Positions 1-64,000 of a DNA stretch of 64,000 nucleotides are shown one piece after another. The stretch covers positions 1 through 64,000 of the forward strand of contig JAOZIA010000022.1 in NCBI GenBank assembly GCA_026014585.1, written 5' to 3'. The position numbers were made by a program, and so were the translations under genes. Position 1 is the first letter of the stretch, and the number at the start of each line of letters is the position of its first letter. This DNA comes from Candidatus Bathyarchaeota archaeon (lineage in GTDB: Archaea > Thermoproteota > Bathyarchaeia > Bathyarchaeales > Bathycorpusculaceae). The notes below the pieces were generated by a model that was given only the letters and a program-made list of their open reading frames with translations, was not told the origin of the DNA and ran no database searches.

Positions 1-30
1 AAAAACCCGCTTAGAAAAACTCTACAATTT

Positions 31-180
31 TTAAGGTTTCTTAGGCATTGGTTTCAAAGTAACTTTATAGCCACAACTCGAACAGGTAACTCTGATTAAT
101 TTCGATTCTGTATCCCATTCATAACCACAATGAGTGCATACAACATGCCGAGTTTGTTTTTCTGGTTCTTCATTCGCCAA
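31..180 (-). CDS. Small zinc-ribbon protein (49 aa)
   Basis: A 49-residue reading frame with a TTG start and a GGAAG Shine-Dalgarno-like sequence about ten bases upstream. It has two CxxC pairs, CTHC near residue 15 and CSSC near residue 33, separated by a short hydrophobic loop and followed by a basic tail; this is a single treble-clef or zinc-ribbon domain. It lies divergently from the next gene across a repeat-rich spacer, which fits a DNA-binding regulator of the element, though zinc ribbons also occur in RNA-binding proteins. Function is inferred only from the cysteine pattern. It could be the C-terminal part of a longer gene with a different start, but the frame upstream offers no ATG. 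Confidence 0.6.
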   Translation of the reverse strand: MANEEPEKQTRHVVCTHCGYEWDTESKLIRVTCSSCGYKVTLKPMPKKP

Positions 181-210
181 ATTTTGCTATCTTCCTGTGC
201 ATACTTATGT

Positions 211-325
211 TGGTAGTAGTAGAAGTGGCAGTTGAGGTATTTATCATTTATTAAACATTAATACATGCTACTGCTACCACTACTGCTACCTTAAACTATT
301 TATTTGACTACTGCCACTACTACCA
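211..325. repeat. Trinucleotide-rich inverted repeats in divergent spacer
   Basis: The spacer between the divergent genes ending at 180 and starting at 364 holds GTAGTAG/CTACTAC-rich arms. The arm at 211-232 matches, with a small insertion, the reverse complement of 310-325. A third copy at 274-289 is identical over 16 bases to 6210-6225, just before the integrase. This could be an operator for the element's regulators or iterons of a replication origin. Confidence 0.5.
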
Positions 326-363
326 TTAACCTTGTCAGCGTTTAAAGCTGGGGTGTAAAAGCT

Positions 364-717
364 ATGAGTCAAAAATTAGAACAAAAAACCCAAAATTCAA
401 CCACTACCCTTGACCGTTTTAATTGGTCCAACAAAAAAACCGAGATAGAAGAAAAACCACGCTCCCTAATGGTAGGACAAAGCTGTATCGTTATCTATTC
501 TGAGTATGAAGAAGTAACCGAGCACCGAGAAGGTATCAGCCGAAAAAACAATCAGCCATACAGTTTTGATGTAAAATACTTCAAACTGCCCTGCAAGTGG
601 CTCCCAAACCGCACTAAAGGCTACGTGCTACTAACCGAGGAACAATTCACCGAATGCGCTCAACGCTTCGCTGACGCTGGCTACCCTGCCGAAATGGTCT
701 ATGTTAGGACAAAATAG
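364..717 (+). CDS. Hypothetical element protein (117 aa)
   Basis: Predicted soluble protein of 117 residues starting with ATG, preceded by a GGGGTG ribosome-binding-like sequence. The first 30 residues are polar and probably disordered (many Q, N, T, K). From about residue 35 there is a compact mixed beta/alpha region with a VGQSCIVIYSEYEE strand stretch, then a C-terminal helix followed by a strand. No catalytic motif or metal site is recognised. It opens the rightward gene run of the element, directly downstream of the repeat-bearing spacer, so an early role in element maintenance is possible, but nothing in the sequence proves this. Confidence 0.6.
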   Translation: MSQKLEQKTQNSTTTLDRFNWSNKKTEIEEKPRSLMVGQSCIVIYSEYEEVTEHREGISRKNNQPYSFDVKYFKLPCKWLPNRTKGYVLLTEEQFTECAQRFADAGYPAEMVYVRTK

Positions 718-756
718 TCCTATCATCTCCCTTTTTTAGGTGTATTATGGAGAGAA

Positions 757-945
757 ATGACAGTGCCTTTCTATAGTATATATTTAAACAGAGAGCGCAT
801 CCCCATTATTGACAAGTACTCGGATAATCACGGCATAAGTAGGCGTGAAGCTGTAAATGCCATGCGTGACCTTGGGCTTTTCTGTCAAGAACAAGGATTA
901 ACAGAACAAGAACTCAGGGGGTTGCTAAAATCCACCAACAAATAG
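757..945 (+). CDS. Ribbon-helix-helix type small regulator (62 aa)
   Basis: A 62-residue protein with a short N-terminal strand (NRERIPIID) followed by two helices, the second containing SRREAVNAMRDLG. This is the layout of CopG/Arc-type ribbon-helix-helix DNA-binding proteins, which dimerise through the strand. A GGAG sequence sits four bases before the ATG. The 3' end overlaps the next reading frame, which is offset by minus one and lacks a usual start codon. RHH proteins are common repressors in archaeal viruses, so a regulatory role on the nearby repeats is a reasonable inference. Assignment to the RHH class rests on pattern only. Confidence 0.6.
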   Translation: MTVPFYSIYLNRERIPIIDKYSDNHGISRREAVNAMRDLGLFCQEQGLTEQELRGLLKSTNK

Positions 946-1241
946 ACATACTACTCCGCACCCGATATGATGACAAGGAAGAGTACCAATTTTTAAATGG
1001 CTGGGTTAATGTAGCCAAAAAACTCGGCGCTGTTGAAAAAAAACAGCGATTCAAAACAGAGGTTATCCTAAGTTTTGTCTTAACCAAAGGCACAAAAGCC
1101 TATAGAAAAGCGGGCAGTTCAAACCAGATGCTTTGTGTGGATGCGGAACAGCAAACAACCTATAATCTCTCTGGTGAAGCGGTGAGCCTTCCCCCAGAGG
1201 TCACAACAAAAATAGATGTCGCCTTTAATGAGGGAATATGA
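921..1241 (+). CDS. Hypothetical protein without a canonical start (about 106 aa)
   Basis: An open frame overlaps the last 25 bases of the RHH gene in the minus-one frame and ends at TGA 1239-1241. Its product reads as a normal soluble protein: charged, with a helix (HQQIDILLRTRYDD), a strand (VILSFVLTKG) and a tail, and with codon use like its neighbours. No ATG, GTG or TTG is available after the upstream in-frame stop; the only options are ATT at 897, CTG further upstream, or a minus-one shift from the RHH gene at the run of G at 915-921. The start given is nominal. The frame itself is probably real; the mode of initiation is uncertain. Confidence 0.45.
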   Translation, partial: VAKIHQQIDILLRTRYDDKEEYQFLNGWVNVAKKLGAVEKKQRFKTEVILSFVLTKGTKAYRKAGSSNQMLCVDAEQQTTYNLSGEAVSLPPEVTTKIDVAFNEGI

Positions 1242-1247
1242 CAAAGT

Positions 1248-1418
1248 ATGCTTCCAGTTGGACTTCCCACTATACGTTTACTCTTAGTTTGTGCCATTTC
1301 CGCAATCATCGGCGGTGCAATAGTCTATAACTTCATGAACCAACCCGACCCCGAACTTTGGCAAGAATTTATGGAATGGAAAAAAATGATGGGGTACTGG
1401 CTCTTATGTCTGAAGTAG
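1248..1418 (+). CDS. Small single-pass membrane protein (56 aa)
   Basis: A 56-residue frame starting seven bases after the previous stop. Residues 5-28 form one hydrophobic segment containing an IIGG turn, followed by an acidic then basic juxtamembrane stretch (residues 31-56). Its end overlaps the start of the next gene by 13 bases, suggesting translational coupling. Small one-helix proteins like this are common in archaeal viruses as minor virion or membrane-remodelling proteins. No family is recognised. Confidence 0.5.
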   Translation: MLPVGLPTIRLLLVCAISAIIGGAIVYNFMNQPDPELWQEFMEWKKMMGYWLLCLK

Positions 1419-1807
1419 ATATTGACGAAAAACGATTAAGAGCACATCGGATTAACAATTTGGGCGCTCAGTTGGCAAAGGCAGTAACAGAGTTAGTTAA
1501 CGCTGATTCAACCGCATACATTGATTATGAGGACGAAAAAGACGTTAATTTATCACAGTTGCAACTTGGAATGTTGGATAATGAGGAACAACGCCAAATT
1601 TTACTAATGGACTCTATCGCACATTGCACTAAAAGCTCGACATTAAAACGCCTTATTGTGGCTAAACTGGCACTATCAAACAGTAACACTGGCTCAGACA
1701 GGCGAAGCAATCAACTCCTAAAACTTTTTTCTTCCGCTAAACAACTTGAAGATGACCGCGCCGAAAGGCTCAAAGAGAAAATCATGAAATTTGCAGAAGA
1801 GCAATAG
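1406..1807 (+). CDS. Hypothetical helical protein (133 aa)
   Basis: I place the start at ATG 1406, where the protein opens with a typical acidic N-terminus, rather than at an upstream in-frame TTG at 1358 that would overlap the previous gene much more. The product is almost entirely alpha-helical and highly charged, with a central region containing HCTKSS and a C-terminal Lys/Glu-rich coiled-coil-like helix. It directly precedes the P-loop ATPase gene (gap 11 bases) and is probably co-transcribed with it. It could be a partner or regulator of that ATPase, but no family is recognised. Confidence 0.6.
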   Translation: MSEVDIDEKRLRAHRINNLGAQLAKAVTELVNADSTAYIDYEDEKDVNLSQLQLGMLDNEEQRQILLMDSIAHCTKSSTLKRLIVAKLALSNSNTGSDRRSNQLLKLFSSAKQLEDDRAERLKEKIMKFAEEQ

Positions 1808-1818
1808 GGTGAACATCT

Positions 1819-2373
1819 TTGAGTTTTCGGTCTGCGTCCTTTGGGCTTCTTGGAACTGGAAAAACAACTGATGCAGTACACCATCTTTTAATGTATCACA
1901 AAAAACAACCAAAAAACCCTATTTATAGCAACACAAAAATCAAAGGGATTAAGACTATTCCTATAACAGACCCCGAAATTTTCTTTGAAATAGACGAGCC
2001 TTGTTTTGTTCTACCTGATGAGTTCTGGATGAAAGCAGACAGTCACAAAAGAGGCAAAATAAACGATTGTCTAAGCCTAATTAGCATGCGCTCACGAAAA
2101 ATGGGCTGGCGATTACATTACACTCTCCAAATGATAACCCAAATTGAAAAACGCATACGATATGTAACCGAGGTATGGAGACGCCCCTTTTTTGATGATG
2201 TGACAGGGTTAAGTGAAGTTGAAGTTTATTCCGTTGAAGGTCAATTAATTGACACTGTCGTTTATGATGCTTGGTATGTCCAAAAATTCTTTAACTCCTA
2301 TGATGACCCACTCGACTTTGATGTGGATGCACTACTCGCAACCTATCGCCGACATAAAAAAGAATGGGCATAA
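1819..2373 (+). CDS. P-loop ATPase, Zot/FtsK-HerA-like (packaging or morphogenesis)
   Basis: 184-residue ATPase with a TTG start after a GGGTGA ribosome-binding site. The Walker A motif GLLGTGKTT is at residues 9-17 and a Walker B-like strand FVLPDEF near residues 63-69 ends in DE. A basic arginine-rich segment (SMRSRKMGWR) follows, as in the sensor/arginine region of Zot-type and FtsK/HerA-type ATPases. Zot-like ATPases serve filamentous phage export, and related compact ATPases act in packaging or assembly in archaeal viruses. It sits just upstream of the candidate virion proteins, supporting a virus-assembly role. It is short for an FtsK/HerA protein. Exact family membership needs a profile search. 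Confidence 0.7.
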   Translation: MSFRSASFGLLGTGKTTDAVHHLLMYHKKQPKNPIYSNTKIKGIKTIPITDPEIFFEIDEPCFVLPDEFWMKADSHKRGKINDCLSLISMRSRKMGWRLHYTLQMITQIEKRIRYVTEVWRRPFFDDVTGLSEVEVYSVEGQLIDTVVYDAWYVQKFFNSYDDPLDFDVDALLATYRRHKKEWA

Positions 2374-2397
2374 TCCGCTAGCTGGCATTGATAGTAC

Positions 2398-2440
2398 ATA
2401 GTATAATCCTTATAACTAGAAAAATCGACATCACCGTTTA
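2398..2440 (+). promoter_or_regulatory. Likely promoter region before the virion-protein gene
   Basis: An AT-rich TATA-like stretch (AGTATAATCC, then TTATAACTAG) lies 40-55 bases upstream of ATG 2456 in the only sizeable gap of this gene run, and an AGGTGA ribosome-binding site follows before the start. This fits separate, strong expression of a structural gene. Confidence 0.35.
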
Positions 2441-2455
2441 AGGTGAAAAAACAAA

Positions 2456-2674
2456 ATGAGTGAATTAATGACTAAATTTAAACACATGGACTATATCCTG
2501 TTAGCCGTTGGTGCCTTTGTTTTTCTGATGGCTTCCGCATTAAGTGGCGTACTGAATCCCTACGTCGAAGAGTGGGGTTTCTCTGCGTTTACGTCATTTA
2601 CCACTTTGGCATTCCAAATTGGTGGCGGTATCGCGGTAATCGCTGCGCTGTCGGGTAAACGGGTTTTCATGTAG
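2456..2674 (+). CDS. 72-aa two-helix membrane protein, candidate major virion protein
   Basis: Short protein with two hydrophobic segments, about residues 13-34 and 47-66, separated by a polar loop (NPYVEEWG), and a short basic C-terminus. It has its own AGGTGA ribosome-binding site and a TATA-like sequence upstream, so it is probably strongly expressed. Size and two-helix layout match the major coat proteins of spindle-shaped archaeal viruses (VP1-like) and some other membrane-containing viruses. It stands between the P-loop ATPase and the large surface protein. No sequence family is recognised, so the capsid assignment is by size, topology and position only. Confidence 0.5.
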   Translation: MSELMTKFKHMDYILLAVGAFVFLMASALSGVLNPYVEEWGFSAFTSFTTLAFQIGGGIAVIAALSGKRVFM

Positions 2675-2687
2675 TAGGGGAAAAAAC

Positions 2688-4619
2688 ATGGACAAAAAAC
2701 TAATAGTTTTTGCCTCCCTCTTTTTTTGCTTTCTTCTCGTTTCAACAGCTACATATCTCCCAGTAGCAGACGCTATCGCACCATTAATTATACTTGCAGT
2801 AGGCTTGATTATTGGCGGTGTAATCGGCGGTACAGTTGGTTTTTATGTTGGACAAAACATGGCAGCGCAAGACCTGATACACAGTGTAGGCTGGCAATAC
2901 GTATCTGACACAGCAATAAATTACGGCAACTTGGTTTCTGCAACAACAAATGAATTTAGAAATGAAGCTCAGCTTAGCGAAGGACTAACAAACTATTTCA
3001 GCCGAAAAGCCGAGATAATGGCACAATACTATGTCAACGAAAGCACTTTTCCATACGAAAAAGTCTTAGCAAACAGCGGAATTTTAGCCGAATATCTCAA
3101 CCTAACCAATACGATAGAACAACAATCCTTCAATGTCGCAAACGTTAGTGTTGGACATGCAAGAGAAACATTTACTGGCGATTTATCTGATTTCAACGTG
3201 TACGCTTTAACCCAAGAACAACTAAACGCAAGCTCAGGTTATTACCAACTAGTAGCAGGACAATACTACAACCTAAAAACACATGACTATGAGATAGGCT
3301 ATGCAAACATAACAGACAGCCCAGCTTTCACCGTTTACGGTAACGCATCAAGCCGAATCTGGGAAACAGACGCTTTTGTAATTCAACCTTCATCAGCATA
3401 TACTTATGACGTTCAAGCAACACCCATACTACCAAATCCAGCACCCCCTGTTGGCACTACAAGCACCGGTGTTTACCATTTAAAAGTTGAAGTGGTCGAT
3501 GGAAATGGAAATGTCATCAGCAACACACGCTCTCATTCTCGCTCATTTGACATAAGCGCTTATGGTTATTCTAATGCATATACAGGTACTTTGACAACAA
3601 CAAATCAAGACGTGACTATTGGAAAAATACGCTACACCTTAAACGATGCTTCCCACGTTGTAATGGTTGGTTTCTACCCTTCGCAACCAGTACCAGTTTG
3701 GGAACAAAATATACAGGTATGCTTAGACAGCATGACATATACGGGTACACAACCACAACTAACTGTTGATGAAAAAGAAGTCTTGCGGGTAAGTTACCGA
3801 ATCAATGACAGCCCATACATTGAAGCTGGTTCTATCGACTTTAAACCGTTACAATCTGCTGTTTTCAACTACTCAAATGTTCTTATCAGTCAGGTCTGTT
3901 CTGCGCTGGAAACTGGAAAAGCATACTGGCAAGCACTAAGAGACATGGGCTATAGAAGCTATGTAGAAGTAGAGGCTTTAATGCCCTTTCCAGACTTGGT
4001 ACTCCCCGAAAACATCTTTGATTTATCTGGTACTGACTTTGTCGAACGATACGCAATGTACGCCGCTTATCTACAATCACTAAAAGAATGGTTCCAAAGT
4101 AACAGCACATACGTTCAAAACATCGGTATGATGAACATCTCAAACGTTAATTTCAGTAGCATCCCAGCTTGCGCAGAAGGCAGAATTTACTTTAATGCAA
4201 CTGACACATGGACAGAATACTGCGGTAGCATCTGGATAGTTCCTCAAGAACACAACGTTACTCTCACAAAAGGGCAAAACTGCACACTTGGCGTACTGGC
4301 AAACATCTGCTATCAACTAAATTCAACTGGAGAAGTTGCTTTCGCATTCGGGAAACCTGCGGACATAATTGAAGTTCAAAACCTCTACGTTAGAAATGCT
4401 TTTGGCATAATGCAAAATACAACATCAGTTACTATAGGTATCACTGACCTCTATACCTACACGATAGAATACACTAACCCTGACGGCATAGACTTCCCTG
4501 ACTTTGTACTTGATTTAGGTGGTCCAATGGTTCTTCTCATCGCGGTACTGGTTTTAATCATAGTTGTTGGCTACATACAAAAGAAACCATCATCACACGG
4601 AAGGCGTTACAGTCGATGA
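2688..4619 (+). CDS. Large anchored surface protein, candidate viral spike (643 aa)
   Basis: A signal peptide or first membrane helix covers residues 4-28. It is followed by a glycine-rich hydrophobic segment (residues 31-58, GGVIGGTVG) that could be a second helix or fusion-peptide-like stretch. Then comes a roughly 530-residue ectodomain rich in Asn, Thr, Ser and Tyr with many N-x-S/T glycosylation sequons and few cysteines. A C-terminal membrane anchor lies near residues 606-628, with a basic tail ending GRRYSR. This architecture fits a virion spike or receptor-binding protein. The preceding gene ends 13 bases upstream, and the stop overlaps the next ATG (ATGA), indicating an operon. No homologue is recognised by eye. 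Confidence 0.65.
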   Translation: MDKKLIVFASLFFCFLLVSTATYLPVADAIAPLIILAVGLIIGGVIGGTVGFYVGQNMAAQDLIHSVGWQYVSDTAINYGNLVSATTNEFRNEAQLSEGLTNYFSRKAEIMAQYYVNESTFPYEKVLANSGILAEYLNLTNTIEQQSFNVANVSVGHARETFTGDLSDFNVYALTQEQLNASSGYYQLVAGQYYNLKTHDYEIGYANITDSPAFTVYGNASSRIWETDAFVIQPSSAYTYDVQATPILPNPAPPVGTTSTGVYHLKVEVVDGNGNVISNTRSHSRSFDISAYGYSNAYTGTLTTTNQDVTIGKIRYTLNDASHVVMVGFYPSQPVPVWEQNIQVCLDSMTYTGTQPQLTVDEKEVLRVSYRINDSPYIEAGSIDFKPLQSAVFNYSNVLISQVCSALETGKAYWQALRDMGYRSYVEVEALMPFPDLVLPENIFDLSGTDFVERYAMYAAYLQSLKEWFQSNSTYVQNIGMMNISNVNFSSIPACAEGRIYFNATDTWTEYCGSIWIVPQEHNVTLTKGQNCTLGVLANICYQLNSTGEVAFAFGKPADIIEVQNLYVRNAFGIMQNTTSVTIGITDLYTYTIEYTNPDGIDFPDFVLDLGGPMVLLIAVLVLIIVVGYIQKKPSSHGRRYSR

Positions 4620-4915
4620 AACTCCACTCCCTTTCTTTTTTTGCAAAAGTCTTAACCATAACGCTAATTGTTGAAGCGCTACTCTTTGCCGATTTTCTAA
4701 CAACCTGCAAAATATTCTCGCTTGGGGGCATAGAATTAAACCCAATCGTAAATACTGTGGGATTCGTGCCAATTTCAATATTAAAAATGCTTGGCGGTGC
4801 ATTCGTAGGCGTAGCTTGCTATTATGGCAAAAAAGTATATCCACTGGCTCTAATGCTATGCGTATTCTCCTTTGCTGTTACATGGAACATAAACCAAATC
4901 GCAATAGTTACATAG
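4616..4915 (+). CDS. DUF5658-like membrane protein (99 aa)
   Basis: Three predicted membrane helices. Near residue 24 is a DF-x-TT sequence, followed by GGIELNP; this D..TT...G..E.NP signature is typical of the archaeal DUF5658 membrane family. The role of that family is not known. The gene overlaps the surface-protein stop by four bases, so it is co-translated with it, and it may be a membrane component of the particle or a release factor. Family assignment is by motif, not by search. Confidence 0.6.
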   Translation: MKLHSLSFFAKVLTITLIVEALLFADFLTTCKIFSLGGIELNPIVNTVGFVPISILKMLGGAFVGVACYYGKKVYPLALMLCVFSFAVTWNINQIAIVT

Positions 4916-4998
4916 CATTTCCTTTTTTCCGTTTTTCGTACCCGGGAGAGCTGACAAACTAGCTCTTTTCGCACTGGACATGTGCGTTATTCGTACTT

Positions 4999-5205
4999 TT
5001 AAGGATTAAATTTTAATTTCTTCTCAAGTTTATACATTGAAGTAACAACCGATAAAATACCTACACCAACACCAAGACCCACTAAACCTAAGGAATAATA
5101 GATAAAATCAAGACCTTCAGGTGCAATAAAATGCAAACAAATCACAATTAATCCTATAGTTAACATTACAAAACCACCTATTAGACTTTGTACGTATTCT
5201 TCCAT
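4999..5205 (-). CDS. Two-helix membrane protein with a chromosomal paralogue
   Basis: 68-residue protein from the ATG at 5205, which has a GGTGG ribosome-binding site; an ATG nine bases upstream lacks one. Two hydrophobic helices (about residues 10-30 and 39-60) contain ICLH and YYSLGL, and the C-terminus has a basic EKKLK. It is clearly related, at roughly 45 percent identity by eye, to the 66-residue protein at 13818-14018 in the host chromosome, sharing ICLH, YSLGL and EKKL. The element therefore carries a relative of a host membrane protein. Function unknown. Confidence 0.65.
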   Translation of the reverse strand: MEEYVQSLIGGFVMLTIGLIVICLHFIAPEGLDFIYYSLGLVGLGVGVGILSVVTSMYKLEKKLKFNP

Positions 5206-5348
5206 GCAAGCCACCAGCCATTAACTATACAATAGAAAAATAAAACATTTATGGGGGTGGTTTCTGTTGTGGTGGTTTTGACCCTTTTTAATTTGATGAG
5301 AAGGTGGATACTGTTAAGTTATTTGTCATGACACAAAAAAGAAGAGGG

Positions 5349-5699
5349 TCAAACAATTGGCATGTTTGACTGTTTTGCTTTTTCTAGGTCTTCTCTTTTT
5401 AACACACCCAACTGTTCAAGTCGCTTAATATGTTGATTCATCCATTCTGCTAAATTGATAAAATCGTGTGGTGACAATCTTAATTCAATTTGCCTTTCCC
5501 TACAGACTTTATCAACTTCCATAGCACCTAAATGTTTTTCATCTTCGCTCATTTTTGGTTGTAGTATATCGGTATAGAATATTATTCGCCCTTCAAGCGG
5601 GGATAGACCGCCAAAGAAAGCGTTAACATGAATTACTTTAAAATCAGGATGACTACTAAGCTCAAACTTGGGTGTTTGTGGTTTTATTGTTTCTGCCAT
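5349..5699 (-). CDS. DUF3467-like protein (116 aa)
   Basis: Start chosen at ATG 5699, preceded by GGTGAG with good spacing. The protein has an N-terminal strand region (DFKVIHVNAF), a central strand (EGRIIFYTDI), then ELRLSPHDFINLAEWMNQHI leading into a C-terminal helix. The strand-loop pattern with a final 'SP..F..L...L..H' is reminiscent of DUF3467 proteins, small beta-sandwich proteins of unknown function in bacteria and archaea. It is the last leftward gene before the structured non-coding region. The assignment is tentative. Confidence 0.5.
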   Translation of the reverse strand: MAETIKPQTPKFELSSHPDFKVIHVNAFFGGLSPLEGRIIFYTDILQPKMSEDEKHLGAMEVDKVCRERQIELRLSPHDFINLAEWMNQHIKRLEQLGVLKREDLEKAKQSNMPIV

Positions 5700-5896
5700 A
5701 TGCCTCACCAATTCTGTTATCTGTGTACTTAGCAGGTTATATTTAAAACCTGTGGGGCGGTCGTTTTACGGCGATTTTACGTTCACATTGATTTTGGGGT
5801 CAGCTCACATCATGTTATTCTAAATTCGGTAATTCGGCGGAAAGGTGTTAAAATAATCATCTCGGGGCTGATATGCGCCCCTCTTTGGCTTTGTGT

Positions 5897-5978
5897 ATGC
5901 GTTTGGGCGCAACAATAAACCTTTTGCTTGGCTAAAACAAGCGAAACGGTTTATGTTAGCGCCCCTATTGTAACGCAT
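5897..5978. other. Long imperfect hairpin A (attC-like or ncRNA)
   Basis: The arms pair in layers. ATGCGTT (5897-5903) pairs with AACGCAT (5972-5978). GGGCGC then AAC/AATAAACC (5905-5921) pairs with GGTTTATGTTAGCGCCC (5948-5964) with one or two bulges. TTTTGCTTG pairs with CAAGCGAAA inside. The right arm contains GTTAGCG, similar to the GTTRRRY box of integron attC sites. No coding frame covers it convincingly. Confidence 0.55.
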
Positions 5979-6005
5979 TACCAAAAAAAAGTAACATCTC
6001 GGTTC

Positions 6006-6045
6006 TTGACTGCGTTGCCCTCATCTAAACAGGGCAACGGGTCAA
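6006..6045. other. Perfect-stem hairpin B
   Basis: TTGAC (6006-6010) and CGTTGCCCT (6013-6021) pair with AGGGCAACG (6031-6039) and GTCAA (6041-6045). This gives a 14-bp stem with a small internal asymmetry and a nine-base loop, and it lies between hairpins A and C. It has no T-tract after it, so a simple terminator is not obvious. Confidence 0.55.
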
Positions 6046-6085
6046 TATGAGGAGCGGACAGCGCACTGACCGCGCCGAATTTAAC

Positions 6086-6160
6086 GCTTAACAGTCTAAA
6101 GAAAGCGGTAGGCTTGGCGCGTGGCCGGCGCGAAGCGCCGCCACGCCTTTCCTTGTTAGC
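6086..6160. other. Long GC-rich hairpin C (attC-like)
   Basis: The outer boxes GCTTAACA (6086-6093) and TGTTAGC (6154-6160) pair with one bulge. The inner boxes GAAAG (6101-6105) and CTTTC (6147-6151) pair. The apex is a 12-bp stem, 6119-6131 with 6135-6146, with one bulged C and a GAA loop. Two box pairs separated by unpaired spacers, ending in GTTAG, is the layout of integron attC recombination sites. It is GC-rich against an AT-rich element. Confidence 0.55.
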
Positions 6161-6269
6161 ACATAACAAATAATGCCGTTTTTCTAAAACAACCTTCTTA
6201 TACAACTGACTACCACTACTGCTACTGTTTGGTGTTTGTTGGTTGGTGTTTCAAAGAGTAGGGGGTGAA

Positions 6270-7352
6270 GTGCTAAAAGAATGTCCTAACTGCCATAATG
6301 GAAAAATTTGGAAAGCTGGAAAAATACAAACCCTTCGGGGAACAGTTCAACGTTACCAATGCCAAAACTGCCTAACCCGATTTAGCGAAAAAACAAATAC
6401 CGCTAACCCCAACATTTCTAACATGGAAGTGATATTAGAAAACAAAATCAATGGTGAAATAGAAAGCAAAATTTTAGAGTTCCTTTGGTGGATGAAAAAA
6501 CAAGGCTACAAAGAAGCAACCATAACCACTCGGGGCTTACGATTACGCCGACTTGTCAACTTAAAAGCCGACTTAAACGACCCTGAAACCATAAAATCAA
6601 CAATTGCCCTGCAAACAAAATGGAAAGAATCACAAAAAGAAGCAATGGTCTTTGCCTACGACCTGTATGCTAAATGGGCTGGCTTAAAATGGGAACGCCC
6701 ACACTACACCGCCGTTAGAACGCTACCTTTCATTCCTCAAGAACGGGAAATAGATGATTTAATCGCTGGATGCACCAAAAACATCGCCTTATTCCTTCAA
6801 ATTGACAAAGAAACTGGCGCTCGCTCAGGTGAAATTTACGGCATAAACACAGAAGAACAAATTGATATGGAAACAAGAACCCTTAAAGTGACCGCTGAAA
6901 AAGGCAGTAACCCCCGAATCTTCAAAATTTCCAACAAACTCTATAACATGCTACTGCAAGCTAACCCCAAAAACGGCAAACTATTTTACCGCTACAAAAA
7001 CCTAAACTGCCTGCGCCGAAGCTTTGACCGCCAAAGAAAACGAATCGCCCTAAAATTTGGCAACACACGCCTAAACAAAATCACATTCCACACACTGCGC
7101 CACTGGAAAGGAACAATGGAATACCACAAAACCAAAGACATACTCCACGTAATGAGCGTTCTCGGACACAAAAACATCAAAAACACGCTTCTTTACGTCC
7201 AACTGCAAGAGGCATTATTCCAAGAAGAAAACAGCTACATCTGCAAAGTCGCAAAAACCCCACTGGACCGCATGCAACTAATAGAACAGAACTTTGAGTT
7301 CGTGGAACAAACCGACGGCATGTCATTTTACCGAAAACGCAAAAGTGTCTAG
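6270..7352 (+). CDS. Tyrosine recombinase (integrase) with N-terminal zinc ribbon
   Basis: Start chosen at GTG 6270, four bases after an AGGGGG ribosome-binding site, giving 360 residues. An N-terminal zinc ribbon has Cys at residues 5, 8, 31 and 34. It is followed by a helical core-binding domain and a catalytic domain with the family's key residues: Arg in TGARSGEI, Lys in AEKGSNP, H-x-x-R in HTLRHW, His in LGHKN and the nucleophile Tyr in LLYVQL. All catalytic residues are present, so it is probably active. It ends 24 bases from the tRNA-Phe 3' end, and unlike SSV-type integrases it is not split by the attachment site. The zinc ribbon could replace the arm-binding domain. It lacks the extra helix typical of IntI integron integrases, as far as can be seen. 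Confidence 0.85.
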   Translation: MLKECPNCHNGKIWKAGKIQTLRGTVQRYQCQNCLTRFSEKTNTANPNISNMEVILENKINGEIESKILEFLWWMKKQGYKEATITTRGLRLRRLVNLKADLNDPETIKSTIALQTKWKESQKEAMVFAYDLYAKWAGLKWERPHYTAVRTLPFIPQEREIDDLIAGCTKNIALFLQIDKETGARSGEIYGINTEEQIDMETRTLKVTAEKGSNPRIFKISNKLYNMLLQANPKNGKLFYRYKNLNCLRRSFDRQRKRIALKFGNTRLNKITFHTLRHWKGTMEYHKTKDILHVMSVLGHKNIKNTLLYVQLQEALFQEENSYICKVAKTPLDRMQLIEQNFEFVEQTDGMSFYRKRKSV

Positions 7353-7376
7353 AACAGTTCAGAAATGATGGAGAAG

Positions 7377-7450
7377 TGCCAAGAGCAGGGTTTGAACCTG
7401 CGACGACTCGGTCTTCAGCCGAGCGCTCTCCCAGGCTGAGCTACCTTGGC
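7377..7450 (-). tRNA. tRNA-Phe (GAA)
   Basis: A cloverleaf folds from this 74-base stretch. The acceptor arms GCCAAGG/TCTTGGC pair with one G-T, the D-stem is GCTC/GAGC, the anticodon stem CTCGG/CCGAG encloses loop CTGAAGA (anticodon GAA), and the T-arm is GCAGG/CCTGC with TTCAAAC. CCA is not encoded. It is intact and its 3' end faces the integrated element, marking the likely attachment site. Confidence 0.95.
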
Positions 7451-7683
7451 ACCGATTCTGGGAGCAACCACAACCAGAAATGAACTATATGGCTTTAAAG
7501 GTTTCTGAGGAAACTTTGCCTGTGACTTGGAATTGAAAAGTCACAGCTCAACCTGTAATATAAAAAATAGTTTCAAGTTGGCAAGAAAGCGTTAGACAAA
7601 GAAAATAAGCACTCCATCCTTCTTTTCCTAAGCTAAAAAAGGAAAGGTTTTATGAGTGAACCCGATAATTCTGTGCACCATAC

Positions 7684-7757
7684 GGGCCGTTAGTCTAGCT
7701 GGCTAGGACGTCGCCCTCACGCGGCGAAGATCACCGGTTCAAATCCGGTACGGCCCA
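7684..7757 (+). tRNA. tRNA-Val (CAC)
   Basis: The acceptor GGGCCGT/ACGGCCC, D-arm GTC/GAC, anticodon stem TCGCC/GGCGA with loop CTCACGC (anticodon CAC) and T-stem ACCGG/CCGGT fold cleanly. The CCA end is encoded at 7758-7760, unlike in the neighbouring tRNA-Phe. Confidence 0.95.
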
Positions 7758-7778
7758 CCAGCCAATAAAAAAGATCTG

Positions 7779-8285
7779 TTAAGCAGAGGGGCGTATCAGC
7801 GTACGCATCAACAGCCCGTAAGTGTCCTCTCCAATTTGTGCTTTAGCTGCAATGTTAACGTTGAAGTTGTTGCCCCATTGCCAAACGTAACGTGCCGCCA
7901 ACTTTAACGTGACCGTTTGCCCATCAGCATTTACGCCTTCAGCTTTTAGAAGAATTGCGTGTCTGCCTGGTAGCAATGCGCCGTTTCCGCTGGTTATTGT
8001 GTAGGTTGTGCCGTTTAGTGTGAGGGTTCCGCCTGTGACTTCAAAGAGTTTTGAGGTTCCATTGGTGGCTGTGGGCTGAATGGTTAGGCTAAAACTTGCG
8101 GGGTAATGTTTTATGGTTTGGTTGTCGATTTTCTGGACGATTTGTCCCTGTGCATTCCACGTTTTAAGCGCGTTCATGTCGGGTGTTGCGGCGCTAACAA
8201 AAGTTAAAGAGACCACTAGTGCCAGTGTGATAACCGCTGCGGCTGTGATTAGGATTTTTTTGTTTTTACTCACCAAATGTTTCAC
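7779..8285 (-). CDS. Secreted or membrane-anchored beta-rich protein (168 aa)
   Basis: An N-terminal basic stretch (KNKK) and hydrophobic helix at residues 10-32 ending in SAATP form a signal peptide or anchor. The remaining 135 residues are beta-rich (LTLNGTTYTITSGNG, VTLKLAARYVW) with no cysteines, like small archaeal extracellular domains. There is a ribosome-binding sequence (GGAGGTG) shortly before the ATG. No enzyme motif is seen. It may act at the cell surface, but the function is unknown. Confidence 0.7.
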   Translation of the reverse strand: MKHLVSKNKKILITAAAVITLALVVSLTFVSAATPDMNALKTWNAQGQIVQKIDNQTIKHYPASFSLTIQPTATNGTSKLFEVTGGTLTLNGTTYTITSGNGALLPGRHAILLKAEGVNADGQTVTLKLAARYVWQWGNNFNVNIAAKAQIGEDTYGLLMRTLIRPSA

Positions 8286-8370
8286 CTCCAGGTGTCTTTA
8301 TGGTGAATTTGGCGTTGCTGATTTAAAAGAAAGCCGCACTAATGATGTGCACCAAAAGTGAACAGGAAAC

Positions 8371-8730
8371 TTAGGATTTTTGGTCTTCCAGCTTCTCGCT
8401 GAGTAGGTCCTGCTCGGTTTTTACTAGTAATCCTACGCGGCGTTCCCAGCGGCTATAGAAGCGGTACTGTGCATACATTGCGTAGAGGCAGTACCCAAGA
8501 AATGCGGCTGCAATAATTAAAAGGAAGAACCCAACCAGCCCCAACTCAATATGCCTAACCCGCAAAATCAGCCAAATCACGGATAGGAACAGGATTCCTG
8601 AAGAGATTAACCCGATTAGGGCTCCGTTTCGGAATTTGCTCCATTCCCTGTCCAACTCAAATAGGAAGTCATGCAGGGTTTTAACTGGGTAAATCTTGTT
8701 GTCTTGAGTTTTTTCCTTTGGTTGACTCAT
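8371..8730 (-). CDS. Two-helix membrane protein (119 aa)
   Basis: The N-terminal 35 residues are soluble and charged. Two membrane helices follow, about residues 38-58 and 65-87, then a charged C-terminal tail with acidic and lysine residues. Such 2TM archaeal proteins are common and mostly uncharacterised. It lies in the same orientation as the secreted-protein gene downstream and the winged-helix gene upstream, which may regulate it. Confidence 0.65.
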   Translation of the reverse strand: MSQPKEKTQDNKIYPVKTLHDFLFELDREWSKFRNGALIGLISSGILFLSVIWLILRVRHIELGLVGFFLLIIAAAFLGYCLYAMYAQYRFYSRWERRVGLLVKTEQDLLSEKLEDQKS

Positions 8731-8792
8731 GCATTGTCACTTTATCTTTCTTGTTTTTCTTCTTAAGTTTGATGCACCACAAGTGAACCCAG

Positions 8793-9050
8793 CTAAAGTA
8801 GCGATGGCAGGAATTTGCGTAGCTCCACGTAGAGATTTCGTCCCTGCTCGGTCAATCCGCAGTTGCCCTCGGCGGACTCCTTAACCAGCCCCTTCTCCTC
8901 AAGAAAGAGCAGGTGTTTTAGGAAGTCGTCGTATGCCATGCTGGTGGATTTACGCCAAACCACCGTGCGAAGCTGCGGTTTGCTGTTAAAGAACAGGTAC
9001 TCTAGGATTTCAAAGCGTATTTGCACCGCGCTCTTGCGTAGTTTCGCCAT
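8793..9050 (-). CDS. Winged-helix transcriptional regulator (COG3432-like, 85 aa)
   Basis: Start chosen at the ATG preceding AKLRKS, which has GGTG five bases upstream; an upstream in-frame ATG would add six residues. Residues 8-80 match the archaeal winged-helix layout: a helix (RFEILEYLF), a recognition region (MAYDDFLKHLLFLEEKGLV) and a wing ending LTEQGRNLY. These proteins bind DNA as dimers and often autoregulate. A second gene of this type is at 27843. The target is unknown. Confidence 0.7.
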   Translation of the reverse strand: MAKLRKSAVQIRFEILEYLFFNSKPQLRTVVWRKSTSMAYDDFLKHLLFLEEKGLVKESAEGNCGLTEQGRNLYVELRKFLPSLL

Positions 9051-9498
9051 AGCTGCACCAAACAACACCTAAACCAGCGTGAAAGAGCAATTTATCTCTT
9101 GTTCACCAAACAAAAAACACTGGGGTCCGTCCGTCATAAGCTAATCATCTGGTATCATACTGGGACGGCGACGTCATCCCCCGTGAATAATGCATCATCC
9201 CAGTCACTTAAGGGCTTTGGAAGATGAAAAATAAAATGAACCAAGAACTCGAAAAAAACTGTTGGAGTAACTCCAACAAGACAAATAAGCTCCTAAGAAA
9301 ATTGGAAAACTAAAAAGTGGTAGCGTTGTTTCCCAAAGAAGCGCTTGAAAACTGAAACCTGCTTTAAGGAAATACGCCGCCGCAGACATCACCCACAAGG
9401 GTTGCGTCAGGCTTTTCCGTGCTCAAGGATCCTTGTGCCCAAAATAACCAAGGTTACACGTGATTGGTTGCGCCTTTGGGTAAGTAAATAATGAAAAG
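9051..9498. other. Intergenic stretch with a short palindrome
   Basis: No convincing gene is found in this 448-base gap. It contains a perfect hairpin TGTTGGAG-TAA-CTCCAACA at 9260-9278 and a looser pairing of ACTGGGA near 9171 with TCCCAGT near 9215. These could be regulatory or part of a small RNA, but nothing specific is recognised. Confidence 0.3.
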
Positions 9499-10917
9499 TT
9501 AAACATCAATTTGGGCTTCAATTCTGCCAGAGGAAATTGCATCCAAAAGAGCATCAAAATCCTTTGCAACCTGATCTGCATAATCAGCAGCAAACTCAGC
9601 TATAGCACTATCAAAAGATGAACCCTTACTAAGATACCCTGCAATCATTGCAACTCCACTTGTTCTTGCATGCGCTCGCGCTAAGCAATGAGCACAAGTC
9701 ATGGAGTATATGATAAAACTTTTCAAATTCAAAAGTGATACATCAATAGATCCTTTCATGTCCTTTAGTTGACGCCAATAATAATCCCGAGTAGATGCAG
9801 AATTATGGCTCCAACCTAGAAAAATATCATTTGATGCTTGCATCAATTTTTGCCCAATTACCACACGTTGTGCTTGACTAAGGAATTTTCTATGAGGCAA
9901 ATAACGCTCTAGCGCTGAAGGACCCGTTTCTTTTTGTTGGAGAATTATCATATTATCGCTAGTTCCTCCTCTTAAAAGCATAACCGTACAGCGCGTTCCA
10001 ACACTACCCACTCCGACAACTCTTAAAGCTAAATCAACAATTTTGAAACGATTCAATAGTACACGCCGATATTTTGGCAAACTATTAATGTATTCTAACC
10101 AAACTTTTTCAACAGTCTCTTTTGTTAATTTTCTCTTTTCAACAGCGTTGACTACCTTGCTTGATAGAATTTCAGTAAATGGAATCATCAAAGGCGGATC
10201 GCTGACAAAACGACGCCCATTATCTACTTTTTGCGTGAGTTTCTCAAGGGTTTGTTCTTGAGTTCTTAAACGGGCATGCTTGAATGCTTTGTCAGCAACC
10301 ATAGCGCCCTTTTTTGATCGATTAAAGACTTTCAATACCTTGGCTTCATTTACATGGTAATACCACATATCCAAAGTGGACATTTTTGTAAATTCAAGAA
10401 GCGTTTTACGATAAGCTTTAACGACAAGTTTTGCTGCCTTGTAGTTATCGCTATCACGAAATAACTTTTCTCGACCTGCAACTACTACACTAGTTACTAG
10501 ACGTTTTAGATCCCACTCCCATGGACCAGGATAGCACTCATCAAAATCGTTAACGTCAAAAACTAATTGACGTTCTGGTGTCGCAAAAATGCCAAAATTG
10601 TTTATGTGAGCATCTCCACAAAGCATTGTTTCTATTCCGCTAATCGGTGTATTGGCTAAATCAGACGCCATAATCACAGCGGATCCTCTTAAAAATGCAA
10701 ATGGAGATTTTGACATGCGTCCATACTTAATCGGCAATAACTCTTGGATGCGACCCTTGTCTTGTTCTAAAAGCAGACCAATAGGATCAACCCGATTTTT
10801 TGATGGTTTCCAACCACGGTGACTACCGAAAGGTACCTTGTACTGTAAGGCTTTCCCTTGTTGAAAACGAATTTCTCTGCCCGAAACTTCATCTAACATG
10901 GATATAGATTTTGTCAT
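9499..10917 (-). CDS. DUF2252 family protein (COG4320)
   Basis: 472 residues, full length for the family. The diagnostic motifs are present in order: RMSKSPFAFLRGSA near residue 67, LCGDAHINNFG near 98, FDVNDFDECYPGPWEWDLKRL near 119, and the C-terminal TCAHCLARAHARTSG. DUF2252 proteins have a kinase-like (APH-type) fold with a GDxHxxN catalytic-loop motif and a DFD-like metal motif, so a phosphotransferase activity is plausible although the substrate is not known. It stands alone with AT-rich flanks and may be a laterally acquired gene, as the family is commoner in bacteria. Confidence 0.85.
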   Translation of the reverse strand: MTKSISMLDEVSGREIRFQQGKALQYKVPFGSHRGWKPSKNRVDPIGLLLEQDKGRIQELLPIKYGRMSKSPFAFLRGSAVIMASDLANTPISGIETMLCGDAHINNFGIFATPERQLVFDVNDFDECYPGPWEWDLKRLVTSVVVAGREKLFRDSDNYKAAKLVVKAYRKTLLEFTKMSTLDMWYYHVNEAKVLKVFNRSKKGAMVADKAFKHARLRTQEQTLEKLTQKVDNGRRFVSDPPLMIPFTEILSSKVVNAVEKRKLTKETVEKVWLEYINSLPKYRRVLLNRFKIVDLALRVVGVGSVGTRCTVMLLRGGTSDNMIILQQKETGPSALERYLPHRKFLSQAQRVVIGQKLMQASNDIFLGWSHNSASTRDYYWRQLKDMKGSIDVSLLNLKSFIIYSMTCAHCLARAHARTSGVAMIAGYLSKGSSFDSAIAEFAADYADQVAKDFDALLDAISSGRIEAQIDV

Positions 10918-11123
10918 TTTTATCCTGCAATATTTTAGAACGTATTATAGTTAGAAAATCAATAAATTAAAGATAGTTTTAATTATTAAATGTCCTGATG
11001 GTTTATACTTCCTCAAAGAGGTACTCAATTTGCAAATTATTTTTAGCAGAGAGAAATTGAATGCGAGCAACCACAAGGGTTGCCACCGATTAAATTAGAT
11101 GAACAAATAAGCAACCAAACAAA

Positions 11124-11795
11124 TCATAATACACCTGTAAAGTATGATGCAACGTAAATTACTACAGTTACCAGTACCATAATTAATCCTATTGCCAAAG
11201 GGTTTTTTCCTGAAAGCTTGCCAAGTTGAACACCATACAAAAACAGCCAGATAACCCCCGCTACATTGGAAACAAGCCAAGCAAAAAATTTATCCTCAAA
11301 AACTAAAAATGGTAATGCAAGCAAAACACCCGCAACTAAATAAATTCCAACTATAGAAATCCAGCCACGCACATCATCTTTAGTAAAAAGATAACGGGGA
11401 GTAGATTCTTCCAAAGAAGCACTGGGTAAATACGCAATTATGTCCTTAGTTATGGCATCTTTGCCTTTTTCATTGAAAGTAGATATGAACGTTGAGTCCA
11501 AGCTTTTCTTAATTTGCTTTTCAATCACTTCGTTCTTTATTGATGATTTCAATTTTAATATCGTTTTAATATAGTTGTTTCGTTCAACTGAACTTGAAGT
11601 TGCATAAAGCAAGCCATCTATAATCCCCCATCCTATACAGGCTCCCAAATTTACAGTAACAATATACATGAAACTTGCATTAAGGTCTGATAGCGCAACA
11701 TACCCATTTATTATTATGACTGTAAGTACTGCAAAAGCCATTTCACCAGTTCTATCAGAATAAGAAAGAGAATGATGTTTAGAAGACGAAGGCAT
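11124..11795 (-). CDS. VIT1/CCC1-like membrane protein (223 aa)
   Basis: Four to five hydrophobic segments: about residues 17-34, 42-66, 148-168, 172-190 and 200-220. The second contains GWGIIDGLLYA, which resembles the GxxDG signature at the start of VIT1/CCC1 iron/manganese transporters. A long charged cytoplasmic loop lies between helices 2 and 3. If this relationship is real the protein would handle divalent metals at the membrane. The similarity is modest and a generic archaeal membrane protein cannot be excluded. Confidence 0.5.
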   Translation of the reverse strand: MPSSSKHHSLSYSDRTGEMAFAVLTVIIINGYVALSDLNASFMYIVTVNLGACIGWGIIDGLLYATSSSVERNNYIKTILKLKSSIKNEVIEKQIKKSLDSTFISTFNEKGKDAITKDIIAYLPSASLEESTPRYLFTKDDVRGWISIVGIYLVAGVLLALPFLVFEDKFFAWLVSNVAGVIWLFLYGVQLGKLSGKNPLAIGLIMVLVTVVIYVASYFTGVL

Positions 11796-12101
11796 AAGTT
11801 AACACAATGCCCAGTAATATAAAATCCAAATCCGAGTTTATAATAATTTCTAAAAGCTTATAACTAGACTATCACTTAGTAGCAGAGGGATTAAACTCCA
11901 TAACATTTACTTTGCCCTAACTGAAAAATGAGTGTGGCATTCGTTTGTTGTTGGGTAATGCATATGAGCGCCTGATATGATTTTGAGTGTTTTCTTATGT
12001 GTGCTTGTGACGAGTTTTGCTGTAAACAGAAAATAGACAGCAACCAGACGCAGCTATGCCTGCTAAAACTTCATTTTTTTTACTGTTTAGATAAGGGGTG
12101 G
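11796..12101. other. Intergenic stretch, nothing recognised
   Basis: This 306-base gap between two leftward genes contains AT-rich sequence and a likely promoter for the gene at 11795. No RNA gene, repeat or credible small protein is seen. Confidence 0.3.
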
Positions 12102-13196
12102 TTAGATGGCTTTTGCTTTCGCTTCCAGCTCCAATAGTCCTGCGGGTTCACCGAAAACCAACAAAGTATCCCCTTCCTTAATCAAAAACGGCGGCTCAAA
12201 CAAGTTCCGAATCACCGCGCCATCCCGCAACACACCAATAATGGTTGCACATTTGGAAATTTCCTGCAGTCCCTTGCCGATGAGTTTGGAATTTTTGAAA
12301 ACCGCAAACTCTGCAATTTCCTGCGCACCGATGCGTTCGGAAAAGACTATGCCGACGATGTTTTTGGTTACTGCTGAGAGTGCCAGTAGGTGTCCGACGG
12401 TTACGGTGGATGGTATGACCATGTCTGCTCCTGCGTTTTTGGCGGTTTCGGTCAGGCTGGGGTTGTGCACGACGCTGATTATTCGGATGTCGGGACGCAT
12501 CTTGCGGGAGCTGAGGATGGAGAGCATGTTGTCGGGGTCTTTTTCGTGAGCAATCACAACCATAGACGCCCGCTCTATCCCCGCGGTTTTTAGTGCATCC
12601 ATCGGCTGGTTATCCTGTGCCAGCACTGCAAAATTGTTCTGCTTGAGCAATTCCTCGTATTTTATGGGGTTTTTGGTGACTACAACATGGTCTAAGCCAA
12701 TGTCCTCAAGCTTTTCTGTGACGTATTTGCCAAGATGAGTGTAACCTAAAACAATAACATGTCCCTTTAGCTTCTGAATCAGCTTTTTTTCTGCGTGCCC
12801 TTTGGCGAGGTCGCCTTTAGTCATGGTTTTTGCGCTGGTTTGCAATATGGATGCCACCAACCCTACTGAAATGACAATCATGATAATTAAGAGCACTGCT
12901 TCCATTGGGTCAATTGTGAATAGGTTTCCGTTGTTTGGACCATAAAAGCCCAAAGTGGTAACAGTTGAAACCGCCGCAAGCAACGCACTAAGATAGGGCA
13001 TGTTTTCAAAGTAATAAAAAATTGCGGCTCCCCAAACAAACATGACCGCCAACAAAATAAGCTGTCGATAAATAGCCTTTAGAAAGACGGATGGGCCATA
13101 GAGTGCCTGATAAAAAATGAAACCTAACTTTCGACTTTCCTTCTTTGTTCTTCGCTTAAGAGGTTTTTTATCGAAAATTTTTTTGTTGCGACTCAT
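12102..13196 (-). CDS. RCK-domain potassium channel (MthK-like)
   Basis: Single-pore K+ channel of 364 residues. TM1 is at about 44-62, the pore helix and selectivity filter TTLGFYGP at about 79-86, and TM2 at about 98-118. A TrkA-N/RCK Rossmann domain begins at residue 146 (VIVLGYTHLG, a GxxxxG nucleotide-type loop), and a TrkA-C domain occupies the last 80 residues. Such channels open in response to Ca2+, nucleotides or redox ligands bound to the RCK ring. The filter reads GFYG rather than the common GYGD, as in BK-like and some archaeal channels, so K+ selectivity is still expected. The N-terminus is strongly basic. Confidence 0.88.
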   Translation of the reverse strand: MSRNKKIFDKKPLKRRTKKESRKLGFIFYQALYGPSVFLKAIYRQLILLAVMFVWGAAIFYYFENMPYLSALLAAVSTVTTLGFYGPNNGNLFTIDPMEAVLLIIMIVISVGLVASILQTSAKTMTKGDLAKGHAEKKLIQKLKGHVIVLGYTHLGKYVTEKLEDIGLDHVVVTKNPIKYEELLKQNNFAVLAQDNQPMDALKTAGIERASMVVIAHEKDPDNMLSILSSRKMRPDIRIISVVHNPSLTETAKNAGADMVIPSTVTVGHLLALSAVTKNIVGIVFSERIGAQEIAEFAVFKNSKLIGKGLQEISKCATIIGVLRDGAVIRNLFEPPFLIKEGDTLLVFGEPAGLLELEAKAKAI

Positions 13197-13335
13197 TTAG
13201 ACTGCTCAACAAAAAGCGCTAAATATTGCGTTTATACCTTTCGGGCATCGCAAGAAAAGACTGCCCATTAAGACCCCAAAAACCCAAAACCGCCTTTTGC
13301 AAAAGACCTTTAAAACGAAAAAACATATTGACTTT

Positions 13336-13767
13336 ATGAAAAAATTAACCTTAGCCCTGATCGTGCTTACTTTGTCTGTTTGCTTTTTAGCGGCGGGGAT
13401 TTTATTGATTAATTTGGGCACCAAAGATAACGCGGGTGAATTTTACACGTTTCCGTTGTCTGTTGGCGAAAAAACCTACGTAGTGACTGTTAGAAGTAAT
13501 TACTCTTCAGCACCAACAATAACTTATTCAGAATTGCATAAGGCGGTATTAGTTGATTTTACAGGCGAAAAAGAAAACGCGTTCTGTAACATTACAATCC
13601 CAAAGAACCTGATTTGGGGCAACATCAGCGTTATCGACAAAATCTACGAAATGAACCCATCCAACTACATCCTAAACAGTAACAGTACATATAATTCGGT
13701 TTATTTCACGTTTGACCATCCAGCGTTAGTTAAACACTTTGAGATAGTAGGAACCCAAGGCATCTAA
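13336..13767 (+). CDS. Membrane-anchored extracellular protein (143 aa)
   Basis: Start chosen at ATG 13336, where the signal-like sequence begins (MKKLTLALIV), rather than an upstream in-frame start. Residues 3-27 are a signal peptide or anchor. The rest is beta-rich with several N-x-S/T sites (NSTYNS). It resembles many small archaeal surface proteins of unknown role. The gene is divergent from the K+ channel. Confidence 0.6.
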   Translation: MKKLTLALIVLTLSVCFLAAGILLINLGTKDNAGEFYTFPLSVGEKTYVVTVRSNYSSAPTITYSELHKAVLVDFTGEKENAFCNITIPKNLIWGNISVIDKIYEMNPSNYILNSNSTYNSVYFTFDHPALVKHFEIVGTQGI

Positions 13768-13817
13768 CAAAAGTGAACAAAAAAATAAGGCTAAAAAAAC
13801 CTGCTGGTGGAAACACG

Positions 13818-14018
13818 TTATTTTATGAGTTTTTTCTCAAACGTGTAGACCGAATAGGTTACCGCTAATCCGCCTAGACCACAACCTGTGCACAGCAGTC
13901 CCAGGGAATACCAGATAAACCCAAGCCCCCTGAAATCAAGCAAATGCAAACAAATCAAGAACGAACCTACCAGCATTAAAACAAATCCACTAATCAATGT
14001 TTGTAAATACTTTTCCAT
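13818..14018 (-). CDS. Two-helix membrane protein, paralogue of the element gene at 4999-5205
   Basis: 66 residues from the ATG at 14018, which is preceded by GGGGG at proper spacing; the ATG at 14030 has none. Two membrane helices (residues 8-28 and 36-57) contain ICLH and WYSLGL, with a final FEKKL. It aligns without gaps with the protein encoded within the integrated element. Function is unknown. The pairing suggests exchange between host and element. Confidence 0.65.
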   Translation of the reverse strand: MEKYLQTLISGFVLMLVGSFLICLHLLDFRGLGFIWYSLGLLCTGCGLGGLAVTYSVYTFEKKLIK

Positions 14019-14147
14019 ATATACCCCCATGTACTATCAACAATGCTGGTTTATAAAACTTAACAACCATGCAAGGTACTGCCTGCTTCTAACTTTTTAT
14101 GCAAAGAGTTAAAAAGTAAAATTCGTTGATTTGATACAGTGTTACTT

Positions 14148-14645
14148 ATGGAGTCATTTCGAGCTAACCTCGCTGAGTACAGAAAACAATTACAAAAAGG
14201 CGCCGTAAGGACGGCATATCAGGGTTTAATGGGGTTCTTTGATGCCCTGCATTTGCATCTCAAAACGGTTTATCCTGACTTTTTCCTCTCCGACGTGCAT
14301 TATGGATTGATGGATTACACGTATTTTTACTTCTTCCCAAAATCGTTGAAACAGCAGAACCTCAAAGTTGCAATTGTTTTTTCTCATGGCACATTCACGT
14401 TTAGAGTTTTGCTTGCAGGCTATAACAAGACGGTTCAGGCAAAATACTGGAAACTCTTCAAAGACAACAACTGGAGCCTGTATCCTCTTGCTGCAGATAC
14501 ACAGAAAAATGATGCTATCACAGATTTCATAGTAGCGGATAATGTTGACTTTAGTGATTTGGATGCTTTAACCTGTCAAGTAGAAAAAGGCACTTTGAAG
14601 TTTATTCAGGACGTCGAAGGTTTTCTGGCAAAAATTCAAAGTTAA
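14148..14645 (+). CDS. Conserved-looking hypothetical protein (165 aa)
   Basis: A soluble alpha/beta protein with no signal or membrane segment. It has an N-terminal helix (SFRANLAEYRKQLQ), a central region rich in aromatic residues (DYTYFYFFPKSL), a strand (VAIVFSHGTFTFRVLL) and a C-terminal helix. I recall similar DUF-type proteins from bacteria and archaea but cannot name a function. The start may instead be the GTG nine bases upstream. Confidence 0.6.
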   Translation: MESFRANLAEYRKQLQKGAVRTAYQGLMGFFDALHLHLKTVYPDFFLSDVHYGLMDYTYFYFFPKSLKQQNLKVAIVFSHGTFTFRVLLAGYNKTVQAKYWKLFKDNNWSLYPLAADTQKNDAITDFIVADNVDFSDLDALTCQVEKGTLKFIQDVEGFLAKIQS

Positions 14646-14655
14646 TTGTGGCATG

Positions 14656-14877
14656 TTATTGCTTGTGTAAAACAATTATGCCGATGAGTATGACCATTGC
14701 TACTACAACTATGGTTACGCCTATGAAATCAGGCAAGCTCATGCCTAACACGTTGTTTTGGGAATTTGTGGACACTGCTAGGGGTTGAATGTTGTCGGCG
14801 GCAGATGCAACCAAAACAATAGGGAGACAACTTAAAATTAAAGCCAAAATACACATACATGAGACACTTTTATGCAA
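14656..14877 (-). CDS. Small secreted protein with C-terminal membrane anchor (73 aa)
   Basis: Start placed at TTG 14877, six bases after a GAGGTG ribosome-binding site. An N-terminal signal peptide (residues 5-26, ending in a small-residue ASAA site) is followed by a short Asn/Gln/Ser-rich segment and a C-terminal membrane helix (residues 47-69). This is the typical layout of tiny archaeal surface-anchored proteins. No function is recognised. Confidence 0.5.
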   Translation of the reverse strand: MHKSVSCMCILALILSCLPIVLVASAADNIQPLAVSTNSQNNVLGMSLPDFIGVTIVVVAMVILIGIIVLHKQ

Positions 14878-14936
14878 TTTAAGCACCTCATATATAATTA
14901 TAAGCAAATTGCAAATAAAAAACTTTGCAATGAACT

Positions 14937-15101
14937 TCAGACAGTTTCAATTTCTGTTCTTATTTTCACTATTTGCTGATGGGTTGTTGTTATGGTTCCT
15001 TGCTGGTTTTTAGGAATAAGCATAAGGCCACCTTTTTCTGATGGCATTCTTTGTAGGGGTGTTTGTTTTATGACTTGAACCATCCTGTTCTTGTCCACCA
15101 T
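14937..15101 (-). CDS. Possible small protein (54 aa)
   Basis: An ATG frame of 54 residues with a GGGTGA ribosome-binding site seven bases upstream and an AT-rich TATA-like stretch further up. The product is basic, Gln/Thr-rich and soluble, without cysteine or hydrophobic segments. It occupies an otherwise empty 395-base gap. Evidence is limited to the translation signals; it may be spurious. Confidence 0.35.
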   Translation of the reverse strand: MVDKNRMVQVIKQTPLQRMPSEKGGLMLIPKNQQGTITTTHQQIVKIRTEIETV

Positions 15102-15253
15102 TTTGGTTCACCCACATGTATTAAGTGCTTCCAAAAATAAATAAAATTGCTACTTCAAAAAGAAAACACAAACCCGCGTAAGTGTGCTTTGGGCTGGGTT
15201 GTGTGGTTAGCAACTGCTCAAGGGGTCTTTTGTATCGGTGTTTATTTGTTTCA

Positions 15254-15270
15254 CGAACGGTTTTTATACT
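15254..15270 (+). promoter_or_regulatory. Archaeal promoter (BRE/TATA) of the thioredoxin gene
   Basis: CGAACGG followed by TTTTTATA lies 33-50 bases upstream of ATG 15303, matching a BRE plus TATA-box and predicting a very short leader. Confidence 0.45.
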
Positions 15271-15302
15271 CTGCCCAATTTTAGTTTATGGTGTGAATCT
15301 TT

Positions 15303-15623
15303 ATGAGTGAACCCTTTCATGTAACTGATGAGAATTTTGAGAAAACAATAGCGGAAAACAAGGTTGTTTTTGTGGATTTCTGGGCAACCTGGTGTGGACC
15401 CTGCCGCGCACTTGCACCGACAATCCAGGAACTTGCAGGCGAGTATGCTGGCAAAGCCGTAATCGGCAAATTGGACGTTGACGAAAACCCCGCCACAGCT
15501 GAAAAGTTTCAGGTTTTCAGCATTCCTACTATGGTAGTGTTCAAGGATGGCAAAGAAGTAGAACGTCTCGTGGGGTTATGCGCCAAAGGCCGCATTGACA
15601 GTGTGCTTAAAGCGCATCTTTAG
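15303..15623 (+). CDS. trxA: Thioredoxin
   Basis: A 106-residue protein of normal thioredoxin length. The active site WCGPC is at residues 30-34, preceded by the conserved VDFWATW strand and followed by the Asp-rich DVDENP loop and the cis-Pro motif FSIPTMVVFKDG. It reduces protein disulfides in the cytoplasm using a thioredoxin reductase not encoded here. It has a clear TATA promoter and is transcribed alone; its stop overlaps the convergent gene by four bases. Confidence 0.96.
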   Translation: MSEPFHVTDENFEKTIAENKVVFVDFWATWCGPCRALAPTIQELAGEYAGKAVIGKLDVDENPATAEKFQVFSIPTMVVFKDGKEVERLVGLCAKGRIDSVLKAHL

Positions 15624-16252
15624 CTTTTTATTTTTTCAAACATTTTTTCAAGTGTCCAACGGATGCTGGATTTGAGTTCTTTTAAGCGTTCATCATCAAC
15701 GTTTTGAATGATTATTTCCCGTATCAAATCATCCTCTAAAACCATATTATAACTAAACGCGTGGTCACTGGAAAGCTGCCCCGCCGCTACGAGCTCTTGG
15801 TCTTTTTGTTGCATTTTGTTAAAAACCTTCTCTACAAGAAAATTCTCAAACGGCGGAATCTTCACCTTAAAATTCTTGCTCTCATCAGGCAGCACATGCA
15901 TCGCGAGTTGTTTGTCAAAGTAGATTATTGCGAGGGGTTCATCAGCCATTGTTCTCAGCGAAATTACGCTTTTGTCTTCGGGTGCGGGTTTATCTTCTTT
16001 TGGTTCTTCTGCGGGTGTGGGGGGTTCGGTTGGTTTGGGTAAAAGCACTTCTTTAGGCATGTCCGCGGGGGGTGTTGAAACATTTTTTATGTCGCCGCGT
16101 TTAAAGCCCTTATCTAGCAGAATCGTGTTTACTACCTCTAGGCTTTCTTGTACCTCTTTAGCTTCAGCGGTAAGCTTTTCTAGTTGGTCTTCTAGCTTCT
16201 TTTTGAAGTTAAGCAGTGACCTCATTTTTTCTTGGTCTTGACTCAGACTCAT
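15620..16252 (-). CDS. Hypothetical coiled-coil protein (210 aa)
   Basis: Residues 1-50 form a charged coiled coil (KKKLEDQLEKLTAEAKEVQ). A Pro/Glu/Lys-rich linker follows (residues 62-95), then a folded C-terminal domain of about 110 residues beginning with ADEPLAIIYFDKQLAMHV. The linker and coiled coil suggest an adaptor or chaperone-like protein. It lies 44 bases downstream of the DNA ligase gene on the same strand and may be co-transcribed with it. No family is recognised. Confidence 0.65.
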   Translation of the reverse strand: MSLSQDQEKMRSLLNFKKKLEDQLEKLTAEAKEVQESLEVVNTILLDKGFKRGDIKNVSTPPADMPKEVLLPKPTEPPTPAEEPKEDKPAPEDKSVISLRTMADEPLAIIYFDKQLAMHVLPDESKNFKVKIPPFENFLVEKVFNKMQQKDQELVAAGQLSSDHAFSYNMVLEDDLIREIIIQNVDDERLKELKSSIRWTLEKMFEKIKS

Positions 16253-16296
16253 ACCCTTTACCCCAGCAGGTATTTAGCGTTAGATACTTAACTATT

Positions 16297-18060
16297 TTAT
16301 GCTTCCCCAATCTTCTTAAGTTGACCCTGATACATTTTTACAGTCTCCTCAGAGACTGTTGCATCCTCAGCGCTTTTGTCTGTGCGGTAATTGCCCGTGA
16401 ACCGTGGAAACCTAATCGCCAAGCCACTACCCTTGCGTATACTGTCCATCGCGCACATGTGAATTGGGCTTAACGTGACTTCAGCGCCTAAAATCTCCAA
16501 AACCAACGTGGGTTCAAACCAGACATCTGCCTCCAAAATTGATTTCACCCGCGAGTTTCGCTTGGGAATTACGTGCTTTTGAAGCATTTGGTGCAAATCG
16601 GCTATGTCTTTGTCGGTAAATCCCGTGCCGCATTTGGTCACAGTTTCAAACGTGTCCTCAGCCTTGTTATAGGTTGCCAGAAGCAGAGCTCCATACGCAC
16701 CCGCACGTTTTCCTCTACCATGAAACGCCCCCACAACAACAAGGTCCACAGTATCAATCATTTCGCTCTTGTAATCACGCTTGTACTTTATCCAAAGCCA
16801 CCCACGGTTTCCCGCTTGATAAACAGAGTTTTCAGAGATGGATTTGCACATTAATCCTTCACAACCGCCTGATATGGCTTCCTCAAAGAAATCCTCCAGC
16901 TGTTTGGGGTTGTTTGCACGTTTCTGCGTGGCTACTCTGACCCGCTCATTTTTGATTATAGCTTTTTCGAGGGCTCTGCGGCGCTTCAAAAAATCAATCT
17001 GCGTTAAATCTTGCCCATCAACAAAGAGCGCATCAAACATGAACAGCGAAATCGGGTACTGCTCAATGGCTTCTTTTACGCCATATTTTCGTCTGCGATG
17101 CATGAGCTCTTGGAAGGGTCGCATGTCGCCTGTTTCAAGGTCAATGGCGACGCATTCTGCTTCCAAAATGGCTTCTTTTGCTTTTACGTTTTCGCGGACC
17201 AAAGTGATTGCGTCGGGGTACTGGCTGGAAATGTCTTCCAATCGCCGTGAGTACAGCACGACTTTGTCGCCGTTTTTGTGTGCTTGGACGCGTTCGCCGT
17301 CGTACTTGTATTCTGCCATGCATTTACCGCCCAACTTCTCCAAAATTTCTTCAGGTGACGCAAGCCGCTCTGCGAGCATGGGACGAATCGGCTCAAAAAC
17401 CATCACCTCAAAGGCTTTAATGCCATCTAAGCCCTGCTCAACCACAACGCTGGCAACCCTGCCAAGGTCAGAGGAAATATTGTACGCCCGCTCAATATAC
17501 TGACGCGCTTCTTTACCGCCACCATACGCAATCGCCAATGCATCCAAAACAGTCATGTCCGCAAGCCCCAAACGCAGGTTACCCGTGACTGTACGAATAA
17601 TCCATTTAGCCTCCTGAGGAGAAGCATCCGAGAGCATCCCCGCAAGCAACGCCATTTTCGTGGATACCGCGCCAGAACCCGTGGTTTTTGCCATCTTATC
17701 AAAGGTTTCATACACCCGTTGCACATCGAGGGTTTTGGTGAAAAATGTGACTTGTTTGCGTTTGGTGAGTGTTTTTTCTGCTGTTTTGCCGATGTCGCCG
17801 CTTTTTTGCAAATCTGCTGTTATTGTGCTTTCTTTTTGTCCAGAGGCGCGGATAAGCGCTTTTATGGCGAGTTTTTCTGCCACGCCGATTTCTATGCCTT
17901 CAAAATCGGGGTACAGCTTGCCCTGTGTGAGATAAACAACTTTGGAGATAACCTCTTTGGGGGTTTTTTTGAGTAGCTCCACTAGGTAATCGGTCATCTC
18001 TAAACGTTTGGTGGTGGCTTCGATTTTCTCGTATGCTTCAGCAATAACAGCGTAATCCAT
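16297..18060 (-). CDS. lig: ATP-dependent DNA ligase
   Basis: 587 residues, the usual archaeal ligase size. It has an N-terminal DNA-binding domain (1-220). The adenylation domain has the nucleotidyl lysine K252 in EYKYDGERVQ (motif I), motif III LFMFDALF, motif IV EGLMCK and motif V GWLWIKYKRDY. A C-terminal OB domain ends with the motif VI-type RFPRF. It seals nicks during replication and repair in the archaeal replisome. All catalytic motifs are intact. Confidence 0.96.
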   Translation of the reverse strand: MDYAVIAEAYEKIEATTKRLEMTDYLVELLKKTPKEVISKVVYLTQGKLYPDFEGIEIGVAEKLAIKALIRASGQKESTITADLQKSGDIGKTAEKTLTKRKQVTFFTKTLDVQRVYETFDKMAKTTGSGAVSTKMALLAGMLSDASPQEAKWIIRTVTGNLRLGLADMTVLDALAIAYGGGKEARQYIERAYNISSDLGRVASVVVEQGLDGIKAFEVMVFEPIRPMLAERLASPEEILEKLGGKCMAEYKYDGERVQAHKNGDKVVLYSRRLEDISSQYPDAITLVRENVKAKEAILEAECVAIDLETGDMRPFQELMHRRRKYGVKEAIEQYPISLFMFDALFVDGQDLTQIDFLKRRRALEKAIIKNERVRVATQKRANNPKQLEDFFEEAISGGCEGLMCKSISENSVYQAGNRGWLWIKYKRDYKSEMIDTVDLVVVGAFHGRGKRAGAYGALLLATYNKAEDTFETVTKCGTGFTDKDIADLHQMLQKHVIPKRNSRVKSILEADVWFEPTLVLEILGAEVTLSPIHMCAMDSIRKGSGLAIRFPRFTGNYRTDKSAEDATVSEETVKMYQGQLKKIGEA

Positions 18061-18259
18061 AAACTCAGCTTCAGTAGCAATTACTTAGCAAAGACTATTT
18101 TAATTGTATTGCCGCCCAAAGCAATCAATACACCAAAAAAGCCTGCTCTCTGAGTTAAGCAACACTCTAAATACTGCAAAAACACTACTGCCTCATAGGT
18201 AGGTAACTATTCAAGAAAAACAAAACCGCCACTTAAAACTACAGAACTACTGGTTACTT

Positions 18260-20188
18260 GTGGTGCTGCTTGTTTTGGCAGTTTTAGCCTTTTTTTCGGC
18301 TACGGTGGCACTTGTGGCAGGGTTTGTTTTCACTTTTCTGGTTCCCGGCGTAACCTTCCACCGCTTCTTCAATTTGAAGCAATATGAGCTTTGGGCGTTC
18401 ATTCCAGTATTTAGCATTTTGGTTTCGGTTACTCTGATTTACTTTGCCTCACTCATATTCGGGTATTCTCCAACGACGATTCTGGGCTGTTTTCTGGCAT
18501 TAACCGTCCTCTATGCAGTGGTTGTTGCTTTCAAAGGCGAATCCTTCACACCCAAAAAAATCATCCAAATCAAAAACTTCAGCAAAGTCACCCTCACAGT
18601 TTTCCTCATAATATTCGTTCTCAGCTTTTATGTTCTCTACAGTAGCGTTTGGGTACAAACCGACACAGGCTTAATCATCTCGGGCTCCAACTGGCAAGAC
18701 ACACCCTACCATTACGGCATCATCGAAAGCCTAAACCAAGGCAACTTCCCCCCGCAGTTCCCCAATTACGCAGGCGTAAAAATGACCTACCACTACTTCG
18801 TGGACTTCCACACCGCCATCCTCGAAAACGTCTACGGCTATCTGCCCAAACTACTGCCCACATTAAACGCAGTGTTCATTTTGGTTTTTGCACTTTCCAT
18901 GTATGCGTTGGCGCGGGAGTTTGGACGAAAAGCTGCTTTAATTGCGACGGTTGTGGGCGTATTTGGCTGCGGTTTTAGTTACGTGAACTTGTTTTCGGCG
19001 TTGTTTCAGGGACAGTTTGTTGCTTCCCAAAACTACTTTTTCCAGTACGCAGGCACTTTTGGTTTACCTCCCATATTTGATAATCTGCTTCAGCAACGTC
19101 CCATGCTGATTGGGTTGCCCGTGTTCGCACTTGTTCTGATGCTGCTTCGTAACCCTGCCAGCAGGCGCAGGCTACTTTTAGCAGGTATCTTAACGGGGTT
19201 AGTGTTTGAGTTTCATAATGTAGCATTTTTCTGCTGTGGATTGGCTTTCTTGTTAATGTTTGCGTTAAATTTCAAGCAGAGTCGCTTTAGCAAAAATTAC
19301 CTGTACTTTTTGGTGCCGTGTGCTTTGGCATTGCCGTTTATTTTTCAGGGTGGAACCCCCGCAAGCATTAACGTGGCTTCTGAATGGATTAGTAATTTTT
19401 CAAAAAACCCATTTACTTTCCTTTTCTTAAACCTTGGCATTCCCGTAATTATCGCATTTATCTCTCTCACTAAAAGAGGCAACAACCTGCTCAAAACCAC
19501 CTTTGTCACCCTTATCTTAGTACCCTATATTGTCCAGTTAACCCCAAACGCTTGGGACATGTACAAATTCTACCTTTTTGCGTGGGTTCCAATCGCCGTT
19601 TTGATGGGTTGGTTTTTAACAAGCACAAAAAACAGCACAACATCTTCCATATCAGTCAGCATCAAGCCATCAAGGGTTCCCAGAAAATTTGTTCGCGCAG
19701 GAAAAAATATTGCTGTTTTAACCCTTGTCGTCCTTAGCGTTTTGTCTTCGATTAGCGTGGTAACGTTCAATTTAGGCGCTAACTATCAGGTTGCAACCAC
19801 AAACGAGCTTCAATTGGGCATGTGGGTGCGAGAAAACACGACTCAAAACAGTGTTTTCCTAACCTACCCAAACTATGGCATTTATTCTCCGCCAGCCTAT
19901 ATTGGGGGCAGAATCACGGTTTCTTCGTACATTAATTGGCCTTATGGACATGGGATTCCGCTGGAGCAGATTCAGCAAAGAGAAAGCGATATTGACCGAG
20001 CGTATGGCGGGTCAGAAGCGGATTTACAAGAGGTGGTTTCCAAATACAATGTTTCCTATATTTATGTGGGGTTTGAGGAGTTGGCTGCATATTGGAACTG
20101 CACAAGCCGTTTTAACAGTATTAGTTGGCTGCAAAATGTTTACAGCGATGGGCAACTTCAGATTTATAAGGTAACTAGTAGCAGTTAA
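18260..20188 (+). CDS. Polytopic membrane protein, GT-C glycosyltransferase-like (642 aa)
   Basis: About twelve predicted membrane helices fill residues 1-510, followed by an extracytoplasmic C-terminal domain containing GMWVRENTTQNSVFLT, the 'W(I)RENTP' type sequence seen after the membrane domain of GT-C/oligosaccharyltransferase-like and YfhO-like proteins. An extracytoplasmic loop with TYHYFVDFHT and DTPYHYG could hold acidic catalytic residues. It probably transfers a lipid-linked sugar at the outer face of the membrane. The GTG start is the first available codon; the sequence upstream is open only for about 18 codons without a start. A second GT-C-type gene follows. Confidence 0.65.
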   Translation: MVLLVLAVLAFFSATVALVAGFVFTFLVPGVTFHRFFNLKQYELWAFIPVFSILVSVTLIYFASLIFGYSPTTILGCFLALTVLYAVVVAFKGESFTPKKIIQIKNFSKVTLTVFLIIFVLSFYVLYSSVWVQTDTGLIISGSNWQDTPYHYGIIESLNQGNFPPQFPNYAGVKMTYHYFVDFHTAILENVYGYLPKLLPTLNAVFILVFALSMYALAREFGRKAALIATVVGVFGCGFSYVNLFSALFQGQFVASQNYFFQYAGTFGLPPIFDNLLQQRPMLIGLPVFALVLMLLRNPASRRRLLLAGILTGLVFEFHNVAFFCCGLAFLLMFALNFKQSRFSKNYLYFLVPCALALPFIFQGGTPASINVASEWISNFSKNPFTFLFLNLGIPVIIAFISLTKRGNNLLKTTFVTLILVPYIVQLTPNAWDMYKFYLFAWVPIAVLMGWFLTSTKNSTTSSISVSIKPSRVPRKFVRAGKNIAVLTLVVLSVLSSISVVTFNLGANYQVATTNELQLGMWVRENTTQNSVFLTYPNYGIYSPPAYIGGRITVSSYINWPYGHGIPLEQIQQRESDIDRAYGGSEADLQEVVSKYNVSYIYVGFEELAAYWNCTSRFNSISWLQNVYSDGQLQIYKVTSSS

Positions 20189-20324
20189 TTTTTCCATTAA
20201 ATTTATATTAACAGCACCTCAATTTTTTCATCTAAACAACTTAGCACTAAGGGGGAAGTGACTGCTGTTCAAACAAAACTTTTTCAGAATTCTTCCAAAA
20301 GACCTCCTGTTTCCCCTTTTAATA

Positions 20325-21413
20325 ATGGTTATAACTAAAATCATGATTTTTGCTGTTGGATATTCTTCAGCTTATGTTGCAGTTTCAGAACCCTCCTCAC
20401 TTAACGCGGGTCAACTATTAATGAACATGTTTGTTCATCCCATTGGAGATGCGCCGCATTACCTGTATTTAGCTCAGTACGGCTACACTAACCAGGGTGA
20501 CCCCGCTAACTTTATCGTGTTTTTCCCACTTTATCCCTTGCTTGTACGATTAATCACCTTTGACTTCGCCTACATCAACCTATCAGGGCTCATAATCTCC
20601 TTTATAGCCTCAACAGCAGCCGTCATTTACCTGTTCAAAATAACCAGACTTGACTATGACGAAAACACAGCAAAAATGGCTGTTTTGTTCTTATGCATTT
20701 TTCCCACAGCATATTTCTTATGTGCCCAATTCACTGAGGCACTGTTTCTTGCCGTATCAATTTCAAGCCTGTATTATGCCCGACGCGGTAGCTGGGTTTT
20801 TGCGGGGTTTTTGGGCTTTCTTGCTTCTTTGACTCGGCTTGCAGGTTTGATTTTGTTGCCTGCCTTGGCAGTGGAATATTTACATCAGAGGAACTGGCGT
20901 CTCAGCGAGGTTAATTGGCGGCTTTTCTGGGTGATTTTACCAATTTTTGGGTTTCTGATCTATTTGTTAATTAATTATCAGGTTACAGGAGACTTTTTTA
21001 CTTTTATGGAGGTTGAGCGGGTGCATTGGTATCAAACTCTTGATCCTCTGGAAGGTTTAAGGCAAACTATATTTTCTTTTTCACGTCCATATCCCGACAA
21101 TTTTATTATTGGATATGCACAACTCATTTTTGCAGCTTTTGGGCTTATCATGATATTAGTTGGTGCTAAACTAAAACTGCGCTTATCCTATCAAGTCTAT
21201 ATGCTTTTAACGTGGTTGTTAGCGGTTTCAACAAGCTTCTGGATAAGCATCCCGCGCTACGTGATAGCCATGTTTCCACTGTTTATCGTCCTTGGTATAT
21301 TATCAACTAAAAAACCGCTTGGAAAAATCCTGATAATCACCGTGTCGGCAGTTTTTCTGGTAACCCTGTTCTATTTTACTTGGCTGTTTGCGGCAGGCGT
21401 CTTTGTGTTCTAA
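20325..21413 (+). CDS. PIG-V-like mannosyltransferase (GT-C)
   Basis: About nine to ten membrane helices. The first loop contains GDAPHYLYLAQYGY, equivalent to the 'WD..hYl.IA..GY' signature of PIG-V/GT-C mannosyltransferases with its catalytic acid, followed by FFPLYPLLVR, another family hallmark. It likely adds a sugar from a dolichyl-phosphate donor to a lipid or glycoprotein outside the cell. ATG 20325 is the first canonical start, but an in-frame CTG after AAGGGGGAA could add about 20 residues (including LPKDLLF). It follows the other GT-C gene by 136 bases. Confidence 0.75.
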   Translation: MVITKIMIFAVGYSSAYVAVSEPSSLNAGQLLMNMFVHPIGDAPHYLYLAQYGYTNQGDPANFIVFFPLYPLLVRLITFDFAYINLSGLIISFIASTAAVIYLFKITRLDYDENTAKMAVLFLCIFPTAYFLCAQFTEALFLAVSISSLYYARRGSWVFAGFLGFLASLTRLAGLILLPALAVEYLHQRNWRLSEVNWRLFWVILPIFGFLIYLLINYQVTGDFFTFMEVERVHWYQTLDPLEGLRQTIFSFSRPYPDNFIIGYAQLIFAAFGLIMILVGAKLKLRLSYQVYMLLTWLLAVSTSFWISIPRYVIAMFPLFIVLGILSTKKPLGKILIITVSAVFLVTLFYFTWLFAAGVFVF

Positions 21414-21910
21414 GCTTGCGTTGGTTTTAGGCTGGGGGCTTGATGTTTCTTTCCTGTCATGCACTCTATGTCTATTCTGCCAATGGTTGTTTTGGCGAGT
21501 TTTTCAGGCTTAATCTTTGATAGTTTTTCCTCGGGAGTCTTCGACAACTGGCGTACCAGCACCTCAAGACCATGATGCTTCTCCCCTAAATCTTCAACCC
21601 AAACCAGTTTACCCCGAAAATGCACACTTGTATAAGCATAATCGCACTCGTCAGTTACGCCAAAATCAAGCATAGCCTGCCCCCAAACTGTGCTGTTAGC
21701 GTTTAGGAACACGTTTTTTTTGCCTTCAGGTGCGCAATGAAAGTAGAGGGCGTTTTTTTGTTGGTCGTAGCCGTGGCTGAGGCTGACAAGGTAGGGTTCG
21801 TTGTCTTTGCACATGGCGATGGTGACGTACTGGGTTTGTTTTAGGATTTGCTGCATTTCTTGGTTGTCGGTGATTTCGCGGTCTTTGCGTCTGACATGAA
21901 AAGAGGACAT
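21410..21910 (-). CDS. Pyridoxamine 5'-phosphate oxidase-like flavoprotein (NimA type)
   Basis: 166 residues with a split beta-barrel FMN-binding fold. It opens with VRRKDREITD and contains YVTIAMCKDNEPYLVSLSHGYD, then LYFHCAPEGKK and YTSVHFRGKLVWVED, the strand order of the NimA/pyridoxamine oxidase-like group. Such proteins bind FMN or F420/heme and reduce nitro compounds or act in redox stress. Substrate unknown. It is convergent with the GT-C gene, overlapping by four bases. Confidence 0.82.
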   Translation of the reverse strand: MSSFHVRRKDREITDNQEMQQILKQTQYVTIAMCKDNEPYLVSLSHGYDQQKNALYFHCAPEGKKNVFLNANSTVWGQAMLDFGVTDECDYAYTSVHFRGKLVWVEDLGEKHHGLEVLVRQLSKTPEEKLSKIKPEKLAKTTIGRIDIECMTGKKHQAPSLKPTQA

Positions 21911-21942
21911 ATCTGAGCATTAAGGGGTTAAATCTAAAAAAG

Positions 21943-22455
21943 CTAATGCTTTGGTTGCGTGCTTAGTGTGATGTATGGGTAAGGGTAGACTATTTTCAGG
22001 TTTGTGTAAAGGATTCTTTTGTTTTTGCGTTCCCACATCCAAAAATTAAACATGTAAGCGGATAAACCTGCCAATACGAATGCGGGATAAAAAAAGAAAA
22101 GCAACATGTAACTTATCTGTGTACTAAGCAGGGTATATGACATGTTAACAAAAATAAAGGACCCAGTTGGAATCCAGATTAAAAACAATACAACCAAGCC
22201 TATAATGATTCCAATGTACCAAAAAAATATTTTATCCCTTGATAAGCCCTTTTTCTCAATTTCTTTAAGTGTTGTATTAGATAGCAGTATTGATGAAGCG
22301 ACACCGAGAATTAAACCTAAACCTACAGCAAGTCCCATTTGCCACATTAAATTATGAGTGTAAATTTTTTCAAAAAAAGTTAATATGCTACCCATGAAAA
22401 CCATAGAGAAAAGTGCGATTGATGATTTGTTTCTGTTAACGACTTGGTGGCTCAT
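21943..22455 (-). CDS. Four-helix membrane protein (170 aa)
   Basis: Helices at about residues 13-27, 36-58, 78-99 and 107-135. Charged residues separate helices 2 and 3 (LKEIEKKGLSRDK). No conserved motif is recognised. It stands on the same strand upstream of the flavoprotein gene. Confidence 0.6.
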   Translation of the reverse strand: MSHQVVNRNKSSIALFSMVFMGSILTFFEKIYTHNLMWQMGLAVGLGLILGVASSILLSNTTLKEIEKKGLSRDKIFFWYIGIIIGLVVLFLIWIPTGSFIFVNMSYTLLSTQISYMLLFFFYPAFVLAGLSAYMFNFWMWERKNKRILYTNLKIVYPYPYITLSTQPKH

Positions 22456-22653
22456 TTTTTTTCTTTTCTTAATTTTGACTGTTTATTGTATATTAGTTTT
22501 GTCACATTCCGTTCAGCTTGGGGTTTGAGTCTGTAGGCGGATAATATGTTAACTTTTTCGGTATCATTGTGTTTCTGCAACACATATTTTGTTACCTCAT
22601 TCACGGATTCGTTAAACTTAAAATGTTTCTTTAATAATAGGGTACTGCACTAG

Positions 22654-24903
22654 TTGGAAAGACAAGGAAGCATTAAGGGAATGGGCAATACACCACAGCC
22701 TAGCCGTTCAAGAGGCGTCAAAGTTCTAAAAGCCATATCCTCACCTCTTAGGCTGCAAATTCTCAACTTGCTCTTTGACAAAAGTGCCCTCTCCTACACG
22801 GAACTCATGAGCAACCTTAAAATGAACCCCAGTCGAGACGCGGGACGCTTTGCATATCACCTCAAATTCATGCTAAAAGCGGGGCTGGTTGAGGCAGATG
22901 TTGAAGCCAAAAAATATTACCTAACCGACCTTGGCAAGATGGTTCTTGATGTGGCTGACCGTGTGGAGAAGAAAGCCGTTAAACCCAAAGGTATGCTAGT
23001 GCGCACCTCGCACCTCACGCTTGAAGAGTTTGACGCAAACAAAATCGCCAACTCCTTAATCAAAGAAGCCAAAGTCCCAGCTGAACTCGCGCAGAAAGCT
23101 GCCAAAGAAGCCGAAAAACGTCTCTTAAAATCCAAAACCAAGTACCTCACTGCCTCGCTTATCCGTGAAGTCGTAAACGGCATCCTAATTGAGAAGGGCT
23201 TTGAAGATTACCGCCATAAACTCACACGCGTTGGCATGCCCATTCATGAAGTCACCGCGGCGATGGACGCAAAAGACGCAAACCAAAGCTCATGCACTAT
23301 CCTCAGACAGGCAGGACAAACTGTGCTTGGCGAGTACACTCTGCTTAACGTTTTCCCACGTGACATAGCCGACGCTCACGTGTCAGGCGCAATTCACATT
23401 GACAATTTGGGAACCTGGCTGCTAAAACCCAACGATGTCGTGCATGATATGCGGTTCTTTTTCCAAAACGGTTTAACCCTTGAGAATCAGCAATTGCTTT
23501 CGTTGCCTCCTCCTGAGGATTTTGAGGCTGCTTTGAATCTTGTGTTTAATGTTCTTTTGCACAGCAGCCGAGAAGTTAACAGCATGCAAATCTACAATTA
23601 CTTCAACGTATCCCTTGCACCCTACGCAAAAGGCGTGGACCCCGCCGTAATAAAAGAGAAACTGCGGTTATTTGTTTTAACTGTAAACCAGCATGCGCAG
23701 GTCACGCTTGGGTTGGAGCTTTTAATGCCTAAGTACGTCATGGAAACGCCATTTATTGGTTCAGACGGAAAACCCTGCGGTAAATACGGTGATTTTCAAG
23801 AGGAGAGCCAGCTTATTGCTGATTTGGCCTTGCAGGTTTACAATGAAGAAAGCGCCGTTAAGCCCCTCTTTAACCCCAGCTTGGTGGTAAAAATAACCAA
23901 AGAAACGCTCAACCAAGACGCGGCTAAGGCTCTTATTGAGAAAGCGCATTTACTGGCAGAAAAATACAGCAGCCCCTTCTTTGCGCTCATGCTTAAAAAA
24001 GACTTCGAGTATAATGTGTACTCAGCCTTAGGCACCAAGCTTACCAACGATTTAACGGGTGATTGGGAAACCGATACGATGCGCACTGGCTGCTTAGGCT
24101 GTGTCACAATTAACTTGCCGCGTATCGCCCAAGAAAGTGGAAAGGACAAAAACAAGTTTTTTGACCTGTTACGGGAAAGATGCGAGCTTGCCGCCCGCGC
24201 CTTATTCATTAAGTCCAATATTCTTAGACAGTACGGCAAAAACAGTCTGCCTTTTTTGCTTAAAAGCGCTAATGGTGACACTTACTTTAGAATAGAGAAT
24301 TGCTCACGAATCATAAACTTTGCAGGGCTTCCTGAAGCAGTGGAAACCTTCACCGAAAAAGACATCCATATGCCAGAAAGCCAAAAATTCACTGAAGAAC
24401 TGGTTCAAACAATCACCACGTTTAAACATAAACTGGGTAGAAAACATGGTAAACGCCTCTACCCCGCTATCCTATTTAACCATGAAGCTTCTGAGCGTCT
24501 GGCACAACTTGACATTGAAAAGTATGGCGTTGCTAAAGTCAAGTTTTCGGGAACCCGTGATAAACCCTTTTACTCGACGACAAGGCGTCTGCAGGCTAAC
24601 TTGGCGGGGTCAAAACTTGAGCTTATACCTGAACAGTTAGAAACCGAACAGAAGATTTGTGGCTTAAACGTTGGCAGTGGATTGAGTATTGTTGAAATTG
24701 GTGAACCACAGCTTTCTGCTCAAACACTGATGGATTTAACTGTGCACCTAATCGAAAAACAGCCACTGGAATACTTTACCTACAACCACGTCACCAGCTA
24801 CTGCAGTAACTGCAAAAAAACCCTGCTGGGTACACCGCATAAATGCCAAACCTGCGGCTCCATCAGCACGCTTAACATTTTTGACCGTTTCAACGCAACC
24901 TAA
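22654..24903 (+). CDS. NrdD-like protein with N-terminal HTH and ATP-cone domains; glycyl-radical motif absent
   Basis: 749 residues in three parts. Residues about 15-100 form an ArsR-like winged helix (SPLRLQILNLLFDKS... YHLKFMLKAGLVEA). Residues about 108-205 are an ATP-cone (EEFDANKIANSLIKEA... MPIHEV). The rest matches the class III anaerobic ribonucleotide reductase large subunit, including TGCLGCVTINLPRIA. The C-terminal zinc site is present (C717, C720, C731, C734), but the chain ends 15 residues later without the RVxGY glycyl-radical loop expected there. It may be a dNTP-sensing transcription regulator or a non-canonical reductase. The start is TTG. No NrdG activase is seen nearby. 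Confidence 0.8.
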   Translation: MERQGSIKGMGNTPQPSRSRGVKVLKAISSPLRLQILNLLFDKSALSYTELMSNLKMNPSRDAGRFAYHLKFMLKAGLVEADVEAKKYYLTDLGKMVLDVADRVEKKAVKPKGMLVRTSHLTLEEFDANKIANSLIKEAKVPAELAQKAAKEAEKRLLKSKTKYLTASLIREVVNGILIEKGFEDYRHKLTRVGMPIHEVTAAMDAKDANQSSCTILRQAGQTVLGEYTLLNVFPRDIADAHVSGAIHIDNLGTWLLKPNDVVHDMRFFFQNGLTLENQQLLSLPPPEDFEAALNLVFNVLLHSSREVNSMQIYNYFNVSLAPYAKGVDPAVIKEKLRLFVLTVNQHAQVTLGLELLMPKYVMETPFIGSDGKPCGKYGDFQEESQLIADLALQVYNEESAVKPLFNPSLVVKITKETLNQDAAKALIEKAHLLAEKYSSPFFALMLKKDFEYNVYSALGTKLTNDLTGDWETDTMRTGCLGCVTINLPRIAQESGKDKNKFFDLLRERCELAARALFIKSNILRQYGKNSLPFLLKSANGDTYFRIENCSRIINFAGLPEAVETFTEKDIHMPESQKFTEELVQTITTFKHKLGRKHGKRLYPAILFNHEASERLAQLDIEKYGVAKVKFSGTRDKPFYSTTRRLQANLAGSKLELIPEQLETEQKICGLNVGSGLSIVEIGEPQLSAQTLMDLTVHLIEKQPLEYFTYNHVTSYCSNCKKTLLGTPHKCQTCGSISTLNIFDRFNAT

Positions 24904-24904
24904 C

Positions 24905-25855
<951 letters not shown>

Positions 25856-26000
25856 CTAAATAACATTTCGTATCGGTGGGGTTGCATTTTTTTCTATTGG
25901 CAGGGCTTATATGCTTATGTTGTAGCACAACGTCTGTAACACATTTTTTAATATCAGTTAAGGCATAAAAAAACCAAAACCAAAGTTAAAGGTGTTTTGA

Positions 26001-26180
26001 ATGGGTACAATTTTAGATGAGTTAAGTCAAGAAAGAAAACAACAAATAGTCAAAGATTATATCCCACGTGTTTTTGAAGTTCAAGCCCCCTGTCAATGGT
26101 TAGAACACTGCTACAACGGAAAATGCCCCGCGTTCGTACGCAAAAACGGCAACTACTACTGCGCTAAAAAAAGACCCTAA
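26001..26180 (+). CDS. Small four-cysteine protein (59 aa)
   Basis: ATG with a GGTG ribosome-binding sequence nearby. An N-terminal charged helix (LSQERKQQIVKDY) precedes a cysteine cluster PCQWLEHC-YNGKC ending in YYC and a basic tail. The spacing C-x6-C-x4-C-x11-C could bind zinc or an Fe-S cluster. The stop overlaps the convergent malate dehydrogenase stop by four bases. The tight fit between flanking genes and a normal start support a real gene; function unknown. Confidence 0.6.
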   Translation: MGTILDELSQERKQQIVKDYIPRVFEVQAPCQWLEHCYNGKCPAFVRKNGNYYCAKKRP

Positions 26181-27118
26181 ACAACAACGGCTCTTTCAAT
26201 CTTAGATGCCATCTGCAGTAAAGCCAATGACTCCCTTATTTTACTAACTGAATTCTCAAAACATGCTTTTGCATCCTCAGACAGCTTAAGCTCCAAAATT
26301 TTCTCAATCCCTCCGCTACCCACAATCACAGGTACACCAATAGACAAGCCACTCTGTCCATACTCGCCCTCAAGAACCGTGGACACACTCATAACTCGGT
26401 TTCTGCCAGTTAAAATAGCATCGGCCATAATCGCAATCACTGCTGCAGGCGCAAAGGTTGTGGCGCCCTTAAGAGAAATTACCTCTGCACCCGAAGAAAT
26501 TGTGGCTTCAACAACACGGGTAATCTGTGCTTCTGTTAAGAAATGACTTATGGGAATCCCTGAAATCGATGCATAATCAATCAGCGGCACCATTGAGTCT
26601 CCATGCTCCCCAATAACCAGCGCTCGTGTGTCCTCCCTTGAAACCCCACATTCTGCCGCCAAATACGTTCGAAATCGGTGTGTGTCCAAAATATTGCCCA
26701 TGCCAAATACGCGTGTTCGAGGGAACCCTGATTCTTTGTAGGCGATGTAAGTCATGATGTCTACGGGGTTAGTGACCACCATCAGTTTGCAGTCTGGTGC
26801 GTATCTGACAATCTCTTTGGTGACGCTTTTGATAATTTTAGCATTACCAATGAGCAAATCCGAACGGCTCATTCCAGGTGTTCTGCCTTTGCCCGCTGTT
26901 ATAATCACAAGTTCGGAACCTTCGATGTCTTTGAAGTTACCTGTTCCCTTGACTTCACCGTCAAACTCAATCGCAGGAGCAGCCTGCATCATATCCAACG
27001 CTTCACCTTTAGCCAAACTCTCATTAACATCAACAAAAACAACATCGCTGATTTTATAACGGAGAATTTCAAAGGCTGCACCACTGCCCACTTTACCTGC
27101 ACCGACAATAGAAATCAT
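26177..27118 (-). CDS. mdh: Malate dehydrogenase (LDH/MDH superfamily)
   Basis: 313 residues. The NAD-binding GAGKVG loop is at residues 6-11, and an acidic residue after strand 2 (VFVDVNE) favours NAD. The mobile loop AGKGRTPGMSRSDLL has Arg at the substrate-determining position, which indicates malate rather than lactate. The catalytic pair is GEHGDSMVPL. It interconverts malate and oxaloacetate. All key residues are present. Confidence 0.93.
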   Translation of the reverse strand: MISIVGAGKVGSGAAFEILRYKISDVVFVDVNESLAKGEALDMMQAAPAIEFDGEVKGTGNFKDIEGSELVIITAGKGRTPGMSRSDLLIGNAKIIKSVTKEIVRYAPDCKLMVVTNPVDIMTYIAYKESGFPRTRVFGMGNILDTHRFRTYLAAECGVSREDTRALVIGEHGDSMVPLIDYASISGIPISHFLTEAQITRVVEATISSGAEVISLKGATTFAPAAVIAIMADAILTGRNRVMSVSTVLEGEYGQSGLSIGVPVIVGSGGIEKILELKLSEDAKACFENSVSKIRESLALLQMASKIERAVVV

Positions 27119-27283
27119 AAGGAAACTAGATGCATGTCGAGATAAATACCTTAACTGAATCGCTTAACCCAAAAACATGTCTATTTGGTTCCTATTAGAA
27201 ATTCATTGCAGAAACTATAGAGGGGTCTACAAAGCCTAAGAGGGGCGGTCCCTAATGGTTAAATTCCAATCCAAACAGCATTA

Positions 27284-27706
27284 TTAGAAACTGCGCAGTT
27301 TACTTTGCTGCTCATCCAAAGTCTTGTTCACCAAAGCATCGGCTCTGGAAATCCAAACGTTTTCCCTAGGAACACTTACAATGTAAAACTGCTTAAACTG
27401 TAAAAGCAACTCACGTGCCTTCTGCCAATACACCTGCAACACAGCATTTTTCACACGATACTGCCCATTTAATTGTCTTACGACAAGTTCACTGTCTAAA
27501 TGACAGGTTATGGCTTCTGGGTTGAGTGTTAATGCGTATTGTAACGCAGAGATTAAGGCTTCGTACTCGGCTTGATTATTGGTTTTAACACCTAAGAATC
27601 GGGAATCAGATTTTATCACTTGCCCCTCCACTAAAACTACGTAGGCTGCCGCTGCTAGACCAGGGTTTCCTCTTGCGCCACCATCTGAGTAAATATTTAG
27701 TTGCAT
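27284..27706 (-). CDS. rnhA: Ribonuclease HI
   Basis: 140 residues with the RNase H fold. The first carboxylate is in YSDGGARGNPG, the second in NQAEYEAL, the third in HLDSELVVRQLNGQY, and the last Asp in RADALVN. It cleaves RNA in RNA:DNA hybrids. This is the short archaeal/bacterial RNase HI form without an N-terminal hybrid-binding domain. Confidence 0.93.
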   Translation of the reverse strand: MQLNIYSDGGARGNPGLAAAAYVVLVEGQVIKSDSRFLGVKTNNQAEYEALISALQYALTLNPEAITCHLDSELVVRQLNGQYRVKNAVLQVYWQKARELLLQFKQFYIVSVPRENVWISRADALVNKTLDEQQSKLRSF

Positions 27707-27842
27707 AGATAAACTTCTCTTGGTTTAGTAATTTAGCTTTTTTTCTCTAATTAAAGTTTTAAGTTATGGCTTATTCTCTTGTTACTGCTCAGGTACAACC
27801 ACATTTCTTTAAGAGCATCAACACGCCTAAACAAACACAGGA

Positions 27843-28184
27843 TTGGAGAATCGTTTTTTGCCCAACGGATTTTTAGATAATAAACTAAATTCTGCGCATA
27901 CACCTCTTATTCTTTTTAAACAAAAAGAGGTCAATAGCAAAGCCTCCCGAAGAGGAAAACTCGATATCGTAGCAGAAATACTGCAGTTTTGTAGTGAACA
28001 AAAAACCAAAACAAGCGTTATGTACAATACAAACCTAAACTATGCCCAACTCAAAAAGCAACTGGACATACTGGTAACTCAAGGACTGCTTATCAAAAAC
28101 TCTAACAAGTTCTGCACAACCCAGAAAGGGCAACGCTTCATAATCCTTTTTAATGAACTCAATGCCCTAATTGAACAAGAATAA
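27843..28184 (+). CDS. Winged-helix transcriptional regulator (COG3432-like)
   Basis: 113 residues from a TTG start. Residues 36-110 hold the winged-helix domain: KLDIVAEILQFC, the helix-turn-helix with YAQLKKQLDILVTQGLL, and a wing with CTTQKGQRF. It resembles the regulator at 8793-9050. The target is unknown; it lies near tRNA-His. Confidence 0.75.
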   Translation: MENRFLPNGFLDNKLNSAHTPLILFKQKEVNSKASRRGKLDIVAEILQFCSEQKTKTSVMYNTNLNYAQLKKQLDILVTQGLLIKNSNKFCTTQKGQRFIILFNELNALIEQE

Positions 28185-28206
28185 CTTTTTTCAAAATTAT
28201 TTGGAG

Positions 28207-28280
28207 GGCCGGGGCAGGGATTTGAACCCTGGCAAAAGGCTCCACAGGCCTCTAGGCTACCAAGCTACCTCACCCCGGCC
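28207..28280 (-). tRNA. tRNA-His (GTG)
   Basis: A cloverleaf of 74 bases. The acceptor GCCGGGG/CCCCGGC carries an encoded extra G opposite C73, the histidine hallmark. The D-stem is AGGT/GCCT, the anticodon stem GAGGC/GCCTT encloses loop CTGTGGA (anticodon GTG), and the T-loop is TTCAAAT. CCA is not encoded. Confidence 0.95.
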
Positions 28281-28537
28281 ATAATTGATGTGGGATTATC
28301 CGACCTCGACCATTTTTTAGGTGGGCTCGATAGAAACATGTAGAACTCCTTATTTTTGTTTACGGAAATAATCCCTCTTTTTTAGTCAGAAAAGTTTTAC
28401 AAAATAATTTCAAATCTAAAAATTAGAGACTGAACATAGGTTAACAATGAACAGAGGTGCATAACTGCTAAGAACCTGAACCTGAAAATGGGTGCTTGCA
28501 CAGTTTTGTTTAAAAAATTAGGGTTATGGTTTAAGGG

Positions 28538-28963
28538 TTATTTCCATTTGCCCTCTTGCCATCGTTCATAGCTTGTAGTTGTTATTTTGATTATGGGAAC
28601 TTCGCCTTCTTTCCAACTGCCTGATTCAGTTTGGTATGCAGGATATTTTTCTTTGAGAAGAGAATGGGCGTACTGGTACTCTTTTCCGCTCCAGATGATT
28701 TCTGCTTCTCCTTGAACGCAAATTCCTTTAGCTGTTGACCAGTTGTCCCTATCATAATCATCAATTACCAGCGAAACTTGAGGATTGACTTCAAGTTGTT
28801 CAAGTGTTGGTGAATCTGGTTCAAAGGCGATGTAAAAGTAAATGCCATCAAAAACTGGCCATACCGGTCTAACGATTGGTTCACAATCTTCTGTTGCAGT
28901 TGCAAGTCGACCTACTGGCAGTTTTTGTATAAACGCAGCATCGGATTTTGACAGTTTTTTCAT
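28538..28963 (-). CDS. Pyridoxamine 5'-phosphate oxidase-like flavoprotein
   Basis: About 141 residues. It starts MKKLSKSDAAFIQ, followed by the FMN-barrel strands PVGRLATATEDCEPIVRPVW, YFYIAFEPDSP, and QVSLVIDDYDRDNW then GICVQGEAEII, the standard order of the family. A C-terminal strand (IIKITTTSYERW) completes the barrel. Such proteins bind FMN or F420 and reduce small molecules. This is the second family member in the window, after 21410-21910. Confidence 0.85.
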   Translation of the reverse strand: MKKLSKSDAAFIQKLPVGRLATATEDCEPIVRPVWPVFDGIYFYIAFEPDSPTLEQLEVNPQVSLVIDDYDRDNWSTAKGICVQGEAEIIWSGKEYQYAHSLLKEKYPAYQTESGSWKEGEVPIIKITTTSYERWQEGKWK

Positions 28964-29051
28964 CATATATGTCCCTACTATGTGCCTAAAGTTTTGTTTC
29001 TTTAAAATTCTTTCTATCCGCTCACCTTAAAAAAACTAGCGCTTTCAGCGT

Positions 29052-29909
29052 CTATTTTGCTTGACACTGTGGGCAATAAAATATTTGTCCGCCACCCAAC
29101 GCCAACTTTTGAACGTCCGTTCCACAAGCTAAACAGTTTTTTTCCTTCATATTAGGGCCCATCGCGGGGACGTAACTGCCCTGTTTTCCGTAGAAATCAT
29201 CAAACTGGTTCTTTCCACCCATCCTTAACCGCTCCTCAATAACAAGTTTTACCGCAAAAAATAATGCTTGAACTTTTGGCGGTTCTAACTCTGAGGCTTT
29301 TGTTTTGGGGTTAATCTGCGCCCTATAAATTATGTCTTGAAATAGGCTGTTTCCTAACCCCACTACTACCGCGTCTTTGCCGACTAAAGCTGCTTTTATA
29401 TTGACTTTTTTGTTGGATAACTGTTTTGAAAAATTTTCAGGTGTGAACTCCTTGTCCTCCAGAGGAGAGAGGGTTGATGAAAAATCCCTTTTGTACATGT
29501 AATTTTCCTTTAGTTCATCGTTGGTTAAGGCTTTGATGGTGCCCATTCCTGTCAACGTAACCGTGAATGATGAGCTATCTGTGAAAGTGATTTTTAGATG
29601 GAACTTGGCTGGCAGATTGTTTTTGTTTGGTTGGTAGAGGATTTTTCCGCCATATTCAGGTGCCAAAAGCAGGTTTAACTCTTGGTCAAATTTTACGTGT
29701 ATAGTGTTGCCTCTTGATTTGACAGATTGAATTTTGCATCCGATAAGTCTTTCAAAGTCGGATTGGTACATATTTATGAAGCCTAAATTTTGGAATTTTT
29801 CGTAATTTTTAAGTGTGTATTCTGAAACTTTTTTTCCTACGAGCTCTTGGTTCATTTGTTTGGCCAGAATGTGTGCTTCAGGTAACTCAACGCTCAAGGT
29901 GATTTTCAC
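29052..29909 (-). CDS. Fpg/Nei-family DNA glycosylase-like protein with displaced N-terminal proline
   Basis: 285 residues. An N-terminal beta-rich domain begins with ELPEA (as in Fpg's PELPEVE) and contains LLAPEYGGKI; a helix-two-turn-helix region includes VGLGNSLFQDIIYRAQINP; and a C-terminal zinc finger has CLAC and CPQC. The domain order is that of Fpg/Nei. However, six to ten residues precede ELPEA, so the proline that acts as nucleophile at position 2 in Fpg is not N-terminal. A related bacterial group with MIEIPEA-type starts is known. It may still act on damaged or uncommon DNA, perhaps by another nucleophile. GTG start. Confidence 0.8.
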   Translation of the reverse strand: MKITLSVELPEAHILAKQMNQELVGKKVSEYTLKNYEKFQNLGFINMYQSDFERLIGCKIQSVKSRGNTIHVKFDQELNLLLAPEYGGKILYQPNKNNLPAKFHLKITFTDSSSFTVTLTGMGTIKALTNDELKENYMYKRDFSSTLSPLEDKEFTPENFSKQLSNKKVNIKAALVGKDAVVVGLGNSLFQDIIYRAQINPKTKASELEPPKVQALFFAVKLVIEERLRMGGKNQFDDFYGKQGSYVPAMGPNMKEKNCLACGTDVQKLALGGGQIFYCPQCQAK

Positions 29910-30137
29910 GGTTCCCTGTCTTATTTTTGGCTTTTTAAGCTTTTATTGGTATCGTTGTTTTAGCTTTTAGGGGTTTTTATTAATGCTGGTTATGAGTTAA
30001 ATGTTAATGAACTAGGTCATAACTCGTTAATTTTCTTGTTTTTTAACCAATGTGTCTGAAAATATGCAACAACATAATGATAAATTTGTATCAATAGCTA
30101 GTTAACTACTAAACATCTACCCAGTCGAGGTGAAAAA

Positions 30138-30614
30138 ATGAATAATAAAAAAATCTCAGTTATTGCCTCCTTACTTTTGTTGACTACGCTATTTGTGATA
30201 TCCGCAATGCCTACACGTGCTCAGGAATCAGCAGTACTTCCGGTTTCAATAACAATACTTTCTCCAGAAGGTAGCGGAACAACCGACCCTGCTCCTGGAG
30301 ACTACAATTTCACTGACATTTACACATTGACAGCTACACCAGCTGATGGATGGGAATTTAGTCATTGGATAGTTACTGGTGATCTAGCACAGCAACTTGG
30401 AATAACGACAACTGCAATTAGCGTTACTGATAACCCAGTTGTTGGCGACTGTGGCTTTGGATACAGTTATCAATATCAGCCCATTTTCGTTGAAACGTCA
30501 AACACTTCTGCAAGCTTACCTGATGTGCCTGTTCTATATGTTGTTATTATTGTAGTAGCCGTTGCAATATTAGCGGGTGCTGGAGCATTCTTGGCAGGCA
30601 AAAAAAGTAAATAA
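30138..30614 (+). CDS. Secreted surface protein with InlB B-repeat-like domain and membrane anchor
   Basis: A signal peptide (residues 6-29, ending TRAQ) is followed by a beta-rich domain with YTLTATPADGWEFSHW, characteristic of the divergent InlB B-repeat domain found in many archaeal surface proteins. A Ser/Thr-rich segment and a C-terminal membrane helix (residues 133-153) with a GKKSK tail complete it. An AGGTGA site precedes the ATG. It would be exposed outside the cell, possibly for adhesion. Confidence 0.8.
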   Translation: MNNKKISVIASLLLLTTLFVISAMPTRAQESAVLPVSITILSPEGSGTTDPAPGDYNFTDIYTLTATPADGWEFSHWIVTGDLAQQLGITTTAISVTDNPVVGDCGFGYSYQYQPIFVETSNTSASLPDVPVLYVVIIVVAVAILAGAGAFLAGKKSK

Positions 30615-30655
30615 TCTCTTTTTTTTTTAAAAAAAAAATAATCTCATTTTTTTGT
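30615..30655. terminator. Bidirectional T/A-tract terminator
   Basis: Between two convergent genes, TCTC followed by ten T, ten A, then AATCTCATTTTTTT provides U-tracts on both strands, the usual archaeal termination signal. Confidence 0.6.
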
Positions 30656-31021
30656 ATTCCGAAAGCTACTTTTTGTTTTGTTCTCTTCAAGCCTGAACCT
30701 TACAATCTCTTTAACCAAATCCAGCGGAAGCGGTTCATACATGTCAAACTTAATCGTGCCCTTGCTTGTTTTGAACCCTGCAAGCTTGTCCTTGAACGCT
30801 TCAATCGCGGATGCTTTAGGATAAAACCCTATGTGCCCTTTAAAAGCGGCAAACCAAACCAGAAGCCCATCCTGCTTGAACGCGGGCATTTGATAGCTGA
30901 TGGTTTCCTGTGCATCCGGCGCGGCTTCATTGATGGCTTGCCGTAACTGTTGCAGTTTATCTTGAATGTTTTCAGGAAAACTTGCGATGTATTCATCAAT
31001 AGTTGTGACAGCTTTGTTCAT
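30644..31021 (-). CDS. DUF1801 / YdhG-like protein
   Basis: About 125 residues from ATG 31021, which has AAGGA seven bases upstream. It contains TIDEYIASFPENIQDKL, then ETISYQMPAFK, LVWFAAFKGHIGFYPK and FKTSKGTIKF, the hallmark sequence order of DUF1801 proteins. The family has a CyaY/frataxin-like fold and has been suggested to bind iron or act as a chaperone. The function here is unproven. Confidence 0.88.
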   Translation of the reverse strand: MNKAVTTIDEYIASFPENIQDKLQQLRQAINEAAPDAQETISYQMPAFKQDGLLVWFAAFKGHIGFYPKASAIEAFKDKLAGFKTSKGTIKFDMYEPLPLDLVKEIVRFRLEENKTKSSFRNTKK

Positions 31022-31248
31022 GAAAAGTTCCTTCAAATGGCATAATTATTAGGGACATTTTTTGGATTTTAGGTTTTTGTTTCAGATTACAAAGGTTTGG
31101 ATAATTAAATAATAGAAAACTACTTGTTAGCGCAAACTGTTTCTGGTTGTTTTGTCCTTGTTTTGGGTGTATTAACAAAAAACATTAGTTCTTTATTCCC
31201 AGAAAGGTTTAATTGAAGTACAGTATAATGGATTGGCTGAAATGGCGT

Positions 31249-31332
31249 GCGGGATTCCCCAAGCCTGGTATGGGGCAGGCCTGCTAAGTCTGTGGTCGCA
31301 AGGCCACGGGGGTTCAAATCCCCCATCCCGCG
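31249..31332 (+). tRNA. tRNA-Ser (GCT)
   Basis: A long-variable-arm tRNA. The acceptor GCGGGAT/ATCCCGC with discriminator G, anticodon stem CAGGC/GTCTG with loop CTGCTAA (anticodon GCT), a class II variable arm (GTGGTCGCAAGGCCAC) and a T-loop TTCAAAT are all visible. CCA is encoded at 31333-31335. Confidence 0.95.
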
Positions 31333-31435
31333 CCATAACTCCCACAACTGCTTGAAATAATCTTGAATTTTTTCATCTTTCTGAGAAAATTTAAATCAAA
31401 CCCGCGTATAATACGCGCAAGCAGAGGACGGTCGA

Positions 31436-31546
31436 ATGGTAATAGTAATTGATTTTGAAACTTTAGTGATTTTTATATCTTTATTGATAATGGCTGGCAT
31501 TGCTTTCTGGTGGATTCGTGAGGACAAGATAAAGAAGAGCCAGTAG
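31436..31546 (+). CDS. Tiny single-pass membrane protein (36 aa)
   Basis: ATG frame with one hydrophobic helix (residues 8-26) and a basic tail (EDKIKKSQ). A TATA-like AAATTTAAAT stretch lies about 45 bases upstream. It fits the size of small membrane peptides but could be spurious. Confidence 0.35.
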   Translation: MVIVIDFETLVIFISLLIMAGIAFWWIREDKIKKSQ

Positions 31547-31895
31547 CTTTTCACTATTTCTCTCAGCGTAAGCTACTGAGCCAGACGCCTTTTAAACAAC
31601 ATATAGGACCCTGCCAGTGACCCATATGCAAGAAAGCGAAAAGACACGTTTTCTTTACAAGCAAAAGAAAACCCATCAGTAACTGTTTCAGTGTGGCGAT
31701 AGATGACCCCGGCATGGGTTCAAATCCCACAGCCCGTACCACTCTATTTCCAATCATTTTTTTGTTGTTTTGGTTTTTTGTTTTCTGGGTGTTTGTTGAC
31801 ATGTATTTGATGTTTATTGTGAGACCATAATGCATATTAAGTAAAGACCAAAATAATTCGATAAACGATTAAGCCTTTGGAAGGTTGTCTTACAA
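31547..31895. other. Intergenic stretch with a tRNA fragment
   Basis: This 349-base gap holds no convincing gene. Its only recognisable content is the tRNA 3'-end-like sequence at 31711-31741. Downstream of it the sequence is T-rich. Confidence 0.4.
31711..31741 (+). pseudogene. tRNA 3' fragment (T-arm and acceptor end)
   Basis: GGG-TTCAAAT-CCC forms a T-arm, followed by AGCCCGT, a discriminator A and CCA. No matching 5' half (ACGGGCT and D-arm) is found upstream. It looks like the remnant left by an integrated element at a tRNA or a decayed tRNA gene; a heavily intron-split tRNA is less likely. Confidence 0.55.
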
Positions 31896-33002
31896 ATGAG
31901 TAGTTGTGATAAAAAAAGCTTGACAGATGAAAACAAGTCGCTCATAGTTCTACACATCGATGACGATCCCACGATTTTGGCTATATCAAAAATGATTCTT
32001 GAATCAGACAACAGATTCCAAGTCGAAACCGCCACCAGCGTCCAAGAAGCATTCAAAAAACTCGCCCAACAACCCTTCCAAGCAATAATTTCCGATTACG
32101 AAATGCCCAAAAAAGACGGGCTCCAATTTCTCGAAGAATTACGCAAACAAAAAAACGAAATCGCATTTGTCATGTTCACAGGTAGAGGACGCGAAGAAGT
32201 TGCAGTTAAAGCCTTAAACTTGGGTGCAGACCGTTACATCAACAAAAACGGTGACCCCGAAACCGTCTATTGCGAACTAAGTTACGCCTTAACTAAAATT
32301 ATTGAGCGCAAAAAAGCTCGCAAAATGCTCCTTGATGATGCCAACAAAATTTACAGTTTAAACGAGAAGCTGCGAGTTGTCGGCGGATTAACTAGGCATG
32401 ACGTCAGAAATAAGCTAGTGGCTTTGAATGCGCATGTTTTCATGTTAAAAAAGAGGGTGAACGATAACTCTGATGCAGCAAAACACATCAGTGGTATAGA
32501 GCTTGCTGTGAAACAAATCGTGGAGTTGCTAGAGTTTTCGCGGCTTTATGAAAAGTTGGGTGCTGAAGAACTAAAATTCGTTGAGGTTGAAAAATGCATA
32601 AATGAAGCAAGCAGACTCACAGACCTCAAAGACATCAAACTTGTCAATCAATGCCAAGGGCTCACTGTTATGGCCGATTCTTTGTTGCGGCAGCTTTTCT
32701 TTAACCTAATTGACAACACCATAAAGCATGGCAAAACCAGCAATCAAATACAACTACGCATAGAACTTGATGAACCCACTTTAGAGCTGATTTATGAGGA
32801 TAACGGCGTGGGAATATCTGATGAAATGACGAAAGACTTATTTGCAGAAAAAAGCCAAAGCCACGGGCTTTATCTGGCGCGGCGTATTTGTGAAGCTTAC
32901 GGTTGGACGATTTCTGAAACAGGAAAACAAGGTCAAGGCGCCCAATTCACCATAAACATTCCTAAGGCATTGGTAAAAAATTGTGTTTGCCAGAAGTCTT
33001 GA
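31896..33002 (+). CDS. Response regulator-histidine kinase hybrid (368 aa)
   Basis: A receiver domain occupies residues 9-135: acidic pocket HIDDDP, phosphoacceptor Asp in IISDYEMPKKDG, Thr in FTGRG and Lys in YINKNG. It is followed by a dimerisation helix with the phosphorylatable His in LTRHDVRNKL (about residue 168) and a HATPase domain with N-box NLIDNTIKHG, G1 EDNGVGIS and a G2-like SHGLYLARRI. Receiver before kinase is common in archaeal soluble two-component proteins. No membrane or PAS sensor is present, so the input must come through another kinase or partner. Confidence 0.9.
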   Translation: MSSCDKKSLTDENKSLIVLHIDDDPTILAISKMILESDNRFQVETATSVQEAFKKLAQQPFQAIISDYEMPKKDGLQFLEELRKQKNEIAFVMFTGRGREEVAVKALNLGADRYINKNGDPETVYCELSYALTKIIERKKARKMLLDDANKIYSLNEKLRVVGGLTRHDVRNKLVALNAHVFMLKKRVNDNSDAAKHISGIELAVKQIVELLEFSRLYEKLGAEELKFVEVEKCINEASRLTDLKDIKLVNQCQGLTVMADSLLRQLFFNLIDNTIKHGKTSNQIQLRIELDEPTLELIYEDNGVGISDEMTKDLFAEKSQSHGLYLARRICEAYGWTISETGKQGQGAQFTINIPKALVKNCVCQKS

Positions 33003-33026
33003 CTTTATCGCTATGTTATAGTGCCA

Positions 33027-34271
33027 TTAATAGTGCTCTAGCAGGTAATGTTTTTGTTCTCGGAACACCTTTGCTTCCCGCTGCACTCTTTGCTCGGCTT
33101 GTTCTCGGGATTCCGTTCCTGTTTCTTTCAAAAACGCTGCAACTCTGCCAATCCAAAGAATCCGCAATGCATCAATCAGTTTAGCTTTGTCAACGATAGG
33201 GTTATGGTACTGCCCAATGAAGGAGTAGACTGTTTTTGCCCAAACGTCAGGCGGAAAGACCAAGTTGTCAATTTCCCCTTTTCTTATCTTTTCAAAAATA
33301 TTCAGTAAATCTTGACTGAGACATTTTTGATAGATTGGCACGTAAGCGTCATAGTTGCTTTTGAAGGTTTCAAGAGTTGCTGGCAAAGAAACCTGAATTT
33401 GTTCAGGCGTAAACATGTCTTTTGCTGTTTCCCCGACCATTTCTGTTGAGGAAAAGCCCTTGATACTTTTCCAAACTGATTCATACTGCTCTATGCAGGT
33501 GAACATGGTGTTAATGACTTGTCTAAACATTGGGGCAAGCTGGCTGGATGGGTCTTTAGCATCATGCATTTTAACGCCTAAATAAGCCTGCTTAATTTCG
33601 TATCCCTTTGACAGTGCCGTTAATGTTTCAAAAATATCAATGCCAAAGCAATTTACATCAGGCAACTCCCACATAGGTGAATCTAAGATGTCTTCTACAA
33701 GCTTGATTGAAAAACCAAAGTCTCCTCCTATGGGTTGTCTGATGTCTTTGCCAAAAAGGCTCGCTGTTATTGGATAGCATAAAAAGTTGGTTATGGTGCC
33801 GTCATATTTGCGGCGGTTGTAATAGGGTGTTACTAATCCTGTTCCCGTCATTGTTGGAGAAATCAACAGTTTCATCCATTCAGGCGTTATGCTACGTAGG
33901 TCTGAATCAACTAATGCCACACTTTTTACTTTAAGAGTGCTGGCTGCTTCAAAAATTGCCCGGACAGCTCTCCCTTTTCCAGATGTTCCAATGTATATTG
34001 CAGGTATCAGTTTTACTTCAGATGGCAAGTTTACTTTTTTAACTGAAGTTAATGTTTCGTCTTTTGAGTTGCCGTCTGAAACAAAAATTGCTGACCTAAA
34101 ATTAGGGAAATAAGTTTCCAATCCTTTTGTTACCTGTGAAATAACATAACTTGCTGTCAGCACGTTGTTAAATGAGGGGATTCCAACCAAAATGTCTGCT
34201 TTTTCTATATCGTGCAAAAAAATGCGTGCATCTAATGATAATGCAGAATCTTCTCGGTTCATAAGCATCAA
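33027..34271 (-). CDS. GT81-like glycosyltransferase (glucosylglycerate synthase type)
   Basis: 414 residues with a GT-A fold. The nucleotide-sugar site begins with ILVGIPSFNN, a DxD-type VDSDLRS motif binds the metal, and later TPYYNRRKYDGT, QPIGGDFGFS and FGIDIFET match the layout of GT81 glucosyl- or mannosyl-glycerate synthases. These make charged compatible solutes from NDP-sugar and 3-phosphoglycerate. The C-terminal 130 residues are helical. The phosphatase partner is not adjacent. An alternative sugar acceptor is possible. Confidence 0.8.
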   Translation of the reverse strand: MMLMNREDSALSLDARIFLHDIEKADILVGIPSFNNVLTASYVISQVTKGLETYFPNFRSAIFVSDGNSKDETLTSVKKVNLPSEVKLIPAIYIGTSGKGRAVRAIFEAASTLKVKSVALVDSDLRSITPEWMKLLISPTMTGTGLVTPYYNRRKYDGTITNFLCYPITASLFGKDIRQPIGGDFGFSIKLVEDILDSPMWELPDVNCFGIDIFETLTALSKGYEIKQAYLGVKMHDAKDPSSQLAPMFRQVINTMFTCIEQYESVWKSIKGFSSTEMVGETAKDMFTPEQIQVSLPATLETFKSNYDAYVPIYQKCLSQDLLNIFEKIRKGEIDNLVFPPDVWAKTVYSFIGQYHNPIVDKAKLIDALRILWIGRVAAFLKETGTESREQAEQRVQREAKVFREQKHYLLEHY

Positions 34272-34426
34272 TGTAACTAATGCTCCTTGTTTAAAAAATT
34301 ATTCGCTAAACTGATGTGAAAAAAACTGATTAATACTTTGCAGAATCTATTTATTCAATAACTTGATTGAATATGTATAGTTTTTGGATATAAATTATCG
34401 CTAAGTAAATTCGAGGTTCTGCAAGA

Positions 34427-36844
34427 GTGACATCAGAACAACCTAACATTTCAGAACCGCAAACGTTTCCTGATTATGCTAAAACTGGATTATCATCACG
34501 AGAAGTAGCTGAAAGAATAAACAAGTACGGCTCAAACGAGATACCTGAAAAGAAAATCAGTCCTTTCCGCAAGTTTATAGGCTATTTTTGGGGACCAATC
34601 CCTTGGATGATAGAGGTTGCAGCAGTACTATCCATAGTTATCCAGCATTACGAAGACTTCGTCATCATACTTACCCTACTGATCATGAATGCCATTGTGG
34701 GGTTCTGGCAGGAGAAAAAAGCCGACAACGCCATCGAACTGCTCAAAAAACGACTTGCCCCAAAAGCGCGTGTTCTAAGAGATGGAAAATGGCGGGAAAT
34801 TCCCTCAAAAGAACTTGTTCCTGGAGATATTGTGCGTGTACGCTTAGGCGATATTGTTCCCGCAGATGTTAAACTAATGAAAGGGGATTACCTGCTCGCT
34901 GATGAATCCGCCTTGACGGGTGAATCATTGCCCGTGGAGAAGCATGTTTCTGATGTTGCATATTCAGGTGGCATTGTTAGGCAGGGTGAGATGGATGCAG
35001 TTGTTGTTGCAACTGGTCTTAGTAGTTACTTTGGAAAAACAACTAAGCTTGTTGCTGAAGCAAAAAGTACGAGTCATTTTCAAAAAGCAGTTGTGCGAAT
35101 TGGGAATTACCTGATTATTCTCGCGGCAGTAATGGTTTCCATAGTTTTCGTGGTTGCACTGTTTAGGCACGCGGACATATTGCAGCTTTTGCAGTTTGCA
35201 CTGGTTTTGGTTGTTGCCTCAATACCTGTTGCTTTACCCGCGGTTTTAACTGTGACTATGGCGATTGGAGCAATCGCACTTACTAAAAAGGAAGCAATCG
35301 TGAGCAAACTGGTATCTATTGAGGAAATGGCTGGCGTTGACATACTCTGCTCTGACAAAACAGGCACAATCACTGAAAACAAGCTTACTGTTGCTACAGC
35401 GCAGGTTTTTGATTCTTTTGATTTTGATGATGTATTGCTGTATGGTGCGCTTTCATCCCGAGAAGAAGATAAGGACCCTATTGATGATGCAGTTATAGCT
35501 AAAGCAAAAACAATTCATGCAGTTGCGGATGTTCTAAGCCAGTATAAAGTTGTTGATTTTAAGCCGTTTGATCCTGTTTCAAAAAGAACCCAAGCAGAGA
35601 TTACTGGTCCTAAGAACGAGCATTTTCTGGTTTCTAAAGGTGCACCGCAGGTTATTCTTGCCCTTGTTAAAAACAAGGATGAACTAGAAACCAGAGTAAA
35701 CGAAGCAATCAGCAGGTTTGCACGTAAAGGACATCGAGCTTTAGGCGTAATTAAGCAGGTTAATGGTGAGTGGCAGTTTGTTGGGCTTCTGGCAATTTAT
35801 GACCCGCCACGAGAGGACTCCGCAGAAACCATAAAAAACGCCCAAAAAATGGGTCTAAACGTTAAAATGGTGACAGGCGACCACATAGCCATCGCTAAGC
35901 AGATAGCTCAAGAAGTTAATTTAGGCACAAACATTGTACCCGCTTCCGCTTTTGTCGACAAACAGGATAGTGAAGCAAAAGGCATAATCACTGCTGCGGA
36001 CGGGTTTGCACAGGTTTTTCCCGAGCACAAGTACCGAATTGTATCTTTGCTTCAAGAAAGAGGGCATATTGTCGGTATGACTGGTGATGGCGTAAATGAT
36101 GCACCTGCCCTTAGGAAAGCTGACGCAGGTGTCGCAGTTGCGGGTGCTACTGACGCAGCGAAATCTGCAGCTGACGTGGTGTTGACTAAGCCGGGTCTTT
36201 CTGTGATTATTGACGCGATAAAGGAAAGCCGCAAAATCTTTGAACGCATGACCAACTACTCGATTTACCGTATAGCGGAAACTTCTCGTGTACTGCTCTT
36301 TTTGTCGCTTTCCATTCTTGTTTTTGATTTCTATCCTTTGACTGCTGTCATGATTGTCATTTTAGCGTTACTCAACGATTTACCCATCATGACAATAGCT
36401 TATGATAACGTGAGGGTTCAAGAAAAACCTGTGCGCTGGAACATGCGCGGTATCTTAATTGTTGCTTCATTGCTTGGTGCGTCAGGTCTTGTTTCCAGCT
36501 TTGGGCTTTTTTTGATAGGTCTTGAAGTTTTCCATTTGTCTATTGAAACTTTACAGACACTGATTTTCCTAAAACTTGCAGTAGCCGGACACTTAACAAT
36601 CTATTTGGCACGTACAGGCGTGCATCATTTCTGGCAGCGACCTTTGCCATCACGCATTCTTTTTGGAACAACTGAAGTAACCCAGATTATCGGCACGTTG
36701 GTTGCTGTGTATGGCGTATTTATGGCTCCTATTGGTTGGGGTCTTGCTGGGTTTATTTGGGGTTACGCTTTGTTGAGCTTTTTGATTTTTGACCAGTTGA
36801 AAATTCATTTTTTCAGATTAATGAAGCATGAAGAAGCAAGATAA
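34427..36844 (+). CDS. P-type H+-ATPase (P3A-like)
   Basis: 805 residues with a GTG start. Ten membrane helices are predicted. It shows an N-terminal cation-ATPase region (LSSREVAERINKYGSNEIPEKK), the actuator loop TGES, the phosphorylation motif SDKTGTITEN, the nucleotide-domain SKGAPQ and the hinge MTGDGVNDAPALRKADAGVAV. It lacks extended N- or C-terminal regulatory domains. The closest type is the PMA1-like plasma-membrane H+ pump, which builds a proton gradient from ATP or helps pH control; K+ or other cations cannot be ruled out by eye. Confidence 0.9.
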   Translation: MTSEQPNISEPQTFPDYAKTGLSSREVAERINKYGSNEIPEKKISPFRKFIGYFWGPIPWMIEVAAVLSIVIQHYEDFVIILTLLIMNAIVGFWQEKKADNAIELLKKRLAPKARVLRDGKWREIPSKELVPGDIVRVRLGDIVPADVKLMKGDYLLADESALTGESLPVEKHVSDVAYSGGIVRQGEMDAVVVATGLSSYFGKTTKLVAEAKSTSHFQKAVVRIGNYLIILAAVMVSIVFVVALFRHADILQLLQFALVLVVASIPVALPAVLTVTMAIGAIALTKKEAIVSKLVSIEEMAGVDILCSDKTGTITENKLTVATAQVFDSFDFDDVLLYGALSSREEDKDPIDDAVIAKAKTIHAVADVLSQYKVVDFKPFDPVSKRTQAEITGPKNEHFLVSKGAPQVILALVKNKDELETRVNEAISRFARKGHRALGVIKQVNGEWQFVGLLAIYDPPREDSAETIKNAQKMGLNVKMVTGDHIAIAKQIAQEVNLGTNIVPASAFVDKQDSEAKGIITAADGFAQVFPEHKYRIVSLLQERGHIVGMTGDGVNDAPALRKADAGVAVAGATDAAKSAADVVLTKPGLSVIIDAIKESRKIFERMTNYSIYRIAETSRVLLFLSLSILVFDFYPLTAVMIVILALLNDLPIMTIAYDNVRVQEKPVRWNMRGILIVASLLGASGLVSSFGLFLIGLEVFHLSIETLQTLIFLKLAVAGHLTIYLARTGVHHFWQRPLPSRILFGTTEVTQIIGTLVAVYGVFMAPIGWGLAGFIWGYALLSFLIFDQLKIHFFRLMKHEEAR

Positions 36845-36935
36845 TCCAATTAACCTGATTATTGAATGTTGACCTTGCTTTTTTTTACCCCAATTTTTTA
36901 ATGTAAGACCTTTTCTCCTATTTTCAAGTTGCTTA

Positions 36936-37595
36936 ATGAAAGAAAAAACCCAAGTCCTGCTGGCTGTAGCAATTGCATTTATACTAATTGTGCCATCCTT
37001 TGGTTTGGTTGGTTCTTATTCAAGAAGCCGACTCTATCCCGTTAGGGTTGCATGTGTTGGGGACAGTTTAACCGAGCTAACCCAGTACCCACAGTATCTA
37101 CAAAAACTTCTTGGAGAAGACTATTGCGTGCTGAATCTGGGTTCTTCAGGTGCTGCTTCTATGGAAAAATCAGGTAAGCCTTACATGCATCTTATGTATG
37201 TTGATGAGGCTAAATCTTTCTATCCCAATGTTATAGTTATTTTTCTTGGAACCAATGACGCTCATGAGGGACTGTTGCCTTTTGTTGGCACAGACTTCAA
37301 AACTGACTATACAACAATTGTTAGATACTTTGAGGGTCTTGCAAGTAAAACAAAAATTTACCTCGTTTTGCCGCCCCCAATTTTTGATAACATTTATGGT
37401 TTAAACGGCACAACCTTAGACCAGCAGATTATCCCCGCCATAACTGAGGTTGCAACTGAAGGCCATTACTCTTTAATAGACCTTCACACTGTCATGAATA
37501 ATTCATCCTGTCTGCCTGATGGCGTCCACCCAAACATGGATGGTGTCATTTTAATGACCCAAGAAATCTACAAGGCTATAACCAGCGAATCATAA
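36936..37595 (+). CDS. SGNH/GDSL-family hydrolase with N-terminal anchor
   Basis: 219 residues. A signal or anchor helix covers residues 6-27. The four SGNH blocks follow: GDSLTE (nucleophile Ser), GSSGAAS, GTNDAHE, and DGVHPN with the catalytic Asp and His. It is probably an extracytoplasmic esterase or deacylase acting on lipids or glycans. Substrate unknown. It follows the P-type ATPase by 91 bases on the same strand. Confidence 0.88.
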   Translation: MKEKTQVLLAVAIAFILIVPSFGLVGSYSRSRLYPVRVACVGDSLTELTQYPQYLQKLLGEDYCVLNLGSSGAASMEKSGKPYMHLMYVDEAKSFYPNVIVIFLGTNDAHEGLLPFVGTDFKTDYTTIVRYFEGLASKTKIYLVLPPPIFDNIYGLNGTTLDQQIIPAITEVATEGHYSLIDLHTVMNNSSCLPDGVHPNMDGVILMTQEIYKAITSES

Positions 37596-37637
37596 TTGTG
37601 TTTGCCTTCTTAAAAGCTAACAGTTTCAACCAATTGT

Positions 37638-38285
37638 TCAAACTCCCCTTTTCTCGCCCCAGATTACCTTGTGCTGCTGTAAAATTAATCTCACCGGTAA
37701 TCCATCTGCAAGAATCAACCGAGATAGTTTTCTAAAAAACGGCTTATTAGACCATTGAGGTTGTAATATTAAGATAGATTTTCCGTTCAATAGTATTGAC
37801 TCTATGATTTGGCGAGCATATACATAGTCGTCTTCATCTGATACTACAAATTTGAATTGCGTTTTTTGTCCATAATTGCTTTGTGTTGATTGTAATATTT
37901 TCAAATCACTTGCTTCCCCAGAAGATGGACATTTGCAATCCATTGTGATTAAGTCTACTTCGTCAAAGATTGTTTTGTCAAAAATGGTTCCGTTGGTATT
38001 AACGCATAGTCTGTATTTTTCATCTTTTAGTTTAGAGAGTAACTGCTTTAATTCAGCTTTTTGAAGTAGCGGTTCCCCTCCTGTAATGGAGACAGTCCTG
38101 CAGGGATATTTTGCTATCTCTTCAACTACGTCAGATACAACCATTTCTTTTCCTTGAAGCCACGAGTATTTGGTATCACACCAATGGCATCGTAAATTGC
38201 AACCGGTCAATCTGACAAAAACTTGAGGTATTCCTATCTCTATTCCTTCACCTTCAATGGAGTGGAAAATCTCGCAAACGTTCAC
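37638..38285 (-). CDS. queE: 7-carboxy-7-deazaguanine synthase (radical SAM)
   Basis: 215 residues from GTG 38285, which overlaps the queC stop by four bases; a longer in-frame start would run far into queC. The radical-SAM cluster CNLRCHWC (C-x3-C-x2-C) lies near residue 30 after the substrate-binding SIEGEG and before SITGGEPLLQ. It converts 6-carboxytetrahydropterin into 7-carboxy-7-deazaguanine, the precursor of archaeosine in archaeal tRNA. It forms the last gene of a queD-queC-queE operon. Confidence 0.95.
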   Translation of the reverse strand: MNVCEIFHSIEGEGIEIGIPQVFVRLTGCNLRCHWCDTKYSWLQGKEMVVSDVVEEIAKYPCRTVSITGGEPLLQKAELKQLLSKLKDEKYRLCVNTNGTIFDKTIFDEVDLITMDCKCPSSGEASDLKILQSTQSNYGQKTQFKFVVSDEDDYVYARQIIESILLNGKSILILQPQWSNKPFFRKLSRLILADGLPVRLILQQHKVIWGEKRGV

Positions 38286-39052
38286 AGCTTTCCCTCTTTT
38301 TGTAGTCGGGCAATGAGAGGGTCGACAACTCCGAGTTCTTTGAAGCCTTGTGCTCTTAGTTTGCAGGAATCGCATTCTTGGCAAGGTATCTCGCCACCAA
38401 CATAGCAACTCCATGTTTGGTCCAAGGGTGCTTTTAGTTTTAGTCCTAATTCTGCTATTTCTTTCTTTGTCATGTGTATAAGAGGGGTTTCAATTTTCAT
38501 CTCTATATTGTACTGAATACCGACCTTGCTTGTTATTTTCATTAATTCATTGAGTCTCTGATAGTACTCTGGTCGACAATCAGGGTATCCGGAGTAGTCT
38601 AAAGCGTTTGCGGCAATGAAAATTTTGGCTTCAATTGATTGCGGGTCAACTTTCTCTACTTCTACCTTTTGCAATGTCTGAGATTCTAGAAGAGCTGCAG
38701 CCATAACTGTGAAAAAAGTGTTTCTTAGAGGAACATAAGTTATTGGGATGCTGGCACTCATCTCGTCAATGGTGCGTTCTTTTGGAACACTGAACATCTC
38801 TGGGTGCGTTAAAACTGAGTACCACGCTAAGTCCTTGTAGTTCGATATGTCAATAATCTTATGAGTTAGCACTAGTCTTTTTGATATTTCTTTGGCAGAT
38901 TTGATTTCTTTACTTAAAACCTGTCCGTAATTAAAAGTGACGGCGATTATACTGTAACCTTGGCTTTTTGCTAACGTAGCAACAGTGGTTGAATCCAATC
39001 CTCCACTTAACAACACAACCGCAATTTTTTGTTTTTGCCCTTGTTTACTCAT
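38282..39052 (-). CDS. queC: 7-cyano-7-deazaguanine (preQ0) synthase
   Basis: 256 residues. An ATP-pyrophosphatase P-loop LLSGGLDSTT is at residues 14-23 and a C-terminal zinc site has CYVGGEIPCQECDSC, both diagnostic of QueC. It makes preQ0 from 7-carboxy-7-deazaguanine with ATP and ammonia. It overlaps queD by eight bases and queE by four, so the three are translationally coupled. Confidence 0.96.
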   Translation of the reverse strand: MSKQGQKQKIAVVLLSGGLDSTTVATLAKSQGYSIIAVTFNYGQVLSKEIKSAKEISKRLVLTHKIIDISNYKDLAWYSVLTHPEMFSVPKERTIDEMSASIPITYVPLRNTFFTVMAAALLESQTLQKVEVEKVDPQSIEAKIFIAANALDYSGYPDCRPEYYQRLNELMKITSKVGIQYNIEMKIETPLIHMTKKEIAELGLKLKAPLDQTWSCYVGGEIPCQECDSCKLRAQGFKELGVVDPLIARLQKEGKL

Positions 39053-39398
39053 AGTATTCGCACCAACTTCTTGGATTCTCCCAAACTCTGACCGCCTCTA
39101 GTTGAACATTGTCCGGCAGTTTCATTTTCTTGAAAATATACTTAGCTAAGTTCTCGGAAGATGGATTTCCGATTTCTGAATTATCGTTAAGGCATGAGTG
39201 GTCAAGTTTTTCCGTAATATCTTCCAATTTCTGTTTTAGCACGTTATAATCTATTACGATTCCTATGTCATCAAGTTGGTCGCCACGAACAAATACTTCT
39301 ACCCTCCAAGTATGACCGTGGAGGTTCGCGCATTTTCCATTGTAACCTATCAGTTTATGTGCCGCATCAAATTCTACTTCAACTCTAAGTCGATACAT
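39045..39398 (-). CDS. queD: 6-carboxy-5,6,7,8-tetrahydropterin synthase
   Basis: 117 residues with the 6-pyruvoyl-tetrahydropterin synthase fold. The zinc ligands are His in FDAAHKL and HGH in CANLHGHTW, with the catalytic Cys just before it; a DHSCLND segment supplies a catalytic His and Asp. It opens the pathway to preQ0. It is the first gene of the leftward que operon. Confidence 0.94.
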   Translation of the reverse strand: MYRLRVEVEFDAAHKLIGYNGKCANLHGHTWRVEVFVRGDQLDDIGIVIDYNVLKQKLEDITEKLDHSCLNDNSEIGNPSSENLAKYIFKKMKLPDNVQLEAVRVWENPRSWCEYYE

Positions 39399-39471
39399 GT
39401 TACACGATTCCTTCCCATTGAACAGACATTATGATCATCTTGGATTATTTTTTTCACTTTTGTGATAGTGT

Positions 39472-39813
39472 TTATTGTTCTTTGATTCTTCCTGCTAAGA
39501 GGTTTTCATAGACTCTTCTCATGTGGAATATTACCTTGGCTGTTTCTTCGCTTAAGTTGCAGGCGCAGCTCCCACAAGTAGGGCATTTCATTGATGAGCA
39601 TTTGGTGCACACTATCGTTTCTGAGGAATGGAACTCTTTACCACAGTTGTAGCAGTATACTTGAGGGTTGACAAAGAATTTAAGAAAATTTTCAATAAGC
39701 CGTGAGAGCGGTATATTCTTCTTTTGTGCTTCTGCAATGGCTTTTTCTTTAATGTCTGTGTCGATTGTGATGTTTAGTGGTTCTTTTTTCCTAACTGAGG
39801 TGCCCATGCGCAT
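39472..39813 (-). CDS. RHH-like plus double zinc-ribbon protein
   Basis: 113 residues. The N-terminal 50 residues look like a ribbon-helix-helix DNA-binding domain (NITIDTDIKEKAIAEA then SRLIENFLKFF). They are followed by CYNC, CTKC, CPTC and CAC cysteine pairs over residues 54-85, enough for two zinc sites, and a C-terminal helix. A small regulator is likely. It is transcribed toward queD with a 73-base gap and might regulate the operon, but this is inference. Confidence 0.65.
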   Translation of the reverse strand: MRMGTSVRKKEPLNITIDTDIKEKAIAEAQKKNIPLSRLIENFLKFFVNPQVYCYNCGKEFHSSETIVCTKCSSMKCPTCGSCACNLSEETAKVIFHMRRVYENLLAGRIKEQ

Positions 39814-40036
39814 TAATGCGCATATGTGCGTATATATTGCTTTCTGACAATCAAAGAGTTGATTAAACAGAGCTTCAGCAAAAAATGTCAGTAGACTGAA
39901 TGGAGTGGCGCCGCCGAAAGGATGCGCGCCTCATAACGGGAAAAAACTCCAGTTTCTTTTTCTGTTTTTAGATTTTTTAGCCACCGTTAAGGGTTTAGCG
40001 CAAGCGCCCAAACATTTTGAGATGGAGGAGCCTTAG
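39814..40036. other. Intergenic stretch before the 40 kb islet
   Basis: A 223-base gap with a promoter-like AT-rich start for the leftward regulator and no recognised RNA or repeat. It marks a change from conserved housekeeping genes to orphan genes. Confidence 0.25.
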
Positions 40037-40204
40037 ATGGTGCAAACTGTGGCTGCTTCCGCGGAAGTATTATGCTGTTTTGATTGCTATTATTGGTGTG
40101 GGCGTTGTACCTTTAGGTCCAGGTTTGCCATTTCCAAGGTTGCTTTAAGCGAAGCCTGCCCAAATTTTTCCTATAGAAAATTGAAGGGTAAGGTGCCAAA
40201 TTAG
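40037..40204 (+). CDS. Possible small cysteine-rich protein (55 aa)
   Basis: ATG frame with GGAGG eight bases upstream. The product has a cysteine/aromatic cluster (CCFDCYYWCGRC) near residue 13 and a basic C-terminus. Its stop is followed by GGAG that serves the next gene. Six cysteines in 30 residues hint at metal binding, but no family is known; it may be spurious. Confidence 0.35.
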   Translation: MVQTVAASAEVLCCFDCYYWCGRCTFRSRFAISKVALSEACPNFSYRKLKGKVPN

Positions 40205-40216
40205 GAGCGCTTTTTT

Positions 40217-41086
40217 ATGACCAAAGAACCAGACACATCAACCCAAAACCTGCGCTCTTACAGTAATAGCGGTAATAGTAATATCAGAAAACAAGTTTTC
40301 AGCTTACTAGACGGCAATGGGCAATCAAATCCACTGCTTACGCCCAAGCAAATATGCAAACTGCTCAGTTTAAGCTACAAGCAATACCACAACTATGTTG
40401 CCAAAACCAAGTGGGAATGGAAGTATTACTACAAAAATGAACGAGGTTCAAACTGTTCAAACTTTCACTGCTTTAAGGCTAAGGGTAGATTGGATAAAGA
40501 GTTGAGTGTTGCGCTTCGGGGTGTGGTTTCGGGTGATTGGGTGCGGGGTGGGTTGGGTTTTGGTTGGGTGGCTTCTAGGGCGAGGAATCGTTTTTGGGTT
40601 TGGAAGGGTAAGTTTGGGCGGGCGGTTTGGTTTGAAACTGGATTGGTGGGGTTGAATGTTAGGCGTCCGGGGAATTTGGGGAAAGCTAAGCAGCTGTTTT
40701 GTGATGCGTTTGTTAACACGGGGTTGATAACTGACTTTAAGGTTCTTAACCCGATTCTGGAGCAGATTCGCCCAAAAAGTGGACATTTTCCTTACAGTGC
40801 AGGCGCGCGGTTGCCCTACATGGTAATTCATGATTTTGAGCAGAGCCATGGCATTGTCATTAAGGTCGGTGACCGAACCCATCCAGACTCAGTTGAAGTG
40901 ATAGCCAGCTTTAGCGATACACTTGATACTGCCTTAGATAAACTGGAGCGACTAGAAAAGAACGGCGAAAAAAACAACCAGGCATTAACAAGGATTACGG
41001 GGATACTTTCTAACCTTTTTGAAGCTGACTCAGACAAGCAACACTGCAGCAACAAGAGCCTAGGAGACAAAAGCTATGTTACATAA
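40217..41086 (+). CDS. Hypothetical protein of mobile-element type (289 aa)
   Basis: Starts with ATG after a GGAG site. The N-terminus is polar and disordered. Residues 45-75 may form a small HTH (LTPKQICKLLSLSYKQYHNYV). A basic, Gly/Trp/Arg-rich middle (residues 95-150) corresponds to a G-rich coding strand, followed by an alpha/beta region and a C-terminal coiled coil (LDTALDKLERLEKNGEKN). The HTH-plus-basic layout suggests a DNA-binding element protein. No catalytic motif was found. Codon and base use in the middle differ sharply from neighbours. Confidence 0.55.
   Translation: MTKEPDTSTQNLRSYSNSGNSNIRKQVFSLLDGNGQSNPLLTPKQICKLLSLSYKQYHNYVAKTKWEWKYYYKNERGSNCSNFHCFKAKGRLDKELSVALRGVVSGDWVRGGLGFGWVASRARNRFWVWKGKFGRAVWFETGLVGLNVRRPGNLGKAKQLFCDAFVNTGLITDFKVLNPILEQIRPKSGHFPYSAGARLPYMVIHDFEQSHGIVIKVGDRTHPDSVEVIASFSDTLDTALDKLERLEKNGEKNNQALTRITGILSNLFEADSDKQHCSNKSLGDKSYVT
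40533..40559 (+). other. G-quadruplex-forming sequence
   Basis: Five runs of three or more G separated by loops of 1-5 bases (GGG-TGATT-GGG-TGC-GGGG-T-GGG-TT-GGG) fit the canonical intramolecular G-quadruplex pattern on the coding strand, inside the gene at 40217-41086. Confidence 0.5.
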
Positions 41087-41258
41087 ACAGTTTTTAGCAG
41101 TGGAAACCTGTTCAAAAGCATTTTTGACATCATGCACAGGGCATGGGAAAAGTCCATGCTTTTTGGCTCTTACTTTTTTGCGGTTGTTTGGTGTAGATGC
41201 CAGACTGCTAAAAGTTACTTGTGTAAATGGAGTGAATTTCTTGGAGTGTGCATTTTGA
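41076..41258 (+). CDS. Doubtful small ORF coupled to the upstream gene (60 aa)
   Basis: ATG at 41076 has a GGAG site and overlaps the preceding stop by eleven bases. The product is hydrophobic and Cys-containing without a recognised fold. A hairpin GCATGG-GAAAAGT-CCATGC inside (about 41147-41165) could instead be a terminator for the upstream gene. Low confidence. Confidence 0.25.
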   Translation: MLHKQFLAVETCSKAFLTSCTGHGKSPCFLALTFLRLFGVDARLLKVTCVNGVNFLECAF

Positions 41259-41259
41259 T

Positions 41260-41784
41260 ATGGAAGCAAGCGATGAACCCGTTCAAAACATGACAAATTC
41301 AGGCGAAAAAGCCGCAAAAAAGAAGCGAAGCCAAGCCGACAAGGTTGGAAAACTCAAGTACCTGCTTGCCAAGGACAAGAAACTGGACCGAGACGTAGCC
41401 GAAATAAAACTCTTGCTTAAGGTTATCTTTGCTGGCCTGAAGGATACTTTGTATTTTGAGAAGTCACTTATCGAGGAAGCAGCCTGCCGAGATGAAGTTG
41501 ACAAAGCCATTCTGCAGCTACTGTTTGAAGCAGGCGCTCATGGGCTGTTGCCTAAAGACATAGCCTCCAAATTGGCAGAATTCAATATTGTTCGGCATCA
41601 AGTGACCAGACGGATTGTTCGCATGAGTAAGCGGCTATCTAAGGAATTGGATTCAAAGGTTGTTGAGCGGCGGGGTTGGTGCTGGGCTATGACAAGCTTT
41701 GGCGTAGACGCCTACAAAGCATCAGAAAAGGACCTGCTAGCCGAAGGCGTTGCTTTACATAGTGCTTCTGAAGAGGAGACATAG
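41260..41784 (+). CDS. Winged-helix DNA-binding protein (about 174 aa)
   Basis: A basic, coiled-coil N-terminal 70 residues (KKRSQADKVGKLKYLLAKDKK) precede a winged-helix domain: KAILQLLFEAGAHGLLPKDIASKL, recognition helix RHQVTRRIVRMSKRLSKEL, then a wing with VERRGWCWAMTSFG. A GTG twelve bases upstream is an alternative start. It is tightly followed by a second HTH gene, suggesting a regulator pair from a former mobile element. Confidence 0.6.
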   Translation: MEASDEPVQNMTNSGEKAAKKKRSQADKVGKLKYLLAKDKKLDRDVAEIKLLLKVIFAGLKDTLYFEKSLIEEAACRDEVDKAILQLLFEAGAHGLLPKDIASKLAEFNIVRHQVTRRIVRMSKRLSKELDSKVVERRGWCWAMTSFGVDAYKASEKDLLAEGVALHSASEEET

Positions 41785-41787
41785 CGC

Positions 41788-42000
41788 ATGGCTTTAACTG
41801 AGCGGGAAAAGGCAATTTTACGTTTGAAAGCTGAGGGAGTATCGGATTATAAGATTGCCCGCAAGCTTAGGATGGAAACACCCAACGTAACTCGCTCTAG
41901 AAAGAACGCTCTCAAGAAGCTGGAACGTGCGAAAGCAGATTTAGACTTTGTTGCTAGACTCAAATCCCCGCGACCCGCTTTTCTTACTTCAAATGCATAA
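41788..42000 (+). CDS. Small HTH protein, sigma/LuxR-like fold (70 aa)
   Basis: A GAGGAG site eight bases before ATG. Residues 4-50 contain LTEREKAILRLKAEGVSDYKIARKL and a recognition helix after it, closely resembling the sigma-70 region 4 / LuxR-type helix-turn-helix. The C-terminal tail is basic. It starts four bases after the previous stop, so both are translated together. The role is probably regulatory. Confidence 0.65.
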   Translation: MALTEREKAILRLKAEGVSDYKIARKLRMETPNVTRSRKNALKKLERAKADLDFVARLKSPRPAFLTSNA

Positions 42001-42104
42001 CCAGTTTTTCTTACGGAAGTTTGGTCGTCCATAAATATCGTTTGATCATGTTTTATAGTGGGCACGAATACTTCGTACTCTATTACTTTTAGGAGTGAGT
42101 AACA

Positions 42105-42472
42105 ATGAAAAGTATTGCTCTTGTAGCGCATGATAACAAGAAAAAAGATATTGTTGAATGGTGCGACTTCAACAAATGAACGCTTTTCAGATATGGTCTG
42201 TATGCAACAGGAACCACAGGAAAAAGAATACTCGAAAAAACCCTGTTAAATATAAATTTGCTAAGCAGTGGTCCTTACGGCGGTGATATGGAACTGGGAA
42301 GTATGATTTCTAATAGGAAACTGGATTGTTTAATATTTTTTGGGACCCTCGTGAGTCTCAGCCTCATGATGTCGATGTTAAAGCTATTCTTAGAATAGCG
42401 GTGCTATACAATACCCCGACAGCCTGTAACAGAGCAGCTGTCAACATGTTGATTTCCAGTATCATGTTTTAG
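42105..42472 (+). pseudogene. mgsA: Broken methylglyoxal synthase
   Basis: Joined across two lesions, the frames read as methylglyoxal synthase: IALVAHDNKKK at the start, then LYATGTTGKRILE, SSGPYGGDMELGSMI, and DPRESQPHDVDVKAILRI with YNTPTACNRAAVNM at the end. An in-frame TGA interrupts after residue 24, and a frameshift at TTTTTTGGGAC near 42340 separates the last third. A good AGGAG site precedes ATG, so it was once functional. The enzyme turns dihydroxyacetone phosphate into methylglyoxal. Two independent lesions make a sequencing artefact unlikely for both. Confidence 0.85.
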
Positions 42473-42518
42473 GATTTACAGCGCTTATATTTCTTGGACC
42501 AGTTAGCCCGATCTTGTT

Positions 42519-43041
42519 TTAGATGAGATTTGAATCATTCAATAGTTGCCTCGTTAAAAAGGCAACTTTTTTATCGGTAATGCTGAGCCCTGTTTTCTGT
42601 GCCACCATTTCTAAAAAATCATCTACGATGGTTTGGGCGGCTTTCCCAATTTCTTCTAAAGCAACATTTTCCCCAGCGGATATGCCTTTGCAATTTTTGA
42701 CTGCAAGCGGATTTAAACCCAGAAAAACCTCATTTGTTCTGCAATCAAAGTCGGTTATAATGAAGGGTTCTAGACTGCATATTGATGGTTTAATAGAATT
42801 AATCTTGCAGGTATTTTCTTTTGTGAAGAAGAAGCAGCTTCCGTCTTTTTTTTCTGCGAATGTTTCGGTTCTTTGGGTCCGATGGGTCTTGCATGAAGTT
42901 TTTGTATCCTGCATTTTGTATTCTTTTTTGTTCTTTGAAGTTAATATCTGGTGGTTGATTTCTGCAACATATTCCGCATTTTCTGCAGTGAAAGTCTGTG
43001 GAATTTGGAAAGATAACATTTTCGTATTGCATGCTAACCAT
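42519..43041 (-). pseudogene. YkgJ-like CxxCxxCC protein, frameshifted at an A8 run
   Basis: The 5' part (43041 to about 42850) encodes CRKCGICC, the signature of the YkgJ-type Fe/Zn cluster family. The 3' part, in another frame, continues with KKDGSCFFF, CKINSIKPSICSLEPF and the usual C-terminus. The switch lies at a run of eight T on the + strand (42846-42853). Joined, the protein would be about 170 residues. This may be a pseudogene, a sequencing homopolymer error, or slippage-based expression. Confidence 0.75.
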
Positions 43042-43270
43042 AACCTATTTACTGTAACTCAAATGAAGTTAAGCTTTTCATTTCGGGTAATGACTAATCG
43101 TGAGATGATTGCAGTTCCAGAAGTGTGGCTATGGTTAGTGCAGTACCTTTTGGATGTTAACCCGAAATGTCAACTATGTTGTTTTATTCCTAAAAGCCAA
43201 TCAACATTGAATTATATCCTTCAGCGTACTTTATGCATAAATAGCAAATGTTAAATTGTTTAACAAGTGC

Positions 43271-43534
43271 ATGGAGGTTGTGATTTTTAAATTGTATGAG
43301 TATAAAGTGGTTTATTGGGAAGATGCTTCAGGAGAATTCTCTTTCGGAACATCCGTGAAATCAAGGTTTCAAAATGAAATAAATGAATTGTCCCAAGAAG
43401 GCTGGGTTGTAAAATTCTCCAATACAGCTGCATTACCTCAGACAAATACTGAAAGAAGAATTAGCGCTTATGCCTTACTTGAGAGAGAAAAAATTCCTGC
43501 GCCCTTTAGAGAACGCTCCAAAAATAGGTCATAG
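43271..43534 (+). CDS. DUF4177-like small protein (87 aa)
   Basis: Starts at the ATG with the YEYKVVYWEDASGEF strand; a helix with NEINELSQEGW and a second strand (VVKFSNTAAL) complete the typical 'YkVv...LNelg.eGWel' layout of DUF4177. These are small alpha/beta proteins of unknown function. The ribosome-binding signal is unclear, so the start might be different by a few codons. Confidence 0.6.
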   Translation: MEVVIFKLYEYKVVYWEDASGEFSFGTSVKSRFQNEINELSQEGWVVKFSNTAALPQTNTERRISAYALLEREKIPAPFRERSKNRS

Positions 43535-43608
43535 GCACCTTTTACTTGGGGGGGTTGGTCTTTACAACAAAATACCCAGTTCTTACAATGGAAGCTATAG
43601 AAGTTACA

Positions 43609-44145
43609 TTAATTCATACGAGCGAATATTAGTTTACACACGTATAACGCCTTTGGACCATTCACTTGTTCTTTTTTAATTAATTCAGAAAAATACGCCT
43701 TCGTTAATTTTCTTACCCAAACTTCGTCACTTCCATATTTCAAGTGAAGCAACTCATGAATTAGTGAAGCTCTAGCTCTACTTCCTGCATACTCAACCAA
43801 TAGATATTGTCCATATTCCTTCCTGAATTCATCGCAAAACCTCATAGGTTTTGGGTAAATACGAATTTTGCCCTTAAGGGTGTTACATTTTCCAGCAATA
43901 GTTAACCCATTTTTTCTTGGCGCAGGAAAAATTTCGATACGAATGCTGTCAATACTTTTTGGGGGAATTTTTTCTAATTTTAAAATATCGGATAGAAATT
44001 CTTGAAAGACACTTTTACTTAGCGCTTTGAGGGTAAAGCGGGAATATTTTAGATAGAATTTGCGATTAATAGACAAATTAAGGTTGTTATCGTCGGCATT
44101 AGCTATTGATATTTTGTTGGCGAGTACGTAACTTTGTTTCAACAT
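43609..44145 (-). CDS. HELLH zinc metalloprotease-like protein (178 aa)
   Basis: Residues around 133 carry ASLIHELLHLKYGSDE, an HExxH zinc-binding motif with a downstream acidic residue, placed in a helix as in minigluzincins and SprT-like proteins. The N-terminal half is alpha/beta and basic. There is no signal peptide, so it acts inside the cell. It is next to a zinc-ribbon gene (44153-44371). Small HExxH proteins occur in phage and defence islands; here the substrate is unknown. Confidence 0.7.
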   Translation of the reverse strand: MLKQSYVLANKISIANADDNNLNLSINRKFYLKYSRFTLKALSKSVFQEFLSDILKLEKIPPKSIDSIRIEIFPAPRKNGLTIAGKCNTLKGKIRIYPKPMRFCDEFRKEYGQYLLVEYAGSRARASLIHELLHLKYGSDEVWVRKLTKAYFSELIKKEQVNGPKALYVCKLIFARMN

Positions 44146-44152
44146 TCTGCAT

Positions 44153-44371
44153 CTATGTATATTTTATTATTGATTCGGTTTTAACAAGAAAAACGCTGTT
44201 TTTGTTTGCCTTAGATGCCTTGCGTGGAAATCCATATGGATCAGGTCTACGTTCTGTGCTGTGACTTGCAGAACATTGGATTCCAACAATCTGTTTATTT
44301 TGTGAGATCCAAACAATGCGTCCCATTCTAGTGCATTCGGGGCACTGCGCATAATCCCCTATTTGCACCAT
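44153..44371 (-). CDS. Small zinc-binding protein (72 aa)
   Basis: ATG with an AGGTGA site. CPEC near residue 9 and a later Cys/His pair (CSASH) near residue 33 could bind zinc; strands with GRIVWIS and VGIQCS give a small beta domain, followed by a basic tail. Eight bases upstream of the metalloprotease gene, so likely co-transcribed. Confidence 0.55.
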   Translation of the reverse strand: MVQIGDYAQCPECTRMGRIVWISQNKQIVGIQCSASHSTERRPDPYGFPRKASKANKNSVFLVKTESIIKYT

Positions 44372-44550
44372 TTTGAATCACCTTTTTTATTGCGATTGCA
44401 ATCTCCACAGATTGCTGTGCTGAAACCAAAAATGATTTTCGCAGATGGCCTAAATGCGGTACCTGTGATCTTTAATACTTCAATATTTTGTTTCAATTCT
44501 CTCTCTTCTAACGAAATTAAGAAAAGTTTACTTAGCTGAATTCCAAGCAA
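44359..44550 (-). CDS. Doubtful small ORF with a Cys-containing C-terminus (63 aa)
   Basis: Overlaps the next gene by 13 bases. The last 20 residues carry CGDCN and a terminal WC, reminiscent of zinc-binding tails, while the first 30 look non-descript. The start is TTG with weak signals. May be spurious or a decayed gene. Confidence 0.25.
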   Translation of the reverse strand: MLGIQLSKLFLISLEERELKQNIEVLKITGTAFRPSAKIIFGFSTAICGDCNRNKKGDSKWCK

Positions 44551-44768
44551 AAAGACTTTTCAGTAATATAACATGCACTACCAAGCTTATAAACAACTGA
44601 AGTTTAAGGAAGTTGTTTTCGGAAACGCTTGATATCGCTTTAGGAGTTTATACTCAAAAAGTAGGAGTGCATTGCAATAACCCGCCTATGGGTTTAGTAG
44701 TTTCTCAGGTATACAACAAAGGGGCTCCAAATAAGGATAGACGCATCGTCTGAACCTGGGAAGCGCCC

Positions 44769-45524
44769 TTAATCTGAAAAGTATTCCTTTGCTAATTCAA
44801 TATGCCTTTCGATATCGGTCTTCTCGTAGGATAACATGGCAGTATGCGCTAAGCACCATGCATAATACTTCTTTAGAGAATCAAAGAGCTCCAACGCAAG
44901 CGCATCTTCCTGTGGGTGTTTCCACCATTTCCAGTAGGTTCCCGACATCGGTGTTTCTTTATTTGGCGCAAAAGATCGGACAGATTCATGTAATGCCACC
45001 CCGAATGGCGCAGCCTTTTTTTCAATTTGAAATGCCTGTGTTAATGGAGCTCCAAAAAATATTTGATTGACCTGTTTAGAGTTTTCTCGAAGTTCAGTAG
45101 CGCATGCTAATGTTTCCTTGCCTGTGATGACGGGCCCATACGCTAACCCGCTTCTGATCATAAATTTATGAAGCGCGACCGGTTCAAGTATGAATGTAAT
45201 TGCAAGTGCTGAGTTAACTTTATTTAGAAAATTCAGGACAGACTTCTGTGAAGATGAACAGGCGTAAATTCCATCTATAACTGGAAATAACTCAATTGAT
45301 GAATCATGCGCGTGCAAGGATGCTAAATGTAGTTTCATTAGGAAATGCGCTGACATGTTTAAGGAACGTAGCATTACACTTTGAGACCCCATTACGTCAA
45401 CCCAGCCTACGTATTTGTGTGTTGCAGGCAACATTTTGTCATGAGCAAACAACGGTTGCTCACATTTACGTTGTTCAGCAATTGAAGGCACAACAGTAGG
45501 AGTGCTAATATTTTTGTAATTCAT
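44769..45524 (-). CDS. Class III nucleotide-cyclase-like protein (Pycsar cyclase-like)
   Basis: Start at ATG 45524 with AGGTGA five bases upstream (251 aa). The core reads like a class III cyclase. The first metal Asp is in YVGWVDVMGS, and the second in FPVIDGIYACSS after about 55 residues. IRSGLAYGPVITG equals the family's RiGi..GpV strand, and FFGAPLTQAFQIEKKAAPFG equals the 'G..v..A..lE.....g' helix. The single catalytic domain without other domains recalls the bacterial Pycsar antiphage cyclases, which make cCMP or cUMP. No TM or TIR effector is adjacent. Product and role are inferred; a degenerate cyclase is possible. Confidence 0.6.
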   Translation of the reverse strand: MNYKNISTPTVVPSIAEQRKCEQPLFAHDKMLPATHKYVGWVDVMGSQSVMLRSLNMSAHFLMKLHLASLHAHDSSIELFPVIDGIYACSSSQKSVLNFLNKVNSALAITFILEPVALHKFMIRSGLAYGPVITGKETLACATELRENSKQVNQIFFGAPLTQAFQIEKKAAPFGVALHESVRSFAPNKETPMSGTYWKWWKHPQEDALALELFDSLKKYYAWCLAHTAMLSYEKTDIERHIELAKEYFSD

Positions 45525-45690
45525 AAAATCACCTTGCCTCATTGTTTTCCGCTGTAATTAGGCTTTTCATTCAATCTATCTTTCTGCGAGGAAGTTGTCA
45601 GTAATATGAAAAAATAGGAAGCGCGCAGATACATTGGGATTACGCAAAAAGGAGCTCTTATGCACAAGGATAGTACGGGTGACAGGTGTT

Positions 45691-45819
45691 TCATTGACGA
45701 TTAAAAGACAGCATGTGACCTTTATGTTGAACCATCCGATGAATACGTAATTCCTCAGGGCTGTGAAAAGCAGTATTACAAATTCGACACTTAAACAGTT
45801 GATCATTATACTCTAACAT
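45691..45819 (-). CDS. Tiny C2H2 zinc-finger protein (42 aa)
   Basis: ATG frame encoding FKCRICNTAFHSPEELRIH and then RMVQH: C-x2-C-x12-H-x4-H, a textbook C2H2 finger with the conserved F and L. A single finger with short tails. Similar one-finger proteins occur in archaeal viruses and haloarchaea as regulators. It lies upstream of the cyclase on the same strand, with a 166-base gap. GGAG is present but rather far upstream. Confidence 0.65.
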   Translation of the reverse strand: MLEYNDQLFKCRICNTAFHSPEELRIHRMVQHKGHMLSFNRQ

Positions 45820-45941
45820 TTTAAAATTTCACTACTCCAACAATGATTTGATAATGCCCTAAGAAAACATTACCCCACTTATAAAGAAGGGCGTCTTGAT
45901 TCTGCAAAATGAAAGTATCATTCACTCAGCAAGTCTGTTAT

Positions 45942-46061
45942 TTATTCAGTGTTTATTTTCCACAGGTTAAGTGGACACTGATTCCAGCAGTAAGTGCTCG
46001 CTTTATACATGCAACCTTGACATTCTACTCTGTCAAAGCGTTTCTGACTGTGTTTACTCAT
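45942..46061 (-). CDS. Tiny four-cysteine protein (39 aa)
   Basis: ATG preceded by AGGTG at good spacing. The product has ECQGC and YCWNQC pairs (C-x2-C-x8-C-x3-C), likely a zinc site, with basic flanks. It starts 29 bases after the previous stop on the same strand, so the two probably form an operon leading to the C2H2 gene. No family is known. Confidence 0.6.
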   Translation of the reverse strand: MSKHSQKRFDRVECQGCMYKASTYCWNQCPLNLWKINTE

Positions 46062-46090
46062 ATCAGCACCTAAAAAAGGAAAAGGAATTG

Positions 46091-46225
46091 TTATGCCGTT
46101 TCTTTCTTCTTGACGTTATTTGCATAGATTTTCTTGGTAGTTTTCTTTCTGTATTCACAATGAGGCCGTACTGATGATTTGCATCTTCGGCAGTTTTTAA
46201 CTAGACCAACTCTTAGCATACACAT
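46091..46225 (-). CDS. Tiny basic cysteine-containing protein (44 aa)
   Basis: ATG with GAGAGGT seven bases upstream. CRRC and a later HC, then a very basic tail (RKKTTKKIYANNVKKK), suggest a zinc-stabilised nucleic-acid-binding peptide. First gene of the leftward run of tiny zinc proteins and probably of its transcript. Confidence 0.6.
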   Translation of the reverse strand: MCMLRVGLVKNCRRCKSSVRPHCEYRKKTTKKIYANNVKKKETA

Positions 46226-46351
46226 GTCTATTTACCTCTCTATTGTTTTATGTTCAGAAAAGGATCAAATATTCAATCAGTCGATTCCAAGAGGATAAGA
46301 GAAACTCTTCGGTCAATAATACTGCTGTATCAGACTAATAAAGGTTGAAAT

Positions 46352-46559
46352 CTCGGGATTTTTTTGATTAAAAAATTTTTTTCCGTTTTTTTCCCGAAAA
46401 ACGGTTGTTTTAGTTTTTTTTCATGTTTTTAAGCCCAAAAATCCCTTTTCGAGTGCATACCCTAATATAGTTGATGAATCCATATATGTGCTGTTAGAAT
46501 TCTTTAGGGGAAGAGTAAACCCAAAATTAAGCTGCTTTTTCTCGGGATTATTCTGATTA
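46352..46559. repeat. Two copies of a 19-base direct repeat upstream of aIF1A
   Basis: CTCGGGATTTTTTTGATTA at 46352-46370 and CTCGGGATTATTCTGATTA at 46541-46559 match at 17 of 19 positions. The second copy ends 32 bases before the aIF1A start. They may be binding sites for a regulator or promoter-linked elements. Confidence 0.45.
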
Positions 46560-46591
46560 TACGTGGTTAATGCCACACTGGACAACATAAC

Positions 46592-46897
46592 ATGGGTAAA
46601 CGAAAAGTAACAAATGAAGGCAACATAGACAGTATGGTTCTACCTTCACCAAACGATGTTTTGGGCATAGCCGTAAAAATGCTGGGTTGCGACAGGATAA
46701 TGGTTAAATGCCAAGATGGAAAAGAACGTCTCTGTAGAGTCAGAGGTAAACTGAAAAAGCGTGTCTGGATAAGAGAAGGTGACATAGTTTTGGTTTCACC
46801 ATGGGATTTCCAGACTGAAACTAGAGGCGACATATTTTGGCGGTACAGAAAGAACCAATCGGATTGGCTTAGAAATCATAATTATCTGACAATGTAG
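46592..46897 (+). CDS. eif1A: Translation initiation factor aIF1A
   Basis: 101 residues with the S1/OB fold of eIF1A: VLGIAVKMLGCDRIMVKCQDG, then RVRGKLKKRVWIREGDIVLVSPWDFQ and the C-terminal DIFWRYRKNQSDWLR. It binds the ribosomal A site during initiation. It leads a rightward cluster that includes aIF2-alpha. Confidence 0.95.
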   Translation: MGKRKVTNEGNIDSMVLPSPNDVLGIAVKMLGCDRIMVKCQDGKERLCRVRGKLKKRVWIREGDIVLVSPWDFQTETRGDIFWRYRKNQSDWLRNHNYLTM

Positions 46898-46913
46898 AGG
46901 GGGACACGCTAAA

Positions 46914-47087
46914 ATCAACGTTAAATGCACTGAGTGCGGAAATACATTCAAAAAAGATGACATGACACTTGGCGAAGTGGTTACCTGTCCAATCTGCGAA
47001 GCGCAATACAAAGTAGTGGTAACCACAGATGGCAAGCTACGGTTAGAAGATTTTGTCTTCGACGAAAGTGACCCTGGTGAACTCTAA
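46914..47087 (+). CDS. LysW-like zinc-ribbon protein without a canonical start (57 aa)
   Basis: Reads VKCTECGNTFKKDDMTLGEVVTCPICEAQYKVVV and an acidic C-terminus (CxxC...CxxC, one zinc ribbon). An AGGGGG site lies about nine bases before codon ATC at 46914, but no ATG, GTG or TTG exists between the upstream stop and the first cysteine. An ATC/ATT-type start or a sequence error is needed. It lies between aIF1A and the next gene, like other archaeal translation clusters. Confidence 0.55.
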   Translation: MNVKCTECGNTFKKDDMTLGEVVTCPICEAQYKVVVTTDGKLRLEDFVFDESDPGEL

Positions 47088-47109
47088 CAGCCCAAAGGTG
47101 AGTTAGAAT

Positions 47110-47637
47110 ATGAGTGAAAACAAAACCAACTTCATAATGGCTGTACGAGGATATAAAAGCATGAAAAAGCAGCAGAGCGCCAACTTTACAGATATAACAG
47201 CACTTGATACTTCTAACAACAAAGTATTACTGCGGATAATTGACCCGTTAACTAAAGAATACATCGGCATAAATGATGTCAAGAACATGGCGACTGCAAT
47301 TAAACGTGACAATTATGCTTCTGCAATCTTGATAAGTAAACACTTCACCAACAACGCACTAGAAGAGATGAGCAAACAGAAAATTCAGTATGTCTCAGAA
47401 GACTACATGTTCCCAGTTGATATACAAGAACTGTACTTGGCAATAGTGAATTGTGCAAATATCCAATGCCAGAAAAAATGTGGTAAAGTATTGTTAGTTA
47501 TAACTGAATGCGATGAAAAAGCTGCTTACCTCTGTAAAACAAAGACACTTGCAGTAGCTGCGAAACGCCACTTTGAAGAAGGAACTGTTGGTTTACTGAA
47601 AAACGACCTAAAGATGGTCTTGGCGATAACTCGATAA
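47110..47637 (+). CDS. Conserved-looking archaeal protein of the aIF1A-aIF2 cluster (175 aa)
   Basis: Soluble alpha/beta protein. The middle has DNYASAILISKHFTNNALEEMSKQKIQYVSEDYMFP, similar to the core of restriction-endonuclase-like folds or Mrr-type proteins. A later CANIQCQKKCG has three cysteines. Its neighbours are translation factors, so a role in RNA or translation is possible; no catalytic residues can be assigned. Confidence 0.55.
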   Translation: MSENKTNFIMAVRGYKSMKKQQSANFTDITALDTSNNKVLLRIIDPLTKEYIGINDVKNMATAIKRDNYASAILISKHFTNNALEEMSKQKIQYVSEDYMFPVDIQELYLAIVNCANIQCQKKCGKVLLVITECDEKAAYLCKTKTLAVAAKRHFEEGTVGLLKNDLKMVLAITR

Positions 47638-47660
47638 GCAATGTAAACTCGAATTTTTGG

Positions 47661-48458
47661 ATGAAAAATATGTCTGAGCAAAAAAATGAGTGGCCAGAAT
47701 CCGGCGACCTGGTTATGGTTACGATTAAAAACGTGATGGATTACGGAGTATACGTTAATCTTGATGAATACAACAAAAGAGGCTTTCTTCATATCTCAGA
47801 AATTTCCAGTGCCCGCATAAGGAACATCCGTGATTTTGTTAGAGAAAACCAAAAGATGGTTCTTAAAGTGCTACGGGTAGACCTTGAAAAAGGGCACATC
47901 GACTTATCGTTGAGGCGTGTCACGAAAAGGGAACGAATTGAAAAAGTCAAATCTTGGAAGAAAGACCGTAAAGGAGACACACTGCTGAATATAATGGCTG
48001 AACGGGCTGGTTTGCCAAGAGAAGATGTGTACCAGAAAGTCGGCGCTGTGCTAGAAGAGAAGTATGGTCTCTACGACGGTTTTGAGAAAGTTCTAAAAGA
48101 AGGTGCCTCTGTCTTAACACAGTTGAATGTTTCCGAGGAGTTAGCAAAGGTTGTACTTCAAGTTGCAGAGGACCGAATTCGAGTCAAGACAGTGACAGCC
48201 TGGGGCGTTTTAGAGGTATATTGCTCTCGCCCAAACGGAGTTAAATGCATCAAGACAGCATTTAGCGATGCCAAGGAAGCACACAAATCCAAAGACGCCC
48301 AAATTTATTTCTCAGTTATCGCAGCACCAAAATACCGCATTGAAGTTATAGCTGATAACTGGAAACGAGCCGAAGAAATCCTTAGCAGGGTAAGCGAAGG
48401 CGTAGTTGCTAACATACATGAAGTCGGCGGACAGGGCAAGTTTAAGCGAGAAAAATAA
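47661..48458 (+). CDS. Translation initiation factor aIF2, alpha subunit
   Basis: 265 residues (an alternative ATG is at 47670). The N-terminal S1 domain (GDLVMVTIKNVMDYGVYV... GFLHISEISS, then GHIDLSLRRV) is followed by the helical domain and the alpha/beta C-terminal domain with CIKTAFSDAKEA. It forms aIF2 with beta and gamma subunits and delivers initiator tRNA. The subunit order is normal and the length is that of archaeal aIF2-alpha. Confidence 0.95.
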   Translation: MKNMSEQKNEWPESGDLVMVTIKNVMDYGVYVNLDEYNKRGFLHISEISSARIRNIRDFVRENQKMVLKVLRVDLEKGHIDLSLRRVTKRERIEKVKSWKKDRKGDTLLNIMAERAGLPREDVYQKVGAVLEEKYGLYDGFEKVLKEGASVLTQLNVSEELAKVVLQVAEDRIRVKTVTAWGVLEVYCSRPNGVKCIKTAFSDAKEAHKSKDAQIYFSVIAAPKYRIEVIADNWKRAEEILSRVSEGVVANIHEVGGQGKFKREK

Positions 48459-48483
48459 TCGAGCCTTACTGAGGTGACAAGTT

Positions 48484-48594
48484 ATGAAGTATAAAAGTTC
48501 TGTCAAAAGGGTAGAACGGTTAGGGGGCGGCAAAATCCGAGGAGTAATCATTGATGAAAACGCGGGCGAAATCGATTACTTAATTCACACATAA
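48484..48594 (+). CDS. Tiny protein downstream of aIF2-alpha (36 aa)
   Basis: ATG with a strong GAGGTGA site. The product is basic then acidic (KRVERLGGGKIRG... IDENAGEIDYLIH) and has no cysteine. Its position is that of Nop10 in many archaea but it lacks the Nop10 zinc ribbon, so it is not that protein. Function unknown; the translation signal makes it likely real. Confidence 0.5.
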   Translation: MKYKSSVKRVERLGGGKIRGVIIDENAGEIDYLIHT

Positions 48595-48706
48595 TACTTA
48601 GAGCAGAGTCTTCGGCATATCCAAACGTTTATGTCAAAGCAAATCTCTAATCTCAAGCTAATTTGCCGCTATTTTTGTAGCCTAAAATTAACAGGACCAA
48701 CACGTA

Positions 48707-48925
48707 ATGTCTGAAAGACCCACAACCCAAATAAAATGTAGTGACTGCGGCAAAACCGCCACTGTTCCCTTTAAGCCTACGGCAGATAAACCCGTATACT
48801 GCAGAGAATGTTTAGCTAAGCATAGAATATCCAAAAATAGACCAATGAATCAAGCTGAAGCAAGGCGTTCAAGCCCTGATACCGAGAAACAAGCTTGGTC
48901 TAGGCGACGGAAACACTGGAGGTAA
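48707..48925 (+). CDS. Zinc-ribbon protein of CxxC-CxxC type (72 aa)
   Basis: Contains CSDCGKTATVPFKPTADKPVYCREC, the well-known 'CxxCG...VPFkPt.dkPVYCr.C' motif of small archaeal zinc proteins, followed by a basic Arg/Lys-rich tail suited to RNA or DNA binding. Cellular role unknown. It precedes Alba. Confidence 0.8.
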   Translation: MSERPTTQIKCSDCGKTATVPFKPTADKPVYCRECLAKHRISKNRPMNQAEARRSSPDTEKQAWSRRRKHWR

Positions 48926-49056
48926 ATACCTCTTGGTTAAAGCGTTTGAGTTTCAGTTATCTGATTTGCTTTATTAGACAGAACCAGTTACTAATGGTTA
49001 ACGTTTTCTGTCAAGTAGACTCCAGAAAGCCAAGAATAAAAGGAAGTGATTTGAAT

Positions 49057-49344
49057 TTGACACAGAAATCTAATGATGTAATCTTTGTTGGAAATAAACC
49101 GCCAATGAGCTATGTGCTTGCTATCATAACTGCCTTCTCAGGTAACCAAAATAAAGTTACCTTAAAAGCCCGCGGACAAGCAATAACAACAACTGTTGAT
49201 GTTGCAGAAATAACGAGAAACCGCTTTATCAAAGACATCAAAGTGACAAACATAGCAATCGGTACTGTCGAGATGCCGCCAAGAGAGGGCGAAAACAGAT
49301 CCAGAATGGTTTCTACAATAGAAATCAGTCTTAACAAAGAGTAA
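49057..49344 (+). CDS. albA: Chromatin protein Alba
   Basis: 95 residues from TTG 49057, about ten bases after AGGAAG. It has the Alba signature NDVIFVGNKPPMSYVLAIITAF, then VTLKARGQAITTTVDVAEITRNRF with the acetylatable region, and the C-terminal STIEISL strand. It binds DNA and RNA as a dimer and packages the chromosome. It is the last host gene before the provirus. Confidence 0.95.
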   Translation: MTQKSNDVIFVGNKPPMSYVLAIITAFSGNQNKVTLKARGQAITTTVDVAEITRNRFIKDIKVTNIAIGTVEMPPREGENRSRMVSTIEISLNKE

Positions 49345-49455
49345 TGTAAATACCATATAAGCGGAACACCTCTTTTTTTTACATTAACTGCTGTCCTCAC
49401 CTGACTTGATTTGGGTCTCTGTGAATTCAATACCAAACAGATGTTGAACTTTGAA

Positions 49456-49502
49456 TGGATCGCTGGGATTTGAACCCTCTGAATTTAGACCCCTGGTCCA
49501 CC
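49456..49502 (-). repeat. tRNA-like 3' end, candidate left attachment site
   Basis: On the minus strand this stretch ends with GGGTTCAAATCCC (T-arm like), AGCGATCC and A. The T-stem is imperfect and the 5' half cannot be folded into a cloverleaf. Position at the edge of the provirus suggests an att remnant of a tRNA gene whose intact copy is at the other end. Confidence 0.45.
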
Positions 49503-49742
49503 ATAAATAATAGATGTTCTTTTTTCTAAAAGCTATACATGTCGAAATCGCATATGTACTCAAACTCTTCTGCTTGCGCGCGTCTTTAAGTTGTAATGGT
49601 CTCGATGTTATCGGGACATCAACAACTCTCTCCTAACTAGATATATTTGGGATTAGGTAAATTTCGTGTTTGTGATATTATCACGTTTAGGCTCTCAAGG
49701 CATTAATGCGTAGTTATCGTATTGTTGTTTGGCGATTTAGCT
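49503..49742. promoter_or_regulatory. Provirus leader with palindrome GTGATA-T-TATCAC
   Basis: The gap before the virion genes is AT-rich with TATA-like ATATATTTGG and a near-perfect palindrome at 49672-49684. It may be the operator and promoter of the late virion operon. No RNA gene is seen. Confidence 0.4.
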
Positions 49743-50444
49743 ATGTCTGAACGTTTCCGCGAGCACGTTGCCTCTCTCTTGACCTTCAAGCTTCTTGAAG
49801 CCTTACCCGATAAGCCCCTGCGTATTCGGGGCGTAGCCATGTGCACAGGCATGAGCCGCAACCTAAACATCTACACTCCCGCAGAACTGGAAGCCTTCTC
49901 AAGCAAGCTCACTAACGCGCCAGTTTACATTGAGCATGTTTCTGTTCCTAACGCAGTCGGCAAGGTTACTAAAACCGATTGGGACGGACACAACCTATGG
50001 TACGAAGCTGAAATATACGATACTGAAACAGCCGAGAAAATCCGCAAAGGCTTAGTCCAGCACGTAAGCGTCGGAGCAGACTATGAAGCCATCGATTTAG
50101 TAGACGGCAAAGTTCCCCACGGCTTGCATAATGCGGAGCTCAGTTTGGTGGCTGTTCCAGGTATTCCCGAGACAAATGTGCAGGTTTTAGAAAAGCTAAC
50201 TCAAACCGAGGGCAGGCTAACTGAAGCACAAAAAACCATCGAAGACTTACGCAAACAGGTTCCCGGTGGCGGCTTACTCAAGAACCCACCTAAGATGATA
50301 GCGGTCTTGGAAGCTGCTCAGATGGTTGAAGCTGTTTTGCCTTCGCCGATGGTTCAGCGAAGTTGGAGTCTTGGACCTCAACGCATGTGCCAAGAACTGC
50401 GCCGAGTAGTCCAACAGCTAGAGCAGAAAGCGGGAGGCAGCTAG
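49743..50444 (+). CDS. Prohead protease, S78/HK97 type
   Basis: 233 residues from the ATG at 49743; a TTG further upstream is less likely. The catalytic His is in PVYIEHVSVP, the Ser in VQHVSVGADY, and HNAELSLVAVPGIPETNV is the typical family end of the protease domain. A coiled-coil C-terminal part (residues about 150-233) likely serves as a scaffold. It processes the capsid protein during head assembly. It opens the virion module, ahead of the cement and capsid genes. Confidence 0.8.
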   Translation: MSERFREHVASLLTFKLLEALPDKPLRIRGVAMCTGMSRNLNIYTPAELEAFSSKLTNAPVYIEHVSVPNAVGKVTKTDWDGHNLWYEAEIYDTETAEKIRKGLVQHVSVGADYEAIDLVDGKVPHGLHNAELSLVAVPGIPETNVQVLEKLTQTEGRLTEAQKTIEDLRKQVPGGGLLKNPPKMIAVLEAAQMVEAVLPSPMVQRSWSLGPQRMCQELRRVVQQLEQKAGGS

Positions 50445-50446
50445 CT

Positions 50447-50539
50447 ATGTTTACGCTCACTTTTGTGGGGAAGAGTACCAAAGGACGAACTTTGGGAAAT
50501 TCAAAGTTTAGAATTGATTTGATTTTGAATGGCCGATAA
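50447..50539 (+). CDS. Tiny provirus protein (30 aa)
   Basis: ATG with GGAGG nine bases upstream; it overlaps the start of the next gene by eleven bases. A short basic peptide with beta character. It may be a leader that couples translation of the decoration protein. Confidence 0.35.
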   Translation: MFTLTFVGKSTKGRTLGNSKFRIDLILNGR

Positions 50540-50957
50540 AACAGGCAAAACTTGGATGGCTGTTGGAGAAACCGACGACCCAAACGCAATCATAGAATCC
50601 TATGAAGCCGCAGCACCAATCACCAAAGGCGCACCCGTCTACCTAAGCGACGACGACGTGGTCTCACCCAGCCCAGGCGGAGACGAAGCCATAGGCATAG
50701 CAACCAAAACCGTAACCACAGGCGAAATGTGCCCCGTCCTAAAGCGTGGCAGAGTCAAAGTCACAGCCAATGGACCAATAACAAGGGGCAAAGGCGTATG
50801 CAGCGCAGCAGCAAACAAAGTCTCCCAACTCGTGGACCAAGCAGTCGACGAGAATGGTTCAGCAACCTACACGATATTCTACAACCGCAAACTCGGAACC
50901 GCCCTTGAATCCGCAACCATAGACGGCGACCTAATCTTCATAGACTTGGAGAAGTGA
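50529..50957 (+). CDS. Capsid decoration protein, DUF2190-like
   Basis: 142 residues, all beta, with GKTWMAVGET, AAAPITKGAPVYLSDDDVVSP, and AIGIATKTVTTGE, a typical DUF2190 capsid-cement pattern. It probably binds the outside or lattice of the capsid next to the HK97 coat protein. Encoded immediately before the major capsid gene; the stop overlaps its GTG start (GTGA). Confidence 0.75.
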   Translation: MADKTGKTWMAVGETDDPNAIIESYEAAAPITKGAPVYLSDDDVVSPSPGGDEAIGIATKTVTTGEMCPVLKRGRVKVTANGPITRGKGVCSAAANKVSQLVDQAVDENGSATYTIFYNRKLGTALESATIDGDLIFIDLEK

Positions 50958-51916
50958 CCAACTTGAAACCTAGACTTTTTGAAGCACTGATGGCAAAGCC
51001 AAGCGACCAGCGGGAAGTCTATGAGAAGATAAAGCAGAAAACTGAGCATCCGTTCCTGAAGCGTTATGTTCAAATGGGCATAAAGGAAGGTCTCTTTAGC
51101 GACATGACGGGTGCCCTTGGCAGAATGCACGATACCCTTGTGCAGGCAGCATACCCCGAGCTCATAGGCAGAAACATAATCACCGTAAGACCAACTTCTG
51201 AAACCATGGAGCGTTTTCCACTTGATTCTGACGCCGTTGCTTACCGCTACTCTGAAGGCTCCGTGACAAGGCTAAGCGGCAAAAAGAACACCCTCGTAGA
51301 CATCTATACCAACGTGCTCTCTGAATCCTCGGAGGAGTGGACGCGGGAGTTTCTTGAAGATGCTACATGGAACGTCATGGACAGCATGGTGGAAAAAGTT
51401 GGCAGAGCGTTGGGCATACAAGAAACCGAGGACATAATTGCGCTGTATGGGGCAATTGACAACGGGGATTTGGCTGGCGGCGGCGTGATTGATGGCGGCA
51501 ATGCCGTGCTTAGCTGGGCTGGTTTGCTCAAGTTGCATGATGCTGTTAGGGGCGAGAATTGGCGTCCCACGGTGTTAGCAGTTAGCGAGACGCAACTGCA
51601 TCAGTTGCTTAATGATGACAAGTTTGTTCATGCACAGTATTTGCCAAGCAGTGAAACCGACATCGAACAGGGCAGCATAGGAAGCGTCCTTGGCATGCGG
51701 GTACAAGCCAGCACGTTAGTTCCTAACGGAATAGCCTACGCGATTGATACGCGAGTGGCGTCTGCAATGCTTCTGCGGCGAGACATAACCGTTGAGGATT
51801 GGGAAGACATCAAAACGGGCAAGTACGGCGTGCGTGCAACCACCCGATTTGGCGCAGGCATCTTACGCTCCACAGCAGTTTCCAAAATGACCAGCATCAA
51901 AACCACACTGACATAG
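50954..51916 (+). CDS. Major capsid protein, HK97 fold
   Basis: 320 residues. The N-terminal helical segment (residues 1-60) is a delta/scaffold-like region. The N-arm, E-loop, P-domain and A-domain pattern follows: ERFPLDSDAVAYRY, REFLEDATWNVMDSMVEKVGRALG, VLSWAGLLKLHDAVR, VLAVSETQLHQLL, and the C-terminal YGVRATTRFGAG. This matches archaeal and bacterial HK97-type coat proteins. Protease and decoration genes precede it. Confidence 0.85.
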   Translation: MTNLKPRLFEALMAKPSDQREVYEKIKQKTEHPFLKRYVQMGIKEGLFSDMTGALGRMHDTLVQAAYPELIGRNIITVRPTSETMERFPLDSDAVAYRYSEGSVTRLSGKKNTLVDIYTNVLSESSEEWTREFLEDATWNVMDSMVEKVGRALGIQETEDIIALYGAIDNGDLAGGGVIDGGNAVLSWAGLLKLHDAVRGENWRPTVLAVSETQLHQLLNDDKFVHAQYLPSSETDIEQGSIGSVLGMRVQASTLVPNGIAYAIDTRVASAMLLRRDITVEDWEDIKTGKYGVRATTRFGAGILRSTAVSKMTSIKTTLT

Positions 51917-51986
51917 GCGCAGTCAACAATGATGCAAACAAGTTTCCTCTTTTCTTTGGCTTAAAAACTTTGAGGCGATGGTTGCC

Positions 51987-53237
51987 ATGAGTGGAGTTAT
52001 TAGAAAAATTCGTGAAGTGCTCTCCTATGCGCCCGCTTCAGGCGTAGCATCACCAAACGGCAGAATATTCTTTGACACTTCATGCATTCCATTAGCGGAA
52101 GTTATGAAGCTCTATGACCGAGACCCAACCTGCAAAAGCAGCGTGGATTTGCTGGCAGCCTCCGCAGTTGGCATGGGCTTCTACACTACGGTTGATGAGA
52201 AATACGAGAAAGCTTCCCAAGCAAAAGCCGCCGTGGACAGGTTCTGTGAAGACGTTAATTTGGATGGACTTTTAAATGAAATGGCAAAGCCGCTGATTGG
52301 TTGCGGGAACGATTTTTGGCTCAAGCTCCAGCCTGAGAAATTAACTGATGTAATTCGTTTGCCCATTGATGCAGTTGAGCGAATTGGGCTAAGTAGCATT
52401 TCAGACTTGAAAATTCCGTATAAGGTTACAGGTTATCAGCTTAAAAGCACCTATCGAGGCAATGCAGGTGGAGAACTCAAAAGCGAAGCAGTCATCCACT
52501 GGCGCCTTAACAGTGATGTACCTTCTGGCTTTGGCATCGGCTTGCTGCAAGTTCTCCTGCACACCTTAACCGTTGACACTGACAAGCGCCCGTCCTACGC
52601 TTGGATGAAAGCTAAGATAGAGAAGATTTTGCCCAGCATATTCACCAAGTACGCTGGACCAGACGTTGTCGTGCAACTGGAAGGGCAGAAAGAAGACACA
52701 ATCAAAAAGTACGAATCTGCAATTAAAAACCGCCCAGAGGAAGGCCAATGGCTGTTTAGCGGCGCTAAAAATGTAGGCGTCTACCCAGTCACCATTGACC
52801 CACGGGCACGCTTTGAGTATTATATCGACCACATGGTCAACCAATTCTATCTCGGCTGCGAGACGCCTCTGCCACGGCTGTTTAGCACTCCAGGCTTCAC
52901 CGAGGCAAGCGCAAGGGCAGCCTTAGACCTACAAGACATGCTCGTTAAGCCCATCCAGCGTTATGTCAAGCGTCAAGTGGAGCGGGAAATTTTCGCGGTA
53001 GTTGTTGCCCAGTCTGGTTTTGATGCTGGTAAGGCTAAGGTTCGGTTGAATTTTGGCAGCCCCGAAACCCCTGAGCTAAACCCAGCCGACCTCATCAAAG
53101 CCGCTGAACTGGGGCTAATTCGAGCGGAAGAGTTCCGAAAGAATGCGGTCAAGTTTGGCTGGGAACTCTGGGATGCTAAACCCGCAAGCACACCAGAGCA
53201 GGCGGGTGTTCAAGGTAAGGAGGTAAAACAGAAATGA
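51987..53237 (+). CDS. Portal protein
   Basis: 416 residues from ATG 51987, with GAGG nine bases upstream. It has the HK97/SPP1-like portal pattern: MKLYDRDPTCKSSVDLLAASA, VIHWRLNSDVPSGFG, LYPV-like strand YPVTIDPRARF, and the wing-to-stem helix NQFYLGCETPLPRLF with a C-terminal helix. It forms the portal vertex. Unusually it stands after the capsid gene. Confidence 0.85.
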   Translation: MSGVIRKIREVLSYAPASGVASPNGRIFFDTSCIPLAEVMKLYDRDPTCKSSVDLLAASAVGMGFYTTVDEKYEKASQAKAAVDRFCEDVNLDGLLNEMAKPLIGCGNDFWLKLQPEKLTDVIRLPIDAVERIGLSSISDLKIPYKVTGYQLKSTYRGNAGGELKSEAVIHWRLNSDVPSGFGIGLLQVLLHTLTVDTDKRPSYAWMKAKIEKILPSIFTKYAGPDVVVQLEGQKEDTIKKYESAIKNRPEEGQWLFSGAKNVGVYPVTIDPRARFEYYIDHMVNQFYLGCETPLPRLFSTPGFTEASARAALDLQDMLVKPIQRYVKRQVEREIFAVVVAQSGFDAGKAKVRLNFGSPETPELNPADLIKAAELGLIRAEEFRKNAVKFGWELWDAKPASTPEQAGVQGKEVKQK

Positions 53238-53434
53238 AGTTGTCAGACAAGCAGCAGGCGCTTTTGATGTTTGCCGCTTTCGTTCTGCCGCCAGTGGCTA
53301 CTTGGATGGGGCTCGGCTATCCGACTGGAAACGTTGAGCTAGGCATTCTTGGCAGCTCGATGGTGGGCGGAATAATCGCAGGCATCAAAGAACTGCTCGG
53401 CGGCAAACCCCAAGAAAGCACAGGAGCTACATAA
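53234..53434 (+). CDS. Small two-helix membrane protein, holin-like
   Basis: 66 residues with two hydrophobic segments (residues 10-27 and 33-55) and charged ends; overlaps portal by four bases. A holin or membrane anchor for assembly is possible. No family is recognised. Confidence 0.5.
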   Translation: MKLSDKQQALLMFAAFVLPPVATWMGLGYPTGNVELGILGSSMVGGIIAGIKELLGGKPQESTGAT

Positions 53435-53436
53435 AC

Positions 53437-53787
53437 GTGGGTAGCGTATCAGCGGAAGACATCAGAGACGCCCTCAACCTGAAGGATTCGGACATTTCTG
53501 ATGCTAAAGTTCTAAAGATGATTAAGCGAGCAGAGGTCACTTTAGAGCTTGAACTCTCCGCTGATATCGACTACCAAAACTGCACCGACGCCCAAAAAGA
53601 AGCCATCACACTTTTGGCTTCCATTTACGCTGTTTGCTACTTGACTGGCGGTTCAGCCATCGGGTTAAACTTCAGTGTCGGCGACCTGTCAAGTTCCAAC
53701 TCATCTTTGCCCGCCTTAGCGGTTTTGCAGACAGAATTCGAACGAGTTCTTTCCAGTCTCAAAGAAGTCTACGTGGGGAGCGCTTAG
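53437..53787 (+). CDS. Head-tail connector protein (gp6-like)
   Basis: 116 residues from a GTG start. Helical layout with SAEDIRDALNLKDSDISDAKVLKMIKRAE, a conserved family start of head-tail connectors (gp6/gp15 type) and a C-terminal coil ending in LQTEFERVLSSL. It forms a ring below the portal. Position supports this. Confidence 0.7.
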   Translation: MGSVSAEDIRDALNLKDSDISDAKVLKMIKRAEVTLELELSADIDYQNCTDAQKEAITLLASIYAVCYLTGGSAIGLNFSVGDLSSSNSSLPALAVLQTEFERVLSSLKEVYVGSA

Positions 53788-53789
53788 CC

Positions 53790-55178
53790 ATGGCAACCGT
53801 ACCTGAAACCTACTACCAATTCGTCATGGACTACGCACCCAACGTTTACGTTATCCCGCCAAACACACCTGACCCAGCATTCGGAAAAGGCGTCTTAGCA
53901 GCAAGTTTCGCCATCGACTTTCTCTATGAGGCGTATTCTGCCCCACAATTTGAGGACAGAAAAACAGACATCTACAACAAAATCGTAAGCCTATCCGATT
54001 GGGTTCTAACTCAGCAGTGCGGTGACCCAGCACGTAAGGCTTATGGTGGGTTCCAAAGCAGCGAAACCAGCACATACTACTACAGCGTGGACGCCTGCCG
54101 AGCTATTCCATCTCTGCTCCGAGCCTATGAACTCACAGAGGACAACAGATATTTGGATACCGCAAAGATAGGAGCAACTTTTCTCAAAACTATGCAGGAC
54201 AAGCAGGCCTACGGCGGCTTCGCAAGAGCCGTAACGATTGGTGATGCATGGCTCCTGCAACTGGACGTTGAATGTCTCTATGGTCTAATTGGCTTGAAGA
54301 TGCTCTCTGAAACCTACGACACACCAAACGCATCAGCCTATCAAAGCATCATGGAAAAGTCAACTGGTTTTCTGAGAGCGGGTTTTGAGAATCTTTGGCT
54401 GGATTTTGACCCATTAGACGGCAGATGGCACCGCGTCGGCTTAAGCGAGAACGAGGTCTACGATGACCCATTCGCCTACGCATTGCTGGGTTTGTATGCG
54501 GTTGAGGGCTGGAGTGTTAGCTGCCAAAAAGTCTACAACGCCCTAAACAACATCAGAGCGAACGCAAAGTACCCCGCCTATAACCCTGCGGTATGCTGGG
54601 CAGGCTACATAGATGTGCTCAGCAGGTACTCCGCATGCGACTACTACGATGCAGTCACAAGCGGGATTCTGTGGAGAATCCGCACCAACCATGACAAGCC
54701 AAGCCTAAAACTAAGCGTAGAAATCATCAGCAAACATGCTGAGGAATTCATGTTTTGGGGTGCCAAACACGCCGACTTTAGTTATGTGGAAAATAAGCAG
54801 GCGTTGGTTACGGTTTGCTGGCTAGCTCAACTCTTTCTGCATTATGAGGAACCAGTAACCCAGTTCACGCGGATTTTAAGAAGCAAGGGTGAAACGGTAA
54901 CGCTTTATCCTGTTCGAGAAGCTGTCGCCACGGTGGATTATGGCGAGCCACTGGATTTGTTAGCGGTCGTTTCTTTGCTTAAGGCTGAGCAGGTGATGTT
55001 GGAGGCGGGTTATTACCTCAACGACTACTTGGCGTTTTACACATTCCTTCCTGTCCGAGTGCATGACAAGGTTAGGCGTCAAGGCGAAGATTACGAAATC
55101 CAAACCGTAACGCCCTTCACGTTTGCAAACCAGCGCTTCTACTTCAAAAGTACAGCAAGGAGGCTAATCGCAGGTTGA
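53790..55178 (+). CDS. Alpha/alpha-toroid domain fused to a head-closure (stopper) domain
   Basis: 462 residues from ATG 53790. Residues about 20-385 consist of repeated helix pairs with Gly-rich AYGGF turns (AYGGFQSS, AYGGFARAV) typical of alpha/alpha toroids such as six-hairpin glycosidases, epimerases and terpene cyclases. Residues about 390-462 look like a tail-completion or head-closure domain (VRVHDKVRRQGEDYEIQTV). Its slot between connector and tail terminator is where the stopper lies. The toroid might modify or bind host glycans. A longer in-frame start exists upstream inside the previous gene and is less likely. Confidence 0.6.
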   Translation: MATVPETYYQFVMDYAPNVYVIPPNTPDPAFGKGVLAASFAIDFLYEAYSAPQFEDRKTDIYNKIVSLSDWVLTQQCGDPARKAYGGFQSSETSTYYYSVDACRAIPSLLRAYELTEDNRYLDTAKIGATFLKTMQDKQAYGGFARAVTIGDAWLLQLDVECLYGLIGLKMLSETYDTPNASAYQSIMEKSTGFLRAGFENLWLDFDPLDGRWHRVGLSENEVYDDPFAYALLGLYAVEGWSVSCQKVYNALNNIRANAKYPAYNPAVCWAGYIDVLSRYSACDYYDAVTSGILWRIRTNHDKPSLKLSVEIISKHAEEFMFWGAKHADFSYVENKQALVTVCWLAQLFLHYEEPVTQFTRILRSKGETVTLYPVREAVATVDYGEPLDLLAVVSLLKAEQVMLEAGYYLNDYLAFYTFLPVRVHDKVRRQGEDYEIQTVTPFTFANQRFYFKSTARRLIAG

Positions 55179-56191
55179 GCGAAGCGGAGAACCCAGTAAT
55201 AACAATTCTGCGCCTAATCGAATCTCGGCTAAGAGTAGTCAAAGATGACGGCGGCTTAGCCAATGTGATCTGCTCTCAGGCAAACTATGACCGGGAACTC
55301 CTCAAAGACTACGACGCCCAAATCACAGTTTCCAAAACCAGCGACCCATGCCAACAGCAAAAACATACTTTAGACGGAAAGCTAAGACGGCGCATTTACT
55401 CTCTTCGAGCAACTATAACAACCACGGACAAGCCCGCTTCAAACGCCGACACGGGCAAGGTCATGCGGGATAAAGTCCTTGAGCAACTTTTGTTAATTAT
55501 CCCAGAAAACCGCAACCTACCCTACAGAACCACCTACAACTTTTACCCGCTAGACGCAAGTTCTGTAACTCATAAAGCGTATGATGTAGCAGCCACAAGC
55601 GAACTGGAACCCTCTAATTCTTCATGGGCAAAGTTGCCAAGTGTGGAATACGCGAACCTCTGGGGCAGTGACGACGTTAAGCATTCTAAAAGCGTAAACG
55701 GCAACGGCGAATACCCATTTATGCTTTTCCGCTTCAAAATCGGCTCAAAAGCAGGGGAAATCCGCAATGAAGCCAGAAAACAATGTTTAAAGCGTGTAGT
55801 TTTGGCGTTTGAAGGCTTTGGGACTGCACCACTAGGAAACGGTGTAACCTTCAAGATTTGGGATAATGCGGCTGGTGCTTGGAGCAATCCGATAACTGGT
55901 TCTGAAGGCGCAGATGAGACCCTAACCCTCACATTAACCTCTGACCTTACAAACTACGTCAACAGCGACGGCTTTCTCTACCTGTTAGCAAGAACAACCC
56001 ACCCGTCAGACGGCGTTTCCCTAGCCGTTTTGTACTGCGATTTTGTCCAAGCAACCGTTGACGTGCGAGGCATCACGTTTTGCGATGTTCACAGTTACAG
56101 AGACGTTGACGTGGTCGATGTCAAGCCTTTCCTGTTCAAAGAAGAAATCCAAATCGTGGCATGGCTCTTCGAGTCAGTCGCCATTTCATAG
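55175..56191 (+). CDS. Tail terminator-like protein with beta-sandwich insertion (338 aa)
   Basis: The N-terminal 120 residues (VITILRLIESRL... AQITVSKTSDP) resemble a tail-completion protein, while residues about 130-310 form a beta-rich domain (AFEGFGTAPLGNGVTFKIWD, LTLTLTSDLTNY) like a lectin or CBM-like sandwich, followed by a final strand segment. It overlaps the previous gene by four bases. The joining of a surface-binding domain to a tail-end protein is unusual. Confidence 0.6.
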   Translation: MSEAENPVITILRLIESRLRVVKDDGGLANVICSQANYDRELLKDYDAQITVSKTSDPCQQQKHTLDGKLRRRIYSLRATITTTDKPASNADTGKVMRDKVLEQLLLIIPENRNLPYRTTYNFYPLDASSVTHKAYDVAATSELEPSNSSWAKLPSVEYANLWGSDDVKHSKSVNGNGEYPFMLFRFKIGSKAGEIRNEARKQCLKRVVLAFEGFGTAPLGNGVTFKIWDNAAGAWSNPITGSEGADETLTLTLTSDLTNYVNSDGFLYLLARTTHPSDGVSLAVLYCDFVQATVDVRGITFCDVHSYRDVDVVDVKPFLFKEEIQIVAWLFESVAIS

Positions 56192-56210
56192 TCACAGGTG
56201 AAAAAACAAG

Positions 56211-57074
56211 ATGGTTGACACATACCATAGCGACCAAGAAAAGTTCTACTATGTTACCGAAGGCTCTTTTGGCGTGGTTCCAGCTAGCCCAGCGATGCTT
56301 GGGCACTCCTGTAGCAACCTTGACCCAGACATAAACCCAAACAACATCAAAGTAGCAGGCTCAGGCTCAGTTGACGTGGTCTCCCTAAAACGTGGACTAA
56401 GACAACCACTGCTAAAACTCAAGTACCCAATCCCATCCGACGCACCCATCAACCTCTTACAGTACGTCAAACAAGAACTCAACGCTAGTCTTTCTTTGCA
56501 GGTGCTCTACTACAAAGACATCTTTGTCACAGCCACGGACATCATAAGCTTGCTCTACAAGGGCGCACGCTTCAACAAAGCCACCCTTACATGCGACATA
56601 GACGGCATTTTGGAGTGCGAAGCAGAATTTCCAAGCCAAGACGTTGAGGTTACAACTGCCAAGATTGCAAACGCAAACTACACCGAGTATACAGGCGCAG
56701 TCTCAGGTAGCGAGAGCTACGTGAAAATCGGCGGGGTAGCTTGTGAGCGGATTACTTCTTGGAAACTGCAAATCGATAACTCATGCAAAGCTGTCCCTGT
56801 CATACGGTCAACAAACGGGCACTTAGCCAAGTACCTAACGTGGGGCAAGCGGCTTCTGACTGGGGAGTTGACTTTTGAGTTTGAGAGCAAACAGGAAGCC
56901 GACGAAATCCTAGCCGACACTGAACAAACCAGCTTAGAATTCGGTCTTGGCGGTGCTAACAAGGTTAGTGTTGAGCATACCAAATGGGATGATTTTTCGT
57001 TGAGCGGCAAAGCTGAGGACCTAATCTATGCCAAGGTTACTTTCACGGCTAGAGGACCGCTCAGCATCTTATAG
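56211..57074 (+). CDS. Major tail tube protein
   Basis: 287 residues, beta-rich, with YYVTEGSFGVVPASPAMLG at the start and repeated strands, including VKIGGVACERITSWKLQIDNSC and the C-terminal LIYAKVTFTARGP. Size and position between terminator and chaperone genes match tail tube proteins. It builds the tube around the tape measure. Confidence 0.75.
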   Translation: MVDTYHSDQEKFYYVTEGSFGVVPASPAMLGHSCSNLDPDINPNNIKVAGSGSVDVVSLKRGLRQPLLKLKYPIPSDAPINLLQYVKQELNASLSLQVLYYKDIFVTATDIISLLYKGARFNKATLTCDIDGILECEAEFPSQDVEVTTAKIANANYTEYTGAVSGSESYVKIGGVACERITSWKLQIDNSCKAVPVIRSTNGHLAKYLTWGKRLLTGELTFEFESKQEADEILADTEQTSLEFGLGGANKVSVEHTKWDDFSLSGKAEDLIYAKVTFTARGPLSIL

Positions 57075-57092
57075 TCACGGAGGAAACAAAAG

Positions 57093-57557
57093 TTGAAAAC
57101 CGAAAAATTGGAGATTGATGGGCGCTTCGGCGAAGAATACCAGGGCACCTACAGCTTTGCGGAGATAACATGGGCTAAGCGAAACCGCATAATCCAAAAA
57201 CACACCAAATACAACAAGCTATCTGGCGACGTGGAGAGCAGCGACTTCATCGCCATCCAAGCAGAAACCATAATGGCAAGCATGCACGGGCAGCCCCAAA
57301 ACCACCCCATAACCTTAGAGAAGCTGCTGAGCGAAGAAGACGGAATCCCCATTGAGCTTGGGGAGCTGTTCTCTAAAGTTGCCAATAAGCTGAATGGGTT
57401 GGCGCGTGAGGATTTGCGTTTTTTACTAGAGCAGTTAGACGAGGAAAGCCGCACAGCTCTCTTGTCGAGTTTCGGCTATGTCAAACCTTCGGCTGGACCC
57501 CGACCCAACTTGCCAAGCAGCCAGCCCGAACAGTGCAGGAGTTCTGCCACATCCTAA
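57093..57557 (+). CDS. Tail assembly chaperone G, frame 0 product
   Basis: 154 residues from TTG after GGAGG. An all-alpha protein with an acidic middle. Position between tail tube and tape measure is that of gpG. The gene contains T TTT TTA at 57419-57425 in the right phase for minus-one slippage, so an extended G-T product is expected. Confidence 0.75.
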   Translation: MKTEKLEIDGRFGEEYQGTYSFAEITWAKRNRIIQKHTKYNKLSGDVESSDFIAIQAETIMASMHGQPQNHPITLEKLLSEEDGIPIELGELFSKVANKLNGLAREDLRFLLEQLDEESRTALLSSFGYVKPSAGPRPNLPSSQPEQCRSSATS

Positions 57558-57622
57558 ACGTGATGGACGAAATGGCAGAGGAAGAAAAGAAAAAAGCGGA
57601 GCGTGAAGCAAAACGGCACTAG
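57419..57622 (+). CDS. Minus-one frame extension (T part) of the tail chaperone
   Basis: After slipping at T TTT TTA, the minus-one frame is open from 57425 to TAG 57620-57622, and reads LCQTFGWTPTQLAKQPARTVQEF then a charged helix. The FGWTPxQ segment matches the T region of many G-T tail chaperones. It is the only frame with that motif, strongly supporting programmed frameshifting. Confidence 0.75.
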   Translation, partial: FFTRAVRRGKPHSSLVEFRLCQTFGWTPTQLAKQPARTVQEFCHILNVMDEMAEEEKKKAEREAKRH

Positions 57623-57645
57623 AAGTAACCTGCGACATCGACGGC

Positions 57646-57981
57646 GTGGAAGAATTCAAAGCTGCCATGCAAAGGTTTGATTCGGGCATGCAGCGTGAGG
57701 TCCACAGTTTTTTGGCTAGCTGGGCTGCTGATGTCAAGGCTCAAGCGGTTAAGAATGCGCCGATGGTTACGGGTTATCTTCGAAGCACAATCTATGCCAA
57801 AATCAGGGAATGGGTCGCTGAAATCGGTGCAGATGCGACTTATGCCCTTTTTGTTGAGCTTGGCACCAAGTACATGCAGGCACAGCCCTATCTTTACCCA
57901 GCAATCCAGCAGTACCTCCCAGAACTGGAAGCCGTCGTAGTCTCAGCGATTGAACAGGCTAAAGCGGAGGCGGGGCTGTGA
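57646..57981 (+). CDS. HK97 gp10-like tail protein
   Basis: 111 residues from GTG 57646. It contains the hallmark YLRSTIYAK, ATYALFVELGTKYMQAQPYLYPAIQ with the E-x-GT and QP-x-L-x-PA signature. gp10-like proteins join head to tail. In most phages they lie before the tail tube, here it is after the chaperone. Confidence 0.75.
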   Translation: MEEFKAAMQRFDSGMQREVHSFLASWAADVKAQAVKNAPMVTGYLRSTIYAKIREWVAEIGADATYALFVELGTKYMQAQPYLYPAIQQYLPELEAVVVSAIEQAKAEAGL

Positions 57982-58565
57982 GCTTTCGAGAAATAGCCGT
58001 CACCATAAGAGCCGTGAACCGCGCTAGCAACGAGTTTTCAAAAATACAGACAGACGCAGAAACGCTGGCGACACGGGTTAAGAGTTTGGGTTCCACTCTT
58101 GCGGGTTTGGGCGCTGCAGGCACAGCCATAGGCTACGTTGCTAACCAGTTTGGTTTGCTCAATGATTCTGAGATGAAGGTTTTCAACTCTGCCATGATGG
58201 TTGTCTCAGTGATGGGGTTGTTTTTGCGCACCAGCACCGGCTTAGTCGTGGCTCAGAAGGTGTATTCGGCTGCTTGCTGGGTAGCAACGGCGGCGCAAAA
58301 CGCCCTAAACATTAGTTATGGCACTTTTCTTGCTCTTACGGGAGTGGGGATTGCGGTTATTGTTGCGGCTGCTGCCGCCATGGCATACTTTGCCAGCAGC
58401 ATGAACACTGCCACGGCTAGCGTGCAGAACTTCAACACTGCCACAGCTGAGACGCCTACACATACGCGCAGCATTCAAAGGGCGGGAGAATCAGCCGTCA
58501 CTTCGAGGTCGGGGAGTGGCGGTTCTTCGGAGGCTTCTTTTTATCGGAGGGGTGTTGAGCAATGA
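57978..58565 (+). CDS. Very short tape measure-like protein (195 aa)
   Basis: GTG start overlapping the previous stop. Residues 1-50 are an alpha-helical start with ASNEFSKIQTDAETLATRVKSLG; then comes hydrophobic, Gly/Ala-rich sequence with several membrane-like helices (VVSVMGLFLRTSTGL, LALTGVGIAVIVAAAAAMAYF). Position between chaperone and baseplate is the tape measure slot. At 195 residues it would give a tail of about 30 nm by the usual ratio. The tail end is Ser/Gly-rich. Confidence 0.6.
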   Translation: MSFREIAVTIRAVNRASNEFSKIQTDAETLATRVKSLGSTLAGLGAAGTAIGYVANQFGLLNDSEMKVFNSAMMVVSVMGLFLRTSTGLVVAQKVYSAACWVATAAQNALNISYGTFLALTGVGIAVIVAAAAAMAYFASSMNTATASVQNFNTATAETPTHTRSIQRAGESAVTSRSGSGGSSEASFYRRGVEQ

Positions 58566-60157
58566 GCGTTAGTCCACCTGCTTTGACTATTGCTCTGGGT
58601 TCTGTTGGCATTCCTCAAGTGGACGTTATAGAAGCGCTGGTGCATTTGGGCGCCACTAAAGAGGTTAGCAGTTGGGAGCTTCACCTACAGAATTGGAACA
58701 GTAAATACAGCCCAAATGGACTCTACCCGCTTAATGTGGGGCAGGATGGCTACATTTGCATTGGACGAGGCGCTAGTGTTCCTCAGCTCATAACCACTCG
58801 GACGGAGAGTGTAAAGTTTCAGTCAAGCCCAACCGAAAATTATGTCATAGTGGCTGGGCGATGCTGGGGCGAGAAACTCTTTAGGCAAACGGTAACCAAA
58901 GATTACTCAGGGTTCAAGGGCGAGGACATTGTCAAGAACCTCTTGGACTACTATTCAGGGCTAAGCCATGTCCGAGTTAGCACAGAGCTTGTTGAAAACA
59001 CCGACACCACCTTCACCGACCTCAAGGTACAGGACACCCAAGTCTGGGACTTGCTCCAAAAAATCGCCTCCGAAAGCGACAAAGCAGGCGTCATCGGCTA
59101 CGATTTCCGCACTATGCCTGACGCCAAATTCGAGTTTTTCCCCAGAGGCACCAAAACAAGCCCCGTCAGCCTCACCGATAAGATAGAAGCTTACGAGTAC
59201 TGGAAAGAAATCATAGCCATCAGAAACAAAATCTCCATCTACGGCGCACAAGACAAAAGCGCACCCTTAAACAAGGTTGCCTGGACACAAAGCCTGACGC
59301 CCACAGATGGCTCTTGGACTGCCACCGCGGGACAAGTGAGCCTTGAAACCGCCATGGGCAGCCCCTACAGCATCAAACTGTACGTCCAAAACAATTACTT
59401 TGGCGGGGCGCTGTTCCAACTCAACGGCGTGGTTAACGCTGATTTGTATCCTGAGTTTCATTTTGCCATCCAAAAACAAACCTATTTCGAGGCTGGCTCA
59501 GCACTTGTTCTCTGGGATAACTCCAGCCGCTCAGCTAGCCGCCAGTTCACTTTTCAAGCGGTAAGCACCGCGGGCGCTGACCAGTGGACAAGTGAAACCT
59601 TCAAAGTGGGCTCTGTTAACGCGGTTGATTGGAGCGTGCAATCAGGGTTTGATTGGTCACAAATCAAAAACGTGGCCTTCTACTGCTATCCTGTTCAGGT
59701 TACGGGTTCGGGCAGCTTTTGGATTGACAAGTTCTACTTTGGAGGCCTACGTTACAGTAGTGTTCAACAGGATGCAGCTAGCCAAGCAGCCTACGGGCTA
59801 AGGGAGTACGTGGATATTGATGAGGAGCTTTGGAGCGACACCGAATGCCTGCTCAGAGCACGGGCAATTTTGGCTAGCATGAAAGACCCCTCAGAGTACA
59901 TCACGCTCAAGAGCACAGTCATTGATTATGGGAATTCTCCGCTTTTCCCAGCCGACGCCGTGGCTGTTTCTTTGCCAAACGAGAACATCAACGGCAGCTT
60001 CCGAATCTTAAGCGCCGAATACCACGTCAAAGCCGAAACAGGCGAACTGGAAATCACTTTGGAACTTGGACGCGAGAAGGCACTGCTGGCGGATTATGTG
60101 TATGCTTTGCGGTCTAAAGTGGACCGCGTTAACAGGTACAAGGTTGCGAGGTTATAA
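58562..60157 (+). CDS. Baseplate hub-like protein with CBM-like insertion (531 aa)
   Basis: The N-terminal 225 residues and the last 115 carry hub-like beta domains (DLLQKIASESDKAGVIGYDF, ITLELGREKALL), as in gpD-type/late control proteins. Residues about 235-400 are an inserted jelly-roll domain (SLETAMGSPYSIKLYVQNNYFGGALFQL, SGSFWIDKFYFGGL) typical of carbohydrate-binding modules. It probably binds the cell surface at the tail tip. Overlaps the previous gene by four bases. Confidence 0.65.
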   Translation: MSVSPPALTIALGSVGIPQVDVIEALVHLGATKEVSSWELHLQNWNSKYSPNGLYPLNVGQDGYICIGRGASVPQLITTRTESVKFQSSPTENYVIVAGRCWGEKLFRQTVTKDYSGFKGEDIVKNLLDYYSGLSHVRVSTELVENTDTTFTDLKVQDTQVWDLLQKIASESDKAGVIGYDFRTMPDAKFEFFPRGTKTSPVSLTDKIEAYEYWKEIIAIRNKISIYGAQDKSAPLNKVAWTQSLTPTDGSWTATAGQVSLETAMGSPYSIKLYVQNNYFGGALFQLNGVVNADLYPEFHFAIQKQTYFEAGSALVLWDNSSRSASRQFTFQAVSTAGADQWTSETFKVGSVNAVDWSVQSGFDWSQIKNVAFYCYPVQVTGSGSFWIDKFYFGGLRYSSVQQDAASQAAYGLREYVDIDEELWSDTECLLRARAILASMKDPSEYITLKSTVIDYGNSPLFPADAVAVSLPNENINGSFRILSAEYHVKAETGELEITLELGREKALLADYVYALRSKVDRVNRYKVARL

Positions 60158-60160
60158 CAA

Positions 60161-60574
60161 ATGAAAAGTAGCTTGAAAAAAACCATTGAAAGTCTGAGTC
60201 CCGGAGACCTTATTTGCGTTAGCTGGTGCGATGCAAGCGTTGGCAAAAGCAGCGGCTCAGGTATGGCTATTGATGTGCCCGTGAAAAGCTGGGGCATCTA
60301 CGTTGGGCTTATCGGTGACAAGGTCAAACACATTGTTTTGGCTCAGAACAGTTTCCGCTACTCTGATGGGCTTTTCGATTTGGATTATACGGCGGTTCCG
60401 CTGGGGTGGGCGGTTGACGTGTCGGTGCTGGTTAAGGAGCATATTCCCAAAGAAGCCGCCGTCAAGCTGGTTAACAGTTTTATGATGGGTGGGCATCGGG
60501 CGCTTAATCGCCCTCGGACGTTTCAGCGTAGGATGTTTCAGCAGAGGTTGAGTGTGGATGGCAGACCCGATTAA
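60161..60574 (+). CDS. Hypothetical provirus protein (137 aa)
   Basis: The N-terminal part has LSPGDLICVSWCDASVGKSSGSG and then SWGIYVGLIGDKVKHIVLAQN, a beta-rich pattern with a Cys and a His, similar in layout to NlpC/P60- or LRAT-like 'GD...H...l' proteins. A catalytic role at the cell envelope is possible but not shown. The C-terminus is basic (QRRMFQQRLS). Confidence 0.5.
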   Translation: MKSSLKKTIESLSPGDLICVSWCDASVGKSSGSGMAIDVPVKSWGIYVGLIGDKVKHIVLAQNSFRYSDGLFDLDYTAVPLGWAVDVSVLVKEHIPKEAAVKLVNSFMMGGHRALNRPRTFQRRMFQQRLSVDGRPD

Positions 60575-60800
60575 GCGTGCATTGACTAGACGGCGCATGG
60601 AGCGCGGGCACTGGATTGAAGAAGAGCCTAACGGTAAGCTGGTGCTGGGCGTCAAATTCGCCATAGCCATGACCGCTTTTATGTCCGCTTTGGAACTTGC
60701 ACATCTGGCGTTTTTGCATACTTGGAACGCTGAAATCTTCGCGTCCATCACTGGGCTAAGCGGCACGGTTATTGGTTTGTTTGTGGGGCAGAAAACATGA
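60558..60800 (+). CDS. Small membrane protein, holin-like (80 aa)
   Basis: Start chosen at the ATG before ADPIKRA. A basic N-terminus (RALTRRRMERGHW) is followed by two hydrophobic helices (about residues 31-52 and 60-77). Overlaps both neighbours. A holin or membrane anchor for particle release is a reasonable guess. Confidence 0.5.
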   Translation: MADPIKRALTRRRMERGHWIEEEPNGKLVLGVKFAIAMTAFMSALELAHLAFLHTWNAEIFASITGLSGTVIGLFVGQKT

Positions 60801-61255
60801 CCAAAGGCAAACCCTGGCCAGCAGATGACGAAAAGAAACTCAAAGACTGGTACACAATGGGAACCACGGACTTTAGAGTTTTAGCCTTCAGTTTTGACGG
60901 GCGATACACTGAAGAAGCCATACGCCAAAAGCTGATAAAATTCGGTTTACTGAAAGAACAACAACAGCAGAAAAATTCCAATTGTTGTTGTTCTACCCAA
61001 CTTGAACTGCCCGAGGAACTGCCCAGCATCGAAGAGACTCTAAAGATGTTGGCTGCCGCGTTGGAGGCGCTAAAGACGCCTGGATTGGATAAAGCTGAGG
61101 TTTTGCGGCTGCGCGGCATAATCGCAGGCGCTAAAGTGTACCAAGAACGTTTTGCAGAGTATGTTCACTATCGGGAACTGGAAGAGGAATTAATGGAGGC
61201 TCGAAAAAAGATTGCGGAACTTATCAAAAAGTCCCAGAGCAATGCACAAAAATAG
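60797..61255 (+). CDS. Small terminase subunit-like protein (152 aa)
   Basis: N-terminal HTH-like DNA-binding domain (PADDEKKLKDWYTMGTTD... EEAIRQKLIKFG) followed by a Gln/Cys linker, then a long coiled coil (residues about 75-150) for oligomerisation. Encoded immediately before the large terminase gene. An inverted repeat lies inside it. Confidence 0.65.
   Translation: MTKGKPWPADDEKKLKDWYTMGTTDFRVLAFSFDGRYTEEAIRQKLIKFGLLKEQQQQKNSNCCCSTQLELPEELPSIEETLKMLAAALEALKTPGLDKAEVLRLRGIIAGAKVYQERFAEYVHYRELEEELMEARKKIAELIKKSQSNAQK
60956..60993. repeat. Inverted repeat in the small terminase gene, possible pac site
   Basis: GAACAACAAC (60956-60965) is the exact reverse complement of GTTGTTGTTC (60984-60993), with an 18-base loop. 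It gives the odd coding sequence of four Gln and CCC. Packaging sites are often inside or near the small terminase gene. Confidence 0.45.
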
Positions 61256-62657
61256 ACTCTTCGACGAATGGGAAGGACTTCGCCAAGATATGGCTGCTGT
61301 TGAAGAGTTAGGCGAGCGCAAAGTCCAAAGCCTGCAAGGTGATGTTAAGAGTTTTTTTGAGCAAATCTTTGGCTTTTCGCCCTACCAGTATCAGATAGAG
61401 CTTGCGGAGTTGTTTGAGAAGAACCAGTTTTTGGCGGTGCGTTGGCCAAGGCAGACAGGCAAGAGCTTTTCGGTTTCAGCCTTGCTCTTAAAGTATGCTT
61501 GGGAACATCCGAATAGCTACATTGCGATTGTTGGGCCAAGCTGGCGCCAAACCAAACTAAACATCAGGCGGATGGGCGGTTTCTGTCGCAAGCTTCCGCA
61601 GCGGGGATTGCATGTTCAAAAAACCCGCATATCGCTGCCAAACGACAGCATAATTGAAGCCTTCCCAAACAACCCCGACACCATCAGAGGTCCAACGTTC
61701 TCGATAATTTGGTGGGAAGAATGCAACTTCACACCCAACGACGAGGACCTGTACGATGCTATCCTATTTACGCTGGGAACAACCAACGGCAAACTAATTG
61801 CAACTAGCACGCCGTTTAGTACAGATTCGCTGTTTTGGAAAATGTGCAACCATAAAGACTACGCAGACTTTGCCAGACACCACTTCACATGGGACAAAGC
61901 GATTGAACCAAATGGTCCGCTTAAGCCTGCAATTATTGAAAAAATTAAGCGACAATTTGGCGATGACCCTGCCCGTTGGCGTCGGGACATGGAGGCAGAA
62001 TGGGCAGAAGACGAGGACGTTTGGCTTGCTCAAAGCTTAATCGTTGCCTGCGTAGGCACGGTCAAGAACTGTGGCGCAGACTTGCAAGAATACAACCCTG
62101 AAGCTGAATGCGAGGGAGACTTTTTTGCTGGGCTTGATTTGGCGCAAACCCGCGACTACTGTGTCCTATCGGTGGTTGAAAGGCTAAACGATAAGCTGTT
62201 CCTTCGGCACCTGAAGATTTTCCAGCAACCCACTCTATACGCTCAGGTTTTGGGTTATCTGAAGGCGCTGCAGGACAGGTGGGGCGGATTCCAAAAAATC
62301 AGGGTTGACTTCACAAGAGAAGGACCATCCATCATTGCGGACATGGAAACTGCTGGAATAGAGAACGCTGAGGGCGTAAACTTTAGCGTGTCACGAAAGA
62401 GCGAGATGGCTAGCCTGCTTAAGCAGCGCATGATGAATAAGCAGTTTTTCTATCCGCTTCTAAATTGGGAGCGTCCCTATCGTGGCGATATTTGCAGTGA
62501 GCTAAACGTGGAACGCTATGATTTGCGCAAGGATGGAGCCATCGGGTACTCGCATCCAAACGGTACCCATGATGATGTCTTTTGGAGCATGGCCCTAGCT
62601 GTATTTGCGACTGTGCAGATGGAACCAGAACCATTCTTAACAGTAATTCCAAGGTGA
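61242..62657 (+). CDS. terL: Large terminase subunit
   Basis: 471 residues from ATG 61242, which overlaps the previous gene by 14 bases. The Walker A motif RWPRQTGKS, Walker B IIWWEECNF, coupling segment ATSTPF, and a C-terminal RNase H-like nuclease with DLAQTRDY and THDDVFWSMALA are all present. It cuts and pumps DNA into the head. Confidence 0.93.
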   Translation: MHKNRLFDEWEGLRQDMAAVEELGERKVQSLQGDVKSFFEQIFGFSPYQYQIELAELFEKNQFLAVRWPRQTGKSFSVSALLLKYAWEHPNSYIAIVGPSWRQTKLNIRRMGGFCRKLPQRGLHVQKTRISLPNDSIIEAFPNNPDTIRGPTFSIIWWEECNFTPNDEDLYDAILFTLGTTNGKLIATSTPFSTDSLFWKMCNHKDYADFARHHFTWDKAIEPNGPLKPAIIEKIKRQFGDDPARWRRDMEAEWAEDEDVWLAQSLIVACVGTVKNCGADLQEYNPEAECEGDFFAGLDLAQTRDYCVLSVVERLNDKLFLRHLKIFQQPTLYAQVLGYLKALQDRWGGFQKIRVDFTREGPSIIADMETAGIENAEGVNFSVSRKSEMASLLKQRMMNKQFFYPLLNWERPYRGDICSELNVERYDLRKDGAIGYSHPNGTHDDVFWSMALAVFATVQMEPEPFLTVIPR

Positions 62658-62664
62658 CCGAGAA

Positions 62665-64000
62665 ATGACCAGACGAAGAAATGAACCCTTCCGCATAACC
62701 CAGTTCCGAAGAATCTACAACCGAGAAGAAGGCAAATTCACCTTCAACATCAGCTACGAAACCCACACCAAAATAACTCCCAGAAGTTTAGTTGTGGCTG
62801 AAGCCTTCGGGTTAGGCATTGATGAAGCACAGAAATTTAAGGTTTTAGACGCGGAACTGAAGATTGGATCTACAGACATAGTTTACATTACGGGCGATAG
62901 TGGCAGCGGCAAAAGCGTTTTGCTACGAGCAATCAGAGCAGACCTGGGCGAGGAAGCGATTGATTTGTCAGAGGTTGCGGTGGACCCAGACAAGTCGTTG
63001 ATTGAAACAGTCGGCGCCACCGTCGAAGAAGGTTTAGAATTGCTAAGCAAAGTCGGGTTAAACGATGCCTTCCTTTTCCTGCGTACCTACAGCCAGCTCA
63101 GCGATGGACAGAAATACCGTTACAGAATCGCCAAGCTTATCGAGAGTGGCAAGCAGTGGTGGCTCATGGATGAATTTGCCGCTTGCCTAGACCGAGACAC
63201 AGCCAAAATTATTGCCTATAATCTGCAAAAGATTGCGCGGCAACAGGAAAAAGCAGTAATTACAGCAACAACACATAGCGACCTGCAAGAAGACCTCAAA
63301 CCCAGCGTGCTTGTGCGCAAACGGTTTGGAGAAGAAATTCAAATCAACTACTTCCCAAACGAACCAGCCGCTGAGTGCAGTCTAATCCAAGAAATGTTGG
63401 TTGAAGAAGGTACAAGAAAAGACTGGCAAAAACTCAGCAGTTTCCATTACCGAGGACACAAGTTTGCAGTTGCCAGAAAAATCTATCGCTTAATGAGAAA
63501 AGATGAGCTCTGTGGAGTCATAGTTTACAGCTATCCTCCGCCAGCTTGTTATGGAAGGCGCTTAGTCCTGCCAAGACTGGCTATCCACGAGCTGAACAAG
63601 CAACTAAGCATAATCAACCGAATCGTTGTCCACCCAAAATACCGAACTATAGGGTTAGGCGTCAAGCTTATTCGTGAGACTCTACCGCTGGTTGGCACTA
63701 AATACATTGAGATGATTGCTGTCATGGCGAAGTATTCTCCTTTCGCAGAGAAGGCAGGCATGCAGAAAGTAGCTCAACAGCAATCCGTGGAAAGTGTCTC
63801 GGTTGTTTACAGAGCACTTTTGGATTTAGGGTTTGATGTACAACTTTTGGGTAGTGAACGATATGTTCAGGCTAAGCTTGAGAGCTTATGTGCTGATCAA
63901 GTTAGGCAACTCAAAGAAGCCTTCATAAAAAATAAGCACCCTAGATTCAAAAAAGAATTTGCCGCTAGCCGACACCAACCATTTGGCAGGACACCTGATT
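62665..64000 (+). CDS. ABC-type ATPase fused to GNAT acetyltransferase domain (COG2401-like), partial
   Basis: ATG after AGGTGA; runs off the right edge (about 445 residues seen). An ABC-type ATPase has Walker A GDSGSGKS at residues 77-84, signature LSDGQ, Walker B WWLMDEF and switch His (TTHSD). A GNAT-like region follows about residues 285-400 (NRIVVHPKYRTIGLGVKLI, with the acetyl-CoA loop RTIGLG). This ABC plus acetyltransferase pair is known from a poorly studied archaeal/viral family. It sits next to terL, so it may act in packaging, modification or anti-defence. The true end is outside the window. Confidence 0.75.
   Translation, partial: MTRRRNEPFRITQFRRIYNREEGKFTFNISYETHTKITPRSLVVAEAFGLGIDEAQKFKVLDAELKIGSTDIVYITGDSGSGKSVLLRAIRADLGEEAIDLSEVAVDPDKSLIETVGATVEEGLELLSKVGLNDAFLFLRTYSQLSDGQKYRYRIAKLIESGKQWWLMDEFAACLDRDTAKIIAYNLQKIARQQEKAVITATTHSDLQEDLKPSVLVRKRFGEEIQINYFPNEPAAECSLIQEMLVEEGTRKDWQKLSSFHYRGHKFAVARKIYRLMRKDELCGVIVYSYPPPACYGRRLVLPRLAIHELNKQLSIINRIVVHPKYRTIGLGVKLIRETLPLVGTKYIEMIAVMAKYSPFAEKAGMQKVAQQQSVESVSVVYRALLDLGFDVQLLGSERYVQAKLESLCADQVRQLKEAFIKNKHPRFKKEFAASRHQPFGRTPD

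Follow-up and report, generated by a model that had tools for sequence, protein, structure and literature searches.

The window analysed here (the whole 64,000-nt stretch) corresponds to contig C21 in a genome of 2.3 Mb and carries, on the forward strand, a structural operon in which head genes are followed by an adaptor, a toroid-stopper gene, a tail terminator, a tail tube protein, further tail genes and the large terminase. The toroid-stopper gene (nt 53790–55178, + strand, 462 aa) begins with an ATG (nt 53790) two bases past the adaptor's stop codon, while its own stop codon overlaps the TTG (nt 55175) of the next gene. To its left lie the HK97-type major capsid protein (nt 50954–51916, + strand; phrog_267, E 8e-13), a 419-aa protein in the portal slot (nt 51978–53237, + strand), placed there by size, position and conserved order and matching neither Pfam nor PHROG families, and, directly upstream, the 116-aa head-tail adaptor (nt 53437–53787, + strand), which matches phrog_541 weakly (E 0.06) and precedes the toroid gene in a conserved order. 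The 338-aa protein directly downstream (nt 55175–56191, + strand) is most readily seen as the tail terminator, given its position and the size of forms of the protein that carry no insert. Next come the tail tube protein (nt 56211–57074, + strand; PF18906, E 9e-15) and, further right, the large terminase (nt 61212–62657, + strand; phrog_2, E 1e-36). A second copy of the toroid-stopper gene, 55% identical, is present in the same genome (C23:131426-132829). With one exception, all homologues from named organisms come from metagenome-assembled genomes (MAGs) labelled 'Candidatus Bathyarchaeota' or 'Crenarchaeota', so that the window is taken to be a Bathyarchaeia provirus. The toroid-stopper gene is best explained as encoding the head-closure ring protein of a siphovirus-like Bathyarchaeia provirus.

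The structure of the protein was modelled with AlphaFold2 using a 46-sequence family alignment of viral or proviral homologues that are 48–85% identical to the window protein (pLDDT 94.3, pTM 0.92); a model made from the single sequence (pLDDT 40) was discarded. The model divides into an N-terminal domain of about 358 residues (residues 1–358, nt 53790..54863, + strand; pLDDT 94), in which helical hairpins bear long loops at one end, and a C-terminal domain of about 103 residues (residues 360–462, nt 54867..55178, + strand) that is nearly all beta. A Foldseek search of the PDB with this model gave 152 matches at E<=1e-3. All 50 that were listed are sugar enzymes with an alpha/alpha-toroid fold (GH8, GH76, GH88 and AGE/cellobiose-2-epimerases), with probability 1.00, TM-scores (target) of about 0.5–0.68 and 9–15% identity. 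They include 3ren (E 4e-7, target TM 0.68), glucose-2-epimerase 8h1l, the GH76 structures 4v1s and 4bok, the unsaturated glucuronyl hydrolase 3wiw and GH8 5gy3. The helix list, the loop pattern and the Foldseek probability of 1.00 agree on an (alpha/alpha)6 ring of six hairpins with its long loops at one pole. The initial annotation had proposed a helix-repeat toroid of the glycosidase or cyclase type; a toroid of the glycosidase or epimerase type is borne out by the model and the 50 listed matches, with a genuine ring rather than ordinary helical packing, while the cyclase alternative was dropped, there being no terpene-cyclase structure among those 50. Against viral models, the C-terminal ~110 residues matched head-tail joining or connector proteins and SPP1 head-tail adaptor-type proteins (E 2e-5 to 7e-4), consistent with a beta-barrel closure fold of the gp16/gpFII type and with the proposed fusion of the toroid to a head-closure domain.

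Profile searches agree with the assignment of the C-terminal domain. The family consensus of the closure domain matches phrog_939 ('head protein') at E 6.7e-5, the window domain alone weakly (0.033), and the free stopper of a related virus (L330) at E 1.2e-7; these matches indicate homology to a recognised closure family. For the whole toroid-stopper protein of the window, no curated family scores above its cut-off. The nearest is PF06662 (D-glucuronyl C5-epimerase), at 23.1 bits against a cut-off of 23.3 and over 58 of 188 profile positions, so that the window protein does not qualify as a member, that is, by a score above the curated cut-off over most of the domain. Among its relatives the same profile is borderline (41 of 46 match at E<=0.1, the best at 1.2e-5), and, as regards the catalytic tyrosines of that family, the weak alignment to 4pw2 spans profile positions 87–174 only. 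The toroid is also weakly related to GH88 profiles, and PF03663 (the GH76 Pfam family) matches neither the window protein nor any of 46 relatives. Tested against the PF06662 and GH76 profiles, the toroid could be assigned to no named enzyme family. A tblastn search of 50,697 phage genomes gave no match, and the head-closure profile is too weakly conserved for a scan of the viral collection. A host source enzyme was also sought, and no true C5-epimerase or GH76 orthologue was found in the sampled Bathyarchaeia; apart from the viral gene itself, the candidates above cut-off look like thioredoxin-fold (DUF255-like) proteins. Among host proteins the closest relative is a distant 410-aa toroid in the same genome (L003:1156-2385; G000:C5, about 193.7–194.3 kb), which has GH76, GH127 and pectate-lyase profile matches and adjoins a glycosyltransferase-like gene.

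The gene order around the fusion is strongly conserved. Profiles of the adaptor, toroid, closure domain, terminator and tube co-occur in 241 loci, a count that includes repeat fetches of the same contigs, and their order is fixed wherever it was read; loci without a toroid are mostly truncated by contig ends. In almost every related Bathyarchaeia virus or provirus recovered, the adaptor is followed by the toroid-stopper, the tail terminator and the tail tube, which places the gene in the stopper slot between adaptor and terminator/tube, the neck position that had been proposed for it. Among the closure-domain matches listed from 257 Bathyarchaeia genomes, 44 of 58 lie in fused frames of 464–555 aa and most of the other 14 are truncated or frameshifted. 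Dozens of independent assemblies, spanning many environments and genera, carry the fusion as one uninterrupted frame; the fusion in itself is nearly certain. Almost all close relatives of the toroid are further copies in viruses or proviruses, including a whole-gene homologue (L116, 82% identity, same gene order) on contig JAAKEZ010000002 of BATPV1. The latter is a published Bathyarchaeia tailed provirus, and the main text of that paper describes neither the toroid nor the fusion (PMC11705971). Relatives with the two domains as separate genes, which the initial annotation had named as evidence against its reading, were not found. The sole case with toroid and closure domain in two frames (L281) is read as a frameshift at the linker of an otherwise continuous gene, and a further copy (G058, C10) is read in the same way. 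Partial toroids joined to terminase, tail or other genes (L030, L099, L109, L110 and L113) were rejected as new architectures and regarded as deletion remnants; they are in-frame deletion junctions inside the toroid-stopper gene of degraded proviruses, probably brought to light by search bias because the search was seeded with that gene. A toroid ending after ~244 residues (G134) belongs to a decayed provirus, and two incomplete copies (G139 and G062) run off contig ends.

Two natural variants separate the domains. A virus with the same gene order (L330, genome G156) has a free orthologous stopper of 112 residues, the same tube and a terminator without insert, and no toroid was found anywhere in its genome, which is 99% complete. 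In the tube tree it groups with two toroid-bearing viruses (support 84/88 and 91/93), which suggests that the toroid was lost in this lineage, although most of the tree is unresolved; its gene content shows that the toroid is dispensable in at least one lineage. The converse arrangement is found on a 4.4-kb contig in a MAG labelled Njordarchaeum, a label that could be a binning error. Here the toroid stands alone (L136:482-1819), preceded by a hydrophobic segment that by eye resembles a signal sequence (MLSFAFPIVVVLTSLLILPPLWGG) and ending right after the toroid, with no closure domain. The pole residues described below are kept in this form. Taken together, the toroid-less stopper and the standalone toroid indicate that the toroid is a module added to an ordinary stopper.

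Sequence conservation within the toroid is distributed unevenly. An alignment of 18 members contains 31 invariant polar or aromatic residues, of which 20 fall in the loops before the first helices of the hairpins or in the first six residues of those helices, that is, at one pole, and one falls in the short loops of the opposite pole. In (alpha/alpha)6 toroid enzymes the loop/first-helix pole is the substrate pole. The residues at this pole include D101, R104, W154, W213, R215, D225, D226, Y264, W270, Y273, Y286, D287, W323 and W344. D101 and R104 (nt 54090..54101, + strand) lie at the N-terminus of a first, inner-type helix; W213 and R215 belong to a WHR motif (residues 213–215, nt 54426..54434, + strand) in which H214 is nearly invariant; D225-D226 (nt 54462..54467, + strand) form a YDD motif, located where a first helix begins, that may be called GH76-like by resemblance only; and Y286-D287 correspond to nt 54645..54650 (+ strand). 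D159 and E161 are kept in close relatives and lost in divergent members, which argues against a catalytic role for either. The clustering of acidic, arginine and aromatic residues at the pole would fit a putative sugar site. Of the acidic catalytic residues that the initial annotation wished to see located, there are conserved candidates at this pole, together with aromatic residues, but no enzyme family could be established from them. Across 24 close pairs, dN/dS was 0.095 for the toroid, 0.063 for the closure domain and 0.108 for the adaptor; the same pairs gave 0.082 for the capsid protein, 0.066 for the portal-slot protein, 0.067 for the tube and 0.172 for the insert of the tail terminator. 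Purifying selection on the toroid is therefore strong, at a level like that of the core virion genes.

The insert of the tail terminator comprises ~180 aa (about residues 117–298, nt 55523–56068 of the window) and is precisely absent in 12 of 137 relatives. It evolves faster (dN/dS 0.17), and weak profile matches to GH114_assoc in 5 of 12 and to an F5/F8-type domain in one hint at a putative carbohydrate-binding beta-sandwich. A hypervariable cargo site of ~1–6.6 kb is seen between portal and adaptor in several loci (L009, L010, L067, L075, L079, L126 and L330) and carries genes for putatively secreted proteins; in L330 the cargo, read by eye, comprises NDP-sugar epimerase/dehydratase-like and GT2-like glycosyltransferase genes.

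The closure domain and its position have clear counterparts, since SPP1 gp16/lambda gpFII-type stoppers (PHROG 939) share both the fold of the C-terminal ~103 residues and the slot between adaptor and tail terminator. Ordinary stoppers are, however, only ~100–130 aa long, with at most a helical N-terminal extension, whereas here 358 residues of toroid precede the closure domain. The toroid fold itself is common to the GH8, GH76, GH88, AGE, cellobiose-2-epimerase and glucuronyl C5-epimerase families, which also have acidic and aromatic residues at the N-termini of their first helices; unlike those enzymes, the Bathyarchaeia toroid is fused to a virion neck protein and matches no profile above cut-off. 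Decoration proteins are known at the adaptor-stopper and stopper-terminator junctions of the Staphylococcus phage 812 (PMC12886913), and both systems add mass to the neck, but in phage 812 the decorations are separate small proteins that are not enzyme-like, while the toroid is fused. In roseophage R4C, the N-terminal extension of the stopper contacts the adaptor, and the tail-tip 'megatron' has mannanase-like and carbohydrate-binding domains (PMC10276861), so that sugar-enzyme-like folds occur in a virion structural protein there too, although at the tail tip and not the neck. Decorated necks and sugar-enzyme tail tips are therefore already known, and the toroid-stopper is a decorated stopper. 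A sugar-enzyme toroid fused to a stopper has no precedent that we found in the literature open without subscription, and a paper on Bathyarchaeia viruses (PMC10848311) mentions no toroid, epimerase, glycosidase or neck.

The toroid is best read as a putative glycan-engaging neck domain present in six copies per virion. The C-terminal domain would seal the channel as a hexamer docked between the adaptor dodecamer and the tail terminator, and the N-terminal extension, which reaches the adaptor in ordinary stoppers, would have been enlarged into the 358-residue toroid. Since the toroid is fused to the stopper it should decorate the neck, and since it is carried by the end of the stopper that in R4C contacts the adaptor, six toroids should surround the adaptor-stopper level. 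They would hang outside the neck below the capsid vertex, with the conserved pole exposed, and may bind a polysaccharide or glycan on the surface of the archaeal envelope (or of the virion), and perhaps also hydrolyse or epimerise it. The hexameric display, the exposure and the glycan ligand of the toroids are inferred. As a whole, the reading as a glycan-binding or glycan-processing neck collar that acts on the archaeal envelope is one towards which we lean, with modest confidence. In its favour count, besides the fold and the conserved pole, the standalone toroid with its hydrophobic N-terminal segment and the distant host toroid beside a glycosyltransferase-like gene; against it count the absence of a curated family match above cut-off for the window protein and the viability of the G156 lineage's neck with no toroid.

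The main rival is that the toroid, although exapted from a sugar enzyme, is a bulky, non-catalytic collar clamping both the adaptor-stopper junction and the capsid vertex. That it is joined to an obligate structural protein is in keeping with this, as are the junction-reinforcing neck decorations of phage 812 (PMC12886913), the contact of the stopper extension with the adaptor (PMC10276861) and a rate of evolution about as slow as that of core structural genes. We nevertheless think it unlikely, though to be taken seriously, because the invariant polar and aromatic residues gather at what in toroid enzymes is the sugar-binding pole, the standalone signal-like form retains these residues, and the neck of G156 must work without any toroid. 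It is improbable that the toroid acts instead inside infected cells or while virions assemble, for example by trimming or epimerising glycans of virion proteins, and not at entry: the sugar-related genes of the L330 cargo site, adjacent to the neck, and the UDP-glucose 4-epimerase reported in another provirus of the Bathyarchaeia study (PMC11705971) would suit such a role, but intracellular catalysis needs no covalent fusion to a six-copy neck protein and the free toroid has a signal-like N-terminus. That the fusion arose artificially in gene calling or assembly, or is just a local oddity, as the two frames of L281 might suggest, has a negligible probability and is refuted by its recurrence across dozens of independent assemblies and by purifying selection on both domains.

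Of all parts of tailed virions, the neck proteins are regarded as the most conserved and as purely mechanical. The lineage-wide toroid-stopper fusion, with the optional insert of the terminator, suggests that in archaeal viruses the neck can carry functions directed at the host envelope or glycans, and makes the neck a likely, if putative, site for binding or cutting host sugars; residues 1–358 and the pole residues named above offer a defined protein and positions for testing. Bathyarchaeia are among the most abundant uncultured archaeal classes. More tentatively, and as a possibility rather than an expectation, this lineage of archaeal tailed viruses may carry in the neck a candidate active glycan-processing enzyme, borne on the virion in six copies fused to the head-closure ring and possibly acting together with a carbohydrate-binding insert in the tail terminator next to it; glycans would then be engaged at the neck instead of the tail tip, and the toroid would have been lost from one viral lineage while also occurring on its own, behind a signal-like N-terminus, in an archaeal contig.

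Several minor variants were also seen. In several proviruses (L101:1189-2844, G003:C28, G030:C1:333706-335283 and G060:C26) some 60–70 residues that look beta-rich are inserted near toroid residue 26. One virus (L312) shares the adaptor, capsid and terminase but follows the adaptor with another neck/tail module (L312:6001-12038), within which the gene at 9726-10637 reads like a TIM-barrel glycosidase, with no Pfam match. A distant stopper (L334:5747-6418, G116) has an insert of another kind, fibronectin-III-like in appearance, and this insert, with the toroid fusions, indicates that the stopper position accepts extra domains, of which the toroid is dominant. Another genome (G144) encodes a protein resembling topoisomerase VI subunit B whose C-terminus continues into a head-closure-like domain (L331:4321-6408); this reflects either the insertion of a now decayed provirus in the gene or an exaptation.
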